Shown piece by piece: positions 1 through 64,000 of a stretch of 64,000 nucleotides of DNA (the first letter of the stretch is position 1; every line of letters starts with the position of its first letter). The DNA lies in assembly GCA_030041435.1 (NCBI GenBank), contig JASHNW010000056.1, forward strand, positions 1 through 64,000. The letters are read 5' to 3'. This stretch comes from Acidobacteriaceae bacterium. Lineage in GTDB: Bacteria; Acidobacteriota; Terriglobia; Terriglobales; Acidobacteriaceae. The notes under the pieces were generated by a model. The model saw nothing but the letters and a program-made list of their open reading frames with translations, was not told the DNA's origin and did not search any database. Both the position numbers and the translations under genes were made by a program.

Positions 1-971
1 ACGACCAGGGTGGGGATGCGGCTGGGCAAGCTGTATCGCGCGATGGCTTCCACCGGAGCGGGACTCAGGCCATCCAGCGGGTCGGTCGGGACGAGGGCGA
101 AGAAGTACCGAGCCAGGGTGGCCGGCAGATCGGCCTCAGGAACCGGATGCATGAGCCGGATGCCGTCCTGCTCCATTGCCGCGCGATCGAAATTCAGCAT
201 CTTTGGGTCTTTCACATTGCAGTACCAGTCCACCCCGATGCCGGTGCCCCGCAGGATCTGGCGCAGCAGGTCCAGCCAACGCTGTCCCCAGATATTCCCC
301 AGCAGGGCGCCACGCGGTGGGGCATCGTCTGCCGGAGCCGGAGCCAGGGTGGTACGGATCACGCTCTCCGAAACCAGCGGCGGGACCACCCAGAATTTCA
401 TTCCATATTTACTTTCGTAGGCTTCCCGCATCTCGGGGCCGATGACCAGGCGAAGATCGGACCGGGCCAGCAGCTCTTCCATCAGTTCGTCCGATATGCC
501 GTTCGCGGCGACGTTCTTGTCGTCCATGACGTAGGTACAGAGCGGCATCCCGTGCAGGTCCTTGAGCGCCAGGCTCACCGTCGCCTCGCCGGGCAGATAG
601 GGAATGCAGAGCGCACGCCGCACGTTTGCGCCCCGCATGTAAATCTGTACGGTTGCGGAAACCTCGACGCGGGAGCCCGATGCCAGAGGCAGGCAGAACG
701 CGGCGGCTCCGAATTTCTGGTCCCCATCGTAAAAATCGTGCGTGCGCAGGGACACGATGGAGGACGAATCCGGGAACATCCTGCGCACCAGGGTTCCGGT
801 GCCGTGTGCTTCGTTGACTTCGCAGGCGGTGATCACCAGATCCGCGGGATCGGGCAGATCTCCGGAGTGAATGACCAAACCGTCGGGGGTTTGACCGCTC
901 TGCAGAGCAGCCACCATTCCCTGCAGCCTGGCGCGCGCCTTTTCCGCAATCATAAGCGGGCTACCGATCAT
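1..971 (-). CDS. Glycosyltransferase-like protein, C-terminus beyond window
   Basis: The frame opens at ATG 971 and is still open at base 1, so about 323 residues are visible and the end is missing. The last visible part, containing YFFALVPTDPLDG and then SLPSRIP, resembles the acidic/proline donor-site region of GT-B glycosyltransferases of capsule clusters, and a Rossmann-like middle (SDLRLVIGPEMREAY) supports this. There is no signal peptide, so a cytoplasmic enzyme is expected. AAGGAG at 985-990 is 13 bases upstream, a loose fit; Met7 (953) is an alternative start. It is divergent from the neighbouring sugar epimerase, which fits surface-glycan synthesis. The donor and acceptor cannot be told, and the family call is by resemblance only. 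Confidence 0.65.
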   Translation of the reverse strand, partial: MIGSPLMIAEKARARLQGMVAALQSGQTPDGLVIHSGDLPDPADLVITACEVNEAHGTGTLVRRMFPDSSSIVSLRTHDFYDGDQKFGAAAFCLPLASGSRVEVSATVQIYMRGANVRRALCIPYLPGEATVSLALKDLHGMPLCTYVMDDKNVAANGISDELMEELLARSDLRLVIGPEMREAYESKYGMKFWVVPPLVSESVIRTTLAPAPADDAPPRGALLGNIWGQRWLDLLRQILRGTGIGVDWYCNVKDPKMLNFDRAAMEQDGIRLMHPVPEADLPATLARYFFALVPTDPLDGLSPAPVEAIARYSLPSRIPTLV

Positions 972-1171
972 AGAGGGTGCCGATCTCCTTACGCGAAATG
1001 CAATACCGCCTGCTGCGCACGCGGGGGGCGCGCATCGTTCAGTCTGAATGGAGTGAGTAATCGACGGATGCGGAGAGGCGGAAGTGAGCAGGCGAACGGC
1101 TTCAGCCGGTCCTCAGCAGGACCGCGATTGCAGCGTTGTTTTCTCGCTCCTGACGATCACGGTCTGGCAGA

Positions 1172-1200
1172 TTGACAAGCGGAAATTATGCGGCTATGCT
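1172..1200 (+). promoter_or_regulatory. Sigma-70-type promoter of the CDP-sugar epimerase gene
   Basis: TTGACA at 1172-1177 and TATGCT at 1195-1200 are separated by exactly 17 bases. Transcription would begin near 1207, leaving a leader of about 40 bases before the epimerase start. This rules out translation from GTG 1084, which lies upstream of the promoter. Confidence 0.75.
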
Positions 1201-1251
1201 ACCACAAATTTCCCCAATGCTGGGTTGCTCTCGGGGATCTCCGAGGTGCAT

Positions 1252-2373
1252 TTGAAGGCCATCGTGACAGGATCCGGCGGACTGGTGGGGTCTGCCTGCG
1301 CACGTTTTTTTGCTGAGCAGGGATGGCAGGTTATCGGTCTCGATAACAACATGCGCCAGGAGTTCTTCGGGCCCCAGGGGTCAACCTCGTCCGAGGTCGT
1401 CAATCTGCGACAGACGGTGCCTGGCTACCGCCATTACTCTTTCGATATTCGCGACCGCCAGAAGATACGCGATCTGCTGCGCTCCGAGCGGCCGGACATG
1501 GTGATTCACACTGCGGCCCAGCCGTCGCACGACAAAGCCAGCGCCATCCCCTACGATGACTTCGATATTAACGCGGTGGGGACCCTGAACCTGCTGGTGG
1601 CGGCGCGGGATTATTGTCCCGAATCTCCGATCTGCTTCACCAGCACCAACAAGGTTTACGGCGACCGGCCGAACACAATTCCGCTGCGCGAACTGGATAC
1701 GCGGTTCGATTATGCCGATGGGCGTGACGGCATCGACGAGAGTATGTCCATCGATTCCTCGCTGCATTCCCTGTTCGGAGTGTCCAAGGCTTCAGCCGAC
1801 CTTCTCTGCCAGGAATTCGGCCGCTATTACAACATGCCCACCGGCATCTTTCGCTGTGGCTGCCTCACCGGTCCCCACCATGCTGCCGTGGAGCTGCACG
1901 GGTATCTGGCCTACATCGTGCTGTGCGCGGTGCGCGGCAAGCCGTATTCCGTCTACGGCTATCAGGGCAAGCAGGTGCGCGACCAGATCCACTGCTCCGA
2001 CGTGGCTTCGCTGTTTCTGGAGTTTTACAAATCGCCGCGACCCGGCGAGGTCTTCAATCTTGGCGGCGGGCGCGCCAACAGCATTTCCATCGTGGAAACA
2101 ATTGCAGCTCTCGGAGATATGGGCTTCGATCTGGAATACCAGATGTTCGAGAAGAACCGCATCGGGGATCATATCTGCTATATCTCCGATATCAGCAAGG
2201 TCCGCACATGTTATCCGGGGTGGGAGATGCAGTACGATCTGCCGCGAATCCTCACCGAGATGGCCGCGCGGTATTGCGCCGCCGAAACCAGGTCGGCCAC
2301 AAAAGGGAGGCTGCGCCGCCGGCGCCGGTCCGGCAGCGACAGACTTGCCCCGCCTGTACCGGAGAGTCTGTAA
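1252..2373 (+). CDS. rfbE: CDP-paratose 2-epimerase-like NAD-dependent epimerase
   Basis: This is an extended short-chain dehydrogenase of 373 residues, matching the CDP-paratose/CDP-tyvelose 2-epimerase family in length and motifs. It has an N-terminal NAD loop (TGSGGLVG, residues 6-13), then FTSTNKVYG, the GIDESMSID segment, CLTGPHH and KQVRDQIH. By family it would epimerise C2 of a CDP-3,6-dideoxyhexose for a surface glycan. TTG 1252 is chosen because it gives the family N-terminus M-K-A-I-V-T-G and lies just after the promoter at 1172-1200; GTG 1246 is equally possible. The usual catalytic Tyr of Tyr-x3-Lys appears as Phe175 with Lys179. No other CDP-dideoxysugar genes are in the window, so the true substrate is open. 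Confidence 0.85.
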   Translation: MKAIVTGSGGLVGSACARFFAEQGWQVIGLDNNMRQEFFGPQGSTSSEVVNLRQTVPGYRHYSFDIRDRQKIRDLLRSERPDMVIHTAAQPSHDKASAIPYDDFDINAVGTLNLLVAARDYCPESPICFTSTNKVYGDRPNTIPLRELDTRFDYADGRDGIDESMSIDSSLHSLFGVSKASADLLCQEFGRYYNMPTGIFRCGCLTGPHHAAVELHGYLAYIVLCAVRGKPYSVYGYQGKQVRDQIHCSDVASLFLEFYKSPRPGEVFNLGGGRANSISIVETIAALGDMGFDLEYQMFEKNRIGDHICYISDISKVRTCYPGWEMQYDLPRILTEMAARYCAAETRSATKGRLRRRRRSGSDRLAPPVPESL

Positions 2374-2416
2374 CTATGGCTCGCTAGCTCTCTCGTGCGA
2401 CTGGCGCCGGTCGCGC

Positions 2417-3184
2417 CTATTCGGTGTGGAAATGATACTGCTCAGCCAAAGCATCGATGCGCGCAAGCTGCTCCGGAGTGAGAAGCACTCGGCCGTAGCC
2501 CGAGCTGCCGTCGCGGATATGGTCCAGATTGAGAAGCGTTTCGCGATCGTGGACGAAACGGTCGAAGCGTACCAGCTTATCCGCATCCACGCCGGATTTG
2601 AGCTGGTCGACGCGGGCTCGCGCACTCTCGATCGACGTCTTCTCGCCGATCGCACGCAGAATTTCCCGCGGCGCCTCGATTCCGAGGTAGCGGGCGATTC
2701 CGGCGATCGCATCCAGCGGCTGAGAAATAACAGAATGATAGCCGAGGATCAGAGCTTTGCCGCTTTCGCGGTGCAGCCGATATAACTCCAGAGCGCCCTG
2801 CAGGGCTAACCAGGTATGATCGAAGTCATATTGGAACATTCGCATAAAGGACGCAGCCGCATCGGCCAGGTCGCGGCAGGTGTAAATCACCTTTGCCCGG
2901 CCAGCGTCGATCAGCTCCCGGGCGAGCGCGTCGAGCATGTGGCACTTCAGCACCCGGTACCGGGCGGATGGCGGCGCGGCGGCAAGGAACGCGCGGGTGT
3001 CTTCGCCGTAGTCGCCGTAGACCAGCGAACCGGCGGCGGCCCGCATCAGGTGCAGAGCCACGTTGTAGGACCAAGTCGAAGCGCTGCGGATCATTCCGTT
3101 GCAGAGCACGAGGTCCCACGTGCCGTCGGCCGTAAGTCGCACGTTTGCCGGTGCGCCGCCGTTGCATTCGGAATTCACAGTCAT
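2417..3184 (-). CDS. Sulfotransferase-domain protein
   Basis: The 255-residue protein resembles P-loop sulfotransferases. An N-terminal beta strand followed by IRSASTW matches the PAPS 5'-phosphosulfate-binding loop (usual form R-S-G/A-T-T-W), and VIYTCRDLADAAASFMRMF matches the following strand and 3'-phosphate-binding region (usual form R-[ND]-P-x-D). By family it would transfer sulfate from PAPS to a hydroxyl or amine. ATG 3184 is chosen over the longer frame from 3328 because the protein fold begins just after it and the upstream codons look non-coding. It is convergent with the epimerase gene and divergent from an ABC exporter, which suggests modification of a surface glycan, though a small-molecule acceptor is possible. 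Confidence 0.7.
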   Translation of the reverse strand: MTVNSECNGGAPANVRLTADGTWDLVLCNGMIRSASTWSYNVALHLMRAAAGSLVYGDYGEDTRAFLAAAPPSARYRVLKCHMLDALARELIDAGRAKVIYTCRDLADAAASFMRMFQYDFDHTWLALQGALELYRLHRESGKALILGYHSVISQPLDAIAGIARYLGIEAPREILRAIGEKTSIESARARVDQLKSGVDADKLVRFDRFVHDRETLLNLDHIRDGSSGYGRVLLTPEQLARIDALAEQYHFHTE

Positions 3185-3362
3185 CCTCAGCGCGGGTTCC
3201 TGGCCGTGGCGCGATGGATCGGCCCGAAGCCATCGCCGTATCGAACGCACTATAGCATACCTGGGCGGTCCGTCCTCGTGTGCGCACGGCAGCGCAGCCG
3301 CTCGCGTGTGCCGGCAAATCGCGGCCAAATCCTCATTCGGCCGGTGGGTTGGGGGTGACCGG

Positions 3363-4103
3363 TTGCTGGTCGAAGTCGCTCATCTCGTCAAGCGGTTCCG
3401 CGACGTCACGGTGGTCGACGGCGTGTCGTTCTCGATCGCGGACGGGGAGATTCTCGGCCTGCTCGGGCCGAATGGCGCCGGCAAGTCCACCACCATTCAG
3501 ATGGTGATGGGGCTCATCCGCCCCACATCCGGAGAGATCCGCATTTTCGGTTTGTCCTTCAGCCGCCACCGCGGCGAGATCCTGCGAAGAATGAACATCG
3601 CTTCACCGTATCTCTCCCTTCCTGCGCGGCTGACTGTGTATGAAAGCCTCGATATCTATGCCCGGCTGTATGGAGTTACTCATCGCGCGGAGAAGATAGC
3701 CCAGTTGCTGCAGCGGTTCGAAATCGAGCATCTGAGAGCGAGCCTCGTCGGCCGCCTTTCCTCCGGTGAAGTGGTACGAGTCACTTTGGCGAGAGCGCTG
3801 CTCAACGAACCGAAGCTTCTGCTGCTTGACGAACCGACGGCCTTCCTCGACCCGCACGCAGCCGCGCGGATGCGAGAGACCATCCTTGCGGTGCAGCGGG
3901 ACTCCGGTATGGCCGTGCTCTATACCTCGCACAACATGGCGGAGGTGGAGCAGATGTGCAGCCGTATCGTGTTCCTGCATCGCGGACGGGTGCTCGTCAC
4001 AGGCAGTCCCATCGAGGTGAGCCGATCCATCCTGAGGACCGACATCAACAGGCCCGCGCTCCAGGAAGTCTATCAGCACGTTGCGGCAGGGAGGGTGCGG
4101 TGA
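3363..4103 (+). CDS. ABC-2 type exporter, ATP-binding subunit
   Basis: This 246-residue ATPase has Walker A (GPNGAGKST), an LSSGE signature in place of LSGGQ, Walker B (LLLLDEPTAFLDP) and the H-loop in YTSHNM. It is the short, single-domain kind that pairs with ABC-2 permeases for drug, lipid or polysaccharide export, and it lacks the C-terminal glycan-binding domain of Wzt. TTG 3363 is chosen because the purine run GGGGG just upstream can serve as a ribosome-binding site and the ABC domain begins at once with VEVAHLVKRF. Its stop overlaps the permease start (GTGA), so the two are translationally coupled. The position beside glycan enzymes suggests a glycolipid or glycan substrate, which is inference. 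Confidence 0.85.
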   Translation: MLVEVAHLVKRFRDVTVVDGVSFSIADGEILGLLGPNGAGKSTTIQMVMGLIRPTSGEIRIFGLSFSRHRGEILRRMNIASPYLSLPARLTVYESLDIYARLYGVTHRAEKIAQLLQRFEIEHLRASLVGRLSSGEVVRVTLARALLNEPKLLLLDEPTAFLDPHAAARMRETILAVQRDSGMAVLYTSHNMAEVEQMCSRIVFLHRGRVLVTGSPIEVSRSILRTDINRPALQEVYQHVAAGRVR

Positions 4104-4888
4104 ACGTCGACCGCATCGTGGCCGTCATCCTGCGCCAGGCGTACGAATCGCGCAGGAACCTCGATCGCATGATGGACATGCTTTACTGGCCCGTGCTCGA
4201 TGTGTTTCTGTGGGGATTCTTCACGGTTTATCTTTCCCGCACCGGAACTCTCCGGCCGGGGATCGTCGGCTTCCTGCTGGGGGGCGCGATTCTGTGGGGC
4301 GTCTTTCGTGCGTTTCAGCGCGATATGACGATCGGCGTGCTCAGCGATCTTTGGTCGCGGAACCTCGGCACGCTCTTCGCCACGCCGCTGACGGTCTGGG
4401 AATATATGGGCGCGCTGCTGGCGCTCAATCTGGCGAAGACCGTGGCCGGGGTGAGCTTTGCCGCACTGATAGCCTGGATCGCCTACGCGTACAAAATCTT
4501 CCCATTTACGCTGCGGCTGCTGCCTTCGCTGCTCAACCTGATTCTCTTCGCCTTCGTCGTGGGCCTGGCCATCACAGGCCTGATCCTGCGCTTCACCACC
4601 CGGATCCAGGGGCTCACGTGGAGCTTCACCGGATTTCTTCTGCCGGTGTCCTGCGTCTTCTACCCGGTGAGCTCTCTGCCCAGAAGTCTGCGTCCGGTGG
4701 CGTGGGCTCTCCCCACGACACATGCCTTCGAGGGCATGCGCGCGGTCCTCGCGGGGAAGCCCGCGCCCGCGGCGTATCTGGTCTGGGGGCTTCTGCTGAA
4801 TCTTCTGTACCTGGCTGCAACGGTCGCGTTTTTCCACTGGATGTTCGAGCGCGCCCGGGCTGAGGGACTGCTTGTGAAGCAGGATTGA
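4100..4888 (+). CDS. ABC-2 type exporter, permease subunit
   Basis: The 262-residue membrane protein has about six hydrophobic segments in the layout of ABC-2 permeases: an amphipathic N-terminus, then helices from residue 25 onward, ending with a short cytoplasmic tail. The stretch LLPVSCVFYPVSSLP before the last two helices is the typical ABC-2 loop. It starts at GTG 4100 with GGAGG at 4090-4094 and overlaps the stop codon of the ATPase gene by four bases, so the two subunits should be made in fixed ratio. The substrate cannot be read from sequence; the glycan-cluster context is the only hint. Confidence 0.82.
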   Translation: MNVDRIVAVILRQAYESRRNLDRMMDMLYWPVLDVFLWGFFTVYLSRTGTLRPGIVGFLLGGAILWGVFRAFQRDMTIGVLSDLWSRNLGTLFATPLTVWEYMGALLALNLAKTVAGVSFAALIAWIAYAYKIFPFTLRLLPSLLNLILFAFVVGLAITGLILRFTTRIQGLTWSFTGFLLPVSCVFYPVSSLPRSLRPVAWALPTTHAFEGMRAVLAGKPAPAAYLVWGLLLNLLYLAATVAFFHWMFERARAEGLLVKQD

Positions 4889-5338
4889 ATATTCCCTCGC
4901 TGAGGTGCGAAGTTTCCCCGTTGACGGCAATTCCTGAGTTCCTGTGGCCTTTCGGATTCTGCGCAAGGTCGCCGCTCCCTGAGGGACACGTCGACTTGAG
5001 TGCAGTGGCTTCGGGATACACCGACTCAGCAATTGCGATAGCTGGGCGAAAGTTGCACTAAGAACCTCGATTCGCCGTATTTTCCATAAATTCGGGGCCG
5101 CACCGGAGCGGCTCTGGAAGTTGGGAACAGTACGCAGCACAGGATTTTCTTGACTAACGCCGAAGCGCCTACTATGATCCTCCGGCGAGAGTGGCAGCGG
5201 CGCGGAGACATTTCTCCAGCTGCTGTCCAGTCATTCTTCCCGACGAGCTCGATTTCCCCTCCGTAGCTCCCAGTTGAGTGGTTCCAGGGCAACCCTGAGC
5301 GAGGATCTCGCGTGCCGCGAGTTCCGGAGGAAATGTTT
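4889..5338 (+). other. 450-base intergenic region with promoter and long leader
   Basis: No gene is supported here. The first half shows nothing recognisable. After the promoter at 5150-5178 the expected leader is about 150 bases and can fold: a 5-bp hairpin at 5285-5297 (CAGGG/CCCTG) and another at 5307-5321 (CTCGC/GCGAG) sit just before GGAGG at 5326-5330. No known riboswitch class could be recognised. Confidence 0.5.
5150..5178 (+). promoter_or_regulatory. Sigma-70-type promoter of the lectin/Ig-like protein gene
   Basis: TTGACT at 5150-5155 and TATGAT at 5173-5178 have a 17-base spacer. The predicted transcript starts near 5185 and has a leader of about 150 bases before ATG 5339. Confidence 0.7.
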
Positions 5339-8300
5339 ATGCGCTTGTCCGGGTCAAAGCAGAACCTGGTGGTTGCTACCTGCTTCGCGGCAATCTGTAC
5401 ACTGGCTTCGCCCATTCTGCGAGCACAGCAGGTCACCTATTACGATTTTGACGGGCCGCAGGCGAATCAGAGCCAGCAGGTGTCCTATGCCTGCACGGCC
5501 GCTTCGCTGGCCACCGGCACGTCGGGCCCGCTGTTCTGCTTCAACGACGCGACGGGAGCGAACGCGAATCCATCGTTCTTCCTGGATCTCTATCCGGCCA
5601 GCATCGACCCAAATCCGGCGGACAATCCTCCGGTGAGCAGTTACCAGTACGCGACGCAGATGACCCCGTCGTCGCCCAGCGAGTCCTCGAGTATGTGGTT
5701 TTCGGTCCCGCAGAAGGTCGTCAACGGGTTCACGGCATATTTCGTCTTTAAACTTACACCTCAGAACAGCCAGGCCGACGGGGTGGCCTTCGTGATCCAG
5801 AACGCTCAGGGCGGCGGCACGGATGCCACCACGGGCTGCGTCGAGCAGGGCAGCGGCCCGAGCGCCGTCGCGACGAACAGCCAGGGAGGTTGCATCGGCT
5901 ACGGCGGCATCGACAACAGTCTCGCTCTGGAGTTCGATACCTACGACAACAGTAACTTCGGCGATCCCAATGCCAATCACATCGCGCTGCAGAGCTGCGG
6001 GCTCAATACGAACGGGGTGGGTCTGCCCAATTCACCCGATCACAGCACCTGCGCCGTCCAGCTGCTCGACAGCAACGGCAATCCCTTCTCCGCCATCGTC
6101 GTCTCTCCGCAGATGTCGACGGCGACACCCACGCCAGTCAACCTCGCCGATGGCAACATCCATCAGGTGGTGGTGATCTACAACGGCCCGAATGACACGC
6201 CGGCCAACACCATCCAGGTGTATCTGGATCCTCCGTTCGTTACCGGCACCCACACGCCGGATCCGACGCAGGGGGCAACGCCGATTCTGCAGGGGTCGTA
6301 CAACATTGCCACCAGCATCGGTCCCTTCATCAACAGCGGTACCGCAACCAACCCCTCGCTCGACAGCGCTTATGTCGGTTTCACCTCCGCAACCGGGGCC
6401 TCAGACGAGCAGCAGGAGATCCTGGCCTGGACCTTCACGCCGCACACCACGGTCACGCAGCAGCAGCCGCTGAACACTCAGGGCCAGCCGACGGATTTCC
6501 CGTTTGGCACGCACAGCTACGCCGTTACCTACCCTCAGAACGTCGTTCCGGGGGGAATCACCATGACCGTCACGGCGAACACGATCAGTCCGGCTCTGTT
6601 CTCCTCGTTAATTGGATCCACTCCCTTTGCCGGCTCGCAGTGTCAGGTGTATGACGACACCGGCGGGAACTGCATCGTTTACTCGGTCTCCTGCTCGGAC
6701 GCAAGCGGGCCGATTGCGTGCCCAACCCCGCCGCCAGCGAATCCGCCGATCAATTGCGCGGCGAATCCGACCAACAATATCAACTGCATCCTTCTGAACT
6801 CCGCTTATAACAACACGATTCAGCCGACTTCTCCCGGGTTCCTGCAGGGAGATCCGTTCTATACGCCCATCGCGCAGATCGTTGGCACCGGATCGATCGG
6901 GACCGTGACCTGCGGCACCGCGACTGCGACCGGCGAGTGCCCGGTCACGGTGGGCCAAACGGTGACGATTGGAGGGCAGCCCTCCAGTTCCACCAACTTC
7001 AACGGGACCTACACCGTGGCCTCGGTGCCGGCGACGAGTCAATTCACCTTCAGCAGCACGGTTGCGGCGACGGTGAACGGGGGATATCTGACCTCGACGA
7101 ACGTCCAGAACATCTTCACCTCCTACACGCCGCAGAACCTGGACGGCACTTCCGCCGGCAGCACGCACACGTTCTCCGACTTCATTGCGACGGCGGTAAC
7201 GACGGTCGGCAGTCAGACGCAGCTCACGGCCACGACCAACAGCCCGATGCAGGGCGCCAGCGACCTGCTGACAGTCACCGTCAGCGCGCTCTCCGCGCAG
7301 GTCCCGGGACCGGGCAATATGCCTACTGACGCGGTTCCCGCAATAGCTCCCAGCACGGTCACCTTCGGCACCGGACCCACGTCGGACCTGACGCCCATCC
7401 CGGGGTGCATCAACGTTGCGGTCACGCCCACCTCGGCCACGACCGGAACCGCGGTGTGCAGTTATACGCCCTCCGCGACCGGCCCGGTGACCGTCACGGC
7501 GCAGTACTCCGATGTCTATCACGTGCCCAGCGCTTCCACGTTGAACCTCAACGTGACGCCGCCCTACGATACAGCGATCCAGCTGACGTTCGGCAGCACC
7601 ATGCTGACCTGGCCCGCCACAACCACGGAATCCGTCTGCGTCACGCCCGCGACGTCGGCGCCGGCCACGGGATCGGTGCTGCTGTACGACGGCACCACAC
7701 TCCTGAAGGCGCAGACGCTGGGCAGCAACGGCTGCGCGACGTGGATCATCTCGCCGCCGCTCGCCGCGGGCACGCACAGCATCACGGCCGACTACTCCGG
7801 GGATACAAACAATTCCGCCGGGAATTCGGCGCCGGTCACGATCACAGTCAATCCGGCGACTGTGTTCATGGCGCCGTTGTGCGGCCCGTCATCGGTAGCG
7901 TATGGCAACAACTACGCCTGCGCAGTCGGCCTGGCTTACGAAATTGGGCTGGTGAAAGGCACGCTGAATTACAGCCTGGATGGCGGGGCGCCGGTGACTG
8001 TTCCAGTCACCTTCGGGCTTGCTCTGTTCAACATCACACGGCCGGCCCTCGGAGCGCATCATCTGGTCCTGAGCTTCCCGGCGCAAACGAACTATACCGC
8101 AGCCGGGCCGCAAACGGAGACGTTCACGGTGACGGTCGCGCCGGTGACTGTAACGCTGACGCCGTCGACGAGGTCCACTACGCTGGGCAAGACCGTGACG
8201 ATCACAGCGTCTGTCAATTCAGCGAGCGCGGGCGCGCCGAACGCCAGCGGCGTGGTGTCGTTTTACCTCGGCGCCACACTGCTGCAAACCCTCCCGGTCA

Positions 8301-8431
8301 ACGGCAGCGGCGTTGCGGTGTACTCCACAACCGCGCTGCCGGTGGGCAGCGATGTCATCACCGCGACCTACAGCGGCGGCACGAACTACGGCACGGGCTC
8401 GGCCAGCGTCACGATTACGGTCGCGAAGTAG
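5339..8431 (+). CDS. Secreted L-type-lectin and Ig-like repeat protein
   Basis: The 1030-residue product starts with a signal peptide (MRLSGSKQNLVV to about residue 33, with an A-Q-Q cleavage region). Residues about 35-380 read as a concanavalin-like legume/L-type lectin domain: YYDFDGP, an interior strand DGVAFVIQN, a GGIDNSLALEFDTYDN metal/sugar-site region and a closing AYVGFTSATG strand. The remainder is low in charge, rich in Thr/Pro/Gly, and holds at least two bacterial Ig-like repeats at the C-terminus, each ending in the G-T-H-S-I-T-A-D-Y-S-G-D or S-D-V-I-T-A-T-Y-S-G-G type of strand. It probably binds glycans outside the cell. ATG 5339 is preferred to GTG 5312 and ATG 5333 because GGAGG at 5326-5330 is 8 bases away and the signal peptide begins there. 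Confidence 0.75.
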   Translation: MRLSGSKQNLVVATCFAAICTLASPILRAQQVTYYDFDGPQANQSQQVSYACTAASLATGTSGPLFCFNDATGANANPSFFLDLYPASIDPNPADNPPVSSYQYATQMTPSSPSESSSMWFSVPQKVVNGFTAYFVFKLTPQNSQADGVAFVIQNAQGGGTDATTGCVEQGSGPSAVATNSQGGCIGYGGIDNSLALEFDTYDNSNFGDPNANHIALQSCGLNTNGVGLPNSPDHSTCAVQLLDSNGNPFSAIVVSPQMSTATPTPVNLADGNIHQVVVIYNGPNDTPANTIQVYLDPPFVTGTHTPDPTQGATPILQGSYNIATSIGPFINSGTATNPSLDSAYVGFTSATGASDEQQEILAWTFTPHTTVTQQQPLNTQGQPTDFPFGTHSYAVTYPQNVVPGGITMTVTANTISPALFSSLIGSTPFAGSQCQVYDDTGGNCIVYSVSCSDASGPIACPTPPPANPPINCAANPTNNINCILLNSAYNNTIQPTSPGFLQGDPFYTPIAQIVGTGSIGTVTCGTATATGECPVTVGQTVTIGGQPSSSTNFNGTYTVASVPATSQFTFSSTVAATVNGGYLTSTNVQNIFTSYTPQNLDGTSAGSTHTFSDFIATAVTTVGSQTQLTATTNSPMQGASDLLTVTVSALSAQVPGPGNMPTDAVPAIAPSTVTFGTGPTSDLTPIPGCINVAVTPTSATTGTAVCSYTPSATGPVTVTAQYSDVYHVPSASTLNLNVTPPYDTAIQLTFGSTMLTWPATTTESVCVTPATSAPATGSVLLYDGTTLLKAQTLGSNGCATWIISPPLAAGTHSITADYSGDTNNSAGNSAPVTITVNPATVFMAPLCGPSSVAYGNNYACAVGLAYEIGLVKGTLNYSLDGGAPVTVPVTFGLALFNITRPALGAHHLVLSFPAQTNYTAAGPQTETFTVTVAPVTVTLTPSTRSTTLGKTVTITASVNSASAGAPNASGVVSFYLGATLLQTLPVNGSGVAVYSTTALPVGSDVITATYSGGTNYGTGSASVTITVAK

Positions 8432-8439
8432 CCCTGGGG

Positions 8440-8467
8440 GATCCCGGCGGTGCGCACCACCGGGATC
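8440..8467. terminator. Inverted repeat between convergent genes, likely bidirectional terminator
   Basis: GATCCCGG (8440-8447) pairs with CCGGGATC (8460-8467), with one mismatch and four further pairs (GGTG/CACC) inside. It lies in the 40-base gap between two convergent stops. There is no T-run, so its role as terminator is inferred from position. Confidence 0.5.
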
Positions 8468-8471
8468 GCCT

Positions 8472-11400
8472 CTAGTGGCTTCCCTGCAACGCACTTTGCG
8501 AGTCGGTGTAGAGGCTCTTCAGATCCGCGCGTTCCAGGATTTTGGAAGAGTTGTCTTCCCTGCTGAGGTCGCTCAGGATCCGAACCACTTCCCGGTAGTG
8601 AAGCGCGGCCTCGCTGCTCTTGCCGCTCTTCGTCAGCAGCGAGCCCTCGAGGTACTGCGCCTGCGCCTCAAGAAGGCGCAGCCCCAGGTTTTCCGCACGC
8701 GCCAGGGTGAGGCCCAGATCCTGCTGCGCGGCCCCGCCATTTTTCGCGGCGATTTCCGCCTGCGCCCGGTAGACGGAGCAGGCGACGGAGAGCGACTTCA
8801 GCCCCAGCGCGTCCGCATCCTGCGCCAGCTTTTTGAACTGCGGAATCACCGCTGCGGCATGACCGAGGGCCAGGTCCGCTCGGGCGGCATTGACTTTGGA
8901 CAGCAGGATCGCTTCCCTGTTCGGCGTCTTCGCAGCGATCTCAAGGGCCTTGCCGTACTGCTGGCGCGCGCCGGCGTAGTCACCCTGGTAAAAGGACGCA
9001 TCGCCGACCCAGTCGGTGGCGAGCGCCACCGAGGGATCGTTCTTAATCTGCCGTGCGATGCTGAGCGCTTCGTCCAGACTGGCCCGTCCCTCCGGTCCGC
9101 GTCCCACCTGCGCCAGCAGGTCGCCCCAGCCGCCAATTGCCTCCACCGTCAGCCAGGTCATCTCCTTTGTCTGCCGGACAATCGTGACGGCATCTTTCAT
9201 GGAGCTGAGCGCGGCGTCATAACGGCCCTGCGCCGCAAAGATCTTCGCCATTCCGTCCGACTCCATGGCGACACCGTGCTGGTCGTTGGCACTGCGATAC
9301 ACGTCGATGGCTTTCAGGTACAACGACAGAGCCGCGTCGTACTGCCCCAGCTTCGTATTCACTTCCGCCAGGTTGTGCAGCGATTCGCCCACATCCTCGG
9401 GCACATTTAGCTTCTGGCGCAGGTCGTACGCCTGCTCGAGGTAGGTGAGGGCGTCCTGATATTGCCCCTGATCGGACTTGATCGTTCCGATGTTGTTCAG
9501 GCACAAAGCCTGCCTCGCCTGGTCGCCAAGCTGCCGCTCGATTTCCAGCGCCTGCGTGTAGTACCGGAGCGCCTGGTCCGGCTTGCCGCGATCGTGGAAG
9601 AACGTGCCGGTATCGATCAGCATGCTGCCGACGCCCACCTGATCGTCGATCTCGCGCCCGATCGCCAGTGCCTGCTGGAAGGCCGCGAGTGCCTCGGCCG
9701 GCTTGCCCTGACGATCCTCAATTTGAGCGATCTCGTTCAGACTGGCCGCGGCGCCGCGCTTGTCGCCGATCTGCTGTTTGATGGCCAAAGACTCCTGAAA
9801 ATTGTGCAGCGCGTCGTCAGGCCGATTCAACTCGCTGTAGGCGATCCCGGTCGCCTGCAGGATCGATGCCTTCTCTTCCTGGTTGTCGAGCTCGATCGCC
9901 AGGGGGAGCGCGCGGCTGAGAAAGTCGAGCCCCCCGTTCGGATCGCCGCTCTTGATGGCCACGCGGCCGCTCGCCAGCAGAGCTTCAACGTTTTTGGGAT
10001 CGTTGGCCAGCACCGAGGCCAGCCGCTGCTTCGCTGCTCTGAAGTTGCTGTCCTGCTCGTACAGGCCAGCGAGAGCAAACTGGACATTCGTGTCGGCGGG
10101 GTTGGCGGCGGCCAGCTGTTCGTAGGCGGAAATCGCCTTCTGCGTGTCGTTGTTGATGCGCGCGTTGTTCGCTTCAATCAGATAGCGCTCCTGGGCCGGC
10201 AGCGTGTCGCTCAGCTCCACCGCCCGGCGGGAAGCCGTCTGCGCCAGATCGTCATGTCCCAGGTTCTCGTAGGTTTCCGCGAGGTCGGAGAAGGCGAGAG
10301 CGAAGTTGGGATCCGCGGTGGTCGCCGCCTGGAACTGCTGCTGCGCCTTGAGGTTATCGCCGCCGCGCGCCAGTCGCACCCCGTCCTCGTAGTCGTGCAA
10401 AGCCTCCACCGATGTTGTGGACGGCCGCTGGGCATGCGCCCGCAGGTCTTCCAGCACTTTGGGATCCGCGGAAATCTTCGCGCGCAGTTCGGCAGCCAGC
10501 TTGTCGACGGAGGTAAGCAGGTCCTTCTGCTGTGGAACGTCGGCCGTGACCTCGGAGCGCGTGCCGTGCGCCAGATCGAGAACCGTGGTGCTGATGCGAA
10601 TTTCGCTGCCCGCCGCCACATACTGGCCGAAGATCACGGTCTGCGCATTGGTGAATTCCGCCACGCGGCGCAGCGTGGGTACATCCACCTGCGTGTTGGC
10701 AGACAAGTGCAGGTCTTCAAGAACCTGCTGCAGGCGATCCTGCGAAACCATGCGCACCTGCGCCGACTGGCCGATATCGGTGCCGAGCATCTCCGCCAGG
10801 CTGGAGCCGAGCCAGCCGAGCGAGGGGTCGCCCGACGCGTTATAAAACGGCATGATGGCCAGGGAGATGCTGGGCGCGCCGGCCACCTGCAAGGCGGTAT
10901 GGGGCCGGGCAACGTGCTGGATCACCATGGTCGTAGTCGCGGCGAGAGCAATGACGATGGCGCCGCCGCCCACCGCCAGCAGCCACCGGCCGCTGATACC
11001 GGTCGAGGGAACGTCCGCGTGAAAGCGCAGGCTGGCCGCGGCGGTCTTGCCGCGCCAGTCTTCTAGGTCGTGCAGAACCTCGCCGACGTTCGAATAACGA
11101 AGCGCGACGTCGCTCTCGAGGCATTTCGCGACGATGTCGCTCAGCGCAGCGGGGATCGTCGCATCGCTCTTCGAACACGGATCGGCGCGCTCGCGGGTAC
11201 GCTTGAGCAAACTGGCGATGGCGCTATCGGCGCGGAACGGCATATCGCCGGTCAGCATCTCGTAGCCGATCAGGCCGAGGGCGAAGATATCCGAGCGCTG
11301 ATCCAGCTCCTTGCCCAGAGCCTGCTCGGGAGACATATATTCCATGGTCCCTACCAGGGCGCCGGTCTGGGTCATGCCATTGCCCTGGATGGTGCGCGCC

Positions 11401-12095
11401 AGGCCGAAATCCATCACCACCACGCGTCCCGACTCTTCCCGCATGACATTTTGCGGCTTGAGATCGCGGTGGAGAATGCCAACCTGATGCGCAGCCTGGA
11501 GCGCCAGGCAAATCTGCTGCAGAATTTCGACGGCCTCGTCAGACGGAATTTTGCCGCGCTCCTCAAGGATGGAGCGCAGATCGCGGCCATCCACCATTTC
11601 CATCGTGACGAAGCGCAGGCCGTTGTCTTCGGCAAGGTCGTACATGCGCACGACGTTGCGGTGTGTGACCTTGTGGGAGAGCCGCAGCTCCTGCTTGAAC
11701 CGGTCGACGATTGCCGCGTTGCGGGCCAGCTCCGGCCGGATGACCTTGAGCGCGACCAGGCGATCCAGTTCGCGGTCCTGCGCTTTGTACACCGAACCCA
11801 TGCCGCCGGTTCCCAGCACGCTCAGGATTTCGTAGCGCGCGGCGAGCAGGGTCCCGGGCTCGAGCTCGGGTGCGAGTTCGCTCCAGGCGCCGGCTGCGGT
11901 ACGATCGCGTTTCCGCCCGGGGGGCGGTGGACTGCTCGCGACGCCCGCCATTGTCGGCGCGTCCTGACCGGAAGGGCGGGAAGGCGAAAGTATGGTTTGA
12001 TCAACCCACAGATGGTCACTGGAACTGCTGACGGCGGTGGCTCCGCCAATCTGCGTAGGCGTGTCACTGGCAGGTCGTTTGGGACTGTCGTCCAT
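8472..12095 (-). CDS. PknB-type Ser/Thr kinase with TolB-like domain and TPR array
   Basis: The 1207-residue protein starts with a disordered Ser/Pro-rich tail. A complete kinase domain follows at about 88-350: GTGGMG loop, VALK lysine, HRDLKPQN catalytic loop, DFG and YMSPEQA. One membrane helix lies near 370-390. After it, a domain starting ISLAIMPFYNASG resembles the TolB/CsgG-like nucleotide-free fold found in other kinase-TPR proteins (residues about 405-550). The remaining 650 residues are tandem TPRs with frequent A-L-x3-G-x4-A-L-x-Y patterns. The kinase therefore faces the cytoplasm and the TPR part lies outside the membrane. It is a single transcription unit with a possible promoter at 12178-12206. 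Partners and phosphorylated targets are unknown. Confidence 0.88.
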   Translation of the reverse strand: MDDSPKRPASDTPTQIGGATAVSSSSDHLWVDQTILSPSRPSGQDAPTMAGVASSPPPPGRKRDRTAAGAWSELAPELEPGTLLAARYEILSVLGTGGMGSVYKAQDRELDRLVALKVIRPELARNAAIVDRFKQELRLSHKVTHRNVVRMYDLAEDNGLRFVTMEMVDGRDLRSILEERGKIPSDEAVEILQQICLALQAAHQVGILHRDLKPQNVMREESGRVVVMDFGLARTIQGNGMTQTGALVGTMEYMSPEQALGKELDQRSDIFALGLIGYEMLTGDMPFRADSAIASLLKRTRERADPCSKSDATIPAALSDIVAKCLESDVALRYSNVGEVLHDLEDWRGKTAAASLRFHADVPSTGISGRWLLAVGGGAIVIALAATTTMVIQHVARPHTALQVAGAPSISLAIMPFYNASGDPSLGWLGSSLAEMLGTDIGQSAQVRMVSQDRLQQVLEDLHLSANTQVDVPTLRRVAEFTNAQTVIFGQYVAAGSEIRISTTVLDLAHGTRSEVTADVPQQKDLLTSVDKLAAELRAKISADPKVLEDLRAHAQRPSTTSVEALHDYEDGVRLARGGDNLKAQQQFQAATTADPNFALAFSDLAETYENLGHDDLAQTASRRAVELSDTLPAQERYLIEANNARINNDTQKAISAYEQLAAANPADTNVQFALAGLYEQDSNFRAAKQRLASVLANDPKNVEALLASGRVAIKSGDPNGGLDFLSRALPLAIELDNQEEKASILQATGIAYSELNRPDDALHNFQESLAIKQQIGDKRGAAASLNEIAQIEDRQGKPAEALAAFQQALAIGREIDDQVGVGSMLIDTGTFFHDRGKPDQALRYYTQALEIERQLGDQARQALCLNNIGTIKSDQGQYQDALTYLEQAYDLRQKLNVPEDVGESLHNLAEVNTKLGQYDAALSLYLKAIDVYRSANDQHGVAMESDGMAKIFAAQGRYDAALSSMKDAVTIVRQTKEMTWLTVEAIGGWGDLLAQVGRGPEGRASLDEALSIARQIKNDPSVALATDWVGDASFYQGDYAGARQQYGKALEIAAKTPNREAILLSKVNAARADLALGHAAAVIPQFKKLAQDADALGLKSLSVACSVYRAQAEIAAKNGGAAQQDLGLTLARAENLGLRLLEAQAQYLEGSLLTKSGKSSEAALHYREVVRILSDLSREDNSSKILERADLKSLYTDSQSALQGSH

Positions 12096-12177
12096 ACCGT
12101 TACGATCCGAAGCAAAAACCAGGGACGAGGCTCAGAGAGGCCGGCTTGAAGCAGTCGCAGGGGAGGGTGCTGTGAAG

Positions 12178-12206
12178 AATATAGCGCGACCGAGCCGGGA
12201 TGTCGC
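12178..12206 (-). promoter_or_regulatory. Possible promoter of the kinase-TPR gene
   Basis: On the minus strand GCGACA (12206-12201) and TATATT (12183-12178) are 17 bases apart. The -10 is good, the -35 matches four of six consensus bases. The leader would be about 75 bases. Confidence 0.35.
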
Positions 12207-12509
12207 GCGTTTTGAGGGGTTGTGACGCGGATGGGCAACAAGCATGGCTGGCCCGGCCGTGGCGCTCGCCGCACGCTCAGCCGAATTGAGCAAGGTTGCG
12301 TGCCTGGCGGACGGGGCCGGAGCCGGGAAGAACCGGACAATTGCCGAGCCCATGCTTCCGGATTACCGCCGACAGGCGACCTTCTGCCAGCGTTTGCGCC
12401 TGGCACGCTGCGAATGTGAATGGCGGTCCGTCCCAGGCAAGGCGAGCTCCCAGGCAGCGATGCGGCAACTATGCCTTTTGGGTGCTGCCTGGCTTAGCTC
12501 CCCTGGCAC

Positions 12510-12538
12510 TTGGCTCCTGGCAGAGCTGCTGCTATACA
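12510..12538 (+). promoter_or_regulatory. Promoter of the succinate dehydrogenase operon
   Basis: TTGGCT at 12510-12515 and TATACA at 12533-12538 have a 17-base spacer. Transcription would start near 12545, 50 bases before the first start codon. Confidence 0.6.
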
Positions 12539-12594
12539 ATGCGAGGCCAGCGGCAGGGAGGGTACAGTTGCAAATCCCCCTGTGTGGAGGGACG

Positions 12595-13380
12595 ATGTCA
12601 GCTCCCGACCTGGTCTGGAAAAACGGCAAGTTTGGCCAATCGTCACGGCGCGATGCGTGGTGGCTTTCCCCGACAGCAGTCTTCATGGGTTTCGCTGCTT
12701 TTGTGGTGTACGCCACCTGGGCGGCGTTCCAGAACAACCATTACACCTTTGGACCCTATATCTCACCGTTCTATTCCCCGGAGATTTTCGGCAGTTCCCC
12801 ATTTGCTTTGTTCGGTCCCAAGCCACGCTGGTATCCAGGCTTTCTGCCGTTCTCGCCAGCGCTTCTGATTCTCTGGATTCCGGGGCTCTTCCGGGTGACT
12901 TGTTATTACTATCGCGGCGCGTATTACAAGGCGTTCTGGGCCGATCCTCCGGCCTGCGCGGTGAGCGAGCCGCGCAAGAGTTATCTGGGGGAGCGAAGCT
13001 TTCCGCTCATCCTGCAGAATTTTCATCGCTACTTTCTGAGACTTTCCTACGTTGTCTGGGGCTTTCTGGTTTACGACGCGATCAGGGGGTTCTTCTTTGC
13101 TGACGGGTTTGGGATCGGGATTGGAAGCATCGTTCTGGTGGTGAACGTGGTGCTTCTGGCCGGATATATCTTCGGGTGTCATGCCTTCCGGCATCTGATC
13201 GGCGGGACATTCAACCGCATCTCGGAGCATCCTGTGCGGCGCAAGCTCTACGACTGCGTGAGTTGCCTGAACGGCGCGCACAGGAAGTGGGCGTGGGCGA
13301 GCCTCGTATGGGTCGCGTTTTCCGATATCTACATCCGCCTCTGTTCGATGGGCGTGTGGCATGACTGGAGAATTCTGTAG
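12595..13380 (+). CDS. sdhC: Succinate dehydrogenase/fumarate reductase membrane anchor subunit
   Basis: The 261-residue protein has about five hydrophobic helices and several conserved-looking His residues (HAFRHLIGG, FHRYF), fitting a haem-b quinone-side anchor. It is the first gene of an anchor-flavoprotein-iron-sulfur operon. Order and sizes (261-604-245 residues) resemble mycobacterial Sdh1, which has one large anchor subunit rather than separate SdhC and SdhD; this comparison is from memory of that family. ATG 12595 is chosen because GGAGG at 12586-12590 sits four bases upstream and the preceding in-frame codons lie before the promoter. The anchor call rests largely on context, since these subunits diverge quickly. 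Confidence 0.8.
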   Translation: MSAPDLVWKNGKFGQSSRRDAWWLSPTAVFMGFAAFVVYATWAAFQNNHYTFGPYISPFYSPEIFGSSPFALFGPKPRWYPGFLPFSPALLILWIPGLFRVTCYYYRGAYYKAFWADPPACAVSEPRKSYLGERSFPLILQNFHRYFLRLSYVVWGFLVYDAIRGFFFADGFGIGIGSIVLVVNVVLLAGYIFGCHAFRHLIGGTFNRISEHPVRRKLYDCVSCLNGAHRKWAWASLVWVAFSDIYIRLCSMGVWHDWRIL

Positions 13381-15195
13381 ATGCCGGAATTCCAGCGGTT
13401 CTCCTATGACGTTCTGGTGATTGGAGCCGGCGGCGCAGGCCTGCGCGCAGCCATCGAAGCGGGAGCCACCGGCGCCAGGGTGGGAGTGGTGTGCAAGTCG
13501 CTGCTCGGCAAAGCGCATACCGTGATGGCCGAAGGCGGCATTGCGGCAGCCCTGGCCAATGTCGACGATCGCGATAACTGGCGGGTGCATTACGCAGATA
13601 CGATGCGCGGAGGTCAGTACCTGAATAACTGGCGCATGGCTGAACTCCATGCCAAAGAAGCGCCGGAATGCGTGCGCGAACTCGAGGCATGGGGCGCACT
13701 CTTCGACCGCACCAAAGACGGCAGGATTCTGCAGCGCAACTTCGGCGGACACAGGTATCCCAGGCTGGCCCACGTCGGCGACCGCACAGGTCTGGAGATG
13801 ATACGGACACTCCAGGATCACGGCATACACACCGGCATGGAAGTCCACATGGAGTGCACGGTGCTGAGCCTGCTGCTCGACGGAGGCCGAATCGCCGGAG
13901 CCTGCGGATACGACCGCGAGAAGGGCCGATTCCACCTGTGGCAGGCGAAGGCGGTGGTGCTGGCCACCGGTGGAATCGGGCGCGCCTACAAGATCACCAG
14001 CAACAGCTGGGAATATACAGGGGACGGCCTCGCTCTGGGGTATCGCGCCGGCGCCGAACTGCAGGACATGGAGTTCGTTCAGTTCCACCCCACCGGCATG
14101 GTCTGGCCGATCAGCGTGCGCGGCATCCTGGTAACGGAAGGCGTGCGCGGCGAAGGCGGCGTTCTGCGCAACAGCGAAGGCCGCCGGTTCATGTTCGACG
14201 ACATTCCGGAACTCTACAAGGAGCAAACGGCAGATACGGAAGAGGAGGGCTGGCGGTATACGCAGGGGGATAAGAATGCGCGGCGACCGCCCGAACTGCT
14301 CACGAGGGATCATGTGGCGCGGTGCATCAATCGCGAAGTCAAGGCGGGGCGCGGCTCGCCGCATGGCGGTGTGTTGCTCGATATTGCCTGGATCAGGGAG
14401 CGCGTTCCGAAATCGGAGGAGCACATCAGGCGCAAACTTCCCAGCATGTATCACCAGTTCAAACAGCTGGCCGATCTCGACATCACGAAAGAGCCCATGG
14501 AGGTGGGTCCTACGACTCATTACATGATGGGCGGAATCCGTGTTGATGGCGATTCGCAGATGTCCACTGTTCCCGGGCTTTTTGCAGCAGGAGAAGTGGC
14601 GGCCGGGTTGCATGGCGCGAATCGGCTCGGCGGCAACTCCCTCTCCGACCTGCTCGTATTCGGACGGCGTGCAGGACGCTTCGCCGCAGCATTCGCCCGA
14701 GACAACGGCCCGGTGGCGATCGACGAGAAGGATCTCGAGGCTACGGCAACGGCGGCACTCGCTCCTTTCGAACGCGGCCCTTCCGGCGAGAACCCCTATC
14801 AGATTCAATACGACCTGCAGGAGACCATGCAGAACCTGGTCGGGATTGTGCGAACCGAAAACGAGATGCAACAGGCCCTCGACGCGCTCGGACAATTGCG
14901 CGCGCGGGCAGAGCGAGCCGGTGTGCCAGGCAACCGTGAGTACAACAATGGCTGGCATACAGCGATCGACGTTGGCAACATGGCGATCGTGTCGGAAGCC
15001 ATTACTCGCGCGGCGCTGCTCCGCAGGGAGAGCCGTGGCGCGCAGTTCCGTGAAGACTTCCCTGCAAAGGACCCGGAGTGGGGAAAACACAATATCGTCA
15101 TCAGGCGCGATACAAACGACAACATGCAGGTGGAGAGACGCGCCATTACGCCAATGCCGGATGAGCTAAAGGCAATCATTGAGGAGATGAAATAG
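13381..15195 (+). CDS. sdhA: Succinate dehydrogenase/fumarate reductase flavoprotein subunit
   Basis: This 604-residue flavoprotein oxidises succinate to fumarate, or the reverse, using FAD. It has the N-terminal dinucleotide fold (VIGAGGAGLRAA), the AHTVMAEGGI segment whose His usually carries the covalent FAD, HPTG in the substrate site, TEGVRGEGG, and the FAD-domain motif GANRLGGNSL near residue 420. The C-terminal helical domain is complete. The ATG follows the anchor stop codon directly, with GGAG inside the upstream gene, so translation is coupled. Sequence alone cannot tell the preferred direction of the reaction. Confidence 0.95.
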   Translation: MPEFQRFSYDVLVIGAGGAGLRAAIEAGATGARVGVVCKSLLGKAHTVMAEGGIAAALANVDDRDNWRVHYADTMRGGQYLNNWRMAELHAKEAPECVRELEAWGALFDRTKDGRILQRNFGGHRYPRLAHVGDRTGLEMIRTLQDHGIHTGMEVHMECTVLSLLLDGGRIAGACGYDREKGRFHLWQAKAVVLATGGIGRAYKITSNSWEYTGDGLALGYRAGAELQDMEFVQFHPTGMVWPISVRGILVTEGVRGEGGVLRNSEGRRFMFDDIPELYKEQTADTEEEGWRYTQGDKNARRPPELLTRDHVARCINREVKAGRGSPHGGVLLDIAWIRERVPKSEEHIRRKLPSMYHQFKQLADLDITKEPMEVGPTTHYMMGGIRVDGDSQMSTVPGLFAAGEVAAGLHGANRLGGNSLSDLLVFGRRAGRFAAAFARDNGPVAIDEKDLEATATAALAPFERGPSGENPYQIQYDLQETMQNLVGIVRTENEMQQALDALGQLRARAERAGVPGNREYNNGWHTAIDVGNMAIVSEAITRAALLRRESRGAQFREDFPAKDPEWGKHNIVIRRDTNDNMQVERRAITPMPDELKAIIEEMK

Positions 15196-15211
15196 CCGGG
15201 GGACGAAAGAG

Positions 15212-15949
15212 ATGGCCACACAGGCAACATTTCGCATCTGGCGCGGAGATCCCGCAGGCGGCGCGTTCGAGGATTACGTCACGCCTGTCGACGAGGGCAT
15301 GGTCGTTCTGGACGCCGTGCACCGCATCCAGGCCCAGCTTGCGCCTGACCTGGCGCTGCGATGGAACTGTAAGGCCGGCAAGTGCGGATCATGCTCTGCG
15401 GAAATCAACGGTATGCCGAAGCTCATGTGCATGACGCGGCTCAGTGACATCAACCTGAACGAGGCGGTCACCGTGGAGCCAATGCACGCCTTTCCGCTCA
15501 TTCGCGACCTGGTCACCGATGTTTCCTGGAACTTCCGGGCCAAGAAGACGATCAGGCCATTCAAGCCCCGACCGCCCGACTCGCCCGATGGAACATGGCG
15601 CATCCAGCAGGCCGATGTCGAACGCGTGCAGGAGTTTCGTAAGTGCATCGAGTGTTTTCTTTGCCAGGATGTATGCCACGTACTGCGCGAACACCACAAG
15701 CAGGAGGAGTTTATCGGCCCGCGCCTGCTTGTCTATGCCGCTGCGCTCGAAATGCATCCGCTCGATACGGAAGACCGCATCGGCGATTTGCGGCACAGGC
15801 ACAACATTGGTTACTGCAACATCACAACGTGTTGCCGGCAGGTGTGTCCCGAGTCGATCACGATTACCGAAAATGCAATCATTCCGCTCAAGGAGCGTGT
15901 GGTAGACCGCTATTTCGATCCCCTGAAGCGGCTGTTTCGCATTCTCTGA
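15212..15949 (+). CDS. sdhB: Succinate dehydrogenase/fumarate reductase iron-sulfur subunit
   Basis: The 245-residue subunit carries electrons from the flavoprotein to the anchor. An N-terminal ferredoxin-like domain holds a [2Fe-2S] set (CKAGKCGSC with a later Cys in KLMC), and the C-terminal domain holds CIECFLCQDVC for a [4Fe-4S] cluster and CNITTCCRQVCPE for the third cluster. All expected Cys groups are present. It begins 16 bases after the flavoprotein stop in the same operon. Confidence 0.94.
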   Translation: MATQATFRIWRGDPAGGAFEDYVTPVDEGMVVLDAVHRIQAQLAPDLALRWNCKAGKCGSCSAEINGMPKLMCMTRLSDINLNEAVTVEPMHAFPLIRDLVTDVSWNFRAKKTIRPFKPRPPDSPDGTWRIQQADVERVQEFRKCIECFLCQDVCHVLREHHKQEEFIGPRLLVYAAALEMHPLDTEDRIGDLRHRHNIGYCNITTCCRQVCPESITITENAIIPLKERVVDRYFDPLKRLFRIL

Positions 15950-15966
15950 ACTGTAAGGAGATCCCC

Positions 15967-16467
15967 ATGTTTAAAGTGAAGCCCATATCTCCCAATTGTC
16001 TGGAAGACGCACTGGCAAAGGCCGAACGTTACCGCCTGTTGAACGAGCCGAACGAAGCGGAGAGCATCTGCCGCGACATATTGGAAATTGCACCGGCAAA
16101 CCGGCAGGCGCGAATCAGCCTGATTCTGGCCCTGACGGATGAGATTCCTCACGAAACAAGTTGCTTTGCCAATGCCATAGAGGAAATATCCCGCCTGGAA
16201 GCGCCTTACGATCGCGCCTATTACTCCGGGGTAGCCTGGGAGCGGCGAGCGAAGGCTCTTTACAACTCAAACGGGCTGGGGTCGCACGGTTACGTTTACG
16301 ATGAGATCGTGAGGGCGATGCAGTTCTTCGAGGAGGCAGAGCGCGTGCGGCCCGCCGGCAACGATTCTTCTATCCTGCGCTGGAACGCCTGCGTCCGTTT
16401 TCTCGAGCGCCACCACGACCTGACCAGCAAAGGGGAAGAAGTTTCGGAACCGATTCTTTCGGAGTGA
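15967..16467 (+). CDS. TPR-like protein in the succinate dehydrogenase operon
   Basis: The 166-residue cytoplasmic protein begins at ATG 15967 with AAGGAG ten bases upstream, 17 bases after the iron-sulfur gene, so it is probably the last gene of the operon. Residues 15-60 (ALAKAERYRLLNEPNEAESI, then ILEIAPANRQARISL) read as TPR helices, and a second pair appears near 110-140 (AMQFFEEAERVRPAG). No enzyme motif is visible. A role in assembly or regulation of the complex is only a guess from position. Confidence 0.75.
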   Translation: MFKVKPISPNCLEDALAKAERYRLLNEPNEAESICRDILEIAPANRQARISLILALTDEIPHETSCFANAIEEISRLEAPYDRAYYSGVAWERRAKALYNSNGLGSHGYVYDEIVRAMQFFEEAERVRPAGNDSSILRWNACVRFLERHHDLTSKGEEVSEPILSE

Positions 16468-16803
16468 GCCTCCAGCCCGTTTCCGGGACCACGCCTTTTG
16501 AGACAGCCGGGGAGAGATCCGGCGATAGGCCTGGCGCGGTTTAGCGGGGCCTGTTTCAGGAGGCCTCTGGAAACGGCCAACTCTGAGGCCTGCCTCGTAC
16601 ATTGCTCCGCTGTAAAGTGTATCCGGTTACACGCCGACCTGGACCATGAGCCGGATCACCGGCGGCGGTGTGATCCTCTCTTCTGTTGAGACCGCTTCAC
16701 TTCCCAAGGCACAAACAGATTTTCAAGCGATCAGGGTAAGGTTCAGGGCTCAAATGTAAACGTTATCTTCCAATCGAGGAGAAGCCAAAATGTTCCGGTT
16801 TTT
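16468..16803. other. 336-base convergent intergenic region
   Basis: No gene is supported. There is a 7-bp inverted repeat AGGCCTC/GAGGCCT around 16560-16590 and an imperfect hairpin at 16653-16676 (GGATCACCG with CGGTGTGATCC). Neither has a T-run, so termination here is uncertain. Confidence 0.4.
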
Positions 16804-18615
16804 TTAACGCTGCGGCTTTTGCGAGGCGATCCAGGCGGTGATGCGGGCGTCGAGGACGTCGAGGGGAAGAGCGCCGGAGTCGACGACCTGGTCGTCGAAG
16901 GCGCGGAGGTCGAATTCGGGGCCAAGGGCCTGCTGGGCGCGGGCGCGGAGCTCGAGGATCTTCAACTCGCCTATTTTGTAGCCGAGGGCCTGGGCGGGCC
17001 AGGCGATGTAGCGGTCGACTTCGGCGTTGATGGTGGCGTCGTCGAGGCCGGAGTGGGCGTGGAAATAGTCGACCATCTGCTGACGCGTCCAGTGGTCGGC
17101 ATGGACGCCGGTATCGACGACGAGGCGGATGGCGCGGAATTCGTCGGCTTCGAGGCGGCCGAAGTCGGAGTACGGATCCTGATAGAAGCCGATGTCCTTA
17201 CCGAGTTGTTCAGCGTAGAGGCCCCAGCCTTCGGTGTAGGCGGTGTAGTGAAGGTATTTGCGGAAATCGGGCAGGCCAGTGAGCTCCTGCGCGATGGAGA
17301 TTTGCAGGTGGTGGCCGGGGAGCCCCTCGTGGTAGGCGATGGATTCGACCTCGGCGAGGGAGCGGTGCTCGAAGTCGTACGTGTTAACGAACACGGTGCC
17401 GGGGCGGGAGCCGTCCGGCGTGCCCTGCTCGTAGTAGGCGGGGGCCTGGTCTTTGGCCATATACGCGGGGATGGCTTCGACGACGAGGGGCGCTTTGGGC
17501 AGGCGGGTGAAGAGGTCAGGGAGTTTGGGAAGCATCTGGTTGAGGTCGGCGCGGTAGAGGTCGAGTAACTGCGCTTCGCTGGTGGGGTGCAGCTTCGGAT
17601 TGGCGGCGACGGCGGCGCGGAGGGCGGCGACGTCAGGGTAGCCGAGCTTTTTTGCGATGACCAGCTCGGCGGCTTCGTCCTGCGCGACCTGATCGAGGCC
17701 GATCTGGTGAATCTGCGCGGGCGTGAGGTCGGTGGTGGTGCTCTGTTTCACGCGGAAGGCGTAGTACGCATCGCCGTCAGGCAGCGACCAGACACCGGGA
17801 TCGTTGCGGCCGGCGGGGATATAGACGGCCTGCAGGAATTTGGCGAAGCGTTGGTACGCCGGGTAGACCTGCCTGGTGATGGCGGCGATAACGGCGTCGT
17901 GAATCTGGGTCTGATCGGTGGCGGAGATGGAGGCGGGGAATTTTTTCAGCGGCAGGGCGAAGGGGCTGTCTTCGGGCTTCTGCGCGAGCAGAGCATTCAC
18001 CTGGACCAGGACTTTTTCCAGCAGGTATTTGGGCGGAGCGCGCTGGTCGTCGATACCGGTGAGCATGTTGTCGGTGATCTGCTGGAAGGCGGTGGGGACT
18101 TTTTTGAGGCGCGCGACGTAGTCGTCGTAGTCCTTCTCGCTGGTGAAGCTGAGGCGGGGGACGAGCTGGGGCAGTGAGAGCTGCAGGCCGGCGAACTGGT
18201 TGACGGGCATCTCCCAGGGCTTGAACTGCGACTCTTCCTGCTGCTCGACGAGGTTGCGCACCATGAGGTCTTCGCTCAGGATTTCCTGGTCGGTCATGCC
18301 GGTGGTGTCGATCGCGCCGAGCTTGTCGATATACGCGCGGCCGCGGGCCAGCTGGTCGTTGTAGGCGGCAACGGAGTAGTCGGTGAGCTGGTCGTTCCAG
18401 CGCTTGTCGCCGATGATGGAGGCGAATTCGGGTGAGTGGCCGAGGTGGTCTTCCCAGATCTGCGCGAAGAGGTCGTTGAGGGCCTTTTCGCGCGAGGCGA
18501 GGTCGGGAGCGACGGTGTTTGCGGGCGAGGTTGCGCTTTGCGGGGCGGCGGGCAAGGCGCAGAGGGCGAGGGATGCGGAGAGCAGGAGGGAAGAGCAGAT
18601 TGCGCGGAGAGTCAT
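16804..18615 (-). CDS. Secreted DUF885 family metallohydrolase-like protein
   Basis: The 603-residue protein has a signal peptide (MTLRAICSSLLLSASLALCA, cleavage near PAAPQS) and the DUF885 fold. The hallmark YHEGLPGHHLQ is near residue 410, followed by YTEGWGLYAEQLG, giving the His and Glu residues expected to bind zinc in this peptidase-like clan. ATG 18615 is chosen because it starts the signal peptide; the longer frame upstream is low-complexity and crosses a heptamer repeat. The substrate of DUF885 proteins is mostly unknown; a peptidase or amidase role outside the cytoplasm is likely. Confidence 0.88.
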   Translation of the reverse strand: MTLRAICSSLLLSASLALCALPAAPQSATSPANTVAPDLASREKALNDLFAQIWEDHLGHSPEFASIIGDKRWNDQLTDYSVAAYNDQLARGRAYIDKLGAIDTTGMTDQEILSEDLMVRNLVEQQEESQFKPWEMPVNQFAGLQLSLPQLVPRLSFTSEKDYDDYVARLKKVPTAFQQITDNMLTGIDDQRAPPKYLLEKVLVQVNALLAQKPEDSPFALPLKKFPASISATDQTQIHDAVIAAITRQVYPAYQRFAKFLQAVYIPAGRNDPGVWSLPDGDAYYAFRVKQSTTTDLTPAQIHQIGLDQVAQDEAAELVIAKKLGYPDVAALRAAVAANPKLHPTSEAQLLDLYRADLNQMLPKLPDLFTRLPKAPLVVEAIPAYMAKDQAPAYYEQGTPDGSRPGTVFVNTYDFEHRSLAEVESIAYHEGLPGHHLQISIAQELTGLPDFRKYLHYTAYTEGWGLYAEQLGKDIGFYQDPYSDFGRLEADEFRAIRLVVDTGVHADHWTRQQMVDYFHAHSGLDDATINAEVDRYIAWPAQALGYKIGELKILELRARAQQALGPEFDLRAFDDQVVDSGALPLDVLDARITAWIASQKPQR

Positions 18616-18630
18616 GGCTGAGGTCTTGAG

Positions 18631-18658
18631 GACAGGGTACAGGGAGCGGGGCACAGGG
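18631..18658. repeat. Degenerate 7-base tandem repeat
   Basis: Four in-phase heptamers lie between two minus-strand genes: GACAGGG, TACAGGG, AGCGGGG and CACAGGG. They share the phase and G-rich ending of the heptamer array at 60293-60327. Confidence 0.5.
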
Positions 18659-18673
18659 TGCAGCGGTTGCGGG

Positions 18674-19138
18674 TTAGCCGGGGGTTTTAACGCCTTTGCG
18701 GAGCATGTCCGCGGCCTTCTCGAGACGGCGGGCGCGGGTTTCTTCCTTTTTCGCTTCGGTGATCCAGCGGCAATATTCCTTGCGGTGGGTGTAACTGAGC
18801 TTTTCAAAGAAGAGCCGCAGGCCCTGCCGGTCGAGGAGCTTTGCGAGGTCGGGTGGAACCTTGACGGTTCGTTCGGCTTCGTCTTTCCAAACAACGACTT
18901 CGACGGTGTCGCCCGGGCCCTTGCCGATCTGTTCGCGGATGGATTTCAGCATGCCGAGCATGTGGTCCGCCGCTCCGCAGCGCGTCAGCGATCCTCGGTA
19001 CGGGATGCCATCGAAGCTGGCCTGCACCGGAACCCTGCCCCTCGTGCCGAATTCTTTTTCGACATCGTAAGGAAAGTGCACACAGGCGCCACCGTTGCCG
19101 ACTGCGGCGATCTTCGCTGTGAAGGTGTATTTCTTCAT
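18674..19138 (-). CDS. DUF1905 / YdeI-OmpD-associated family protein
   Basis: The 154-residue protein combines an N-terminal DUF1905 beta domain ([20 protein letters not shown] to about residue 90, including [14 protein letters not shown]) with the C-terminal YdeI/OmpD-associated helical motif ([20 protein letters not shown]). Both are common together in soil bacteria; the biochemical role is unknown. ATG 19138 matches the domain start. The same frame runs open far upstream, but that part overlaps the regulator gene antiparallel to its codon bias and is not part of this protein. Confidence 0.85.
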
Positions 19139-19289
19139 GGCATTACTGTAACGCCGCGGTTGCGAAGCGGTTTGGCGGGCAGGGAACGATCCATGTGCCA
19201 TCGTGGTCGCCAGACAGCCAGAAGGTGGCGTTGGTGAGCTACGAGTTGCTGCCGGCGGAAGCCGGAGCGATGCAGCAGTTGGGCTGCGG

Positions 19290-20306
19290 TTACGAGTGCG
19301 CGGAGTGAGTTTCCAGCTCGGCGGTGCTGCCGCTTTCGAGCATGCGGTAGAGGGTAGAGCGGCTGATGCCGAGCATGCGGGCAGCGCGGACTTTGTTGCC
19401 GTTGGCGCGGGCGAGGATGCGGGCCACGTGGCGCATGATCGCACGGTCCAGGTTCGGGTCGTCGGTGAAGAGGTTCGCTTGGGGGGACATGGCGGTCGGA
19501 GAGGGCCACTCCAGGCGGGGAATGTCGATGGGGCGGATCCACTGACCGGCGGCTTCGAGCGCGGCCGCCGCGATGGCGGATTCGAGTTCGCGCACATTGC
19601 CCGGCCAGCTGTGAACAGAGAGACGGGCGAGAGTTGCCGGGCCAAAGCCACGCAACGGCTTGCCGTGCTGCTGGACCCAGCGGCGCAGGAAAAGCCCTGC
19701 CAGCAAGGGAATATCGTCGCGCCGCTCGCGCAGGGGCGGAATGAGGAAACGGATAGCGGTGAGATGGGTGGCGAGATCGGCGCGAAAGCTGCCCGCAGCC
19801 GCAAGGGCCCGCAGGGGCCGTAACGCAGCGACGACCAGTTGGAGCGGGCCGGAGGCTGCATGGGTCCGGATGCGCTCGTGGGCTGCGCGCTCCAGGATGC
19901 CGCGCAACAGGCGCTGCTGATCGGGAGTGAGTTCATCGACGCGCGAGAGGTAGAGCAGGCCGCCGCGGGCGTCGTGCCAGGCGGACCGATCGTTCTCAAC
20001 AAAGTCGGCGGCAACGTGGGGGGCAAAGGGTCCGGCGGCGGCCGGCCCCATGCGATGCAGGGTGCGGGCGGCGAGCAGCTTGCCGGCGCCAGGCTCGCCT
20101 TCGATGGTGGCCACGCGGAAATGGGGTGCGGTGCAGCGCATCCGAGCAAAGAGGTGCTGCATGGCGAGGCTGCGTCCGGCCATAGGCCCCAGCATCCAGT
20201 CTTCCGGCCGCAGGGCCTCGGGCTCGAGCGATTGCAGGTCGAAGCCGGGCCATGTCCCTTCTTCGCGATTTGCCGGGTTCGCCATTTCCACCTGCGCCAG
20301 ATACAT
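19290..20306 (-). CDS. Degenerate sigma-54-activator-like AAA+ protein with Fis-type HTH
   Basis: The 338-residue protein has the layout of an NtrC-family central domain plus a C-terminal Fis-type helix-turn-helix ([20 protein letters not shown]). Walker A is [13 protein letters not shown]. The GAFTGA loop that contacts sigma-54 is absent, with [12 protein letters not shown] in that stretch. The Walker B region reads [12 protein letters not shown] where the family has G-T-L-F-L-D-E, so the acidic residues are lost. The later motifs [13 protein letters not shown] and [10 protein letters not shown] are intact. No receiver or sensor domain precedes it. It probably binds DNA but is unlikely to remodel sigma-54 holoenzyme; a sigma-70-type regulator or a decaying gene are both possible. 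Confidence 0.8.
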
Positions 20307-20494
20307 AGTCGTGTCCTTGTGCCGCTGGTCTGCTTATCGGCAGATGGCTGAGGAAGTTGAAGGCACTGGAGAGGCGCCGCAGCGACGTTGCCCGCCGAGC
20401 GACGTGCCGGGGGGTGCGCCCCGTTCAAAAAACAGAGGTTTTCGGGCGAGCGCGTGTCTTTGTCTGCCTGACGAAGCTAAATAAACGGGGACAT

Positions 20495-20550
20495 GCCGCT
20501 ATCCGCTAACGGGCGGATTGGCATCGTAACTTCACGTAGCCCGTAGCGGC
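20495..20550. repeat. Inverted pair of 7-base repeats
   Basis: On the minus strand 20508-20495 reads TAGCGGA-TAGCGGC; on the plus strand 20537-20550 reads TAGCCCG-TAGCGGC. The outer heptamers are perfectly complementary, so the two arms can form a hairpin upstream of the WXXGXW gene. Confidence 0.5.
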
Positions 20551-20601
20551 GCCACGACGCGCCACGAATGAGAACGGGCAAAACCCACGACGGAGTTTAC
20601 G

Positions 20602-22083
20602 ATGAGAGTTTTTCTGAAATTCGGGTATCTGTGGCCCGCGCTCCTGCTGTGTCTGCTACCGGCGGCTGCGCCGGCGCAGATCAGCGTTGGATTTTCCATT
20701 ACGGTTGGCACGGCGCCTCCGCCGCTGCCGGTCTACGTGCAGCCGCCGTGTCCAGTGGACGGCTACCTTTGGCAGCCCGGCTACTGGTCGTGGAGCGAAG
20801 ATATCGGCTACTACTGGGTTCCGGGCGTCTGGGTCGCGCCGCCGGAAGCGGGACTGCTGTGGACACCTGGCTACTGGGGCTGGGCTAACGGGGTGTACGG
20901 CTGGAACGCCGGGTACTGGGGACCGCACGTCGGCTTCTACGGCGGGGTGAATTACGGGTTCGGGTACGGGGGCGTGGGGTTCGTCGGCGGCATGTGGGCA
21001 GGGAACGTCTTCCGCTACAACACCGCAGTGGTGAACGTGAACACCACGGTGATCCGCAACGTGTATGTCGACAGGACGGTCATCAACAACACGACCGTCA
21101 CCAATAGTCGGGCCAGCTTTAACGGACCGGGTGGGGTGCGGGCTCGTCCCACGCCGCAGGAACAAGTGGCCATGCATGAGCATCACTACCCGCCGACGTC
21201 AGCCCAGGTGGAGCAGCGAAACGTTGCCGCGAGGGACCCGCAGGCGCGATTCACGGCCAACCATGGACATCCTGCGCATGCAGCGATGGTGCGGGTGAGC
21301 GCGCATCCGGCCGCGGCCCCGGCACGGGCGGAGAGCCGCCCCGCCGCCAATCACGCAGAGAATAACCGTGCCGGAGAGAATCGACCGGGCGCAGGAGCAC
21401 GACCGGCGAATCGGGCAGCAGAGAATGCCCATCCGGAAGCTGGGCGCCCCACGACCGCAGCTCGCCGCGAGACCGCGCCGCGCACCGCAACCACAGGCCG
21501 CGCTGCGGCGGAGCCTCGTTCGGAAGCTCGTCCGGAAGCCCATGCAGCGGAGAAACGTCCTGAGACGGCGGCTCGTCCTGAGGCAACCCGTCCGGAAGCG
21601 AGTGCACACGCCTCGGCGAATGCTCGCGAGGAGAACCATCCCACGGCGCGGCCGGAAGAGAATCGGTCGACGACGATGGCGCGGACGGAATCTACGCCTC
21701 GTCCGGGCAGCCGTCCGGAAGCGGCGCCTCGGCATGAAGCGAGCCGCCCGGAGGCGACGCCGCATGCGGAGAGCCGGCCAGCCCCGCGTGCGGCTGTAAC
21801 ACCGCACCCGGCGAGCCGGCCAGCACCGCATCCCGAAGCGGCGCCTCGTCCGGAAAGCCGTCCAGCCGCATCGGCACGTCCGGCTGCACCGCACGCGGAA
21901 AGCCGTCCGGCATCACGTCCGGCAGCGACTCCGCATCCGGAAAGCCGACCGGCTGCACCGGCACGTCCGGCTGCGCACGCGGCACCGGCAACCAAGCCAA
22001 AGCCAGCCGCGCGCCCGGCACCGCGTCCGGCATCGCATCCGGCTCCGGAGGCGAAACAGAGAGAACAAAGGCCTCAGAAGTAA
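20602..22083 (+). CDS. Secreted WXXGXW-repeat protein with Pro/Ala-rich repeat tail
   Basis: The 493-residue protein has a signal peptide (cleavage near PAAAPAQ), then residues about 50-110 with WXXGXW/YXWGXW repeats such as YLWQPGYWSW, YYWVPGVWV and LLWTPGYWGW. A Gly/Tyr-rich and Asn/Thr-rich part follows to about 180. The last 260 residues are a low-complexity tail of ESRPA, RPEA and HPASRPA units, strongly basic and probably disordered. This family is common in acidobacteria and proteobacteria and is expected at the envelope; its function is not known. GGAG lies six bases before ATG 20602. A strong terminator follows at 22108-22138. Confidence 0.8.
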   Translation: MRVFLKFGYLWPALLLCLLPAAAPAQISVGFSITVGTAPPPLPVYVQPPCPVDGYLWQPGYWSWSEDIGYYWVPGVWVAPPEAGLLWTPGYWGWANGVYGWNAGYWGPHVGFYGGVNYGFGYGGVGFVGGMWAGNVFRYNTAVVNVNTTVIRNVYVDRTVINNTTVTNSRASFNGPGGVRARPTPQEQVAMHEHHYPPTSAQVEQRNVAARDPQARFTANHGHPAHAAMVRVSAHPAAAPARAESRPAANHAENNRAGENRPGAGARPANRAAENAHPEAGRPTTAARRETAPRTATTGRAAAEPRSEARPEAHAAEKRPETAARPEATRPEASAHASANAREENHPTARPEENRSTTMARTESTPRPGSRPEAAPRHEASRPEATPHAESRPAPRAAVTPHPASRPAPHPEAAPRPESRPAASARPAAPHAESRPASRPAATPHPESRPAAPARPAAHAAPATKPKPAARPAPRPASHPAPEAKQREQRPQK

Positions 22084-22107
22084 CGCGACTTGCGGCAAAG
22101 ACTGCAA

Positions 22108-22138
22108 AGGGCAGGCTGGAAGCCTGCCCTACTTTTTG
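22108..22138 (+). terminator. Intrinsic terminator after the WXXGXW gene
   Basis: A perfect 10-bp stem, AGGGCAGGCT (22108-22117) with AGCCTGCCCT (22121-22130), has a 3-base loop and is followed by ACTTTTTG. Confidence 0.85.
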
Positions 22139-22159
22139 CATTCTGACTGTGGCTTTTGC

Positions 22160-22918
22160 TCAGGAAGTACGCGAGCGCGAGGAGGGCTGATCGGAGAAGA
22201 TCCTGCCGTCGCGGATGTGCACCACACGATGCGCGTATTCGGCGATGTCCGGTTCGTGGGTGACCAGGACGATGGTGTTGCCTTTGCGATGCAAATCGTC
22301 AAACAGCGCCATGATTTCCTCGCCGGTTTTCGAATCGAGGTTGCCGGTGGGCTCGTCGGCGAGGATGATGGAGGGATTGTTGACCAGGGCGCGGGCGACG
22401 GCGACACGCTGGCGTTGTCCGCCGGAGAGCTCGTTCGGCTTGTGGAGCATGCGCGATTCGAGGCCGACCGCAGCGAGGGCGGCTTTGGCGCGGGCGTCGC
22501 GCTCGCCTGCGGGGGTACCGTTGTAAATGAGGGGCAGCTCCACGTTGTGGAGCGCGGTGGCGCGGGCCAGCAAATTGAAGGTCTGGAAGACGAAGCCGAT
22601 TTCCTTGTTGCGGATACGGGCCAGTTCGTCGTCGTTCAGTTCGCTGACCAGGTGGCCGTTGAGCCAGTATTTGCCGCTGGAGGGGGTATCGAGGCAGCCG
22701 ATGAGGTTCATGAGCGTCGATTTGCCCGAACCGGAGGGGCCCATGATGGCCACGTATTCGTTGCGGCGGATGCGCAGCGAGATGCCCTGCAGCGCCTGGA
22801 CCTGCTGCTCTGAGCCCATGTCGTAGGTCTTCCAGAGATCCTCGACGACGATGATGTCGCTCACGGGCGCGTTGGGCGCGGTTGCCCGCTCCGCTTCGGT
22901 TGTTGTCTCTGCCGCCAT
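22160..22918 (-). CDS. MacB/LolD-type ABC transporter ATP-binding protein
   Basis: The 252-residue ATPase has Walker A (GPSGSGKST), the Q-loop (FVFQTFNLL), the signature LSGGQRQR, Walker B ([12 protein letters not shown]) and the switch His (VTHEPD). The Leu-rich N-terminal pattern and [15 protein letters not shown] place it with MacB/LolD/FtsE-like ATPases that work with a periplasmic adaptor or a FtsX-like permease. ATG 22918 is chosen over 22936 because AGGAG lies five bases upstream. The adaptor gene is 91 bases upstream on the same strand. No permease gene follows, since the next gene downstream is on the opposite strand. Confidence 0.88.
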
Positions 22919-23009
22919 TACGACTCCTGTTGCCATATTGCCTGATATACGCGGTGCAGATTCCCAGTTGCGAGCGCCCCGAACGGCGGCCTGCCGCGCG
23001 GAGGCTCTG

Positions 23010-24392
23010 TTATGAAGATGACGAAGTCGTATTCTGCGGTGCAGCCAGGGAGGAATCCTGTTTCACGAGGGCTCCTTCTTTCAGATCGCGCAGAATCTTG
23101 TAGGTCCCGGTGACGATGCGGTCGCCGGGCTCAAGTCCCTTCGTCACTTCGATATCCGTGGCTCCGGTAATCCCGGTCTGCACGGGAATGAAGTGGACGC
23201 GATCTTTGCCCTTGTCCTTGCGCACGACGAAGACGCCCTGCACCAGCTGCGCCGCCTGCTGGTCGCTGGTGGCAGCGGCGACGGTCTGCACATGGCCGGT
23301 GTCGGTGAGGTGCTTCGGATCGCGCATGGTCAGCGCCTGGATGGGAATGGCAACCGCATTGTCCTTGCTGGCGGTGACGATTTTGGCGGTGCAGGAGAGG
23401 CCGGGGCGCAGTTCGTCGGAGGGATGGTCCAGGGTGACGACCACCTTAAAGTCCTTGGCTTCTTCGACGCCGCTGGTGGACTGGCTGGTGGCAACGCCGG
23501 TGGAGCGGAGCAGGGCCTGATCGCCAACCTCGGTCACGTGGCCCTTAAAGATCTTGCCGGGCAGGGCGTCGACGGTTACGTCCGCTTCCTGGCCGTTGGC
23601 GACGTTGACGATGTCGGTCTCGTCCACCTTAACTTCGGCGGTGATCACCGACATATCGGCGAGGGTCATCAGGGTGGAGCCGGCGGTGTCCTGAATGCCT
23701 TCGACGACCATCTCGCCCTGGCGGATGGGCTCATTCGTGACGATGCCGTCGAAGGGGGCAATGGCATAGGTGCGGTTGAGGAGGTCTTCGTTGACCTTGA
23801 GGTCGGCCTGCTGGGTCGCCAGGTGACCGCGCGCGGAGGCGGTATTGGCCTTTGCCTGGGCCAAACCGGCTTTAGCCTGCTCGAGGGAGGCGACATCCAG
23901 GTCGTAGGCGGCCTTGGCCGCGTCATAATTCTGTTTGGACATGACCTGGGCTGCTACGAGGGCCTGGGCGCGCTGGTAATCGAGCTTCTTCTGCTCCAGG
24001 TCGGCCTGGGCGTGGTCGACGTTGGCCTGGGCGGTCTTTTCGGCGGCGATGTAGGACGAGATATCAGTCTGGGCGGCGGCAATGGTGGCCTGCTGTGCAG
24101 CCACGTTGGCCTGCTGCTGCACGTTCTCAATGGTGGCGATGACCTCGCCCTTCTTCACCTTGTCGCCCTCCGCCACATAGAAATGGGTGACGCGGCCCAT
24201 GGCGTTGGCGCCCACGTTCACGTAGGTTTTGGGCACGATCTGGCCGGTGGCGTTCACTTCGGAGACGAGGTTCTCCTTCGCGACCGTTCCGATCAGGACC
24301 TTGGTATATGCGGATTGCGCGCGTACGACAGTAAGCCCAACGATCCCGCCAAGAACCACGATGACGCCGATAATGAGCAGTATTTTTTTCAA
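23010..24392 (-). CDS. MacA/HlyD-family periplasmic adaptor subunit
   Basis: The 460-residue protein has an N-terminal membrane anchor ([19 protein letters not shown]), a lipoyl half-motif near residue 65 ([20 protein letters not shown]), a long Ala/Gln-rich coiled-coil hairpin at about 100-215, the second lipoyl half (APFDGIVTN), and beta-barrel and membrane-proximal domains. It would link an inner-membrane transporter to an outer-membrane channel. The start is TTG 24392 with AAGGA ten bases upstream, giving the typical M-K-K N-terminus. It is followed by the ATPase gene; the permease must be encoded elsewhere. Confidence 0.88.
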
Positions 24393-24717
24393 GGCAGTCG
24401 ATTCCTTCGCGAACGATTACGCATTTCCGGCGTCGACGGTTCCGTAAATTCGGGCGGCCCAGCCAGCAGGCAGGCGACTCAGGCAGATCAGCGAACCGGG
24501 ATTCCGATCCGAAGCCAGAGGTTGGACGCCCGCCGTGGCGTCCGGTGAGTTGCCGGAGAAGATTTCCACGCTATGATAACAGGTTGCCTGCCCCGACGGT
24601 CTTATGTAAGTGAGACTGAAGTACCGGCAGGGCCGGGGGTTTTCGCAAGGAACTGCTTGAAAGCCCCGCTGCGCCCCCGTAGAATTGGAAACGCCCCGAA
24701 GGAGCAGCAGTTCGCCT
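24393..24717 (+). other. 325-base divergent intergenic region
   Basis: It lies between the adaptor gene and the GWxTD gene. Apart from the rightward promoter at 24657-24685 nothing recognisable is seen, and no clear leftward promoter was found. Confidence 0.45.
24657..24685 (+). promoter_or_regulatory. Promoter of the GWxTD gene
   Basis: TTGAAA (24657-24662) and TAGAAT (24680-24685) have a 17-base spacer. Transcription from about 24692 leaves a 26-base leader with AAGGAG and excludes translation from TTG 24685. Confidence 0.7.
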
Positions 24718-26442
24718 ATGTTGAGGCACCGATTTCCGTTCTTTTCCGCCATCCTTATCGCAATGCTCGCCGGAGCAGGAAGCCTGAGGGTCCAGGCGCA
24801 GTCAACCCCCCAGCAGGACAGCGCCACCCAATCCCAGGACGACCAAAACCCGCTGACGCGGCAGCTCTCCGACAAGGAACGCCTGAAGCAGCAACATGAG
24901 CTGCACCAGGAGTTGAGCGAGACCTATAAGAAGTGGCTGAATGAGGACGTGCGCTGGATCATCACCGATCAGGAGAAGAAGGCCTTCCTGAGTTTGAGCA
25001 ACGATGAAGAGCGGGACGCGTTCATCGAGCAGTTCTGGCGGCGCAGGAATCCGAATCCGGATTCTCCGGAAAACGAGTTCCGCGAAGAGCACTATCGCCG
25101 CATCGCGTACGCCAACGAGCACTACGCCGCGGGCAAGCCGGGCTGGATGACGGATCGCGGGCACATCTATATTGCCTTCGGGCCGCCCGACTCGATCGAC
25201 TCCCACCCCAGCGGGGGCCCTTACGACCGGCCCATGGACGAAGGCGGCGGCGAGACGACGACCTTCCCGTTCGAGACCTGGCATTACCGGTACATCGAGG
25301 GGATCGGCGAGAACATCGATATCGAATTCGTGGACACGTGCATGTGCGGCGATTACCACATGACGATCGACCGCTCTGAGAAGGACGCCCTGCTGCACGT
25401 GCCCAACGCGGGCGACACGCTGTACGAAGAGATGGGCATGGCGAAGAAGGCGGATCGCTTCAAGGGCGGGATGGAAGACCTGGGGCCGGGTCCGGATTCC
25501 TCCACCAACGAGGCGAAGGAGTTTGACCGCCTGGAGCAATACGCGAAGCTGATGGCGCCGCCGGAGATCAAGTTCAAGGACATGGACCTGGCCGAGTACC
25601 TGACCAGCCACAAGGTTCTGACCGGGCCGATCTTTCCGTTTGACGTGCGCACCGACTTCGTGAAAGTGACCGACGATACGGTACTGGTGCCGATCACCAT
25701 CCAGATCAAGAACCGCGACATGACCTTCAATACCAAGGATGGTGTAGCGAAGGCGGACGTGGATATTATCGGGCGGGTCTCGACGATCACCGACCGCGTG
25801 GTGCAGAGCTTCGAAGATCCGGTGCAAGTGGAAGAGCCGGCGGAGCTGATGCCGCGGACGCTGAACAACGTGTCGCTGTACTGGAAGGCGTTGCCGCTGC
25901 GGCCGGGACTGTACCGCATCGACATCGCGATCAAAGACGGCAACAACCCCGACCATGTGGGGATCTGGGCGCACTCCATCACCGTGCCGCGCTTCGACGA
26001 CGACCGGCTGTCCTCCTCGTCGCTGATTCTGGCGGACAAGATGGAACGCGTGCCTTCGAAGGAGATCGGCGCGGGGATGTTCATCATCAGCAACACCTAC
26101 GTGCGGCCCCGGGTAACGTCGAATCCGGCCGCCCCGGCGACTTTCCATCGCGATCAGAACCTAAATTTCTGGATGCAGGTTTATAATCTTGGCCTGGATC
26201 AAAAGAGCAAACAGAACAACGCGAAGATCGACTACCAGATTTTGAATGTCGCGACGAACAAGACGATTCTGGATACGCAGGAAGAATCGCAGAAACTGGG
26301 CGGCAGCTCCGATCAGCTGACGCTGGAAAAGACCCTCCCCCTTGCAAGTCTTGAGCCTGGCAAGTATATGGTTAAGATCAGCGTGGACGACGACGTGACC
26401 CATCAGCAGATTGCACAGTCGGCGCCGTTCACGGTGGAGTAG
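24718..26442 (+). CDS. Secreted GWxTD-domain protein
   Basis: The 574-residue protein has a signal peptide (MLRHRFPFFSAILIAMLAGA, cleavage near VQAQ) and then the GWxTD domain. W-L-N-E-D-V-R-W-I-I at about 75-85 and the run ERDAFIEQFWRRRNPNPDSP precede the hallmark PGWMTDRGHIYIAFGPPD near residue 150. The C-terminal half is beta-rich with repeated strands ending in D-Q-L-T-L and G-K-Y-M-V-K-I-S-V, like an Ig or transthyretin-like domain. GWxTD proteins are widespread in Acidobacteria, Bacteroidota and Gemmatimonadota; their role is unresolved. A gene for a second secreted protein follows in the same direction, an arrangement common for the family. Confidence 0.85.
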   Translation: MLRHRFPFFSAILIAMLAGAGSLRVQAQSTPQQDSATQSQDDQNPLTRQLSDKERLKQQHELHQELSETYKKWLNEDVRWIITDQEKKAFLSLSNDEERDAFIEQFWRRRNPNPDSPENEFREEHYRRIAYANEHYAAGKPGWMTDRGHIYIAFGPPDSIDSHPSGGPYDRPMDEGGGETTTFPFETWHYRYIEGIGENIDIEFVDTCMCGDYHMTIDRSEKDALLHVPNAGDTLYEEMGMAKKADRFKGGMEDLGPGPDSSTNEAKEFDRLEQYAKLMAPPEIKFKDMDLAEYLTSHKVLTGPIFPFDVRTDFVKVTDDTVLVPITIQIKNRDMTFNTKDGVAKADVDIIGRVSTITDRVVQSFEDPVQVEEPAELMPRTLNNVSLYWKALPLRPGLYRIDIAIKDGNNPDHVGIWAHSITVPRFDDDRLSSSSLILADKMERVPSKEIGAGMFIISNTYVRPRVTSNPAAPATFHRDQNLNFWMQVYNLGLDQKSKQNNAKIDYQILNVATNKTILDTQEESQKLGGSSDQLTLEKTLPLASLEPGKYMVKISVDDDVTHQQIAQSAPFTVE

Positions 26443-26569
26443 GCTCACAGACGGAAGCTTCCGGGATGTGACGCACGACCGGAGGCGGCGCCCCAGCGGT
26501 CGAAAGAGCCGCGGGGCGGGACCAGTTTGAGGGAGCAGAGCCAGGGAGCAAACCTAACGAATTGAAGCA

Positions 26570-28264
26570 GTGAGCAGACGTCTATCCAATTCCGGTCCCC
26601 TTCTCGTGGCGCTGGTGCTGTTGTGCGCGGCAGGAGCGCGGGCTGACGCACAAACCACAAGTCTGACGGGGGTGGTTCGGGACAGCCGCGGCACGCCGCA
26701 GATTGGCGCGGTGGTCGAACTGCTTCGGCCGGATTTCACCGTGGCGCTGCAGGCGGTGACGGACGAGCGCGGGCGGTATCGCATCGACTCGATTCTTCCC
26801 GGCGTGTATGAGGTGAAGGCCTCAGCGGATCTGTTCCTGCCGACGCTGCGCGAGAATCTGCGCGTGCTGGGCGGGTCGAAGATCGTAGTCAACCTGACGC
26901 TCGACACGCTGTATGAGGCGTTCCGGTGGCTGCCGGCGAAGCCGCGCCAGGCCGATGAGCCCAAAGACGACTGGACGTGGACGCTGCGCCTCTCGGCGAA
27001 TCGTCCGCTGCTGCGCCTGCTGCAGGACGGCCCGCTGGTGGTGGTTACGAACGGCGACGGCTCGGCCCCCGAACTGAAGGCAAGGGTGACGGTGCGCGGC
27101 GGCGAGAGTGGGTTCGGCGACGGAGGCGTGCACAACGATTTCGAGATGGAGCGCGCGCCGGACGATGAGCGCGCGATGATTTTCCGGGCCGACCTGAGCC
27201 AGGCCGAAGTGCCGTCGCTGAATGCCATGGCGGGCTACGAACAGCAGCTTGCCCAGGGGCGCAGCTTCCGAACCATTGCCGCGGTGGAAGACCGTCCGGA
27301 CATTGCCGGAGGCCCCGGCGCCGAGGGGCTGCAGGCCATCGAGCTGCGCAGCGGCGAAACGTTGAGTTTTGGCGACGCCATCCAGGCGCAGTTCGGCGAC
27401 GAGACGGAAGCCATCCATCTGGGCAACATGCTGCTGGCCAACCATCCCTTTGCGGCTGTGGCTGTGCGCGACGGCGATGCGTCTTTCGCGTATCGCGTGT
27501 CCACTGCGCCGGGATTGCAGCAGGTGGAGGATCTGGACCGGCAGGCGACCGTGGAGCCCAAGCTGGCGGAGCAGAACGGCGCACTGGCCCTGGAGCAGGG
27601 GCTGCATCAGGAGATTTCTGTCGATCGCACACAGGGCTCGATGCGCGTGACGATTACCGCATGGCGCGAGCGGGTCGATCATCCCATTGTCAGCGGAGGG
27701 GGGAATATTTCCGCGGCGGACTGGACCGGCGGCAACCTGCTCTACGACGAGTCGAGCGGCCTGCTGCGCGCGGCGGGGCAGAACTTCGGCGGGAACGGCA
27801 TCATGAGCGAAGTGGAGGAGCGGGTGAACGGAAGCACCTGGATCTCCTTCGACATTGCCGTCGGCGAGGCGCTGAGCATGGCCAACGCGACGGAGGGGTC
27901 GGAGTCGCTGGCGAGCGCCCTGGGCACGATGCGCGCCCACGAGACGCCCATGGTGAGCACCGCCGTGCACGGCAAACTGGGGGAAGCGGGCACGCACTGG
28001 CGGGCTTCCTACCGCTGGCAGGATCCCCGCTCTCTGACGCCGGTCGACGCATTCTCGATGGCTGCCCCCGACGCTTACCTCAGCTTCGTTCTGCGCCAGC
28101 CGATCCATTTCCGCCGGGTGATACCCAACGGCGTGGAGGCGCTGGTCGACGTGCGCAATCTCTTTGCGCAAGGCTACCGCCCGTTCGTGTCCAAAGACGG
28201 CAGCACGCTTTATTTCGCGCAGGCTGCGCGCTGCGTGGAAGGCGGATTCTCCTACTCATTCTGA
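26570..28264 (+). CDS. Carboxypeptidase-regulatory-like secreted protein with possible outer-membrane C-terminus
   Basis: The 564-residue protein starts at GTG 26570 with a signal peptide (SGPLLVALVLLCAAGARADAQ). Residues about 30-105 form a carboxypeptidase regulatory-like (transthyretin) domain: LTGVVRDSRGTPQIGAVVEL and TDERGRYRIDSILPG. The rest is unassigned but shows alternating strands, and it ends in GGFSYSF, a C-terminal Phe preceded by alternating aromatic residues as in outer-membrane beta-barrels. It is too short for a TonB receptor. It lies 127 bases after the GWxTD gene and is probably co-transcribed. The ribosome-binding site is weak, so the start is tentative. Confidence 0.72.
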   Translation: MSRRLSNSGPLLVALVLLCAAGARADAQTTSLTGVVRDSRGTPQIGAVVELLRPDFTVALQAVTDERGRYRIDSILPGVYEVKASADLFLPTLRENLRVLGGSKIVVNLTLDTLYEAFRWLPAKPRQADEPKDDWTWTLRLSANRPLLRLLQDGPLVVVTNGDGSAPELKARVTVRGGESGFGDGGVHNDFEMERAPDDERAMIFRADLSQAEVPSLNAMAGYEQQLAQGRSFRTIAAVEDRPDIAGGPGAEGLQAIELRSGETLSFGDAIQAQFGDETEAIHLGNMLLANHPFAAVAVRDGDASFAYRVSTAPGLQQVEDLDRQATVEPKLAEQNGALALEQGLHQEISVDRTQGSMRVTITAWRERVDHPIVSGGGNISAADWTGGNLLYDESSGLLRAAGQNFGGNGIMSEVEERVNGSTWISFDIAVGEALSMANATEGSESLASALGTMRAHETPMVSTAVHGKLGEAGTHWRASYRWQDPRSLTPVDAFSMAAPDAYLSFVLRQPIHFRRVIPNGVEALVDVRNLFAQGYRPFVSKDGSTLYFAQAARCVEGGFSYSF

Positions 28265-28429
28265 GGGCGCGAACCGCGCCTGATTGCCCCGCAAAGGCGA
28301 TGGATGCGCGCACGCCCGGAGTGCGCCGGACGCCTGCATTTGCTGTGCTATATTGAGAAAGGCGCAAAGTCAGGATGCGGCAAAATTCTGCTTGTTTCCG
28401 AGCGCCATCCCGCCTGGCAAGCCACTCGT

Positions 28430-28505
28430 GGACGCGTAGCTCAATTGGCAGAGCATTCGACTCTTAATCGACAGGTTGAAGGTTCGATTCCTTCCGCGTC
28501 CACCA
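28430..28505 (+). tRNA. tRNA-Lys(CTT)
   Basis: The 76-base cloverleaf has acceptor stem GGACGCG/CGCGTCC (28430-28436 and 28495-28501), discriminator A and an encoded CCA (28503-28505). The anticodon loop is CTCTTAA, giving anticodon CTT. The T-arm carries GGTTCGATTCC. The 27-43 position looks like a T-C mismatch; all other stems pair. Confidence 0.95.
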
Positions 28506-28747
28506 GGTAATCCCTGCGCGGGTTCGGGAAGAATCGAAGCACAACCGGGACGAACTGCACTTGAGCGCGCGCAGAGGCGGGCTTCAGTCACACTACCTCT
28601 GCGATGGCGTGCTTCCTCCCGCCCGGAACTGCAATTCTGCAGGCACCGCTTCAGAGGGTCGACAAGCTGAGTATGGTGCTCGATCCCGATGCGAAGCTCC
28701 GGAAGGCGGATGCTAATCTATAAGAGTCACCCTGAGTGTAATCGCAT

Positions 28748-30148
28748 ATGGCCTCACCCTCAGGCGCCGAGCCGGTCATGGTGCCTCCCCAGCAAATGTC
28801 TCAGGAATCCAGGAAGCGATATCGCGGGATTGCGTCCGCCGCGGTGACTGCTTTGTTTGGCAAGGGCACCAGCCTGCTGGTGAGCGCGACCACGGTGCCG
28901 CTTACGGTCCGGTATCTTGGGGCCGAAGGTTATGGACTGTGGATCACGATCAGCAGCGCCGCCACGATGTTCTTCGTGCTCGACATCGGCATTGCCAGCA
29001 CACTGACGAATCTGATTTCCGAAGCGTATGCCGCCGACGACAAAGAGCGGGCCGCCACTTATTTTGCGACGGCATTTTGGATGATTCTGGGCATCGCGGC
29101 ACTCCTCGGCCTTGCGGGCTGGATGCTGTGGCCGTCCATCCACTGGATATCCCTGTTTCACGTGAGAGATCCCGCCCTGGGGCGCGACACTTCGCGCGCC
29201 ATGGCGGCGGCTTTCATCGTATTCCTGCTGGCGCTCCCGACCGGTCTGGCGCAGCGGGTGCTTGGCGGGTACCAGGAACTGCACGCCTCCAATCTGTTTG
29301 CGGCGGCCGGAAGCCTTCTGAGCCTTCTGCTGGTGATTGCCGTGATTCGGTTTCATGGCAGCCTTCCCTATCTGGTCGCCGGATTCGCCGGATCTACCGT
29401 GGCCGCAAACGGAGCCTGTCTGTTATGGATTTGTTTCTTTCACAAGCCGTGGATGAAACCCTGGCCGCAGAGGATCGATTTCGGCTGCGTCGGGCGAATC
29501 CTTGGTTCCGGCAGCCAGTTCTTCGCCATTCAGCTGGCAGGGCTGGTCATCTTCAGCAGCGATAATCTTGTTATCTCTCACTATCTCGGGCCCGCCAGTG
29601 TAACTCCGTATTCGGTTACCTGGCGGCTGGTAAGCTACATTGCTGCGGTGCAGACTCTGGTTATCCCGTCACTGTGGCCGGCCTATGCTGAAGCCTATGC
29701 GAAGGGGCATCTGCCCTGGATAAGGCTGGCTTACAGGCGCGTCCGATGGATTAGTACGGCTGTGCTTGCGATCGGCTGCTCGGTCATGCTGATTGGGGGC
29801 AGGCAGATTATTCGCCTCTGGGCAGGCCCTGCAGCGGTTCCAGGCCTTCTGCTCGTTCAGCTCATGTGCCTGTGGATCGTCATTTGCGTATTTACCACCA
29901 ATCAATCCACGCTGATGGGGGCGACATTTCGCGTCAAGCGGCAGGCAATCTCCTCTGTGCTTTCTGCAATCGTGAACCTGGCGTTGTCGATTGTCTGGGT
30001 GAAGAGCATTGGGCCGACAGGAGTCCTGCTGGCTACAATCATCTCCTACATCGTCTTTATTGTGTGCGTGCAGAGCTGGGAGGTAAGGAGAATCCTGCGG
30101 GGAGACTTCCTCGCCGGAGAGGGGAGCCGTTCCCCGGCGCGCGGGTAA
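28748..30148 (+). CDS. Polysaccharide flippase (Wzx-like)
   Basis: The 466-residue protein has about twelve to fourteen hydrophobic helices in the pattern of the MOP superfamily. The N-terminal R-Y-R-G-I-A-S-A-A-V-T-A-L-F-G-K-G and the first helices around VPLTVRYLGAEGYGLW match oligosaccharide flippases, which move undecaprenyl-linked repeat units across the inner membrane. It heads a cluster with a polymerase and glycosyltransferases. The start ATG 28748 has no clear ribosome-binding site; Met12 and Met17 are possible alternatives. A TATAAG at 28719-28724 could be a -10, but no good -35 is present. Confidence 0.85.
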   Translation: MASPSGAEPVMVPPQQMSQESRKRYRGIASAAVTALFGKGTSLLVSATTVPLTVRYLGAEGYGLWITISSAATMFFVLDIGIASTLTNLISEAYAADDKERAATYFATAFWMILGIAALLGLAGWMLWPSIHWISLFHVRDPALGRDTSRAMAAAFIVFLLALPTGLAQRVLGGYQELHASNLFAAAGSLLSLLLVIAVIRFHGSLPYLVAGFAGSTVAANGACLLWICFFHKPWMKPWPQRIDFGCVGRILGSGSQFFAIQLAGLVIFSSDNLVISHYLGPASVTPYSVTWRLVSYIAAVQTLVIPSLWPAYAEAYAKGHLPWIRLAYRRVRWISTAVLAIGCSVMLIGGRQIIRLWAGPAAVPGLLLVQLMCLWIVICVFTTNQSTLMGATFRVKRQAISSVLSAIVNLALSIVWVKSIGPTGVLLATIISYIVFIVCVQSWEVRRILRGDFLAGEGSRSPARG

Positions 30149-30301
30149 TGCTGGAATGGCGGTCGGGCAAGAGGCCGCACAGCTCTCTTGCGATGGCGGT
30201 AATTACGGAGAGGGAGATTCTATCGGGATGGGTGTGATGGCCGTTATTACCTGGCGGCGTTCGTGCGAGTGGGTCGAAGTTGAGAGATCTGGAGCGATTT
30301 G

Positions 30302-31426
30302 ATGGACAGAGTGCTGAACATCGCAGTGGATGCGCGCCCTTTGGCATTTCCGAATTGCGGGATTGGTCGATACGTTGTGAATTTATTGCGCGAATTCGCG
30401 CTGGCGCAGGTGCCACACCGTTTCTTCCTTTACTGCGACCGTCCCTTCGAGCATCGCTTTCCTATTCCGGAACACTGGACCATACGCACGGGCAGCATTG
30501 CTTCCCGCGGCCGCAGCACGGCGTTTGCACAGACATTCTTCCCGGTTTGGGTGCTGAAGGACGGGATTGACGTATTCTGGTCGCCGCGTCACCAGATGCC
30601 TCTTTTGCTTTCGCCGCGCATCAGGAAGGTGCTCACTGTCCACGACGTGGTATGGAAGCGCTTTCCGCATACAATGACCGGAGATGCTGTTGCCCTGGAG
30701 GCGCTGTTGATGCCGCTTTCCCTTCGCATTGCCGACCAGGCTATTACCGATTCGCAATTCTCGCGCTGCGAAATCCTGTCTTACTTCCCTTGGGCTAAAG
30801 ACAAACTGGATGTTGTTTATTTGGCGTCCAATCTCAAAGCGGACGGAGAGACAGGTTCCTGCCCGGTATCCAGCCGCTATTTTCTGGTCGTTGGCAGTTA
30901 CGAACCGCGTAAGAATCTGGAACGGATGTTGGGCGCCTATATTCAATATCGGAAAGTCAGCAGCGACCCGCTCGATCTGGTGATTGTCGGCACGGAGCAG
31001 TGGGGCGCTTTCAGCGCAAGAGATTTTGTCGCCGCAAACAATCTGCAGTCGTGCGTGCATCTGATTCAACGGGCCGACGACACAGTGCTCCGCGCCTTAT
31101 ATGCGAACGCGCACGCGTTGGTGATGGTTTCTCTCTATGAGGGATTCGGGCTGCCGCTGGTTGAAGCTATGCAGTGGGGCGTTCCACTCATCGCAAGTAA
31201 CACTTCTTCCGTCGCTGAGGTAGCCGGGGATGCGGCGCTGCTTGTCGATCCATACAATGCGGAGGCAATTACGCGGGCCTTTAAGCAAATGACAGAGGAC
31301 GAAGCGATGCGCCACGAACTGGCGTATAAAGCGGAATCTCGCGGGGAGCAGTTTAGCTGGAGACGGGCAGCTTCGGAGACGCTGGCTCTGTTAGTCGGCG
31401 ATTCGGTTGCGCCCGGGAAGAAGTAG
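30302..31426 (+). CDS. GT4 family glycosyltransferase
   Basis: The 374-residue cytoplasmic enzyme shows the GT-B layout: N-terminal acceptor domain with RPLAFPNCGIGRYVVNLL (a Gly-rich loop after the first strand), VHDVVWKRFP, then the donor domain starting at YFLVVGSYEPRKNL and the conserved E-x7-E region SLYEGFGLPLVEAM near residue 285, followed by SSVAEVAGDAALL. These are typical of retaining GT4 transferases using nucleotide-sugars. ATG 30302 is chosen over TTG 30299 because GGAG (30291-30294) lies seven bases upstream. Codon use is less GC-rich than in flanking regions, as in the next two genes. Confidence 0.9.
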   Translation: MDRVLNIAVDARPLAFPNCGIGRYVVNLLREFALAQVPHRFFLYCDRPFEHRFPIPEHWTIRTGSIASRGRSTAFAQTFFPVWVLKDGIDVFWSPRHQMPLLLSPRIRKVLTVHDVVWKRFPHTMTGDAVALEALLMPLSLRIADQAITDSQFSRCEILSYFPWAKDKLDVVYLASNLKADGETGSCPVSSRYFLVVGSYEPRKNLERMLGAYIQYRKVSSDPLDLVIVGTEQWGAFSARDFVAANNLQSCVHLIQRADDTVLRALYANAHALVMVSLYEGFGLPLVEAMQWGVPLIASNTSSVAEVAGDAALLVDPYNAEAITRAFKQMTEDEAMRHELAYKAESRGEQFSWRRAASETLALLVGDSVAPGKK

Positions 31427-31467
31427 CGCCAGGAGATGAAGAGCGTTCGGCATTTTGAGAGGTCCAA

Positions 31468-32925
31468 GTGACGGATGGCGCCATATCTTTGCCGGGTCCC
31501 GCTGACAACGGGGCTCGATCGCCGCTTTCCGCCGGACTTCGGATTATGTTGTTCGCAGCCGGGCCGGGCGGGCGGCCCAGAGGGTGGCAACGCTTTTTCC
31601 TTGCAATCTATCTGTGCGCCTGCCTGGTCTCTGTGATGCTGGGCAACATCGGATTCGCTCTGTGTTACGCGGTGTTGAGCCTGTTTTTTATGTTGAACAG
31701 CACCGATCTGGATATTCTCGCGCCAATGTCGATGGTTACCCAGGCGTTCGGCATATATTTTCTGCTGCCTCTTGCCCTTATCGATGACCGCGATCCGGCA
31801 ACGCTCACCTATATTGCCTGCACTCTGATCGCAACGCTGGCTTTATATCTATTGATGCCGAGGCTCAATTTCGGTATTGGCAGACGGCTTGGCAAGAGCC
31901 TTGTATTCCGGAAGTCTTTCCTGAGAACCACGGTCGTGATGCAGATCGCCGGAGGTGTAGGATTCCTAATCAGCACCTGGCTGGCCGGATTCTCCAATCC
32001 CTTCATGGTTTTTGCCGATCCCATTCAATATCGATTTTTCATGATGGTGGGCGGCATGACTTACTTTACGGAGCTGTTGGGCTTTCTTATCACGATGCCG
32101 GCAATTGTAATCACAGTGGCGTACTACATGAAAGAGACCTCGCGGGCTGTGTTTGTGACAGTCGTTGCGGTAGCCGCCCTCTACGGTTTGGCAACAGGTG
32201 CGCGGGGAAGTGTGATTCTATTGGTCATCCAGATTTTCCTGATTCGGCATATTCTTTACAAGCGCATAGGTGCGCGTCTCGTAATTCTGCTGGTGTGCAT
32301 TGTGGTTCCGTTCATCGCGATTTCCGGACAGTACCGGCAGCTAAAATACACCAGCGCAAACGGATCTCTTCAAGCCGTTCTCTCTCACCTTACATTTCAG
32401 GATGCAGTAAACGCAGCGTTTAGCCGGATGGACGCGGCTGATATGTTCAATGAGTTTATGGTTGCCGAGCGTTACCACGACCCAAAACTCGGAATGTCAT
32501 ATATCGAGATCGTCGCGGAGGCTATTCCGCGCAGTTTCTGGAAAGACAAACCGCGCCTTCCCAATCCCGAGATGACCAGAATCATCGGACGGAACGATCC
32601 CTATCTCGATATAGCCTTCGACTTCGGCATATTTGGAGAGACATTTCTTAATTTTTCATGGTTCGGAATCATCGTGGGAGGAGTTATCGTGGCGATCATT
32701 GGCGGTTTAATGCAGTGCATATACGATTATGCCGTCTCGGAGCGATCTCCCGTAGTCATCTTATGGGTTGCGGTGCTTTGCACCGTTCCTCTTGCTCTTG
32801 TAGTGTCGGGTCTGGTTGAGGTGTTAATCACAGCCGGGTTGAGCATTCTCCAAGTGCTGGTAGTTCGAAAGCTGTTTTTCCATCGTTCGCTGTCACCTTT
32901 TCCCGAAACCTCGCCCACTTTGTGA
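31468..32925 (+). CDS. O-antigen/oligosaccharide polymerase-like membrane protein
   Basis: The 485-residue protein has about ten to twelve hydrophobic helices and the TGARGS segment (near residue 245) found in Wzy-type and related repeat-unit polymerases, with a large loop near 290-390. It would join lipid-linked repeat units at the periplasmic face after flipping. GTG 31468 has GAGAGG (31457-31462) five bases upstream and lies 42 bases after the GT4 stop, so it is in the same operon. Polymerases vary widely in sequence, so the call rests on topology, the motif and the neighbours. Confidence 0.75.
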   Translation: MTDGAISLPGPADNGARSPLSAGLRIMLFAAGPGGRPRGWQRFFLAIYLCACLVSVMLGNIGFALCYAVLSLFFMLNSTDLDILAPMSMVTQAFGIYFLLPLALIDDRDPATLTYIACTLIATLALYLLMPRLNFGIGRRLGKSLVFRKSFLRTTVVMQIAGGVGFLISTWLAGFSNPFMVFADPIQYRFFMMVGGMTYFTELLGFLITMPAIVITVAYYMKETSRAVFVTVVAVAALYGLATGARGSVILLVIQIFLIRHILYKRIGARLVILLVCIVVPFIAISGQYRQLKYTSANGSLQAVLSHLTFQDAVNAAFSRMDAADMFNEFMVAERYHDPKLGMSYIEIVAEAIPRSFWKDKPRLPNPEMTRIIGRNDPYLDIAFDFGIFGETFLNFSWFGIIVGGVIVAIIGGLMQCIYDYAVSERSPVVILWVAVLCTVPLALVVSGLVEVLITAGLSILQVLVVRKLFFHRSLSPFPETSPTL

Positions 32926-32967
32926 GTCGGCGTCTTTACCCGCGGTCAGACCGCTGCTGATTGATTG

Positions 32968-34059
32968 CTATGCGTGGAGAGCATCCAGCAGGATCGACCA
33001 GGTTTGTCTTGCGCAGTTTTCCCATGTGAATTGGGATGCATAGCGAATTGCATCCAGGCGACGAGGAGTTTTATCCTGCAGGACGGCGGATATCTGCCGG
33101 GCGATATCTTCGGGCGAGTAGGGATCGCAGTAGGTGGCCGCTGCTCCGAAAATCTCGGGAAGTGACGCTGCGCGAGATACGACAACCGGAGTGCCCAGGG
33201 TGAGCGCCTCGAGCGGAGGGATTCCGAAACCTTCGTAGAAGGAAGGGAATACGAAGCAGGCTGCATGCTCATAGAGCGTTCGCAATTCGGCATCGGTGAC
33301 GAATCCCATTTGTTTTACGGAACCAGCAAAATTCTGGGTGCCCGCAAAGATCGCGGAATTGGAGCCTCCCGCGATGGCGAGACAGACATCCGAAACCGGC
33401 AACCGGCTGAACGCCTGCACCAGACCGTGCAGGTTCTTATTTGGATTCCTGGATCCGACTGCGAGGACATATTTTCCCGGCGAGAGTCCCTGTTTCGCCA
33501 GTACAGCGTCGTTTCGGGGGTACCGCAGGATGTGCTCCCCCGAGAGCGGAACGTGGGAGATTTTCCCCTCGAGGACGTGCAAAAATCGGATCAGCTCCTG
33601 TCTGCAGAATTCGGAATCTGTGATGAGCTGAATGGCCGTGCGGGCAAGGATCTTCTGTAGTATTTTGTAATAGTTCCTGTAGGCGGTGTTATATGCGTCA
33701 GGGGTGCTGAATGGGCCGGCATCGTGGATGGTGATGACATGCCGTCTGTGCAATATGGGGGCGCCGCCGCAGGGAGTAAACAGCAGGCCGCCGCTTGCAT
33801 GGACAGGCAGATCAATCTGTTCCCAAAGCTGACCCGTGAACCGACCCACCTGCCGAATGCGCAGTGTGGCCCAGGAGGGAAGGTCCACGGTATTGGGTGG
33901 GACGAGAATTGTTACAGGAACCGTTTCAACGATCCCTGCCATAAACAACTTATCGAGGGCAGTTAGTAATTCGTGGGCATATCGTTGAACACCGGTAACC
34001 GCCTGAGAGAGGAATCGCCCATTGACGTAAAGAGTTGCAGGTGAGACGCGGGTGGTCAT
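32968..34059 (-). CDS. GT4 family glycosyltransferase
   Basis: The 363-residue transferase has the same layout as the enzyme at 30302-31426: a VNGRFLSQAVTGVQRYAHEL acceptor loop, VITIHDAGPF, the donor domain from YVLAVGSRNPNKNL, and PSFYEGFGIPPLEA with RAASLPEIFG. It likely adds one sugar to a repeat unit. ATG 34059 is preferred to GTG 34080 because a purine-rich site lies seven to twelve bases upstream and the domain starts at once. It is convergent with the polymerase and divergent from the next GT4 gene. Confidence 0.88.
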   Translation of the reverse strand: MTTRVSPATLYVNGRFLSQAVTGVQRYAHELLTALDKLFMAGIVETVPVTILVPPNTVDLPSWATLRIRQVGRFTGQLWEQIDLPVHASGGLLFTPCGGAPILHRRHVITIHDAGPFSTPDAYNTAYRNYYKILQKILARTAIQLITDSEFCRQELIRFLHVLEGKISHVPLSGEHILRYPRNDAVLAKQGLSPGKYVLAVGSRNPNKNLHGLVQAFSRLPVSDVCLAIAGGSNSAIFAGTQNFAGSVKQMGFVTDAELRTLYEHAACFVFPSFYEGFGIPPLEALTLGTPVVVSRAASLPEIFGAAATYCDPYSPEDIARQISAVLQDKTPRRLDAIRYASQFTWENCARQTWSILLDALHA

Positions 34060-34087
34060 CCGGATGTCTTCTTCCTTCACAAGGATA

Positions 34088-34099
34088 TTCTAATTAGAA
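34088..34099. promoter_or_regulatory. 12-base perfect palindrome between divergent glycosyltransferase genes
   Basis: TTCTAATTAGAA lies in the 51-base gap between the two divergent starts. It contains TAGAAT-like sequence on the minus strand but no matching -35, so it could be an operator or part of overlapping promoters. Such a short AT palindrome may also be chance. Confidence 0.3.
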
Positions 34100-34110
34100 C
34101 AGCGCAGGGA

Positions 34111-35271
34111 ATGCAGAAAGCGATTGTACACATTGGAAAATACTATCCTCCGCACCCAGGGGGGATGGAGACATATATGCGGGACCTTGTCTCCGGTCTG
34201 ACCGTTTCAAAAAATGTCCAGGTTATTGCTGCCGGAGATTCGATCCGGAGGCATGTCGAACAGCGCGACGGAGCTACGATCGTCAGAGTCCCCACTTTTG
34301 GTGCGGTAGCGTCTATGCCGGTGACGCCCACGCTCCCCTGGGAGCTGATGAGGGTCAGGCCAGAGCTGGTGCATGTGCAGGTACCCAACCCCGGAGCGGC
34401 ATTGGCAATCTGTCTGGCAGGCTATCGCGGCCCTCTGGTAATCACGCATCACAGCGACACTCTGGGCCGGAAGTGTTTGAAAAGGTTCTCCGACCCATTT
34501 GTGAACGAGATGATGAGGCGTGCCGATCGGATTATTGCGACATCGCATCGATATCTTGAAAGCTCTCCGGAGTTAGCCCCGTTCAAGTCAAAGTGCAAAG
34601 TCATTCCGATGGGGATCGACTTCGAAGTGGAAGCAGATGCTACGATTGTCGAGAGCGAGAAGATAGTCCGACAGTACGGGCCGCGCATTGTCCTGGCGGT
34701 AGGGAGGCTGGTGGGGTATAAGGGCTTTATCTACCTGATCGAGGCGATGCGCAAGGTCGACGCGACACTCCTGCTTGCAGGAACGGGACCGCTGGAACGG
34801 GAGCTGAAAGGAGCGGCGGAGGGTTTTGGCGTGAATGGCAAGGTTGAGTTTCTGGGGAGGGTGGATCATCTGCAGGGGTATTATCGCGCAAGCTCAGTCT
34901 TCGTTTTGCCCTCCATATCAAGGGCTGAAGCGTTCGGTCTGGTTCAGTTAGAGGCGATGGCTGCCGGATTGCCCGTCGTCAACACGAATCTGGAGTCGGG
35001 TGCGCCGGAAATCTCAATAGACGGAGTTACGGGAATGACGGTGGCGCCCGCGGATGCGGATGGCCTGGCGCGCGCGATCAACGCCCTGCTTGCGGATCCG
35101 GAACTTCGGCGGAGGATGGGAGAAGCCGGGAAGGTCCGGGCGCGACAGGAGTTTGCTCCGGAGCTGATGGTGCGAAGGACGGTCGAACTGTACGAAGAAG
35201 TGCTGGATGAGCGCCGAGGCGAAAGTTCCGTGGAGAATCGGACGGCGACCGCGAGTCAGCTGCGCGAATAA
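34111..35271 (+). CDS. GT4 family glycosyltransferase
   Basis: The 386-residue enzyme is a GT-B transferase of a different subgroup from its two neighbours: GKYYPPHPGGMETYMRDL is the acceptor Gly-rich loop, VITHHSDTLG follows, the donor domain starts at IVLAVGRLVGYKG, and ISRAEAFGLVQLEAMAAGLP carries the E-x7-E pair. Sequences with PPHPGGME are frequent among alpha-mannosyl- or glucosyltransferases of exopolysaccharide clusters. The last 16 bases overlap the 3' end of the opposite-strand reductase gene. Confidence 0.9.
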   Translation: MQKAIVHIGKYYPPHPGGMETYMRDLVSGLTVSKNVQVIAAGDSIRRHVEQRDGATIVRVPTFGAVASMPVTPTLPWELMRVRPELVHVQVPNPGAALAICLAGYRGPLVITHHSDTLGRKCLKRFSDPFVNEMMRRADRIIATSHRYLESSPELAPFKSKCKVIPMGIDFEVEADATIVESEKIVRQYGPRIVLAVGRLVGYKGFIYLIEAMRKVDATLLLAGTGPLERELKGAAEGFGVNGKVEFLGRVDHLQGYYRASSVFVLPSISRAEAFGLVQLEAMAAGLPVVNTNLESGAPEISIDGVTGMTVAPADADGLARAINALLADPELRRRMGEAGKVRARQEFAPELMVRRTVELYEEVLDERRGESSVENRTATASQLRE

Positions 35272-36245
35272 AGGGCTGCTGAGGAGTCCTGATTCGAAGA
35301 CCCAGCCAGAGTTACAAGCCAGTAATCGAGAATCTCTTTCAGGGTTTGCTCCATCGCGAAGCGCGGCTTCCATCCGAGCGCCTGAATCTTGGATGAGTCT
35401 CCGTAGAGGCGCAGTGTTTCCACGGGCCGAAACTTGTCGGGATCCACTTCCACGAGCGGGTCAACTTCCGCGAGCGCGCACAGCTTCGAAACAATTTCCT
35501 GGATGCTGAAGGGATGGCCGGAGCTTACGTTGTAGACTTCGCCCGGCTCGCCGTGGACCGCCGCAATCCAATAGGCTTCGACGACGTCCCGCACATCGGA
35601 GAAGTCCCGCACCGGCGCCAGGTTGCCAACACGAAGAACGGGTTCCGCCTGTCCCAGCCTGATTGCGGCGATCTGACGCGCGAAATCGGAGCAGACGAAC
35701 CCGGTTGGCTGTCCGGGGCCGATATGGTTGAAAGGCCGGACAATAACCGTCTGGAAGCCGTATCCCTCAACAGACTGCATTGCCACGGCTTCAGACATGA
35801 ACTTACTCGCGGCATAAGGGGTCAGCAGGGAGACGGGCGAGCGCTCATCAAGCGCCCCGCCCTGCATGGAACGATAGACGTGGGCGGTGCTGACATGAAC
35901 GATGCGAGGCCTGAGGCCAAGCTCGCGAAGGGCTTCGAAAAGATTGACGGTGCCCCCGACGTTGATATCGTAGGTCGTCCTGGGGTCGGCCATACTGGTA
36001 ACGACATTTGAGATGGCGGCAAGATGATAGACGTGGTCGGGCCGCACTTCCTTCAGAATCCTGAGCAGGTCCGCATAGTCGCGAATATCAGCACCGATCA
36101 GAGAGACATCGGCCGGCAGGCTGTTGGGCTGAGCGGACTGCCGCTGGCGGAGGCCGAGTCCCAGGATCTCGAATCCCCTCGCAGCCAGGTGCCTGGCGAG
36201 GTGCGGTCCTACAAATCCGGTCAGGCCGGTAACGAAAGCCCTCAT
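35256..36245 (-). CDS. rmd: GDP-6-deoxy-D-mannose reductase-like enzyme
   Basis: The 329-residue NAD(P)-dependent reductase has the N-terminal TGLTGFVG loop, VHVSTAHVY and the catalytic YAASK (in LLTPYAASKF), with RPFNHIGPGQ following. These match Rmd, which reduces GDP-4-dehydro-6-deoxy-D-mannose to GDP-D-rhamnose. The GDP-mannose 4,6-dehydratase gene lies immediately upstream (14-base gap), completing the two-step pathway. The product would feed the neighbouring glycosyltransferases. Its C-terminus overlaps the convergent GT4 gene by 16 bases. A GDP-fucose synthase is less likely because the epimerase-type residues and length differ. Confidence 0.85.
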   Translation of the reverse strand: MRAFVTGLTGFVGPHLARHLAARGFEILGLGLRQRQSAQPNSLPADVSLIGADIRDYADLLRILKEVRPDHVYHLAAISNVVTSMADPRTTYDINVGGTVNLFEALRELGLRPRIVHVSTAHVYRSMQGGALDERSPVSLLTPYAASKFMSEAVAMQSVEGYGFQTVIVRPFNHIGPGQPTGFVCSDFARQIAAIRLGQAEPVLRVGNLAPVRDFSDVRDVVEAYWIAAVHGEPGEVYNVSSGHPFSIQEIVSKLCALAEVDPLVEVDPDKFRPVETLRLYGDSSKIQALGWKPRFAMEQTLKEILDYWLVTLAGSSNQDSSAALYSRS

Positions 36246-36259
36246 CGGCGCCGCTCCAG

Positions 36260-37402
<1,143 letters not shown>

Positions 37403-37447
37403 TCAGGCGGAACCTTTGGCGAAGCTGTGGCGGCCTGAACCGGGCAG

Positions 37448-38032
37448 CTACAGGTACTGAGCGACGGCCTCGGCGAGCGAGACCGCAACTGCGTCTGCAA
37501 GCGCTGACGCCTGCTCGGCGCCGGACTTCTGTGTCGCAGGATCTCCCTGGATGAAGATCGCGGGAATGCCGAGATTGCGCGCCCCTTCGATGTCAGAGAT
37601 GGAATCGCCGATGACGAGGCTGTTGGCCGGTGAGGAGCCGGGGAAGTCCCGAAACGCCTGCAGGAAGAGTCCCGGTTTCGGCTTCCTGCAGTCACAGTCG
37701 TCCTTATCGTGAGGGCAATAGTAGAATGCATCGACGCGCGCTCCGTGGGCGGCCAGGCGCTGCTGCAGCCGATGGTGCAGCGTCTCGACGTCCGCGGAGG
37801 TATATCGGCCGAGGGCGACGCCGCGCTGATTGGTCAGGACGATCACTCGGCGGCCGGAGCGGTTCAAATCGGCAATAGCAGCTTCAACACCGGGGAGCAT
37901 CTGGAATTCGCTCCAGCGAGCGATGTATTCTCCTTCGGGCGGCTTGCGGTTGATGACGCCGTCGCGATCCAGAAAGACATAACGAGCGTTCTGAAAAGCA
38001 GCGGTCAGCTGGTGCGAGGATGAATTCTTCAT
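37448..38032 (-). CDS. GmhB-like HAD phosphatase (heptose-1,7-bisphosphate type)
   Basis: The 194-residue HAD enzyme has DRDGVIN (nucleophile and acid Asp), LTNQRGVALGR, KPKPG with the catalytic Lys, and GDSISD. Between motifs II and III sits CPHDKDDCDCRKPKPG, the Cys/His-rich zinc loop typical of GmhB-type histidinol/heptose phosphatases. In ADP- or GDP-heptose synthesis GmhB removes the C7 phosphate. No gmhA, hddA or hldE gene is nearby, so heptose synthesis is not shown. The ATG at 38032 lacks a clear ribosome-binding site. Confidence 0.85.
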   Translation of the reverse strand: MKNSSSHQLTAAFQNARYVFLDRDGVINRKPPEGEYIARWSEFQMLPGVEAAIADLNRSGRRVIVLTNQRGVALGRYTSADVETLHHRLQQRLAAHGARVDAFYYCPHDKDDCDCRKPKPGLFLQAFRDFPGSSPANSLVIGDSISDIEGARNLGIPAIFIQGDPATQKSGAEQASALADAVAVSLAEAVAQYL

Positions 38033-38154
38033 CGAGCAGGACTGTACCTGGTATGATAGCCGAGGCAGCGGGCCAATTTCAGTTCTTCCCGAGCGCCCGC
38101 TGCGATGCGAACGATCCATGCCAGCCATTTTGAAATCCGACGCGATCTTCGACC

Positions 38155-39159
38155 GTGCCATTCGCTGATGTGAGTTTGGGTTCGTCCGTCAGCGGCCAGC
38201 AGGCGCCAATTCTTATTCTCGGCGGATCGGGCTTCATCGGGACACGGCTCGCGACGCTTCTCCAGGAAAAGCAGTTGCCGATTCGCATCGGCGATCTGGT
38301 GCAGAGCCAGGCATACCCGCAATGGTGGGAAACCTGCGATGTGCGCGATCTCGATGCGGTGCGCTGGCGCGCTCAAGGAGCAGGCGTCATTATTAATCTG
38401 GCCGCAGAACACCGCGACGATGTTCGCCCCGTCTCCCGCTACCACGAAACGAATGTCGAGGGCGCTGCGAGGGTCTGCGAGGCCGCGCGCAAAACCGGGG
38501 TAAAGAGGATCGTTTTTACCAGCAGTGTCGCGGTCTACGGATTTCAGCCGCGGCCGGTCGACGAGAGCGGACCCTTTGCACCGTTCAACGCATACGGCAG
38601 AACCAAACTGGAGGCCGAAGGCGTATACCGCGCCTGGGTTGCGGAAGATCCATCCAGGACGCTGGTCATTGTGCGTCCTGCGGTTGTTTTTGGTGAGGGG
38701 AATCGCGGCAATGTCTACAGCCTGATCCAGCAGATTGCATCCGGGAGGTTTCTGATGGTGGGCGCGGGCGAAAACATCAAGTCGATCGCCTATGTCGGCA
38801 ACATCGCCGCATTTCTGATTCACACGCTTTCGCTCGGATGCGGCGAGCATATCTTCAATTATGTCGACGGCCCGGATATGAGTACGAGAGATCTGGTCGG
38901 CCACATCTATCGTTGTCTTGGAGCGCCGGGACGAATCCGGAGCATTCCCAAATCCGTTGCCATGGCGGGGGGGCATGTGCTGGACGTGGTGGCGCGTCTT
39001 TCCGGGCGCAGGTTTCCGATCAGCGCGATTCGGGTGCTTAAATTTCTGGAGAGTACCCAATTTCACGCGGAGCGGGCCCGAGCGATCGGGTTCACCCCGC
39101 CGTGGTCGCTCAGCGATGGTCTGGAAAGAACCATCCGGTTCGAATTTCCGCAGCGGTGA
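38155..39159 (+). CDS. NAD-dependent epimerase/dehydratase
   Basis: The 334-residue extended SDR has LGGSGFIGTRL, INLAAEHRDDVRP, TSSVAVYG, the catalytic YGRTK (in NAYGRTKLEAE) and RPAVVFGEGN. A C-terminal stretch with RSIPKSVAMAGGHVLDVV is like UDP-sugar epimerases that act on lipid-linked or nucleotide sugars. GTG 38155 is used; GTG 38170 is an alternative, as no clear ribosome-binding site is seen at either. It is divergent from the HAD gene and closes the glycan cluster. The specific substrate cannot be told. Confidence 0.8.
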   Translation: MPFADVSLGSSVSGQQAPILILGGSGFIGTRLATLLQEKQLPIRIGDLVQSQAYPQWWETCDVRDLDAVRWRAQGAGVIINLAAEHRDDVRPVSRYHETNVEGAARVCEAARKTGVKRIVFTSSVAVYGFQPRPVDESGPFAPFNAYGRTKLEAEGVYRAWVAEDPSRTLVIVRPAVVFGEGNRGNVYSLIQQIASGRFLMVGAGENIKSIAYVGNIAAFLIHTLSLGCGEHIFNYVDGPDMSTRDLVGHIYRCLGAPGRIRSIPKSVAMAGGHVLDVVARLSGRRFPISAIRVLKFLESTQFHAERARAIGFTPPWSLSDGLERTIRFEFPQR

Positions 39160-39227
39160 ACCGGATGCACAACCAGGACCTCGATTGGGCGCCGGGCTGT
39201 TTGACGAAAAAGTGCCGCCGCGGACCG

Positions 39228-40085
39228 CTATTGGCCGCGATTTAGATTCCAGGTGACAGCGAGGCCGCGTCCGAGCGGCGTCTCCACTGCGGAGAGATCC
39301 GGCATGCCGTGCTCGCGCGAGCGATGATGCAAAACGTGGCCGCCGACCATCCAGCCGAGGGTGCTGCCCACTACTACGTCGGAAGGGAAATGCTGGCGCG
39401 CCAGGACGCGCGAAACCGAGACGCCGGTCGCCAGTCCGTACACCAGCACGTTCGTCGCGATACCGTTGTACTGGCCCGCAACCACGTGGGCGAAGGCCCA
39501 CACGTTCATTGCGTGCTCCGACGGCATGGAGGGGCTGTTCGGCCAGCCCTTCGGCCCATGGGGCCATAGCCCGCCGCGGGCGTTGTCGAGCATCGGATTT
39601 TCGCGATCGAGAGCATACTTCAGCCCTTCGTCCAGAATGCCGGCGTCGGCCATAGCCTCAGCGGAGAGCACCGCCGTCTCCGTCATGTAGTTGTCCTTCT
39701 GCACATCGCCAGCAATATAGCCCACGCCTGCGGCTGCAAAGGGAAGATAGAGTCCGCCGTAATCGGAAAATCTGTTGAAGTCTTTCTCGCGCGCCGGATG
39801 CACGCCCAGATCGTGGATCGCCTGGGTATCGTAGTGCACGGCCACTCCGGTTGCCACGCCAAATGGGATCACCCACAGCAGGTCCTGGCCTCTGAAATGC
39901 AGCGGGCTGGTCACGATCCCCGCTTCATCGTGAGCCACATGTTTGACGCAAACCTGCAGAGTGCTGAGCCTGCAGTCATTCGCATCGGGTTGCGGGGCGG
40001 GAGCATTCACCTGCGCCGCCAGCGACGCGGCACATCCCAGCAGGACAGCCGAAACCAATGACCTGAAACCCACGTTGCCGATCAA
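39228..40085 (-). CDS. PAP2 family phosphatase-like protein with altered motif
   Basis: The 285-residue protein has a signal peptide, then about five hydrophobic segments around a PAP2 (type 2 phosphatidic acid phosphatase) core. The third motif SRVLARQHFPSD is intact. The first motif (usual K-x6-R-P) reads KYALDRENP, with Asn in place of the Arg before Pro. The second (usual P-S-G-H) reads PSEH. Both changes touch the phosphate-binding site, so activity is in doubt. GGAG lies eight bases before ATG 40085. It may act on lipid or polyprenyl pyrophosphates at the membrane. Confidence 0.8.
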   Translation of the reverse strand: MIGNVGFRSLVSAVLLGCAASLAAQVNAPAPQPDANDCRLSTLQVCVKHVAHDEAGIVTSPLHFRGQDLLWVIPFGVATGVAVHYDTQAIHDLGVHPAREKDFNRFSDYGGLYLPFAAAGVGYIAGDVQKDNYMTETAVLSAEAMADAGILDEGLKYALDRENPMLDNARGGLWPHGPKGWPNSPSMPSEHAMNVWAFAHVVAGQYNGIATNVLVYGLATGVSVSRVLARQHFPSDVVVGSTLGWMVGGHVLHHRSREHGMPDLSAVETPLGRGLAVTWNLNRGQ

Positions 40086-40236
40086 AAACTCTCCTTGTTG
40101 CGAGCGCCGTTATCGGATTGTAACGCGCCGCGCAGACCGGAGGACCCGGCGTGCCAGAGGTGGCATTGATCTGTTGTGCCGCGTGCGCCGGTGTCCGAGG
40201 AGCCGCTGTGCGCAACCGAAGAGGCGAGCCGCTCGA

Positions 40237-40242
40237 TAAAAT
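40237..40242 (+). promoter_or_regulatory. -10 element giving a possible leaderless ABC-F mRNA
   Basis: TAAAAT at 40237-40242 puts the expected transcription start at about 40249, the A of the ATG. The -35 position is poor, so this is tentative. Confidence 0.35.
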
Positions 40243-40248
40243 GGAGTC

Positions 40249-42213
40249 ATGCTGCAGATCTCCGGCGCCGGCAAGCGTTTCGGCCCCCGACTTCTTTTTG
40301 AAAACGCGGACTGGTTGATCACCCCCAACGAGAAGACGGCGCTGGTGGGCGCCAACGGCGCGGGCAAATCGACGCTCATGAAAATTCTGGGCGGCATGGA
40401 CTCACTCGATTACGGGACGATGCAGCGCATGCGCGGCATGAGCATTGGCTACCTGCCGCAGGACGGGCTGACGCTCTCCGGGAGGACGGTTTTCGAGGAA
40501 TGCCTCAGCGTGTTTGACGAGCTGCGGGCGATGGAACGGGAGTTTGAAGAACTCTCTACGGCGCTTTCCGAACTCGACCCTGCGAGTGCGGAATATGCAA
40601 CCGTCGCCGATCGCTTTTCGCATATCGAGGGCCGCCTGCGCCATCACAACGTCTACGCGCTCGACGCAGAGGTGGGCGCGGTGCTGACCGGACTGGGCTT
40701 TTCCAAAGAGGACTGGACGCGCCGGACGGAGGAATTCTCCGGGGGCTGGCAGATGCGTATCGCGCTGGCGAAATTGCTGCTGGAGCAGCCCGATCTGCTG
40801 CTGCTGGACGAGCCGACGAACCATCTGGATCTGGAGACGCGCAACTGGCTGGAGAACTATCTGAGCACCTGGCCCAACGGCTACATCCTCATTTCGCACG
40901 ATCGTTATTTTCTCGACGTCACGGTCAACAAGATCATCGAGATCTGGAACAAGGGGCTGCATGTTTACCACGGCAACTACGAGAAATACCTGACGCAGAA
41001 GGCGGAGCGGCGCGCGCAGCTTGAATCCGCGTACCGCAACCAGCGCGAGCGGATCGAGCATCTCGAGGTATTCATCAACCGCTTCCGTTACCAGGCGACA
41101 AAGGCCAAGCAGGTGCAAAGCCGCATCAAGGAACTGGAGAAGATCGAGCGGATCGAGATTCCCCTCGAAGAGCCGGTGCCGCATTTCAGCTTTCCGCAGC
41201 CGCCGCCTTCGGGCCGCACCGTCGTCGAGGTTACGGGGCTGTCGATGCAATACGGCGACAAGCGCGTGCTCGAAGATGTGAACTTCACCATCGAGCGCGG
41301 CGATCGCATCGCGCTGGTGGGCGTGAACGGGGCGGGGAAGTCGACGCTGATCCGCCTGCTTTCGGGGCAGGAATCGCCGACGACCGGCACGCTGAAGCTC
41401 GGCCACAACGTGATTGCCGAATACTTCGCGCAGGATCAGTACAAGGTGCTCGACCCAACCGCGCGCATGCTGGACGACATCGGCGGCGCTGCGCCGAAAG
41501 TTGCGGAAAAGGATCTGCGCAGCCTGCTGGGGTGTTTCCTTTTTTCCGGCGACGACGTCTTCAAGCCGCTGGGCGTGCTCAGCGGCGGCGAGCGCAATCG
41601 GTACGCGCTGGCGCGGATTCTGGTCAGCCCGGCGAATTTCCTGCTGCTGGACGAGCCGACGAACCACCTGGATCTGCGCGCGAAAGATGTGCTGCTGGAG
41701 GCGATTGGGAAATTCAACGGCACGGTGATCTTTGTGTCGCACGACCGCTATTTCATCGATGGCCTGGCGCAGAAGGTGTTTGAAGTCGCGTGCAGCGACG
41801 ATCCGGCGCGGGGCAGCGCAATGCACGTGTTTCCCGGAAACTACGAAGATTATCTATGGCGCAAGGAGGGGGGCGCGGCAGCGCTTGCCGCGGAAACCGC
41901 AGCCGCCGCGGAGCCCATCGTCGAGCCGCCGGCTCCGATGGCAGCGCCCGAGCCGTCGGCGGCGCCGGCAAAGCGCGTGAACCCCATTAAACTGCGCCAG
42001 ATGCAGGAGCGGCTGGCGCAGGTGGAAGCGGAGATTCCGCGCGTGGAGACATCGCTCGCGGAGACGGAACAGGCCCTGGGCATCTATATCAGCGCCGAGG
42101 AAACGCAGCGGCTCTCTGCGGAACTGGAAGCGCTGCGCAGGCAGCAGGTGCTGCTCAACAGCGAATGGGAAGAGTTATCGCTGCAGCTGGAAGGCCAGGA
42201 AACGGCAGGCTGA
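40249..42213 (+). CDS. ABC-F family ATPase (translation factor type)
   Basis: The 654-residue cytoplasmic protein has two ABC domains and no membrane segment. Walker A motifs are GANGAGKST and GVNGAGKST; signatures are FSGGWQMR and LSGGERNR; Walker B regions both read LLLDEPTNHLDL. A charged linker (RAQLESAYRNQRERIEHLE) joins them, and a C-terminal coiled coil follows a Pro/Ala linker from about residue 575. ABC-F proteins act on the ribosome E site, in translation or antibiotic resistance. Family length and the coiled coil fit the Uup/YdiF-type subgroup. The only upstream signal is a -10 that would make the mRNA leaderless. Confidence 0.93.
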   Translation: MLQISGAGKRFGPRLLFENADWLITPNEKTALVGANGAGKSTLMKILGGMDSLDYGTMQRMRGMSIGYLPQDGLTLSGRTVFEECLSVFDELRAMEREFEELSTALSELDPASAEYATVADRFSHIEGRLRHHNVYALDAEVGAVLTGLGFSKEDWTRRTEEFSGGWQMRIALAKLLLEQPDLLLLDEPTNHLDLETRNWLENYLSTWPNGYILISHDRYFLDVTVNKIIEIWNKGLHVYHGNYEKYLTQKAERRAQLESAYRNQRERIEHLEVFINRFRYQATKAKQVQSRIKELEKIERIEIPLEEPVPHFSFPQPPPSGRTVVEVTGLSMQYGDKRVLEDVNFTIERGDRIALVGVNGAGKSTLIRLLSGQESPTTGTLKLGHNVIAEYFAQDQYKVLDPTARMLDDIGGAAPKVAEKDLRSLLGCFLFSGDDVFKPLGVLSGGERNRYALARILVSPANFLLLDEPTNHLDLRAKDVLLEAIGKFNGTVIFVSHDRYFIDGLAQKVFEVACSDDPARGSAMHVFPGNYEDYLWRKEGGAAALAAETAAAAEPIVEPPAPMAAPEPSAAPAKRVNPIKLRQMQERLAQVEAEIPRVETSLAETEQALGIYISAEETQRLSAELEALRRQQVLLNSEWEELSLQLEGQETAG

Positions 42214-42239
42214 AGGCGTGCTGTACGCGAGCGCGACGG

Positions 42240-42569
42240 CTACTCGCTCTTGCTGGTGGAAGGCGATGAGGCTGGGGACGATCCGCCGCTGGTGTCGCTC
42301 GATGCGGAAGCCGGCTTGTCGCCTGCGCTGCCGGCTGCGCCGTCGCCACTTTTCGATGCGCCATCGGCCGAGGCCTTCATCGGCCCGCTCTTCTTTGCGT
42401 AATCGTTGACGTACCACCCGGAGCCCTTGAACTGGATCGCGGGAGCGGAGAGCAACTTCTCTACTTCGCCATGGCAGACGGGGCACTCTTTTTCTTCGGG
42501 AGCGCTGAAGCTCTGAATCTTCTCGAATTGGTGTCCGCAGATTTTGCAGCGGTATTCGTAAAGCGGCAC
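42240..42569 (-). CDS. FmdB family zinc-ribbon protein
   Basis: The 109-residue protein starts at GTG 42569 with GAGGA eight bases upstream. The N-terminus MPLYEYRCKICGHQFE and CPVCHGEVEKLLS hold two CxxC pairs of a small zinc ribbon, the FmdB_2 type often found with putative regulatory proteins. The last 50 residues are Ser/Gly/Ala-rich and probably disordered. It is convergent with the ABC-F gene. The function is unknown. Confidence 0.85.
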   Translation of the reverse strand: MPLYEYRCKICGHQFEKIQSFSAPEEKECPVCHGEVEKLLSAPAIQFKGSGWYVNDYAKKSGPMKASADGASKSGDGAAGSAGDKPASASSDTSGGSSPASSPSTSKSE

Positions 42570-42697
42570 GAACGGTGTCCTCGGTACAGGCGATTCCTGC
42601 GCGGGCTCGCTGCGCAGGCGGTTGCCGGATAACCGGCAACTTCCGCGGGGCGAAGCTAGCCCTGCGATTATTCTACTGGTCCCGATCCTGACTTCGG

Positions 42698-44281
42698 CTA
42701 CTCCGGGAGGCTGACCTGGCGTACTCCGGTAATGGCTGGCACGGTGCGCAGCTCGGTCAGGACAGATTCCTTCACCTCGCCGTCGATCTGGAGCACGGCC
42801 AGCGCCGTCGCCGCGCCCTTTTTATCCGCGCGGCCCAGCGCGAAGTTAGCGATGTTGATCTGATGCTCGCCGAGGATTGTTCCGATGCGGCCGATGACGC
42901 CGGGCACGTCCTTGTTGCGGATCGCGAGCAGCGTTCCCTGCAGAGGCGCTTCGATATCGATACCGTCCAGATGCAGCAGGCGCGGCGAATCGCCATGCAG
43001 CACTGCTCCGCTGGCGGCAATGCCCGTCTCACTGGTGTGCAGCGAGAGCTGCAGCACGCTGCCGGCTGCGCCCAGAGGGGCTTCCTTCTTCTCTTCGTGG
43101 ATGCGAATGCCGCGCTCTGCCGCCACCGACGCGGCGTTGATGCGATTTACCTGCTCCAGATGTCCGAGGACGCCGGCAATGGCCGCGTTGCGAATCAGAT
43201 CGGTCTTCAGCTCGCCGAGACGGCCATGATAGACAATCTGAATGCTGTCGATGCCGCCTTTGGGAAATTGCGCGAGGAAGGTCCCCAGCCGCTCGGCGAG
43301 AGTCATATAGGGCGCCAGTTCCTGATATTCCTCGTGAGTGAGGGAGGGCAGGTTGACCGCGTTTTGCACCACGCCCGATTTCAGATATTCACGCACCTGC
43401 AGCGCAATCTGCACGCCGACAGCTTCCTGGGCTTCGGATGTGGAGCCGGCGATGTGCGGCGTGAGGATCGCATTCGCAAGCGACGCGAAGGGGGAGTTCT
43501 TCGGCGGCTCTTCGTGGAAGACATCGAGCGCCGCGCCGGCTACATGCCCGCTGGCGAGCGCGTCGGCCAGATCCTTCTCGACGACCAGCTCGCCGCGCGC
43601 GCAGTTGACGATGCGGACGCCCTTCTTCATGGTGGCCAAGGTGGTGCTGTTGATGATGCCGGCGGTCTGCGGGGTCAGCCCCACGTGCAGCGTCAGGTAA
43701 TCGCTCTCCGCGAAGAGCTCTTCTGCCGAAACCAGCCGAATGTTGTTCTCGCGCGCGATGGAAGCGGAGACAAAGGGATCGTGCCCGAGCAGTTCCATGC
43801 CGAAGCTGCGGGCGCGCCGCGCCACTTCGAGGCCGATGCGGCCCAGGCCCAGAATGCCCAGCTTTTTGCCGCGCAGCTCGACGCCCTGGAGCGATTTTTT
43901 CTCCCACTTGCCGGAGTGCATGGTGGCGTCGGCTTTGGGCAGCTGACGGGCCAGCGCAATCATGAGGCCCAGAGCGAGTTCCGCTACGGCGATCGCATTG
44001 GCGCCCGGCGTGTTCATGACGACGATGCCACGACGCGTAGCCGCGTCGGCGTCGATGTTGTCCACGCCCACGCCGGCGCGGCCAATCACGCGCAGCTTCG
44101 GCGCGGCGGCCATCAGCGCGTCGTCCACCTGAACGGCCGAACGCACCACCAGCGCATCGGCATCGGCGAGCGCTTCGGGCAGATTCTTCACCTGATCGTG
44201 GGTCAGCACATCCCATCCGGACTCGGCCTGCAATACGGCCACAGTTGCCGGAGACACTTTTTCAGCCAGAACAACTTTCAT
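42698..44281 (-). CDS. serA: D-3-phosphoglycerate dehydrogenase
   Basis: The 527-residue long-form enzyme makes 3-phosphohydroxypyruvate in serine synthesis. It has the substrate domain, the NAD fold LGILGLGRIGLEVA near residue 150, the catalytic region with ARGELV (Arg) and the His in LTPHIAG, an intervening domain at about 310-450, and a C-terminal ACT domain (IANFALGRADKKGAATAL) that in this family binds serine as feedback inhibitor. It starts with ATG 44281 and lies 72 bases downstream of an aminotransferase gene on the same strand that probably carries out the next step. Confidence 0.94.
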   Translation of the reverse strand: MKVVLAEKVSPATVAVLQAESGWDVLTHDQVKNLPEALADADALVVRSAVQVDDALMAAAPKLRVIGRAGVGVDNIDADAATRRGIVVMNTPGANAIAVAELALGLMIALARQLPKADATMHSGKWEKKSLQGVELRGKKLGILGLGRIGLEVARRARSFGMELLGHDPFVSASIARENNIRLVSAEELFAESDYLTLHVGLTPQTAGIINSTTLATMKKGVRIVNCARGELVVEKDLADALASGHVAGAALDVFHEEPPKNSPFASLANAILTPHIAGSTSEAQEAVGVQIALQVREYLKSGVVQNAVNLPSLTHEEYQELAPYMTLAERLGTFLAQFPKGGIDSIQIVYHGRLGELKTDLIRNAAIAGVLGHLEQVNRINAASVAAERGIRIHEEKKEAPLGAAGSVLQLSLHTSETGIAASGAVLHGDSPRLLHLDGIDIEAPLQGTLLAIRNKDVPGVIGRIGTILGEHQINIANFALGRADKKGAATALAVLQIDGEVKESVLTELRTVPAITGVRQVSLPE

Positions 44282-44353
44282 CTTGCCCTTTCTGTCATCA
44301 GATTGCGCGCAGGGGCGCGACTGCGCCCCACGCTCCAGTTCACACCGGTTGCC

Positions 44354-45574
44354 TCAGGCTTTGACTAACTCCGGCTCCCGCGCCGTGATTGCGGTTGGCC
44401 GGGCCGATCGCTCCGCGAACACCTGCTGCGCTGCCGCCAGAGCTTTGCCGAACGCGAAGCCCGGCAGGTTCAGCTTCGTTGCCGCCACCTGCTCCAGCGC
44501 ACCTACGATCGCAATGGTGTCCATGTAATCGAACAGGCCGATGTGAGCGATGCGGAAGATCTTGCCCTTCATCTCGCCCTGGCCGTTCGTCACGATGGCG
44601 GCAAAGCGGCTCTTCAGCTCTTTCACGATCACGCCGGAGTCGACACCGGCCGGAGGCAACACCGCCGTAGCGGCCGCCGAGTAGCTTCCAGGCCCGAACA
44701 GTTCGAGTCCCAGCGCCCGCACAGCCGCGCGCGTCATGGCCGCGCAGGTTTCCGCGTTGTCGACCAGGGCATCGCGCCCGGCGGCCAGATCGCCGCCGCC
44801 CTGAGCCGCGATGTAATCGAGCGCCGCGCCGAGGGCCGCAATCAGCGCGACGGCCGGCGTGTAGCTCGACTCGCCTTTCTGCGCGTTCTTCCGCTCTTTG
44901 CGCAGATCGAAGTAGTAGCGCGGGTTCTTCGAGATCTCTGCCGCCTTCCAGGCACGATCGCTGAGGCTCAGATAGGCGAGGCCCGGCGGAATCATTACCG
45001 CCTTCTGCGATCCGCCGATGATGACGTCCACGCCCCAGCCATCCACGTCGAGGCGGGTGGTGCCGAGGCCGGTGATGGCATCCACAATGAGCAGCGCGCT
45101 GCTGCCGGCGCTCTTCAGCAGCTGCGCGATTCCCTCAACGTCATGGCGCACGCCGGTCGACGATTCCGTCGCCTGGACGAAAACCGCCCGCGTGTCCAGA
45201 CGGAGTGCGCGCTTCACCTCGTCCAACCCGAATGTCTCGCCGTACGGACGGCTTACGAGGTCTACCTGGCAGCCGAACGCTTTGGCCAGGGCTTCCCAGC
45301 GCTCGCCGAATTTTCCGGCTGACAGCACCAGTACGCGGTCGCCGGGCGAGGTCAGGTTCGAAACCGCGGCCTCCATGGCGCCCGTGCCGGACGAAGCCAG
45401 CAGCAGCACATCGTTGTTTGTGCCCACGAACGTTTTCAGCTGGCCCAAAACGCGCTCGTACAGGGCGCGAAACTCCGGCGTCCGGTGGTGAATGTCCGCG
45501 GCAGCCATGGCGAACTGGGCGGCGGGCAGCAACGGCGTCGGTCCTGGCGTAAATAACCTGGTTTTACGGATCAT
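44354..45574 (-). CDS. Class V aminotransferase, likely phosphoserine transaminase
   Basis: The 406-residue PLP enzyme has LFTPGPTP, HHRTPEFRALYERV, SSGTGAMEAAVSNL and the PLP lysine in IIGGSQKAVM near residue 190. The family includes alanine-glyoxylate and serine-glyoxylate aminotransferases. Because it precedes serA in the same direction, transamination of 3-phosphohydroxypyruvate is the likely job, as proposed for similar class V enzymes in some bacteria and archaea that lack classical SerC. GAGGG lies upstream of ATG 45574. Glyoxylate transamination remains possible. Confidence 0.88.
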   Translation of the reverse strand: MIRKTRLFTPGPTPLLPAAQFAMAAADIHHRTPEFRALYERVLGQLKTFVGTNNDVLLLASSGTGAMEAAVSNLTSPGDRVLVLSAGKFGERWEALAKAFGCQVDLVSRPYGETFGLDEVKRALRLDTRAVFVQATESSTGVRHDVEGIAQLLKSAGSSALLIVDAITGLGTTRLDVDGWGVDVIIGGSQKAVMIPPGLAYLSLSDRAWKAAEISKNPRYYFDLRKERKNAQKGESSYTPAVALIAALGAALDYIAAQGGGDLAAGRDALVDNAETCAAMTRAAVRALGLELFGPGSYSAAATAVLPPAGVDSGVIVKELKSRFAAIVTNGQGEMKGKIFRIAHIGLFDYMDTIAIVGALEQVAATKLNLPGFAFGKALAAAQQVFAERSARPTAITAREPELVKA

Positions 45575-45629
45575 GATGGCGTTTCCCTCGCATCTATTCT
45601 AGCTGCCGGTCGTTCCGCGTACTTATCCC

Positions 45630-45635
45630 TATAAT
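45630..45635 (+). promoter_or_regulatory. -10 element of the yqeY-like gene
   Basis: A perfect TATAAT lies at 45630-45635; the -35 is not clear. Transcription would start near 45642 and exclude the ATG at 45634 as start. Confidence 0.45.
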
Positions 45636-45657
45636 GAAAGGTTTGGGAGTTGCCACG

Positions 45658-46110
45658 ATGGATCTGGTGAAGCAAATCGATCACGACATGATTGCCGCGA
45701 TGAAAGCCCGCGACATCGAGCGCACATCGACGCTGCGCATGGTGAAGGCTGCGCTCAAGAACCGCGAGATCGAGAAGCGCGATTCCCTGACCAACCTCGA
45801 GGCGCAGCAGGTCTTCACGACGATGATCAAGCAGCGCAAGGATTCCATCGAGCAGTTTCAGAAGGGTAACCGGCCGGAACTGGCCGCCAAGGAAGCGCGC
45901 GAGATTGTCGTCATCGAGAGCTACCTGCCGAAGAATCTTGCAGAAAACGAGCTGAGGAAGATCGTCGAGGAGGCTCTTGCCGGATCGAGCTTCGGTCCGC
46001 GCGATATGGGTGCCGCGATGAAGGCGGTGCAGGCACGCATCCAGGAATCCGGCCAGCGCGCAGACGGACGTCAGCTGAGCGAGATTGTGAAGGCGCGGTT
46101 GGTTCAGTAG
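45658..46110 (+). CDS. YqeY/GatB-related domain protein
   Basis: The 150-residue protein is full-length for the YqeY family. It begins MDLVKQIDHDMIAAMKARD and has the conserved LRMVKAALKNREIEKR, QRKDSIEQF, YLPKNLAENEL and DMGAAMKAV segments. YqeY resembles the tail domain of GatB of tRNA amidotransferase; its function is not settled. ATG 45658 is used because GGGAG lies eight bases upstream and it matches the family start, while ATG 45634 overlaps the -10 element. Confidence 0.9.
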   Translation: MDLVKQIDHDMIAAMKARDIERTSTLRMVKAALKNREIEKRDSLTNLEAQQVFTTMIKQRKDSIEQFQKGNRPELAAKEAREIVVIESYLPKNLAENELRKIVEEALAGSSFGPRDMGAAMKAVQARIQESGQRADGRQLSEIVKARLVQ

Positions 46111-46312
46111 TGCCTGCTGCCAGACGGGGCACGCAGCCAGCAATGGGCCCCCGTATCGAGCTTGGTGCGCCGCTGCCCGCCTGGCTCTGGCGCGTCGCCG
46201 CGCGAGGGGCTAACCTCTGAAAGGTGGCCCTCCCCCACCTGCCGCGACATTTTTTCCGGCAACGGGTTTATTCCGCCTGGCTCCGGGACGTCCAGGCGAG
46301 GAGTGACAGAAA

Positions 46313-47341
46313 ATGAACCGAACCGGGCAATTCCTCATGATTGCCGCCCTTTGCGGCGCGCTGGCCGTGCCCGCCGCGCTCGCGCAGTCCGCGCCCGCCA
46401 CGCAGGATCAGCAGCAGAACCCGCAGGCGCAGACGCAGCAGAGCCAGCCCAATCAGGATCAGTACACGGGCGTTTCCCATCCGCCGCCAGACTCAACCAT
46501 CCAGACGGATGAAGATCTGACGCCTCCTCCTCCTCCCGCGGCAAAGCCTTCACCGGCTACGCCAGTGGCGCCGGCAGCCCCGGCGGCTGCTCCGGTCGCA
46601 CCGGCTCCGGTGGCCGCAGCCCCCGCGGCGGCGATGACAGCGAATCCCGAGTTTGACGGGGAGGTGGACAACACGGACAGCGGCATCGTGACGGCTGTAC
46701 CGCCTGCGACGCCTCAGGCCAGCCTGCACCAGCGCGACTGGGATGCGGATAACGGGATCGTGAATTACGTGCCGGTCAATCCGAACGATCTGGCGCCGGG
46801 GACCAACATCAGCGTTCGCCTCTCCGAGGCGCTCTCGACCGATGAGACGCAGCCGGGAACGACATTTCGCGCGACGGTCACAAACGACGTCTACAACGGG
46901 TCGCGCGTGATTATCCCTGCCGGTGCGGAGATGAGGGGGCGCGTGGTTTCCGTTACCCAGGGACATCACCTTGGACCGCATGCGACGATCCGCCTGCGCC
47001 CGGAGACGATCGTGCTGCCGGATGGAACGGCGTACCACCTGTATGCCGATGTCATCCAAAGCGATGCGGCCGGCACGCGCGCCGACAACGAAGGCGGCAT
47101 TGAGGCGGTGAGCCACTACAAAAAGGATGCGGCGGAGTACGGCGCCGGGGCGGGCGGCGGCGCATTGATTGGCGGCGAAGTCGGCGGTCCCGTGGGCGCC
47201 GGAGTGGGAACTGTGGTGGGCGCGGGCGTGGTCACGACCCACCTGCTGCTGCAGAACCCGCAGGCTGCCCGATTGCCGCAGGGATCGATCCTGGTTTTCA
47301 GCCTGACGCAGCCGATGGGGCTGACCCCGACGAAGAACTAA
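46313..47341 (+). CDS. Secreted Pro/Ala-rich protein with a TrbI-like beta domain
   Basis: The 342-residue protein has a signal peptide (FLMIAALCGALAVPAALAQ), then a disordered Gln/Pro/Ala stretch to about residue 110. The C-terminal half holds strands TNISVRLSEALSTDETQPG, GSRVIIPAGAEMRGRV and ATIRLRPETIVLPDG, like the beta domain of TrbI/VirB10 and similar envelope proteins, followed by a Gly-rich segment GAGAGGGALIGGEVGGPVG. Function is unknown; such proteins recur in acidobacteria. An intrinsic terminator follows at 47377-47403. Confidence 0.75.
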   Translation: MNRTGQFLMIAALCGALAVPAALAQSAPATQDQQQNPQAQTQQSQPNQDQYTGVSHPPPDSTIQTDEDLTPPPPPAAKPSPATPVAPAAPAAAPVAPAPVAAAPAAAMTANPEFDGEVDNTDSGIVTAVPPATPQASLHQRDWDADNGIVNYVPVNPNDLAPGTNISVRLSEALSTDETQPGTTFRATVTNDVYNGSRVIIPAGAEMRGRVVSVTQGHHLGPHATIRLRPETIVLPDGTAYHLYADVIQSDAAGTRADNEGGIEAVSHYKKDAAEYGAGAGGGALIGGEVGGPVGAGVGTVVGAGVVTTHLLLQNPQAARLPQGSILVFSLTQPMGLTPTKN

Positions 47342-47376
47342 CCGGCCGGCCGATCGGCCAATCAGCGCCACACAAC

Positions 47377-47403
47377 GCGGCCCCTGCGGGGGTCGCTTTT
47401 TTT
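47377..47403 (+). terminator. Intrinsic terminator
   Basis: GCGGCCCC (47377-47384) pairs with GGGGTCGC (47389-47396), with one G-T pair and a 4-base loop, followed by seven T. Confidence 0.88.
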
Positions 47404-47468
47404 CTTCCCCGGGCTCGCCGCGCCAGGATAAACCAGGACAAAATGGTTGGGATCCTGGGGAGGGTCGC

Positions 47469-47933
47469 ATGTCAGCCGTGAAACCAATTCCGGATGGCTA
47501 CCACAGCATTCAGCCGTATCTCTATATTCGAGGCGCCGCCGAGGCGATCGAATTCTACAAGAAGGCTTTCGGCGCCAAAGTGACCGTGCATATGCCCGGT
47601 CCGGATGGACGCGTGGCTCATGCCGAGCTGCAGTTCGGCGATTCCGTGATCATGATGGCCGAAGAGGCACCGGGGCGCGGCGCGCACAGCCCGCAGCACT
47701 ATGGCGGAGCGCCTTTCAGTCTGGCGTTTTATGTGGAAGACTGCGACGCCGTCTACCACCGGGCGATCGCGGCGGGAGCAAAGAGCCTGCGCGAACCCGC
47801 CGACCAGTTCTATGGCGACCGCTCAGCCGGCGTTGAGGATCCCTTCGGCTTCCAGTGGTTCCTCATGATCCACGTGAAGGACGTCTCGGCGGAAGAGATG
47901 AAGGCAGCGATGGCGGCGCAACAACCTGCATGA
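47469..47933 (+). CDS. VOC family glyoxalase-like protein (PhnB type)
   Basis: The 154-residue protein has the two beta-alpha-beta3 modules of the VOC fold. Typical signatures are YLYIRGAAEAIEFYKKAFGA, HAELQFGDSVIMM and DPFGFQWFLMIHV near the C-terminus. PhnB-type members lack some of the metal ligands of true glyoxalases, so the reaction is not known. GAGG lies five to seven bases before ATG 47469. The next gene overlaps its stop (ATGA), so the two are coupled. Confidence 0.88.
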   Translation: MSAVKPIPDGYHSIQPYLYIRGAAEAIEFYKKAFGAKVTVHMPGPDGRVAHAELQFGDSVIMMAEEAPGRGAHSPQHYGGAPFSLAFYVEDCDAVYHRAIAAGAKSLREPADQFYGDRSAGVEDPFGFQWFLMIHVKDVSAEEMKAAMAAQQPA

Positions 47934-48310
47934 CGCCGGCGGAGTTTCGCAGACTGGCCCTCGCGCTTCCGGATACGGAAGAGCGCGAGCACATGGATCA
48001 TCCGGATTTTCGGGTGGAGGGGCGGATTTTCGCCACGCTGGGCTATCCGAACGAGGAATGGGGCATGGTGAAGCTGTTTCCCGACCAGCAGGCGGCGCTT
48101 GTCGCAGCGGATGCGAAGACTTTTGTTCCAGTCAAAGGCGCGTGGGGGAAGCAGGGCTGCACCAGCGTGCGGCTGGAGACGGCGAAAAAAGCCAGAGTGC
48201 GGGAGGCGCTGGCCACGGCATGGCGCAAAGCCGCGGTGCGTTCAGCGCTGCGGAAGATCGAAGCGGAGATGCCGAAGAAGCGAACGCGCCGGTCTGCGAA
48301 GACGGTCTAG
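47930..48310 (+). CDS. MmcQ/YjbR family protein
   Basis: The 126-residue protein has the small MmcQ/YjbR DNA-binding-like fold: FRRLALALPDTEEREHMDHP at the N-terminus, FATLGYPNEEWGMVKL and the C-terminal helices REALATAWRKAA. Most members have no known function. ATG 47930 overlaps the VOC stop by four bases. The 3' end overlaps the convergent recR by four bases. Confidence 0.85.
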   Translation: MTPAEFRRLALALPDTEEREHMDHPDFRVEGRIFATLGYPNEEWGMVKLFPDQQAALVAADAKTFVPVKGAWGKQGCTSVRLETAKKARVREALATAWRKAAVRSALRKIEAEMPKKRTRRSAKTV

Positions 48311-48906
48311 ACCTCGTGGCGGCCTTCAAGAGCGCGCGACATGGTGACTTCGTCGGCGTATTCGATGTCGCTGCCGGCGGGCACGCCGGTGGCGATGCGC
48401 GTGATGCGGACCTGCGCGGGCCGCAGGAGATCGGCCAGCCAGCTGGCTGTGGCTTCGCCTTCGACGGTGGGTGATGTGGCCAGGATGACTTCGTCGATTT
48501 CGCCGCGCTCGGCGCGGGCGACGAGGTTGCCGGTGCGGAGATGCTCCGGGCCGATGCCATGCAGCGGCGAGAGCGTGCCGTGCAGCACGTGGAAGACGCC
48601 GTTCCAGGAGCGCGTCTTCTCGATGGTGGCAATATTGGTGGGCTCCTCGACCACGCAGACCAGGCGCTGGTTGCGGGTGGGGCTGGCGCAGTAGAGGCAG
48701 GGGTCGACGTCGGTGATGTTGTTGCAGACAGAGCACAGGCGCAGGCGCTCCTTGACTTCCCGAATGGCAGTGGCCAGCGCTTCGGCGTCCTGATCGTCGG
48801 CGCGCAGGATATAGAAGGCGAGGCGCTGCGCGGATTTCGTTCCGATGCCGGGCAACTTGCGCAGCTCGTCGATGAGGCGCGCCATGGGTTCGGCGAATCG
48901 TGACAA
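48307..48906 (-). CDS. recR: Recombination mediator RecR
   Basis: The 199-residue protein is full-length for RecR. It has the N-terminal helix-hairpin-helix region (LIDELRKLPGIGTKSAQRLA), the Cys4 zinc motif CSVCNNITDVDPCLYC, and the Toprim domain from LVCVVEEPTNIATIE. With RecO it loads RecA at gapped DNA. The start is TTG 48906 with AAGGGAA upstream. The usual neighbours dnaX and ybaB are not here; it sits directly after a DAHP synthase gene. Confidence 0.95.
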   Translation of the reverse strand: MSRFAEPMARLIDELRKLPGIGTKSAQRLAFYILRADDQDAEALATAIREVKERLRLCSVCNNITDVDPCLYCASPTRNQRLVCVVEEPTNIATIEKTRSWNGVFHVLHGTLSPLHGIGPEHLRTGNLVARAERGEIDEVILATSPTVEGEATASWLADLLRPAQVRITRIATGVPAGSDIEYADEVTMSRALEGRHEV

Positions 48907-48918
48907 GGACGTTCCCTT

Positions 48919-50022
48919 CTAACTCCGGTCCGTGCTGCGTACGGCGGCTGCCACGGGCTGTTCGGGAGTCTGGCGGCCGGTACGGACGGCGTGGGCGAGC
49001 TCACCGAGGAGCGTGTGGGTTTCCTCCCAGCCGATGCAGGCGTCGGTGATGCTCTGGCCGTAGACCAGCTCGCGGCCGGGGACGAGGATCTGCGCGCCGG
49101 CGACGAGGTTGCTCTCGAGCATGACGCCGACAATGCGGCGATCGCCGGCGACGATCTGCGCGGCGATGTCACGGCAGACGGCGGGCTGGCGGATATGGTC
49201 TTTGCCGGAGTTAGCGTGGCTACAGTCGATCATGACGCGGGCCGGCAGGCCGGCCTTTTCGAGCAGGTGGCAGGTTTCGTTCACGGAGGCGGAGTTGTAA
49301 TTCACGGTCTGGCGGCCGCCGCGCAGGATGATATGGCAGTCGGTATTGCCGGAGGTGAAGAGGATGGCGGACTGGCCGTATTTCGAATGGCCGAGGAAGG
49401 TGTGGGGATGGCCAGCGGAGAGAATGGCCTCGATGGCGATTTGGACGTTGCCGGAAGTGCCGTTTTTGAATCCGACCGGGCAGGAGAGGCCGGAAGCGAG
49501 CTGGCGATGACCCTGGCTTTCCGTGGTGCGGGCGCCGATGGCGCCCCAGCTGACCAGTTCGGCCAGGTACTGCGGCGAGATCATGTCGAGGAACTCGGTG
49601 CCGGCGGGCACGCCCAACTCGGCCAGGTCGAGCAGCAGGCGGCGCGCCATGCGCAGGCCGTCGTTGATGCGGTAGGACTCGTCGAGGAACGGGTCGTTGA
49701 TGAGGCCCTTCCAGCCGACCGTGGTGCGGGGCTTCTCGAAGTAGACGCGCATCACGATGCGCAGATCCCGGGAGAACTCGGCGATGGATTTTTTGAGATG
49801 GCGGGCGTAATCGCGGGCGGCGGCGGGATCGTGGATGGAGCAGGGACCGGCGACGACGAGCAGGCGATGGTCGCGCCGGTTCAGGATGTCGACGATTTCC
49901 TGGCGCGCATGGAAGACCGTAGCCGAGGCCGCGTCCGTAAGGGGCAACTCTTCCTCGAGAAATACGGGAGGCAGGACGACTTTCGTCGCCTGAATGCGGA
50001 GGTCGTTGGTGCGATAGAACAT
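48919..50022 (-). CDS. 3-deoxy-7-phosphoheptulonate synthase (AroF/AroG type)
   Basis: The 367-residue enzyme joins phosphoenolpyruvate and erythrose-4-phosphate, the first step of the shikimate pathway. It shows class I-alpha motifs VAGPCSIHD, FEKPRTTVGWKGLINDP, GARTTESQGHR, GFKNGTSGN and DCSHANSGKDH. ATG 50022 is used because GGAGA lies five bases upstream and MFYRTNDLRI matches the family start. It may be co-transcribed with recR 12 bases downstream. Which aromatic amino acid inhibits it cannot be read from the sequence here. Confidence 0.93.
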   Translation of the reverse strand: MFYRTNDLRIQATKVVLPPVFLEEELPLTDAASATVFHARQEIVDILNRRDHRLLVVAGPCSIHDPAAARDYARHLKKSIAEFSRDLRIVMRVYFEKPRTTVGWKGLINDPFLDESYRINDGLRMARRLLLDLAELGVPAGTEFLDMISPQYLAELVSWGAIGARTTESQGHRQLASGLSCPVGFKNGTSGNVQIAIEAILSAGHPHTFLGHSKYGQSAILFTSGNTDCHIILRGGRQTVNYNSASVNETCHLLEKAGLPARVMIDCSHANSGKDHIRQPAVCRDIAAQIVAGDRRIVGVMLESNLVAGAQILVPGRELVYGQSITDACIGWEETHTLLGELAHAVRTGRQTPEQPVAAAVRSTDRS

Positions 50023-50084
50023 GGTTCTCTCCCAGTGTAAGCGAGGGACGGCCATCCCCCGTCGTCACGGCCTATGATCGAGGC

Positions 50085-50456
50085 ATGAAACTGCTGGCCG
50101 CACTGGTGCTGGCGATCCATCTCATCTGGATTCTGTGGGTGATGTTCGGAACGATCTGGACGCGCGGAAGGCCATGGCTGACGGGCTTCCACATCGGCTG
50201 CCTGGTGTGGGGCATCCTCGCGGAAGTCGGTCCATGGTCATGTCCGCTGACCACCGCAGAACAGATTCTGGAGTCGAAGGCGGGGCTGCAGTCGTACACC
50301 GGCGACTGTCTGGTGCACTATCTGGACGCGATCGTCTACCCACATATCCCGGTGTCCGCGATCATCTGGTGCGGGGTCGCAGTATGCGGACTGAACCTGT
50401 TGATCTACCTGATGCGGCTGCTGCGGGCGCTCCGGCGCGGGCGGCAGCCCGGCTGA
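50085..50456 (+). CDS. DUF2784 family membrane protein
   Basis: The 123-residue protein has three to four hydrophobic helices and the family signatures IHLIWILWVMFGTI, WGILAEVGPWSCPLT and YTGDCLVHYLDAIVYP. DUF2784 proteins are small inner-membrane proteins of unknown function. It is divergent from the DAHP synthase gene and ends three bases before the convergent secreted-protein gene. Confidence 0.85.
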   Translation: MKLLAALVLAIHLIWILWVMFGTIWTRGRPWLTGFHIGCLVWGILAEVGPWSCPLTTAEQILESKAGLQSYTGDCLVHYLDAIVYPHIPVSAIIWCGVAVCGLNLLIYLMRLLRALRRGRQPG

Positions 50457-50459
50457 CGG

Positions 50460-50996
50460 TTACGACGGGCCGGTGCCGTTCGTATGCCGTTGCTTCTTGT
50501 GCACATCGAAGTAAACGTCCTGCTCCGTGGAGAGCTGTTTGGCTTCGTCATTGGCGCTTTGGGCGGCTTCGAGGGCAGTTTTCCGAGAGAATTCGTAGTT
50601 TTCGTTGGGGGGCACAGCCTTCAGGAGGTCAGGCCATCTGGCGCTGGTTGCGACCAAGTCTTTCAGTGACTTGCGGATATCGGCGTGGGCCGAATCGTAG
50701 GTATCGAGGTTGTCCTGGATCTCGTCGCAGAGGTTGGTGAATTCCTCCAGCCTGGCGCGAATCTGGGAGTTGCGGTCTTTTGCGTCGGGGTCAGAGGCCA
50801 GTTGTTTGATGGCGTCGAGGCGCTCGCCAATGAACTTGATGTAGAGCCTGATGCGCTCGTCGGGGTGGATGGCATTGTCGCGAATTTGCTGGATTTCGTC
50901 CTCGGTGAGGGGGTCGTTCTGCGCCTGGGCGCGAAGCCGGGGAACGAAGCCGAAAGCGATGAGCAGGGCGAGGACGCAGGCGATGCGGCGGGACAT
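50460..50996 (-). CDS. Secreted hypothetical alpha-helical protein
   Basis: The 178-residue protein has a signal peptide (RRIACVLALLIAFGFVPRLR, cleavage near RAQAQ) and is then highly charged and helical. Residues about 60-130 (RLDAIKQLASDPDAKDRN and onward) look like a long amphipathic or coiled region. No known domain is recognised. GGAGAGG lies about eight bases before ATG 50996, which settles the start within a longer open frame. Function unknown; it probably acts in the periplasm. Confidence 0.7.
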   Translation of the reverse strand: MSRRIACVLALLIAFGFVPRLRAQAQNDPLTEDEIQQIRDNAIHPDERIRLYIKFIGERLDAIKQLASDPDAKDRNSQIRARLEEFTNLCDEIQDNLDTYDSAHADIRKSLKDLVATSARWPDLLKAVPPNENYEFSRKTALEAAQSANDEAKQLSTEQDVYFDVHKKQRHTNGTGPS

Positions 50997-51281
50997 AGGG
51001 CAGCCTCTCCAGTTATCCAACATCTTGGATGCGAGAGGGGCTGGGATGCAAGCGCCGGGCGTGGAGCGATGCGAAGGGAGTGAGCACCAGGTCGTCGAGA
51101 ATGGCGCCCGCATGGCTGTTGGCGCGCCGCGGGGCGGGGACTAAGATGGGTGCGCTCTGGGTTTCCGGAGCGCGGAGCGGGTCTTTTAGGGAGGTGAGCG
51201 CGTCATCCGCCAGCAGAGAGACCGGGCGCACCTCCAAGCTTCTGTTTCTGCAGGACATTCTTCCTGAAGCTCGGTAGGCGC

Positions 51282-52196
51282 ATGGGGAGCGGAGCGGTGG
51301 GCCAGATGGATCGAGCGCGGACACGCAGGCTGGGGGCGAAGAGGCTGATTGTAGCCGCCTCGGCGCTGTTGCTGATTCCGGGTCGCGCCGGATTGGCGCA
51401 GAGGAACGGCCTGGCGTTCTGGGAGCCGGACCCGGGGAAGGTGGATGCCGTCCTGCAGGCCAATCCGAAACAAGACCGCGAGCGCTACGGCATTCTGCGG
51501 CGCTCATTTGCGAATTTTGAGTGCACCGGCGACCTGATGGAGCAGCAGCGGGTGAGCAAGCACGACGACAACCTGATCTGCGCGCTGCCCGGGCAGAGCG
51601 GCGACCGGGTGGTGGTGGCGGCGCGGTACGACCGCGACGGAGACGGGTGGCCCACCTGGGACGACGCCATCATGCTGCCACTGCTGTACCACGCGCTGCA
51701 GGCGCAGCCACGGCAGCACACGTTCGTGTTTGCGGCACTCCACGGCTACAGCGGCGAAAAGACGTTCTTCGAGTGGCTGGAACGGTCGGGAGCCGAGCCG
51801 AGCGCCAATATCGTGATCGAGAACATGGGGTTGGGCGAGCCAAACTGCTATACCGTGCGGCCGAAGAAGCCGGGGCCCGGAAAAGACGACTGGGGCATCA
51901 ACGGAATGCTCTGCGGCCAGGCGGCAGCGACGCGCCGGCTGATGGGGCTGCCAGCCTCCGACCCGCCGAACGCCCTCGCGGACCCCTTTGCGAACTTCGT
52001 TCTGACGCGGAGGGCCACGCTCTTTGAGAGCGACCTGTACAAGCGCGCGCGCAGCGCCCCGTCGGCGCTGCTTTACTCCGATGTGAGTATTCAGGCGACG
52101 AAGGGAGCGTTCTATCAGGACTTCGATTTCGCGGCCTGGGTGCTCTGTCAGATCGATCGCAAGCTGCAGGCAGCAGAGCCGACGGTGGCAAAGTGA
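51282..52196 (+). CDS. Secreted protein with a degenerate M28-like peptidase fold
   Basis: The 304-residue protein has a signal peptide after a basic N-terminus (RLIVAASALLLIPGRAG). The core, with VVVAARYDRDGDGW, DDAIMLPLLYHAL, HTFVFAALHGYSGEK and IENMGLG, follows the strand and helix order of M28 peptidases. The zinc-binding His-x-Asp reads R-Y-D and the Glu-Glu pair reads Y-S, so metal ligands are missing. It is probably an inactive or repurposed relative. ATG 51282 is used; Met9 (51306) is possible. The similarity is by pattern only. Confidence 0.55.
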   Translation: MGSGAVGQMDRARTRRLGAKRLIVAASALLLIPGRAGLAQRNGLAFWEPDPGKVDAVLQANPKQDRERYGILRRSFANFECTGDLMEQQRVSKHDDNLICALPGQSGDRVVVAARYDRDGDGWPTWDDAIMLPLLYHALQAQPRQHTFVFAALHGYSGEKTFFEWLERSGAEPSANIVIENMGLGEPNCYTVRPKKPGPGKDDWGINGMLCGQAAATRRLMGLPASDPPNALADPFANFVLTRRATLFESDLYKRARSAPSALLYSDVSIQATKGAFYQDFDFAAWVLCQIDRKLQAAEPTVAK

Positions 52197-52260
52197 CCGC
52201 TCCGGTAAGCATCCGGCTTCTGCAATTTGCTTGCAATCGTCGCGGCATATCGGCGAAACT

Positions 52261-52350
52261 GGCGCTCTCTGACGCATTCAGGGCGACCCGGGTGCAAGTC
52301 CGGCTTGCCGGCCGCTGCTGAGCCTTCCCTCCCCGGATCCTGGAAGGCGC
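52261..52350 (+). promoter_or_regulatory. Structured leader, weak resemblance to a cobalamin riboswitch
   Basis: Upstream of the phosphatase gene, GGGTGCAAGTCCGGC (52290-52304) resembles the conserved GGTGCGAATCCGGC part of cobalamin riboswitches, followed by a C-rich CCGGCCGCTG stretch in the expected place. A hairpin GCCTTCC/GGAAGGC (52322-52328, 52342-52348) follows. Other parts do not match, so this is low confidence. Confidence 0.2.
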
Positions 52351-52384
52351 ATGGAAGTGGATTGTAGCGGGCAGCAGCAGACCG

Positions 52385-53566
52385 ATGTCTATGGATACGA
52401 TTCCGTTCTTGCCGCAGGACAGCCTGGAGCAGCAGGTGGCGCGTCTACAGGCGCTGCTGGAGGCGGCGCGCCAGGTGCACTCGACGATCCGGACGCATGA
52501 GGTGCTGGAGCAGACGGCAAGAATCATGGTGCGCGAACTGGAAATGCGGGGCGCTCTGTTTCTGGCGCCGGGAAGCGGCGCGCCATTGGTGAGCTATGGC
52601 GAGATTCCGACGGCCCCCTACCAGGGGTGCGGGCGCTTTCCGCTGTTTTCGCGGGAGAACAACCATCTGCTGGCGGAACTGGTGGTGACGGCGCCAGAGG
52701 GTGGGGAGTTCTCGCTGTACGAACAGGATTTCATAGAGGGGCTGGTGCTGCAGGCGGCAGTGGCGCTGGAGAACGCAACACTGCACGAGCGGGATATGGA
52801 ATGGGCGCGAGTGCAGCAGGATCTGGATGCGGCGCGATTGCTGCAACGGTCGCTGCTGCCCAAGGCAATGCCGGAGATTCCGGGGTTCTCGATCGCGGCC
52901 CGGTCGACGACGTGCTACGAGGTGGGCGGGGATTATCTGGACTCGATTCCGCAACGCGACGGGTCGCACCTGATGGTGGTGGCGGACGTGGCGGGCAAGG
53001 GACTGGCGTCGGCGATTGTGGCCACGAGTTTCCGCGCGGCGCTGCGTTCGCTGGCCGGCCATGCGGTGGCACTGGAAGATCTGGCGGCGCGCCTGGGACA
53101 GCAGCACTGGGATGAGGGCGCCGAGGCGCAGAGGCGGTACATGACGGCACTGTTCCTGCGGCTGGAGCCGGCGACGGCGGAGATCGAGGTCGTGAATGCG
53201 GGTCACAATCCCGCGGCGGTGCTGCTGCCGGATGGAACGTTGAAGACGATCGAGGCGTCGGGAACGCCGCTGGGGATGCTGCCCGGCATGGAGTATGCGG
53301 CGGAGCGGTTCCCGTTTCCCCGGGGATCGCGAATGCTGCTGTATACAGATGGACTGACGGAAGTTTTCCGCGGCAACGAGGAGTTCGGGGAAGAGCGTCT
53401 GGTTGCCCTGTTCCGCGAGACGCCTTTGCCTGAGGCCGAGAAGATCCTGGATTTGCTGTGGGAGACGCTCGGAAGCTTTTCGCAGCACACACCACAGACC
53501 GATGACATGACCGCGCTGGCGATCTGCCATCTCAATTCCTCGGCGCAGGAGAGCAAACCTTCATGA
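52385..53566 (+). CDS. GAF-SpoIIE phosphatase (RsbU/RsbP-like)
   Basis: The 393-residue cytoplasmic protein has a GAF-like domain (about 10-135, LEQQVARLQALLEAARQVHS and following), a coiled linker, and a PP2C-type SpoIIE domain from about 165: AARSTTCYEVGGDY, DVAGKGLASAI, NAGHNPAAVLL, DGLTE and the final metal-site QTDDMTAL. It would dephosphorylate a STAS antagonist and so release a sigma factor or other partner. It heads a three-gene operon; its stop overlaps the kinase start by four bases (ATGA). ATG 52385 or 52391 is possible. Confidence 0.92.
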   Translation: MSMDTIPFLPQDSLEQQVARLQALLEAARQVHSTIRTHEVLEQTARIMVRELEMRGALFLAPGSGAPLVSYGEIPTAPYQGCGRFPLFSRENNHLLAELVVTAPEGGEFSLYEQDFIEGLVLQAAVALENATLHERDMEWARVQQDLDAARLLQRSLLPKAMPEIPGFSIAARSTTCYEVGGDYLDSIPQRDGSHLMVVADVAGKGLASAIVATSFRAALRSLAGHAVALEDLAARLGQQHWDEGAEAQRRYMTALFLRLEPATAEIEVVNAGHNPAAVLLPDGTLKTIEASGTPLGMLPGMEYAAERFPFPRGSRMLLYTDGLTEVFRGNEEFGEERLVALFRETPLPEAEKILDLLWETLGSFSQHTPQTDDMTALAICHLNSSAQESKPS

Positions 53567-54000
53567 GGAAAGGAAGCTCGGTACAAGTACGTCTTCCTTC
53601 GGAACTCGGGTTCGAAAAGGTGGCCATGAGCACGGCAGCGAGCGTGGCCGGGCTGATGGGCTTCAGCCAGGACCGGATCGAAGACCTGAAAACGGCCGTG
53701 GGCGAGGCGTGTATCAACGCGATCGAGCATGGGAATCAGCTGAACAGCGGCCTGAGCGTGGGTGTGGTGCTCTCGACCAGCGACGATGAACTGGAAGTGA
53801 AGGTCATCGACGACGGAGCGGGCGTACGGGCCACGCCGCATGCGCCGAACATCGATCGCAAGATGCACGGAGAAGAAGATCCGAGGGGCATGGGCATGTT
53901 TCTCATCCAGAACCTCGTGGACGAAGCCGAGTGGCACCAGGGACCGCCGGGCAAGAGCTTCGTACGACTCGTCATTCGGCTCGACAAGGAGAATCAGTGA
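53563..54000 (+). CDS. RsbW-like serine kinase / anti-sigma factor
   Basis: The 145-residue protein is a stand-alone HATPase of the RsbW/SpoIIAB group. The N-box is VGEACINAIEHGN (about residue 47), G1 is IDDGAGVR and G2 is GMGMFLIQN. Such proteins phosphorylate STAS antagonists and bind a target, usually a sigma factor. It overlaps the phosphatase stop and its own TGA shares a base with the next ATG, so the three proteins should be made together. The sigma factor is not in the window. Confidence 0.92.
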   Translation: MRKGSSVQVRLPSELGFEKVAMSTAASVAGLMGFSQDRIEDLKTAVGEACINAIEHGNQLNSGLSVGVVLSTSDDELEVKVIDDGAGVRATPHAPNIDRKMHGEEDPRGMGMFLIQNLVDEAEWHQGPPGKSFVRLVIRLDKENQ

Positions 54001-54359
54001 TGCAGGTTCCTACCAAAGTGAGCGAACGCACAGCAGCGGGCGCCTCGGGCGGCTCGGTGACGATTCTTTCGTTCGCGGGAGACATCTCGTCGGCATCGAA
54101 GGATGCGATTCTGGGCGCGTATCACGGGCTCAATGGCGCAGTTTCGAAGGTCCTGCTGGACTTTACCGGGGTGGACTACATTAATTCGTCGGGAATCGCC
54201 ATCATTATTCAGATGCTGCTGGAAGCCGGCAAAGCGGGGACGCAGAGCATTGGAATTTTCGGGCTGAGCTCGCATTTCCAGAAGGTCTTCACTATGGTGG
54301 GGATCAACAAATACGCGGCTCTGCACAAAGACGAAGCAGCGGCGCTGGCGGCTGCGTGA
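54000..54359 (+). CDS. STAS-domain anti-sigma factor antagonist (RsbV-like)
   Basis: The 119-residue STAS protein has the fold signatures VTILSFAGDISSA and the phosphorylation loop YINSSGIAII, in which a Ser is phosphorylated in this family. Unphosphorylated, it would displace the kinase's partner. ATG 54000 overlaps the kinase stop by one base (TGATG). Ten bases after its stop the convergent STAS-receiver gene ends. Confidence 0.9.
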   Translation: MQVPTKVSERTAAGASGGSVTILSFAGDISSASKDAILGAYHGLNGAVSKVLLDFTGVDYINSSGIAIIIQMLLEAGKAGTQSIGIFGLSSHFQKVFTMVGINKYAALHKDEAAALAAA

Positions 54360-54369
54360 AGGGTGGGAA

Positions 54370-55053
54370 TCAGGCAGTGGGAGTGCCGGCCTGAAACATC
54401 TCAATCAGGACTTCGGCGCTGCGCAGCGCATCGAAGGAACGGAACTCCGGAGTGAGTTCGAGGATGGAGGCCTGCGGCGCCCATTTCTTGAGCGTGGTCC
54501 GGGCCGATTCCTGCCAGAAGCCAGGACCCAGCAGGATGAAATCCGCCGGGCAGCATTTGAGAAGAAGGCGGGCTTCGTGGACCAAGCTCGCCATTCTTAC
54601 CTCATACCCACGCTGGGAGAGGACGGCGCGGATGAAGACGCCGAAATCGGGCGAGCGGTCGATCACGATCACGTTGTGGGGGGCGCGATCGGAAGCTGCC
54701 TCGCGCGCTTCGGCGGCAAATGAGCCCGCGGCCTCTTCTTCCGAGGGGAACGACTTCAGGACGGTGGTGAGCCGCGTCATGCGCAGCAGTTCCTGAAGAG
54801 AGGGCTGGGGCGCGGCGAGGCGAAGATCGCCGCCGCGGCGGCGTAGCTTGCTCATGCAGCGGACCAGCAGACCGACACCGCTGCTGTCGAGGCGCGTCAC
54901 TCCATTTACGGTGAGCACAAAGTGGCAGAATTCGCGGGAAGCCGTCTCGATGCGTGCCTGGAGGGTCTGGGTTTCCTCGCCGAGGACGATCTCACCCTCG
55001 CATTCGAGGATGAAAACGTCGTCGCGGATACGGGAGCTGAGGGTCAGGGGCAC
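54370..55053 (-). CDS. STAS domain fused to a receiver-like domain without phospho-acceptor (copy 1)
   Basis: The 227-residue protein has a STAS domain (1-105; phosphorylation loop RLDSSGVGLLV intact) joined to a receiver-like beta-alpha domain from about 125. The receiver start NVIVIDRSPDFG keeps acidic residues, but the strand that should end in the phospho-acceptor Asp reads FILLGPG and no clear later Lys is seen. It is therefore a pseudo-receiver. A paralogue with the same layout lies upstream at 55157-55858. The pair faces the partner-switch operon and probably takes part in it. Confidence 0.82.
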   Translation of the reverse strand: MPLTLSSRIRDDVFILECEGEIVLGEETQTLQARIETASREFCHFVLTVNGVTRLDSSGVGLLVRCMSKLRRRGGDLRLAAPQPSLQELLRMTRLTTVLKSFPSEEEAAGSFAAEAREAASDRAPHNVIVIDRSPDFGVFIRAVLSQRGYEVRMASLVHEARLLLKCCPADFILLGPGFWQESARTTLKKWAPQASILELTPEFRSFDALRSAEVLIEMFQAGTPTA

Positions 55054-55094
55054 GGAATTCTCGCATCACGGGGTTGCCGGACAGGCCACGTTCT

Positions 55095-55119
55095 CTCAAA
55101 AAGTAACACAGGCAGGATA
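55095..55119 (-). promoter_or_regulatory. Element shared upstream of both STAS-receiver genes (copy 1)
   Basis: The 25 bases here match 55911-55935 at 21 of 25 positions. The core on the minus strand reads TATCCTGCCTGTG followed by T-T-A-C-T5. It lies 42 bases before the start codon; a promoter or operator is likely. Confidence 0.45.
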
Positions 55120-55156
55120 GCGGGCAGACATTGCGAAGGGCGGAGACAGGCGGGAA

Positions 55157-55858
55157 TCAGGCCGGCGTGCTGCCGGCCTGGAACATTTCGAGCAGAATCT
55201 CAGCGGCGCGCTGGGCGTCGAAGGTGCGGAACTGGGGATCCAGTTCAAGCGCCTGGGCGTGGGGCGCCACGCTGCGCAGGGAAGCAAGCGCGGCGGCGGG
55301 AGAGGATTGCGGGACTCCGGTTCCAGGGCCGAGCAGGATGTAATCCACGGGCTGAAACTGCAGCAGGGTGCGGGCGTCGCGGATGAGGCTGGCGGAGTTG
55401 ACCTCGAATCCATGCTGCGTAAGAACGGCACGGATGAAGGCGCCAAGGTCGGGGGAGCGATCGATGACGAGCACGCGGCGCCGCGGGCGGCCGTCCGCCG
55501 GCTGGCAGGGCGCCTGGCTGAGAAACGAGCGTGTCGTCTCGTCTTCTGTGGGATAGGTGCGCAGCAGCGTCTCGAGCCGGGTCATGTGCAGGAGTTCCTG
55601 GAAGTGCTTCGGAGGGGCGGCCAGACGCAGATCGCCGCCGCGTTTACGGAGTGTGCTCATGCAGCGGACCAGCAGCCCCAGGCCGACGCTGTCGATACGA
55701 TTCACATCTTCGACGGCGATCACGATGCGACAGAACTCACGCGCGATGAGTTCGAGGAGCGATTCGAGAGATTTCGTTTCCGGGCCGAGGGTGATCTGGC
55801 CGTGGCAGTGGACGATGCAGACGTTGCCGCAGATACGGGAGTCGAGATGCAGGGGCAT
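55157..55858 (-). CDS. STAS domain fused to a receiver-like domain without phospho-acceptor (copy 2)
   Basis: The 233-residue paralogue of the downstream gene has the same two-domain layout. Its receiver part starts RVLVIDRSPDLGAFIRAVL and again lacks the acceptor Asp (YILLGPGTG). The STAS phosphorylation loop reads RIDSVGLGLLV, so one Ser of the usual D-S-S-G is Val. Both copies end in MFQAG plus a short tail. The two genes arose by tandem duplication and have since diverged. A different partner or phosphorylation behaviour for each copy is inference. Confidence 0.82.
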   Translation of the reverse strand: MPLHLDSRICGNVCIVHCHGQITLGPETKSLESLLELIAREFCRIVIAVEDVNRIDSVGLGLLVRCMSTLRKRGGDLRLAAPPKHFQELLHMTRLETLLRTYPTEDETTRSFLSQAPCQPADGRPRRRVLVIDRSPDLGAFIRAVLTQHGFEVNSASLIRDARTLLQFQPVDYILLGPGTGVPQSSPAAALASLRSVAPHAQALELDPQFRTFDAQRAAEILLEMFQAGSTPA

Positions 55859-55910
55859 GCGTTCCTCGTTTCACGGGAACTGCCGGGGACCCGGAGCGGG
55901 GGGCGATTGC

Positions 55911-55935
55911 CTGAAAAGGTATCACAGGCGGGATA
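55911..55935 (-). promoter_or_regulatory. Element shared upstream of both STAS-receiver genes (copy 2)
   Basis: It matches 55095-55119 at 21 of 25 positions, with core TATCCCGCCTGTG on the minus strand, 53 bases before the start codon of copy 2. Confidence 0.45.
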
Positions 55936-56177
55936 CGGCGCACAGCAGCACATCCGCATGGCGCGCCGGGAGATGGTTGACCTGAAACGGAGGGTGGCGC
56001 GGAACACGAGATCGCAAGGGCGAAAGTACTGTTGCCCGCCCCGAAATGCGGTCTGTACACTGGGTTTCCCCATCCCAGAGCACCGGCGGCTGTAATTTGC
56101 AGCGAGAGTCAGTGGACGATTCGCGGAGGGTCCCGGGCTGTGAGCGCACATCTGCGAGTGGGCATGGCGTACGGAGG

Positions 56178-56300
56178 GCTTAGAGCAGTTTTGGAATACA
56201 CGCAGACTTTTTGAGGCTGGTACAGGGTGACTTTTTCCTGATTAAAAAGCCACTTGAGCCTGTGCCTTCGGTCTACACCAATTCCGAAACTGCTATAGGC
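56178..56300. repeat. Nested palindromic element (MITE-like or structured RNA)
   Basis: AGCAGTTTTGGAAT (56184-56197) pairs with ATTCCGAAACTGCT (56281-56294) through 14 pairs including one G-T. The stem extends outward past one mismatch to 56178/56300. Inside is a second stem, GGTACAGG (56219-56226) with CCTGTGCC (56259-56266), closing over CTTTTT/AAAAAG (56231-56236, 56244-56249). The ends look like terminal inverted repeats of a 123-base element; a folded 5' leader is the alternative. Confidence 0.6.
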
Positions 56301-56337
56301 ACCCGCGGCGCGGTCCAGCCAGAATGAGGGAGAAACG

Positions 56338-58305
56338 ATGAGGGTGCAGCGAAAGGGGCTGAAGCTGGGCGGGCTCGCGTGCCTCCTGCGCAGGCGCGCG
56401 TGGCCTTGTCTGTTGCCCTTCCTCTTCCTCTTTATACCGCCGCTCCTGGCGCAGACCGTGGACCTGACCGGCTGGCACAGCGGTGCGGTGGAGCTGACCA
56501 GCGGCTGGGTAACACAAGCGGGAGATGATCCGGGGTGGGCCTCCTCGGACTTCAACGACAGCGCATGGAAGCCCGTGGAATTGGACGATATGGGGGGTGC
56601 GCAGCCGGGCTGGCGGTGGTTCCGGGTGCACGTGAAGCTGGGAGACGACCATCCGTATGTGCACCTGCTGATCGTGGGTGGCGGCGGCACCTACGAGCTG
56701 CATGTGAACGGGCAGAGGATGGACGGGCCGAAGCTGCTGCCGGAGCTTGGAGTCTCTCGGCCGACGGAGCGAGTGGTCTGGATCGGCGAAGGCGACACGG
56801 ACCTGGAACTGGCGCTGCGGACGCATGCGCCGGTGAGCTACACGGGCTGGCATCTGCCGCTGTTTCTGGATTTCGAGCTGGGAACGCCGGATGCCATCGA
56901 TACCGCGCGGGCCGCGGCGCAGAGCCAGCGCATGTATGCGGCGCTTCCGTCCATTGCCATCAACCTGCTGGTGATCCTGGCGGGCATCTGTGCCTTCGCG
57001 CTGTACCGCAGCCAGAGCACGCATAAGGAATACCGGTGGCTGGGGTTCTACCTGCTGCTGCTGGGGCTTTCCAATCTGCTCTTGTTCTCCGCAACGGACG
57101 GCATTTTGCCGCTCGACTGCAACGACTTGCTGGGCGACCCGCTGATCTATTTCTTCACGATCATGCAGATCGAGTTCACGTTCAGCTTCGTGGGCCAACG
57201 CGTGGGGCGCGTGTGGCGCGCATACGAAGGGCTGCTGGTAGCGATGCTCATCCCCTGCGGCCTGACGGCCGTCGGCATGCTTTCCGCCAGCGTGTACACC
57301 CTGGTGGAAGCCGCAGCGATTTTGCCGGCGGCTCTTCTGCTGCCGGTTCTGCTCACGATTTGGTACCGGCGCGGCAATCGCGAGGCGGGATGGCTGATCG
57401 TGCCCAGTCTCCTGCCCGCCGCTGCCACGGCCATCTTCGACCTGGGCACTACCTCGATTTTTGCCGGCTGGGGGCGGCTGGATTTTCTGGCCAATCCCAT
57501 ACCTGTGGGGCCCATCTCCCTGCAGTTGAGCGATGCCGGGGATTTTCTGTTCGTGCTGGCGATCGGGGTGGTGATGTTCTTCCGCTTTACGCGGGTCAGC
57601 CGCGAGCAGGCACGCTCCGCGGCGGAGCTGGACGCGGCGCGGGAGATGCAGCGGCGCATGGTCCCGGTGCAGCTGCCCGAAGTAGCCGGCTATGCCATCG
57701 AAGCCGCCTATTTTCCCGCCGCGGAAGTGGGTGGCGATTTCTATCAGGTGCTGGGACAGCGCGACGGATCGACCGTCGTGGTGGTAGGCGACGTGAGCGG
57801 CAAAGGGCTGCAGGCCGCCATGACCGGAACGCTGGCGCTGGGCGCGCTGCGCACCCTTGCCGCAGAGGACCTGGGGCCGGCACAGTTGCTGGCCCGGCTG
57901 AACGAGCAGATCGTGTCGACGCAGGAAACCGGGTTCATCACCTGCCTGTGCGTCAGGATCGCGCCAGATGGACGTGTGACCGCCGCCAATGCCGGACACC
58001 TTGTTCCCTACCGCAACGGCGAGGAGATCGAACTGGAGTCGGGCCTGCCGCTGGGCGTTTCGGCGGCGGCACAGTACGGCGAAGGGATGCTCGTGCTCGC
58101 GCCGGGCGATATGCTCACGCTGCTCTCCGACGGGGTGGTCGAGGCGATGACGCCCGGCGGCGAGCTGTTCGGTTTTGCGCGGACCCAGCAGATCAGCCGG
58201 CGGCGCGCACTGGAGATTGCCGATGCGGCCCGCCATTTCGGTCAGCGGGACGACATTACCGTGCTCACACTTACTCTGACGGGCATGGGAGTGGTGCATG
58301 CGTAA
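56338..58305 (+). CDS. Membrane SpoIIE phosphatase with jelly-roll sensor and seven membrane segments
   Basis: The 655-residue protein has a signal peptide or first helix (PFLFLFIPPLLAQ), then a periplasmic domain at about 45-190 that looks like the galactose-binding jelly roll of GH2 and 7TMR sensors: FNDSAWKPVELDD, GWRWFRVHVKLG and YELHVNGQRMDG. Seven hydrophobic helices follow between about 200 and 420. The C-terminal PP2C/SpoIIE domain has REMQRRMVPVQLP, AAEVGGDFYQ, DVSGKGLQAAM, NAGHLVPYR and GQRDDITVL. It should signal by dephosphorylating a STAS protein when an extracellular ligand binds. GGGAG lies five bases before ATG 56338. The stop overlaps the GH8 start by eight bases. Confidence 0.9.
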   Translation: MRVQRKGLKLGGLACLLRRRAWPCLLPFLFLFIPPLLAQTVDLTGWHSGAVELTSGWVTQAGDDPGWASSDFNDSAWKPVELDDMGGAQPGWRWFRVHVKLGDDHPYVHLLIVGGGGTYELHVNGQRMDGPKLLPELGVSRPTERVVWIGEGDTDLELALRTHAPVSYTGWHLPLFLDFELGTPDAIDTARAAAQSQRMYAALPSIAINLLVILAGICAFALYRSQSTHKEYRWLGFYLLLLGLSNLLLFSATDGILPLDCNDLLGDPLIYFFTIMQIEFTFSFVGQRVGRVWRAYEGLLVAMLIPCGLTAVGMLSASVYTLVEAAAILPAALLLPVLLTIWYRRGNREAGWLIVPSLLPAAATAIFDLGTTSIFAGWGRLDFLANPIPVGPISLQLSDAGDFLFVLAIGVVMFFRFTRVSREQARSAAELDAAREMQRRMVPVQLPEVAGYAIEAAYFPAAEVGGDFYQVLGQRDGSTVVVVGDVSGKGLQAAMTGTLALGALRTLAAEDLGPAQLLARLNEQIVSTQETGFITCLCVRIAPDGRVTAANAGHLVPYRNGEEIELESGLPLGVSAAAQYGEGMLVLAPGDMLTLLSDGVVEAMTPGGELFGFARTQQISRRRALEIADAARHFGQRDDITVLTLTLTGMGVVHA

Positions 58306-59590
58306 GGCGGTTTATCTGCTGGTTGTGCTTCTCGGTGGGCTGAGCATAGGGCGGGCGCAAACCGTTCTCGACGATGGCAGCGGCGCCTGGGCGACGGGTA
58401 AGTATCGCGACCTTTTCAAAGAAGACGGGCATTCCGAGAAGCAAATCCGCGCGAAGATCGATGCGGCGTACCAGCAGCTCTTCCACGGCGATCCGCAGAC
58501 GCAGGCAGTGGCGTTTTGGGCGGGGTCGAACGCGAATGGCCCGCTGATGTATCTGACCGACTGGGCCAATCACGACGTGCGCACGGAAGGCATGTCGTAC
58601 GGGATGATCATTTCCGTCGAGTTGAATCACCGGAAGGAATTCGACGCGCTGTGGAACTGGGCCATGACGTACATGTACATCGGCGACCCGAAAGCGCCGA
58701 GTTACGATTACTTCGCGTGGTCGTGCAAGACGAGCGGCACGCACAATTCGGAGGGTGCGGCGCCGGATGGCGAGTCGTATTTTGCGATGGCCCTGCTGTT
58801 TGCCGCGAACCGCTGGCCCGGCGGCGACGGCATCTACGATTACCACGCTGAGGCGGAGAGGCTGCTGACGGCGATGGTGCATCGCGAGGCGATCACCGCG
58901 CCGGGAAAGTATGGGCCGCACGGAGTGGGACCGGAGATGCATCAGGATCCACCGATGATCCTGTTTGTGCCGGAGATCATGCTGCATCCATTTACGGACC
59001 CCTCGTATCATCTGCCTGGGTTTTATGAACTGTGGGCGCGCTGGGGGCCTGCGGAAGACCGCGACTTCTGGGAGCGGGCCGCGGAGGCCAGCCGGGCGTT
59101 CTTCCCCAGGGCGGCGAATGCTGATACCGGCCTTTCTCCGGACTACGCGAACTTCGACGGCACTCCGGTCATTAGTCGCTTCTTGCAATCAAACAAGTTC
59201 GGCTACGATGCGTGGCGCGTGGAGAGTAACTGGTCAGTCGACTGGTCGTGGTGGCGCAAAGCACCGGCGGAGCAAACGCTGAGCGATCGCATTCAGAGGT
59301 TTTTCACGTCGCAGGGGATCGATTCGTACGGGTCCGTCTATACGCTGGACGGCAAACCGCTGGGCTCGACGCCGGGACTGACAAACGAAGGCCATCCCGA
59401 GGGCCTGGTGGGGACGAATGCAGTGGCTGGACTGGCGGCGACGGATCGGGTGCGGGCGCGGTTGTTTACGGAGGCGCTGTGGAACACGCCGATTCCTTCA
59501 GGACAGAGCCGCTACTATGACGGCATGCTGTACCTGATGAGCCTGATGCATGCGGGCGGAGAGTTTCGCATCATTGGGCCGAAGCGGTGA
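58298..59590 (+). CDS. GH8 glycoside hydrolase, reducing-end xylose-releasing exo-oligoxylanase type
   Basis: The 430-residue enzyme has a signal peptide (YLLVVLLGGLSIGRAQT) and the GH8 alpha/alpha barrel. HDVRTEGMSYGMI carries the catalytic acid Glu97 and matches the Rex/endoxylanase subgroup, as do APDGESYFAMALLFAANRW and NGPLMYLTDWA. The subgroup hydrolyses xylo-oligosaccharides or xylan. Chitosanase and cellulase members of GH8 differ in these segments. It overlaps the phosphatase gene by eight bases, so the two are co-expressed; this links the phosphatase sensor to plant-polysaccharide use by inference. Confidence 0.9.
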   Translation: MRKAVYLLVVLLGGLSIGRAQTVLDDGSGAWATGKYRDLFKEDGHSEKQIRAKIDAAYQQLFHGDPQTQAVAFWAGSNANGPLMYLTDWANHDVRTEGMSYGMIISVELNHRKEFDALWNWAMTYMYIGDPKAPSYDYFAWSCKTSGTHNSEGAAPDGESYFAMALLFAANRWPGGDGIYDYHAEAERLLTAMVHREAITAPGKYGPHGVGPEMHQDPPMILFVPEIMLHPFTDPSYHLPGFYELWARWGPAEDRDFWERAAEASRAFFPRAANADTGLSPDYANFDGTPVISRFLQSNKFGYDAWRVESNWSVDWSWWRKAPAEQTLSDRIQRFFTSQGIDSYGSVYTLDGKPLGSTPGLTNEGHPEGLVGTNAVAGLAATDRVRARLFTEALWNTPIPSGQSRYYDGMLYLMSLMHAGGEFRIIGPKR

Positions 59591-59770
59591 GGTCCGACGG
59601 GGACGATTCGTTCAGCTGCGAGCGATAGTGCCTGCGCGCGCGTCCTGTCCCATTGGAGCGAGCCCTACGCCGGTGTGCGCGGTTGAGACAGCCGGTCAGG
59701 CGCAAAGCCTGTATCCAAGAAAACAGGCGCGGTTTGGAGTAGGATTAGCCTCGCGGGAAGAGATTTTGCC

Positions 59771-60289
59771 ATGAAGCATCGTATCGAACGCAGGGCGCCG
59801 CGCCACAACGACGCCGGTTTTACGCTGATGGAACTGCTGATCGTGATCTCGATCATGCTGATCCTGATGCTGATCGCCATTCCCAACATGCTGAACCTAA
59901 AGGCTTCGGCAAATCAGACGTCGGCCATCCAGTCGCTGCGCACCATTCACGAGGCGGAGATTCAGTATCAGACGGAATATCCTGCGAACGGATTTGCCTG
60001 TTCGCTGCCAGCGCTGGGCGGACTCGCCTCGTCGGGAGCGCCGAATGCGCAAGGCGCGCAACTGCTGCAGCCGGACCTGGCCGGCGGACAAAAGTCGGGC
60101 TACACCTTCAACATCACGAACTGCCAGAAGACGACGGTGAATAACCAGGATCAGTACGTGAGCTTCGAGGCCACGGCGGTGCCGCAGGTGGTGGGCAAGA
60201 CGGGGCACGACGGCTTCTGCCTCGACATGAGCGGCGAGATCAAGCGCGATCCCACCGGAGGCACAAACTGCACGGTGCCGATCCAGTAG
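59771..60289 (+). CDS. Type IV prepilin-like / pseudopilin protein
   Basis: The 172-residue protein has a class III leader: a basic N-terminus, then cleavage G16|F17 in AGFTLMELLIVISIMLI with Glu at +5. The C-terminal part is a soluble beta domain with Cys residues (PANGFACSLPALGG and GFCLDMSGEI) that may pair. It could be a pilin or a minor pseudopilin; the size fits a pilin better than GspG. No pilus assembly gene is beside it. A purine-rich site is about ten bases before the ATG. Confidence 0.85.
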   Translation: MKHRIERRAPRHNDAGFTLMELLIVISIMLILMLIAIPNMLNLKASANQTSAIQSLRTIHEAEIQYQTEYPANGFACSLPALGGLASSGAPNAQGAQLLQPDLAGGQKSGYTFNITNCQKTTVNNQDQYVSFEATAVPQVVGKTGHDGFCLDMSGEIKRDPTGGTNCTVPIQ

Positions 60290-60292
60290 CAC

Positions 60293-60327
60293 TAGCGGAT
60301 AGCGGATAGCGAGTAGCCGGTAGCGGG
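60293..60327. repeat. 7-base tandem repeat, five units
   Basis: TAGCGGA, TAGCGGA, TAGCGAG, TAGCCGG and TAGCGGG follow one another without gap just after the prepilin stop. The first four bases TAGC are constant. Confidence 0.75.
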
Positions 60328-60390
60328 CAGCAACAGCGGAGCAAACAGGGATTGCATCAGACAGCGAGAAAAGAAGGATGCCGCCAGAGG

Positions 60391-61056
60391 GTGCTGAACC
60401 GCTGGCGGCTTTTGCTTGTGGCGGCGTGCGTGGCCTGCGCGGGCCTGCCGGCGCGGGCGCAGGCTGCCGAATCTATGACAGCGAGGGAGCTGGCGGGGCG
60501 GATTGACCGGCATTACAACGCTCTCCATTCGCTCTCTGTCCACTTTGTGCAGCGGTATGCCGGCATGGGGATGGACCGCAAGGAATCGGGGGTTCTGCTG
60601 CTGAAGAAGCCGGGAAGGATGCGGTGGACGTATACGGATCCCGACGGCAAGCTGTTCGTCATGGACGGACACAACGCGTATTTCTACTCGCCGGGCGAAA
60701 CGGAAGCGCAGGAAGTGGACGAGAAGAAGCTCGACGACCTGCGTTCGCCGCTGCGATTCCTGCTGGGCCATACGGAGCTGGAGAAGGAGCTGCAGGGCCT
60801 GAGGATGGTTGCGGACGAAAATGGAGTGTATACGCTGACGGGCGTGCCAAAGGGGCTGGAGCAGCGGGTGAGCGCGCTGAAAATTACGGCGGCGCCTGAC
60901 GGGACGATCCGGTCCATGGAGATCGACGAGACGGACGGCGTGACGAACAGCTTCGACCTGAGTGGGGAGCTGGCGAACGCACCGGCTCCGAATTCGGCTT
61001 TCGTGTTCACGCCGCCGCCCGGCGTGCATGTGGTGACAGGCGAACCGCCGGTGTAG
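60391..61056 (+). CDS. LolA-like outer-membrane lipoprotein carrier
   Basis: The product of about 221 residues has a signal peptide (RWRLLLVAACVACAGLPARA) and a LolA-type half-barrel: LHSLSVHFVQRYAG, SGVLLLKKPGRMRWTYTDPDG and FVMDGHNAYFYSPGE. LolA shuttles lipoproteins from the inner to the outer membrane. GTG 60391 gives a compact signal peptide; TTG 60352 with GGAG ten bases upstream is an alternative. No lolB or lolCDE gene is here, as is usual in acidobacteria. Confidence 0.82.
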   Translation: MLNRWRLLLVAACVACAGLPARAQAAESMTARELAGRIDRHYNALHSLSVHFVQRYAGMGMDRKESGVLLLKKPGRMRWTYTDPDGKLFVMDGHNAYFYSPGETEAQEVDEKKLDDLRSPLRFLLGHTELEKELQGLRMVADENGVYTLTGVPKGLEQRVSALKITAAPDGTIRSMEIDETDGVTNSFDLSGELANAPAPNSAFVFTPPPGVHVVTGEPPV

Positions 61057-61130
61057 CCGGCGCTCGCACCTTCCCCCTGCGGGCGACGTAACGGGCCGAA
61101 TACTGGGTGTGTATTGGCGCGGAATGCGCC

Positions 61131-61136
61131 TATAAT
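61131..61136 (+). promoter_or_regulatory. -10 element predicting a leaderless kinase mRNA
   Basis: A perfect TATAAT at 61131-61136 places the transcription start at about 61143-61144, the first base of ATG 61144. The -35 match is weak. Confidence 0.5.
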
Positions 61137-61143
61137 CTGCCAG

Positions 61144-63759
61144 ATGTCTCTGGTCCAGGGCTTCATGTTGGGTGATTATGAGATTCTCGCTCCCCTGGGC
61201 GCGGGAGGCATGGGCGAGGTTTATCGCGCTCGGGACCTGCGGCTGCACCGTGAGGTCGCGATCAAGGTTCTGCCCAGCTATTACTCCAGCGATCCGGAGC
61301 GCCTTCGGCGCTTCGAGCAGGAGGCGCGAGCGGCGGCGGCCCTGAACCACCCGAACATCCTTGTGGTCTATCAGATGGGGACCTACGAGGGCGTCCCTTA
61401 TCTGGTGTCTGAGCTGCTGGAAGGTGAGACGCTGCGCGAACGGCTGCAGCGCGGGCCCATTCCGCTGCGCAAGGTGATCGATTACGGGGTACAGGCCGCG
61501 CGGGGGCTGGAGGCGGCACACCGGAAAGGCATCATCCATCGGGATCTAAAGCCGGAAAACCTCTTCATTTCCAAAGATGGGCACATCAAAATCCTCGATT
61601 TCGGCCTCGCCCGGCTGATCCAACCGGAGGCGCAGGAAGTGAATCTGGCGCCGACGTTTGGGGGAGGCGGTTCCGTGCCCGGCGTGCTGATGGGCACTGT
61701 GGGCTATATGTCGCCGGAGCAGGTGCGAGGACAGCCCGCGAACGAGCAATCGGACATTTTCTCCTTCACGCTGATTCTCCGCGAGATGCTGACGGGGAGG
61801 CAGGCATTCCAGAAGCCGACCTCGGTGGAAACGATGACGGCGATTCTGAATGAGGAACCGCCGCCGATTGTGGCCGTCACCTCCGACATCTCGCCGGGAC
61901 TGCAGAAGATCCTGCACAGGGGACTGGACAAGGACCCGGAGCAGCGGTTTCACTCGGCCTCCGACCTGGCCTTTGCGCTGGAGGCGCTCTCGGATGCGAC
62001 AGCTCTGGCGTCTGTATCAGGCTATGCGTTCGCGGAGAGGAAGCCCGTTCGCCGGCGGGGATTCCTGGTGGCAACGGCGCTGGTCGTTCTGGCGGGGCTG
62101 GTAGCGTTTGCGGTGCTCTGGTTCCGGCCCGAGGCCGTTCCCGCGGTGTCAAACTACGTGCAGCTCACGCACGACGGCCTGCAAAAGTCACTGATTGGAA
62201 CCGATGGCGCGAGGCTCTACCTGAGCATCGTCACCTCGGCGGTGCAGCGCACGACCGCGGTTGCCGTTTCAGGCGGGGAGCAGCGCGACTTTCTCATGCC
62301 CAGTCCGGGGATGATCCCAGTGGCTCTGTCGGCGGATGGATCGGACTTCCTGGTGGTGGACGGGCAGGGAGTACCGTTCCGGGGAACGCTGTGGAGTCTC
62401 CCCGTGCTGGGAGGATCTCCGCGGCGGCTGGGGCAAACGGTGGGGAACACGGCGGCGTGGTCGGCGGACGCCACAGAACTGGCTTATGCCGACGGGGGCA
62501 ATTTGTATGTGGGGAAGGCCGACGGCACGGATGTGCACAAAATCCTGACTGTGGGTAACCTGATCGACGATGTGACCTGGTGGCCCGACGGCAGCCACCT
62601 GCGCATCGATACGTCAGAAGGGTTCGGGGCGGGCATCGGCCAGCATCTGATGTGGGACGTCGCGGCCAACGGGTCGAAGCTGCAACGCCTGTTCGCCGGC
62701 TGGCACAATCCGCCGGACGAATGCTGCGGCACATGGAGCGCAGACGGCAAGTTCTTCATCTTCCAGTCGCAGGGGCAGATCTGGGCCCTTCCGCGAGGCG
62801 GCCGCATCTTCCAGGCGCACCCCCAACCCATACCGCTCACTTCCAGCCCCATGTCGCTTTCGTCTTCCATAGCCGGCAAAGACGGCAGGAAGCTGTTTGT
62901 CGTGGGCGCCACGTATCGCGGGGAACTGACACGCTACGACATTCATTCGGGGCAGTTCGTGCCTTTTCTCGACGGAATCTCGGCAGAATATGTTTCGTTT
63001 TCAAAGGATGGCCAATGGGTGGCGTACGTTACGTACCCAGAGGGCACCCTGTGGCGCAGCCGCGTGGACGGAAGCGACCGGCTGCAGCTGACGTTCCCGC
63101 CGCTGCATGCGGTGCTGCCGCGGTGGTCGCCGGATGGCAAGACACTGCTGTTCTTCGACTTTCCGGTGAGCTCGACGCAGCCGGGCCGCATCTTCGAGAT
63201 TCCCGCTGCCGGAGGCGTTGCGACGGAACTGATACCGTCGGATCCGCACAATCAGCAGGACCCGAACTGGTCGCCGGATGGCAGCAGGATCGTCTTCTCG
63301 GGTGACGGGGGCGACGCAGAAGCGGCGCCGTCGACACCGGCGATTCGCATTTTCGACGTGGCGACCCATCAGGTGTCCGCGGTGCCGGGTTCGCAGCTGA
63401 TGTTTTCGCCGCGCTGGTCGCCGGATGGACGCGAGTTGGTCGCGTTCACCGCTGATTCGCGAACGCTGATGATCTACGACTTCGCGACGCAGAAGTGGAA
63501 CCCGATTGCGCACGGCACCTTCGGCTGGATGAACTGGTCCGACGACGGGAAATACCTCTACCTGCTGGATTTCACGGGGAAGGGATGGGTGGTGCGGTTG
63601 CGGCTGTCCGATCACGCAGTCGAGCGCGTGGCAGACCTGAAGGATTTCGTCACCACCGGCCAGTTCGGCGGCTCGCTGAGCCTGACCCCCGACGGTTCGC
63701 CGTTGCTGCTGCGCGACCGGGGGACGCAGGACGTGTACGCGCTGGACTGGAAGGAATAG
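61144..63759 (+). CDS. PknB-type Ser/Thr kinase with C-terminal TolB/WD40-like propeller
   Basis: The 871-residue protein has a kinase domain at about 10-275 (GAGGMGEVY, VAIKVL, HRDLKPEN, LDFGLARL and GYMSPEQVRG), a single membrane helix near 310-330 (FLVATALVVLAGLVAFAVLWF is the hydrophobic run), and a C-terminal propeller of at least seven PD40-type repeats. Examples are WSPDGKTLLFF, WSPDGSRIVFS, WSPDGRELVAF and WSDDGKYLYLL. The propeller lies outside the membrane and probably senses a ligand or partner. ATG 61144 sits right at the predicted transcription start; ATG 61165 is a possible later start. Confidence 0.92.
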   Translation: MSLVQGFMLGDYEILAPLGAGGMGEVYRARDLRLHREVAIKVLPSYYSSDPERLRRFEQEARAAAALNHPNILVVYQMGTYEGVPYLVSELLEGETLRERLQRGPIPLRKVIDYGVQAARGLEAAHRKGIIHRDLKPENLFISKDGHIKILDFGLARLIQPEAQEVNLAPTFGGGGSVPGVLMGTVGYMSPEQVRGQPANEQSDIFSFTLILREMLTGRQAFQKPTSVETMTAILNEEPPPIVAVTSDISPGLQKILHRGLDKDPEQRFHSASDLAFALEALSDATALASVSGYAFAERKPVRRRGFLVATALVVLAGLVAFAVLWFRPEAVPAVSNYVQLTHDGLQKSLIGTDGARLYLSIVTSAVQRTTAVAVSGGEQRDFLMPSPGMIPVALSADGSDFLVVDGQGVPFRGTLWSLPVLGGSPRRLGQTVGNTAAWSADATELAYADGGNLYVGKADGTDVHKILTVGNLIDDVTWWPDGSHLRIDTSEGFGAGIGQHLMWDVAANGSKLQRLFAGWHNPPDECCGTWSADGKFFIFQSQGQIWALPRGGRIFQAHPQPIPLTSSPMSLSSSIAGKDGRKLFVVGATYRGELTRYDIHSGQFVPFLDGISAEYVSFSKDGQWVAYVTYPEGTLWRSRVDGSDRLQLTFPPLHAVLPRWSPDGKTLLFFDFPVSSTQPGRIFEIPAAGGVATELIPSDPHNQQDPNWSPDGSRIVFSGDGGDAEAAPSTPAIRIFDVATHQVSAVPGSQLMFSPRWSPDGRELVAFTADSRTLMIYDFATQKWNPIAHGTFGWMNWSDDGKYLYLLDFTGKGWVVRLRLSDHAVERVADLKDFVTTGQFGGSLSLTPDGSPLLLRDRGTQDVYALDWKE

Positions 63760-63771
63760 GGGCGGCGCGCC

Positions 63772-64000
63772 ATGATCACGATCCGCGTAATTTGCAGGAC
63801 GATGCGGTATGCAGCCATCGCGGGGGTGCTGGGGTTGTCGGCCTGGGGGCAGGGGCTCAATCAGAACTCCGGGCCGTGGGTGATGGAGGAGAGCGGGACG
63901 ACGGCGGGGCTGCGCGGCATTCACGCGGTGGGCGGCGGCGTGGCATGGGCCAGCGGGACGAACGGGACGGTTCTGCGGACGGAAGATGGTGGGTACGAGT
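63772..64000 (+). CDS. Ycf48/BNR-like secreted protein, C-terminus beyond window
   Basis: Seventy-six codons are visible from ATG 63772 and the frame is open at the window edge. A signal peptide (RYAAIAGVLGLSAWGQG) is followed by GLRGIHAVGGGVAWASGTNG and TVLRTEDGG, the typical first blade of Ycf48-like or sortilin/BNR propellers. It starts 12 bases after the kinase stop and is probably co-transcribed. Met11 (63802) is an alternative start. Confidence 0.7.
   Translation, partial: MITIRVICRTMRYAAIAGVLGLSAWGQGLNQNSGPWVMEESGTTAGLRGIHAVGGGVAWASGTNGTVLRTEDGGYE

Follow-up and report, generated by a model that had tools for sequence, protein, structure and literature searches.

The usual picture of a partner switch has one or two phosphatases and a sigma factor of the Bacillus type. 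The RsbU-RsbV-RsbW and SpoIIE-SpoIIAA-SpoIIAB systems of Bacillus have in common with the locus described here the three protein families, the kinase, STAS-serine and PP2C motifs and the tight operon, whereas here no SigB/F/G-type sigma factor passes the cut-off, seven-helix receptors are found among the phosphatases, and the DSSG of SpoIIAA is replaced by an invariant NSSG. The RsbU/RsbW/RsbV switch of Chlamydia, a throttle of the primary sigma factor, is also composed of a phosphatase, a kinase and two antagonists, while the receptors reported here carry GH2-type jelly-rolls and seven helices and stand in arrays. In Pseudomonas, SiaA is a membrane phosphatase. Both SiaA and the PA3346/PA3347 switch (PMC8256260) share the SpoIIE/PP2C fold and the STAS partner with our proteins, but their sensors and gene order differ. 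The 7TMR-DISM receptors resemble the receptor of our locus in having a jelly-roll-type ectodomain, seven helices and a cytoplasmic signalling domain, according to the structural model and the family profile (the topology is predicted); they differ since the ectodomains here match GH2/beta-galactosidase models and the output domain is SpoIIE. The 7TMR-DISM_7TM model had no match in our receptor and matched 3 of the 17 proteins scanned (best E 9.8e-7). A literature search, with subscription journals mostly outside its range, found no report from Acidobacteria of this switch or of seven-helix SpoIIE genes standing in tandem.

The window analysed is a stretch of 64,000 nucleotides from an Acidobacteriaceae genome (contig JASHNW010000056.1). 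The seven open reading frames that a sequence-only reading had recognized between 52385 and 59590 were all confirmed in place (7/7), and its gene list, the GAF label aside (two SpoIIE phosphatases, an RsbW-like kinase, a STAS antagonist, a STAS pair and a GH8 enzyme), agreed with the Pfam matches and the coordinates. That reading had described the soluble phosphatase, kinase and STAS antagonist genes as a coupled operon within the set. The locus is not a single operon, because the STAS-receiver pair is opposite in strand and the receptor-GH8 pair is preceded by about 480 bp of intergenic DNA; it consists of three blocks rather than one conserved system. A scan for promoters gave chance level and one for terminators slightly above chance level. 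A dispersed repeat of about 119 bp (56181-56298, plus strand) lies 5' of the receptor gene and has 25 matches in the genome, the window copy included: 23 further copies are 86-96% identical over most of the length and one is a short partial match. The inverted ends of this repeat are a by-eye call only, since an inverted-repeat search of 55860-56340 found none at the settings used.

The first block, SpoIIE > RsbW > RsbV, is a widespread Acidobacteriaceae partner switch. It encodes a soluble SpoIIE/RsbU-type PP2C phosphatase of 393 aa (52385-53566, plus strand; PF07228, 144.9 bits), an RsbW-type serine kinase/switch protein of 145 aa (53563-54000, plus strand; HATPase_c_2, 78 bits) and an RsbV-type STAS antagonist of 119 aa (54000-54359, plus strand; STAS, 34.9 bits), with overlaps of 4 nt and, at the second junction, 1 nt (TGATG). 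Phosphatase, HATPase kinase and STAS antagonist are encoded together in all 80 named loci examined (the best 80 of 305 found), where the soluble SpoIIE is split or truncated in a few. The culturable Terriglobus albidus (L055) and Granulicella aggregans (L048) are among the relatives that carry this core. Among 100 family genomes (thresholds E<=1e-15 for RsbW and E<=1e-8 for RsbV) RsbW and RsbV co-occur in the same 11, always adjacent to each other and behind a soluble SpoIIE (11/11). RsbW matches the structures of RsbW (6m36, E 4e-13) and SpoIIAB, and RsbV those of SpoIIAA (1th8) and TM1442. According to the alignments, the residues of the RsbW ATP-binding motifs are invariant across 11 orthologues, and Ser63 of RsbV, inside the NSSG motif invariant in 9 orthologues and 2 paralogues, is the candidate phospho-serine, with motif names and SpoIIAA residue numbering as conventionally used. 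The earlier proposal of a SpoIIE/RsbW/RsbV switch is supported by intact motifs. The soluble phosphatase had been called a GAF-SpoIIE protein: the SpoIIE half of this label holds, while no GAF domain was matched in it by the profile scan and GAF_2 matched 1 of 12 relatives scanned (E 0.012). Its N-terminal part may be sensor-like and looks faintly GAF-like by eye. The commonest neighbour of the core is an M24 peptidase (30/80 named loci).

The third block begins with the receptor phosphatase (56338-58305, plus strand; PF07228, 132 bits), in which a signal peptide (recognized by eye) is followed by an ectodomain at about residues 40-182, seven helices at 184-441 and a SpoIIE PP2C domain at about 450-650. 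Its AlphaFold model shows a beta-sandwich at the N-terminus and seven long helices at a mean pLDDT of 76, with low values ahead of residue 40 and in certain loops. A profile built from 21 such ectodomains matched the jelly-rolls of GH2/beta-galactosidases and sialate esterases in the PDB (E from 2e-16 to 2e-9 for the five best); the ectodomain of the window receptor alone reached E 0.009, with a rhamnosidase N-domain. Model and profile agree with the extracellular jelly-roll and seven membrane segments suggested beforehand, and the profile supports the placing of these ectodomains, as a family, among the GH2 sugar-binding jelly-rolls. Such jelly-rolls can serve a structural role as well. In a fold search with the whole model the matches listed cover the phosphatase domain only: the RsbU domain of Rv1364c (Z 25.5), SiaA (23.6) and RssB (23.0). 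The window receptor and all 17 genes of the arrays described below have the PP2C motifs GGD, DVSGKG and S/TDG. The phosphatase domain is shorter than in the soluble SpoIIE (171 against 190 residues matched), therefore the receptors could prefer another STAS protein.

Receptor-type SpoIIE genes, recognized by BLAST match and length, were found in the fetched flanks of the core in 9 of the 11 family genomes, our own included, and in 16 of the 80 named loci, directly adjacent to the core in 14. With the single receptor bait used none was found in the flanks of the other two family genomes (G083, G044) and 64 named loci, many of these flanks ending at contig ends. The recurring element near the switch is the receptor family, not the receptor-GH8 pair, and this linkage suggests that receptors of this type may act on the RsbV of the window. 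The closest kin of the window receptor are array genes, not the switch-adjacent receptor of the sister species (G033).

The arrays in question come from two species of a single genus, with 10 tandem receptor genes on contig C133 of our genome and 7 on contig C62 of the sister species. Each is led by an RsbV paralogue, 72% (C133) and 75% (C62) identical to the window RsbV, and no close RsbW was found on either contig. Two further strong RsbW-like matches occur in our genome (C82, C52), and these proteins could serve the second RsbV, which would speak against a single kinase. At all 15 array junctions (9 + 6) an in-frame start (ATG 13, GTG 2) gives an overlap of exactly 8 nt with the preceding gene, where the starts were chosen by script as the nearest to -8 and 12 of the 15 junctions offer further in-frame starts; the octamer reads RTGCRTAR at 14 junctions and ATGCCTAA at one. 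The phosphatase halves are 41-77% identical, the sensor halves 11-43% except for three pairs at 53-62%. The sensor and phosphatase trees conflict: the sensor tree groups the window receptor with gene 9 of its own array and gene 1 of the sister array (100/99), the phosphatase tree pairs it with gene 9 of its own array (96/92), and the AU test rejects the sensor-tree trio (p 0.0015).

The receptor gene overlaps the GH8 gene, as had been noticed, the overlap being the 8 nt ATGCGTAA (58298-58305, plus strand) that hold the receptor stop and the GH8 start. This sequence is identical to 8 of the array octamers and has the 8-nt spacing of all 15 junctions; the common octamer can stem from the receptor 3' end alone. 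Derivation of the GH8 leader from one of the array genes was considered and found unsupported (best of 17 comparisons, z 2.6). The enzyme of 430 aa (58298-59590, plus strand; PF01270, 87.7 bits) falls in the Rex/GH8 xylanase group and is kin to characterised xylan-active GH8 proteins, with PDB matches over nearly its whole length (6g00, E 4e-119; Rex8A 6srd, 4e-97; xylanase Y 1wu4, 6e-87), but unlike in those systems its gene overlaps that of a receptor phosphatase. Judged by sequence, the GH8 enzyme probably acts on xylo-oligosaccharides and is probably co-translated with the receptor; that it produces or removes the receptor ligand is a guess.

The receptor-GH8 pair was seen in this genome only. 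GH8 occurs in none of the 80 fetched switch flanks (many end at contig ends), and a seven-helix receptor at none of the 10 other GH8 loci of the family sample, where the upstream side of one (G079) ends at the contig start. In the sister species switch and GH8 are on different contigs, and in the third genome of the genus (G097) neither was found at the thresholds used. A STAS_2 reading frame adjoins GH8 in G008, and a 394-aa SpoIIE lies about 2.4 kb from GH8 in G064, where the GH8 orthologue adjoins a 1257-aa Oar-like protein of TonB-receptor type (named by eye). The two partner-switch-type genes are taken as coincidence, because neither is the receptor or the RsbV of the window; they count mildly against the reading of many phosphatases on one kinase. 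The GH8 gene looks like a local companion, probably a one-off, not a defining part of the system.

Between these blocks two STAS proteins with aspartate-less receiver-like halves are encoded on the minus strand, of 227 aa (54370-55053; STAS, 60 bits) and 233 aa (55157-55858; STAS, 57.8 bits), the first convergent with RsbV and 56% identical to the second. They had been described as two opposing STAS pseudo-receiver proteins; strand and STAS domains stand, and the receiver halves are degenerate, with LLGPG at the expected phospho-Asp position and a Response_reg match that is below the cut-off in the second protein (18 bits) and unlisted in the first. The model of the second protein is of moderate quality (pLDDT 71.5) and matches STAS structures, receivers more weakly. 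Among the loci examined the pair stands beside the switch in this genome only. Matches were obtained in 43 of 100 family genomes, many via the STAS part alone; full-length-like matches coincide with the RsbW-positive set only in G000 and G064 (a by-eye count from spans), and no shared neighbour was found within 1.5 kb of the homologues across 14 loci. Considering that full-length homologues are mostly in genomes without this RsbW and have no common neighbours, these genes were rejected as a switch component.

Turning to the target of RsbW, no SigB/F/G-type sigma factor passes the TIGR02980 cut-off in the own genome, and the best matches below it are an RpoD-like protein by size (C108) and FliA (C4, in a flagellar cluster by eye). 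For Chlamydia it was reported that RsbW binds the main sigma factor (PMC4552016), and by analogy the switch might meter the primary sigma factor or some other target in the stress response. The missing SigB/F/G-type factor fits this, as do HSP20 clusters near the core in 5/80 loci and clusters with a ClpB-type member in 7/80 (one member of each annotated), yet such neighbours are a minority beside the M24 peptidase, and we hold a general-stress role to be unlikely. That the output is the flagellar FliA, freed directly or via FlgM, appears quite doubtful. Release of FliA by either route was reported for PA3346/PA3347 (PMC8256260); FliA alone of two sigma models searched passes the cut-off in our genome, and it is enriched in RsbW-positive family genomes (10/11 against 43/89; Fisher p 0.009, kinship ignored). 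It was present in 39 of 50 named RsbW-positive genomes (50 of the 80 were examined) and not found in 11, including L059, L067 and L068 with similar switch neighbourhoods, genome completeness not being given. FliA does not look obligate, since these 11 genomes show none. Replacement of FlgM by RsbW was rejected as well: FlgM is present in our genome and in 9 of 11 RsbW-positive genomes (E<=0.001, one of the 9 below the family cut-off).

As to the wiring, we favour, with moderate confidence, an Acidobacteriaceae partner switch in which a single kinase is opposed by many phosphatases. By analogy with the known RsbU/RsbV/RsbW biochemistry, RsbW would phosphorylate RsbV and, as long as RsbV is phosphorylated, hold its own target; the soluble SpoIIE would dephosphorylate RsbV~P in response to a signal from within the cell, and the seven-helix receptor in response to a ligand bound outside by its GH2-type jelly-roll. 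Dephosphorylated RsbV would then capture RsbW and the target would be freed. The second, array-leading RsbV probably uses the window RsbW, none close to it being found on its own contig, and because the array sensors diverge, they may form a repertoire of inputs into one switch. The notion that two independent systems lie side by side, the switch answering to the soluble SpoIIE only and the receptor acting on another STAS protein (the STAS-receivers or the second RsbV), seems to us rather unlikely. It would fit the intergenic DNA with its dispersed repeat ahead of the receptor-GH8 unit, the kinship of the window receptor to array genes and the RsbV that the array itself possesses, and also the three variable docking loops that set the substrate choice of PPM phosphatases in B. 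subtilis (PMC11418112). Against it, the receptor type recurs near the switch in 9/11 family genomes, the second RsbV shares 72% identity with the first, and full-length STAS-receivers mostly occur apart from this RsbW and without a common neighbour within 1.5 kb in 14 loci.

The sequence-only reading had seen a dedicated xylan-sensing locus, where xylan-type sugars bound by the jelly-roll fire the switch and turn on polysaccharide genes including GH8. The sugar-binding kind of the ectodomain family, the closeness of GH8 to xylan-active enzymes, the 8-nt overlap suggesting co-translation and the TonB-receptor-type neighbour of the G064 orthologue are in line with it. It had been named beforehand as a refutation if the full arrangement were not conserved in relatives, and among the loci examined GH8 and the STAS-receivers stand beside the switch here only. 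A conserved carbohydrate-sensing locus was rejected on this ground, with GH8 in 0/80 switch flanks and the receptor at 0/10 GH8 loci, one of these ending upstream; a conserved xylan-sensing unit is unsupported, because the receptor-GH8 pair is seen only here. Moreover the array receptors share the junction but are followed by a receptor, not by a glycosidase, and GH2-kind jelly-rolls may be structural. We regard xylan-sensing as very unlikely; xylan as ligand goes back to a gene overlap in one genome and is not supported. Coming back to the one-kinase switch, a single array-type receptor would have gained GH8 at its 3' end in this lineage. Only tentatively we extend this to a phosphatase-wired, chemoreceptor-like repertoire, in which one RsbW and two RsbV proteins (72% identical) would read at least 11 membrane receptor phosphatases, having grown in tandem at the fixed 8-nt junction with diversifying GH2-type ectodomains and with exchange of sensors between conserved phosphatase halves; in the GH8 fusion a receptor would have captured, at this junction, the enzyme that produces its ligand.

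The first interpretation is corrected in that the xylan-type enzyme accompanies the system locally and does not define it. The arrays offer a system to ask how substrate choice is preserved in a phosphatase as its sensor changes, a question of docking (PMC11418112), and the switch one to ask what is controlled by RsbW in the absence of SigB. In this Gram-negative family from soil, members have retained the partner switch, in our genome without a Bacillus-type sigma factor, and with the membrane phosphatases multiplied into arrays.

The interval 52385-59590 contains seven genes in three blocks, as established by ORF reading and Pfam domain matches. On the plus strand a soluble SpoIIE phosphatase (52385-53566), RsbW (53563-54000) and RsbV (54000-54359), overlapping by 4 nt and 1 nt, make up the switch core. 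On the minus strand, ending 10 bp from RsbV, two STAS plus receiver-like proteins are encoded (54370-55053 and 55157-55858), which are 56% identical to each other and have no phospho-aspartate in their receiver-like halves. The third block, on the plus strand, consists of a seven-helix membrane receptor phosphatase (655 aa, 56338-58305) and GH8 (430 aa, 58298-59590), where the receptor stop overlaps the GH8 start by 8 nt. The ectodomain profile of the receptor family matches GH2/beta-galactosidase and sialate-esterase jelly-rolls, and structure comparison gave the window receptor the phosphatase fold of RsbU, SiaA and RssB. A repeat of ~119 bp occupies 56181-56298, and 23 further near-full copies, at 86-96%, are spread over the genome; it is perhaps MITE-like, its ends resembling inverted repeats by eye. 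The genome-wide domain search returned 24 SpoIIE, 19 HATPase_c_2 (three of them strong RsbW-type) and eight STAS matches.

The core is the conserved part. PDB matches related the window RsbW to solved RsbW and SpoIIAB structures, and RsbV to SpoIIAA and TM1442; in the alignments the ATP-binding motifs of the kinase were unchanged across 11 orthologues and NSSG was constant in 11 of 11 RsbV rows, two being paralogues. RsbW (E<=1e-15) and RsbV (E<=1e-8) occurred in the identical set of 11 of the 100 sampled family genomes, all 11 with the order SpoIIE, RsbW, RsbV. A scan of named genomes with RsbW gave 305 relatives, and each of the best 80, which were retained and read, had the three-gene core, its SpoIIE being cut by the contig end in several loci and present as two ORFs in L114 and L122. 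The neighbours differed among these 80 loci: 30 had an M24-peptidase cluster, five an HSP20 cluster and seven a cluster that includes a ClpB-type member, the names being taken from annotating one member of each. In loci L070, L084, L092, L115 and L116 an HSP20-cluster gene and then a ClpB-type-cluster gene stand downstream of the switch, which, with one member of each cluster annotated, suggests a stress role in that group. Further switch-like genes were also seen: in family genome G064 (L030 8610-10752) two RsbW-type and three STAS genes are consecutive, so that another switch directly adjoins the conserved core, and on contig C82 of the window's own genome (L040 9573-10504) a second RsbW-STAS pair, 27-31% identical to the window's genes, adjoins what by eye is an apparent VapBC-type toxin-antitoxin pair.

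The junction with GH8, central to the sequence-only reading, was not found elsewhere among the loci read. GH8 was absent from the switch flanks of all 80 named loci; homologues occurred in 11 of 100 family genomes, this one included, and no receptor was near GH8 in the ten other loci, all neighbourhoods of which were read, four being short or at contig ends and that of G079 having no upstream sequence. In the sister species (G033) switch and GH8 are on separate contigs, and G097, of the same genus, had neither at the thresholds used. In G008 (L026 2993-3640) a STAS_2 ORF different from the window's RsbV adjoins the GH8 orthologue. Among the loci read, STAS-receiver proteins adjoin the switch in this genome only; four of the 80 named loci carry other STAS proteins (<=37% identity), one a kinase-STAS fusion. 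STAS proteins with aspartate-less receivers (window 54370-55858, L127-L140) form a family in Acidobacteriaceae, and loci L127-L140 had no common neighbour within 1.5 kb.

Receptor-type SpoIIE genes, called throughout by BLAST match and length, were present in the fetched switch flanks of 9 of the 11 family genomes. Of the 80 named loci 16 had one: 15 carried the label, and the sixteenth, L065, encodes a 692-aa protein that best matches soluble SpoIIE yet aligns with receptors. Ten such genes stand head to tail on contig C133 of this genome (76566-94958; L001 3567-19901 and L002 1-2690), behind an RsbV paralogue (~95231-95590) 72% identical to the window's RsbV, and the sister species has a seven-gene array behind its own RsbV paralogue (G033 C62:15912-29345; L029 9913-19901 and L141 1-3445). 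The first two genes of the former and the first of the latter are short (470-482 aa), without jelly-roll as judged by length.

At all 15 internal array junctions the preceding gene contains an in-frame start for the next one (ATG 13, GTG 2) exactly 8 nt before its own end; starts were first chosen as nearest to -8, and when all in-frame starts were listed, alternatives existed at 12 of 15, none at one recurring position throughout. The octamer is RTGCRTAR in 14 junctions and ATGCCTAA in one, and that between receptor and GH8, ATGCGTAA, is the same as in 8 of the 15. C-terminal HA is shared by 8 of 10 array proteins here, 5 of 7 in G033 and the window receptor, and by 0 of 16 non-array receptors in the receptor alignment. 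Among window receptor and array proteins the phosphatase halves are 41-77% identical and the sensor halves 11-43%, bar three pairs at 53-62%. The sensor tree grouped the window receptor with gene 9 of its own genome's array and G033 gene 1 (100/99); the phosphatase tree paired it with gene 9 (96/92) and placed G033 gene 1 elsewhere. Phosphatase data rejected the forced trio (p 0.0015) and sensor data the phosphatase-type group (p 0.0006), both values being optimistic as the two groupings were defined with the identities already known. From these data the window receptor is an array-type gene, and exchange between sensor and phosphatase halves has probably taken place.

The individual parts are of known kinds, and SpoIIE expansions as such are already described for Streptomyces and Sorangium in PMC2887360. 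Receptor phosphatases with seven helices and GH2-type jelly-rolls, together with the arrays that they form and the junction between their genes, are a variant of these kinds, of which a literature search reaching few subscription journals found no published account.

As to the output, no SigB/F/G sigma factor reached the cut-off in this genome. FliA occurred in 10 of 11 RsbW-positive versus 43 of 89 RsbW-negative family genomes (p 0.009, genomes treated as independent of kinship) and in 39 of 50 named RsbW-positive genomes; it is enriched but does not look obligate. The RsbW of Chlamydia targets the main sigma factor, according to PMC4552016.

Ligand binding would probably cause the receptor to dephosphorylate RsbV, which would then take RsbW away from its target. 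Behind these proposed steps from receptor to RsbV to RsbW stands the biochemistry of the RsbU/RsbV/RsbW family. The steps follow what is established in PMC11418112 and PMC8256260. Because no close RsbW was found on the array contigs C133 and G033 C62, the array receptors may likewise act through the single close RsbW.
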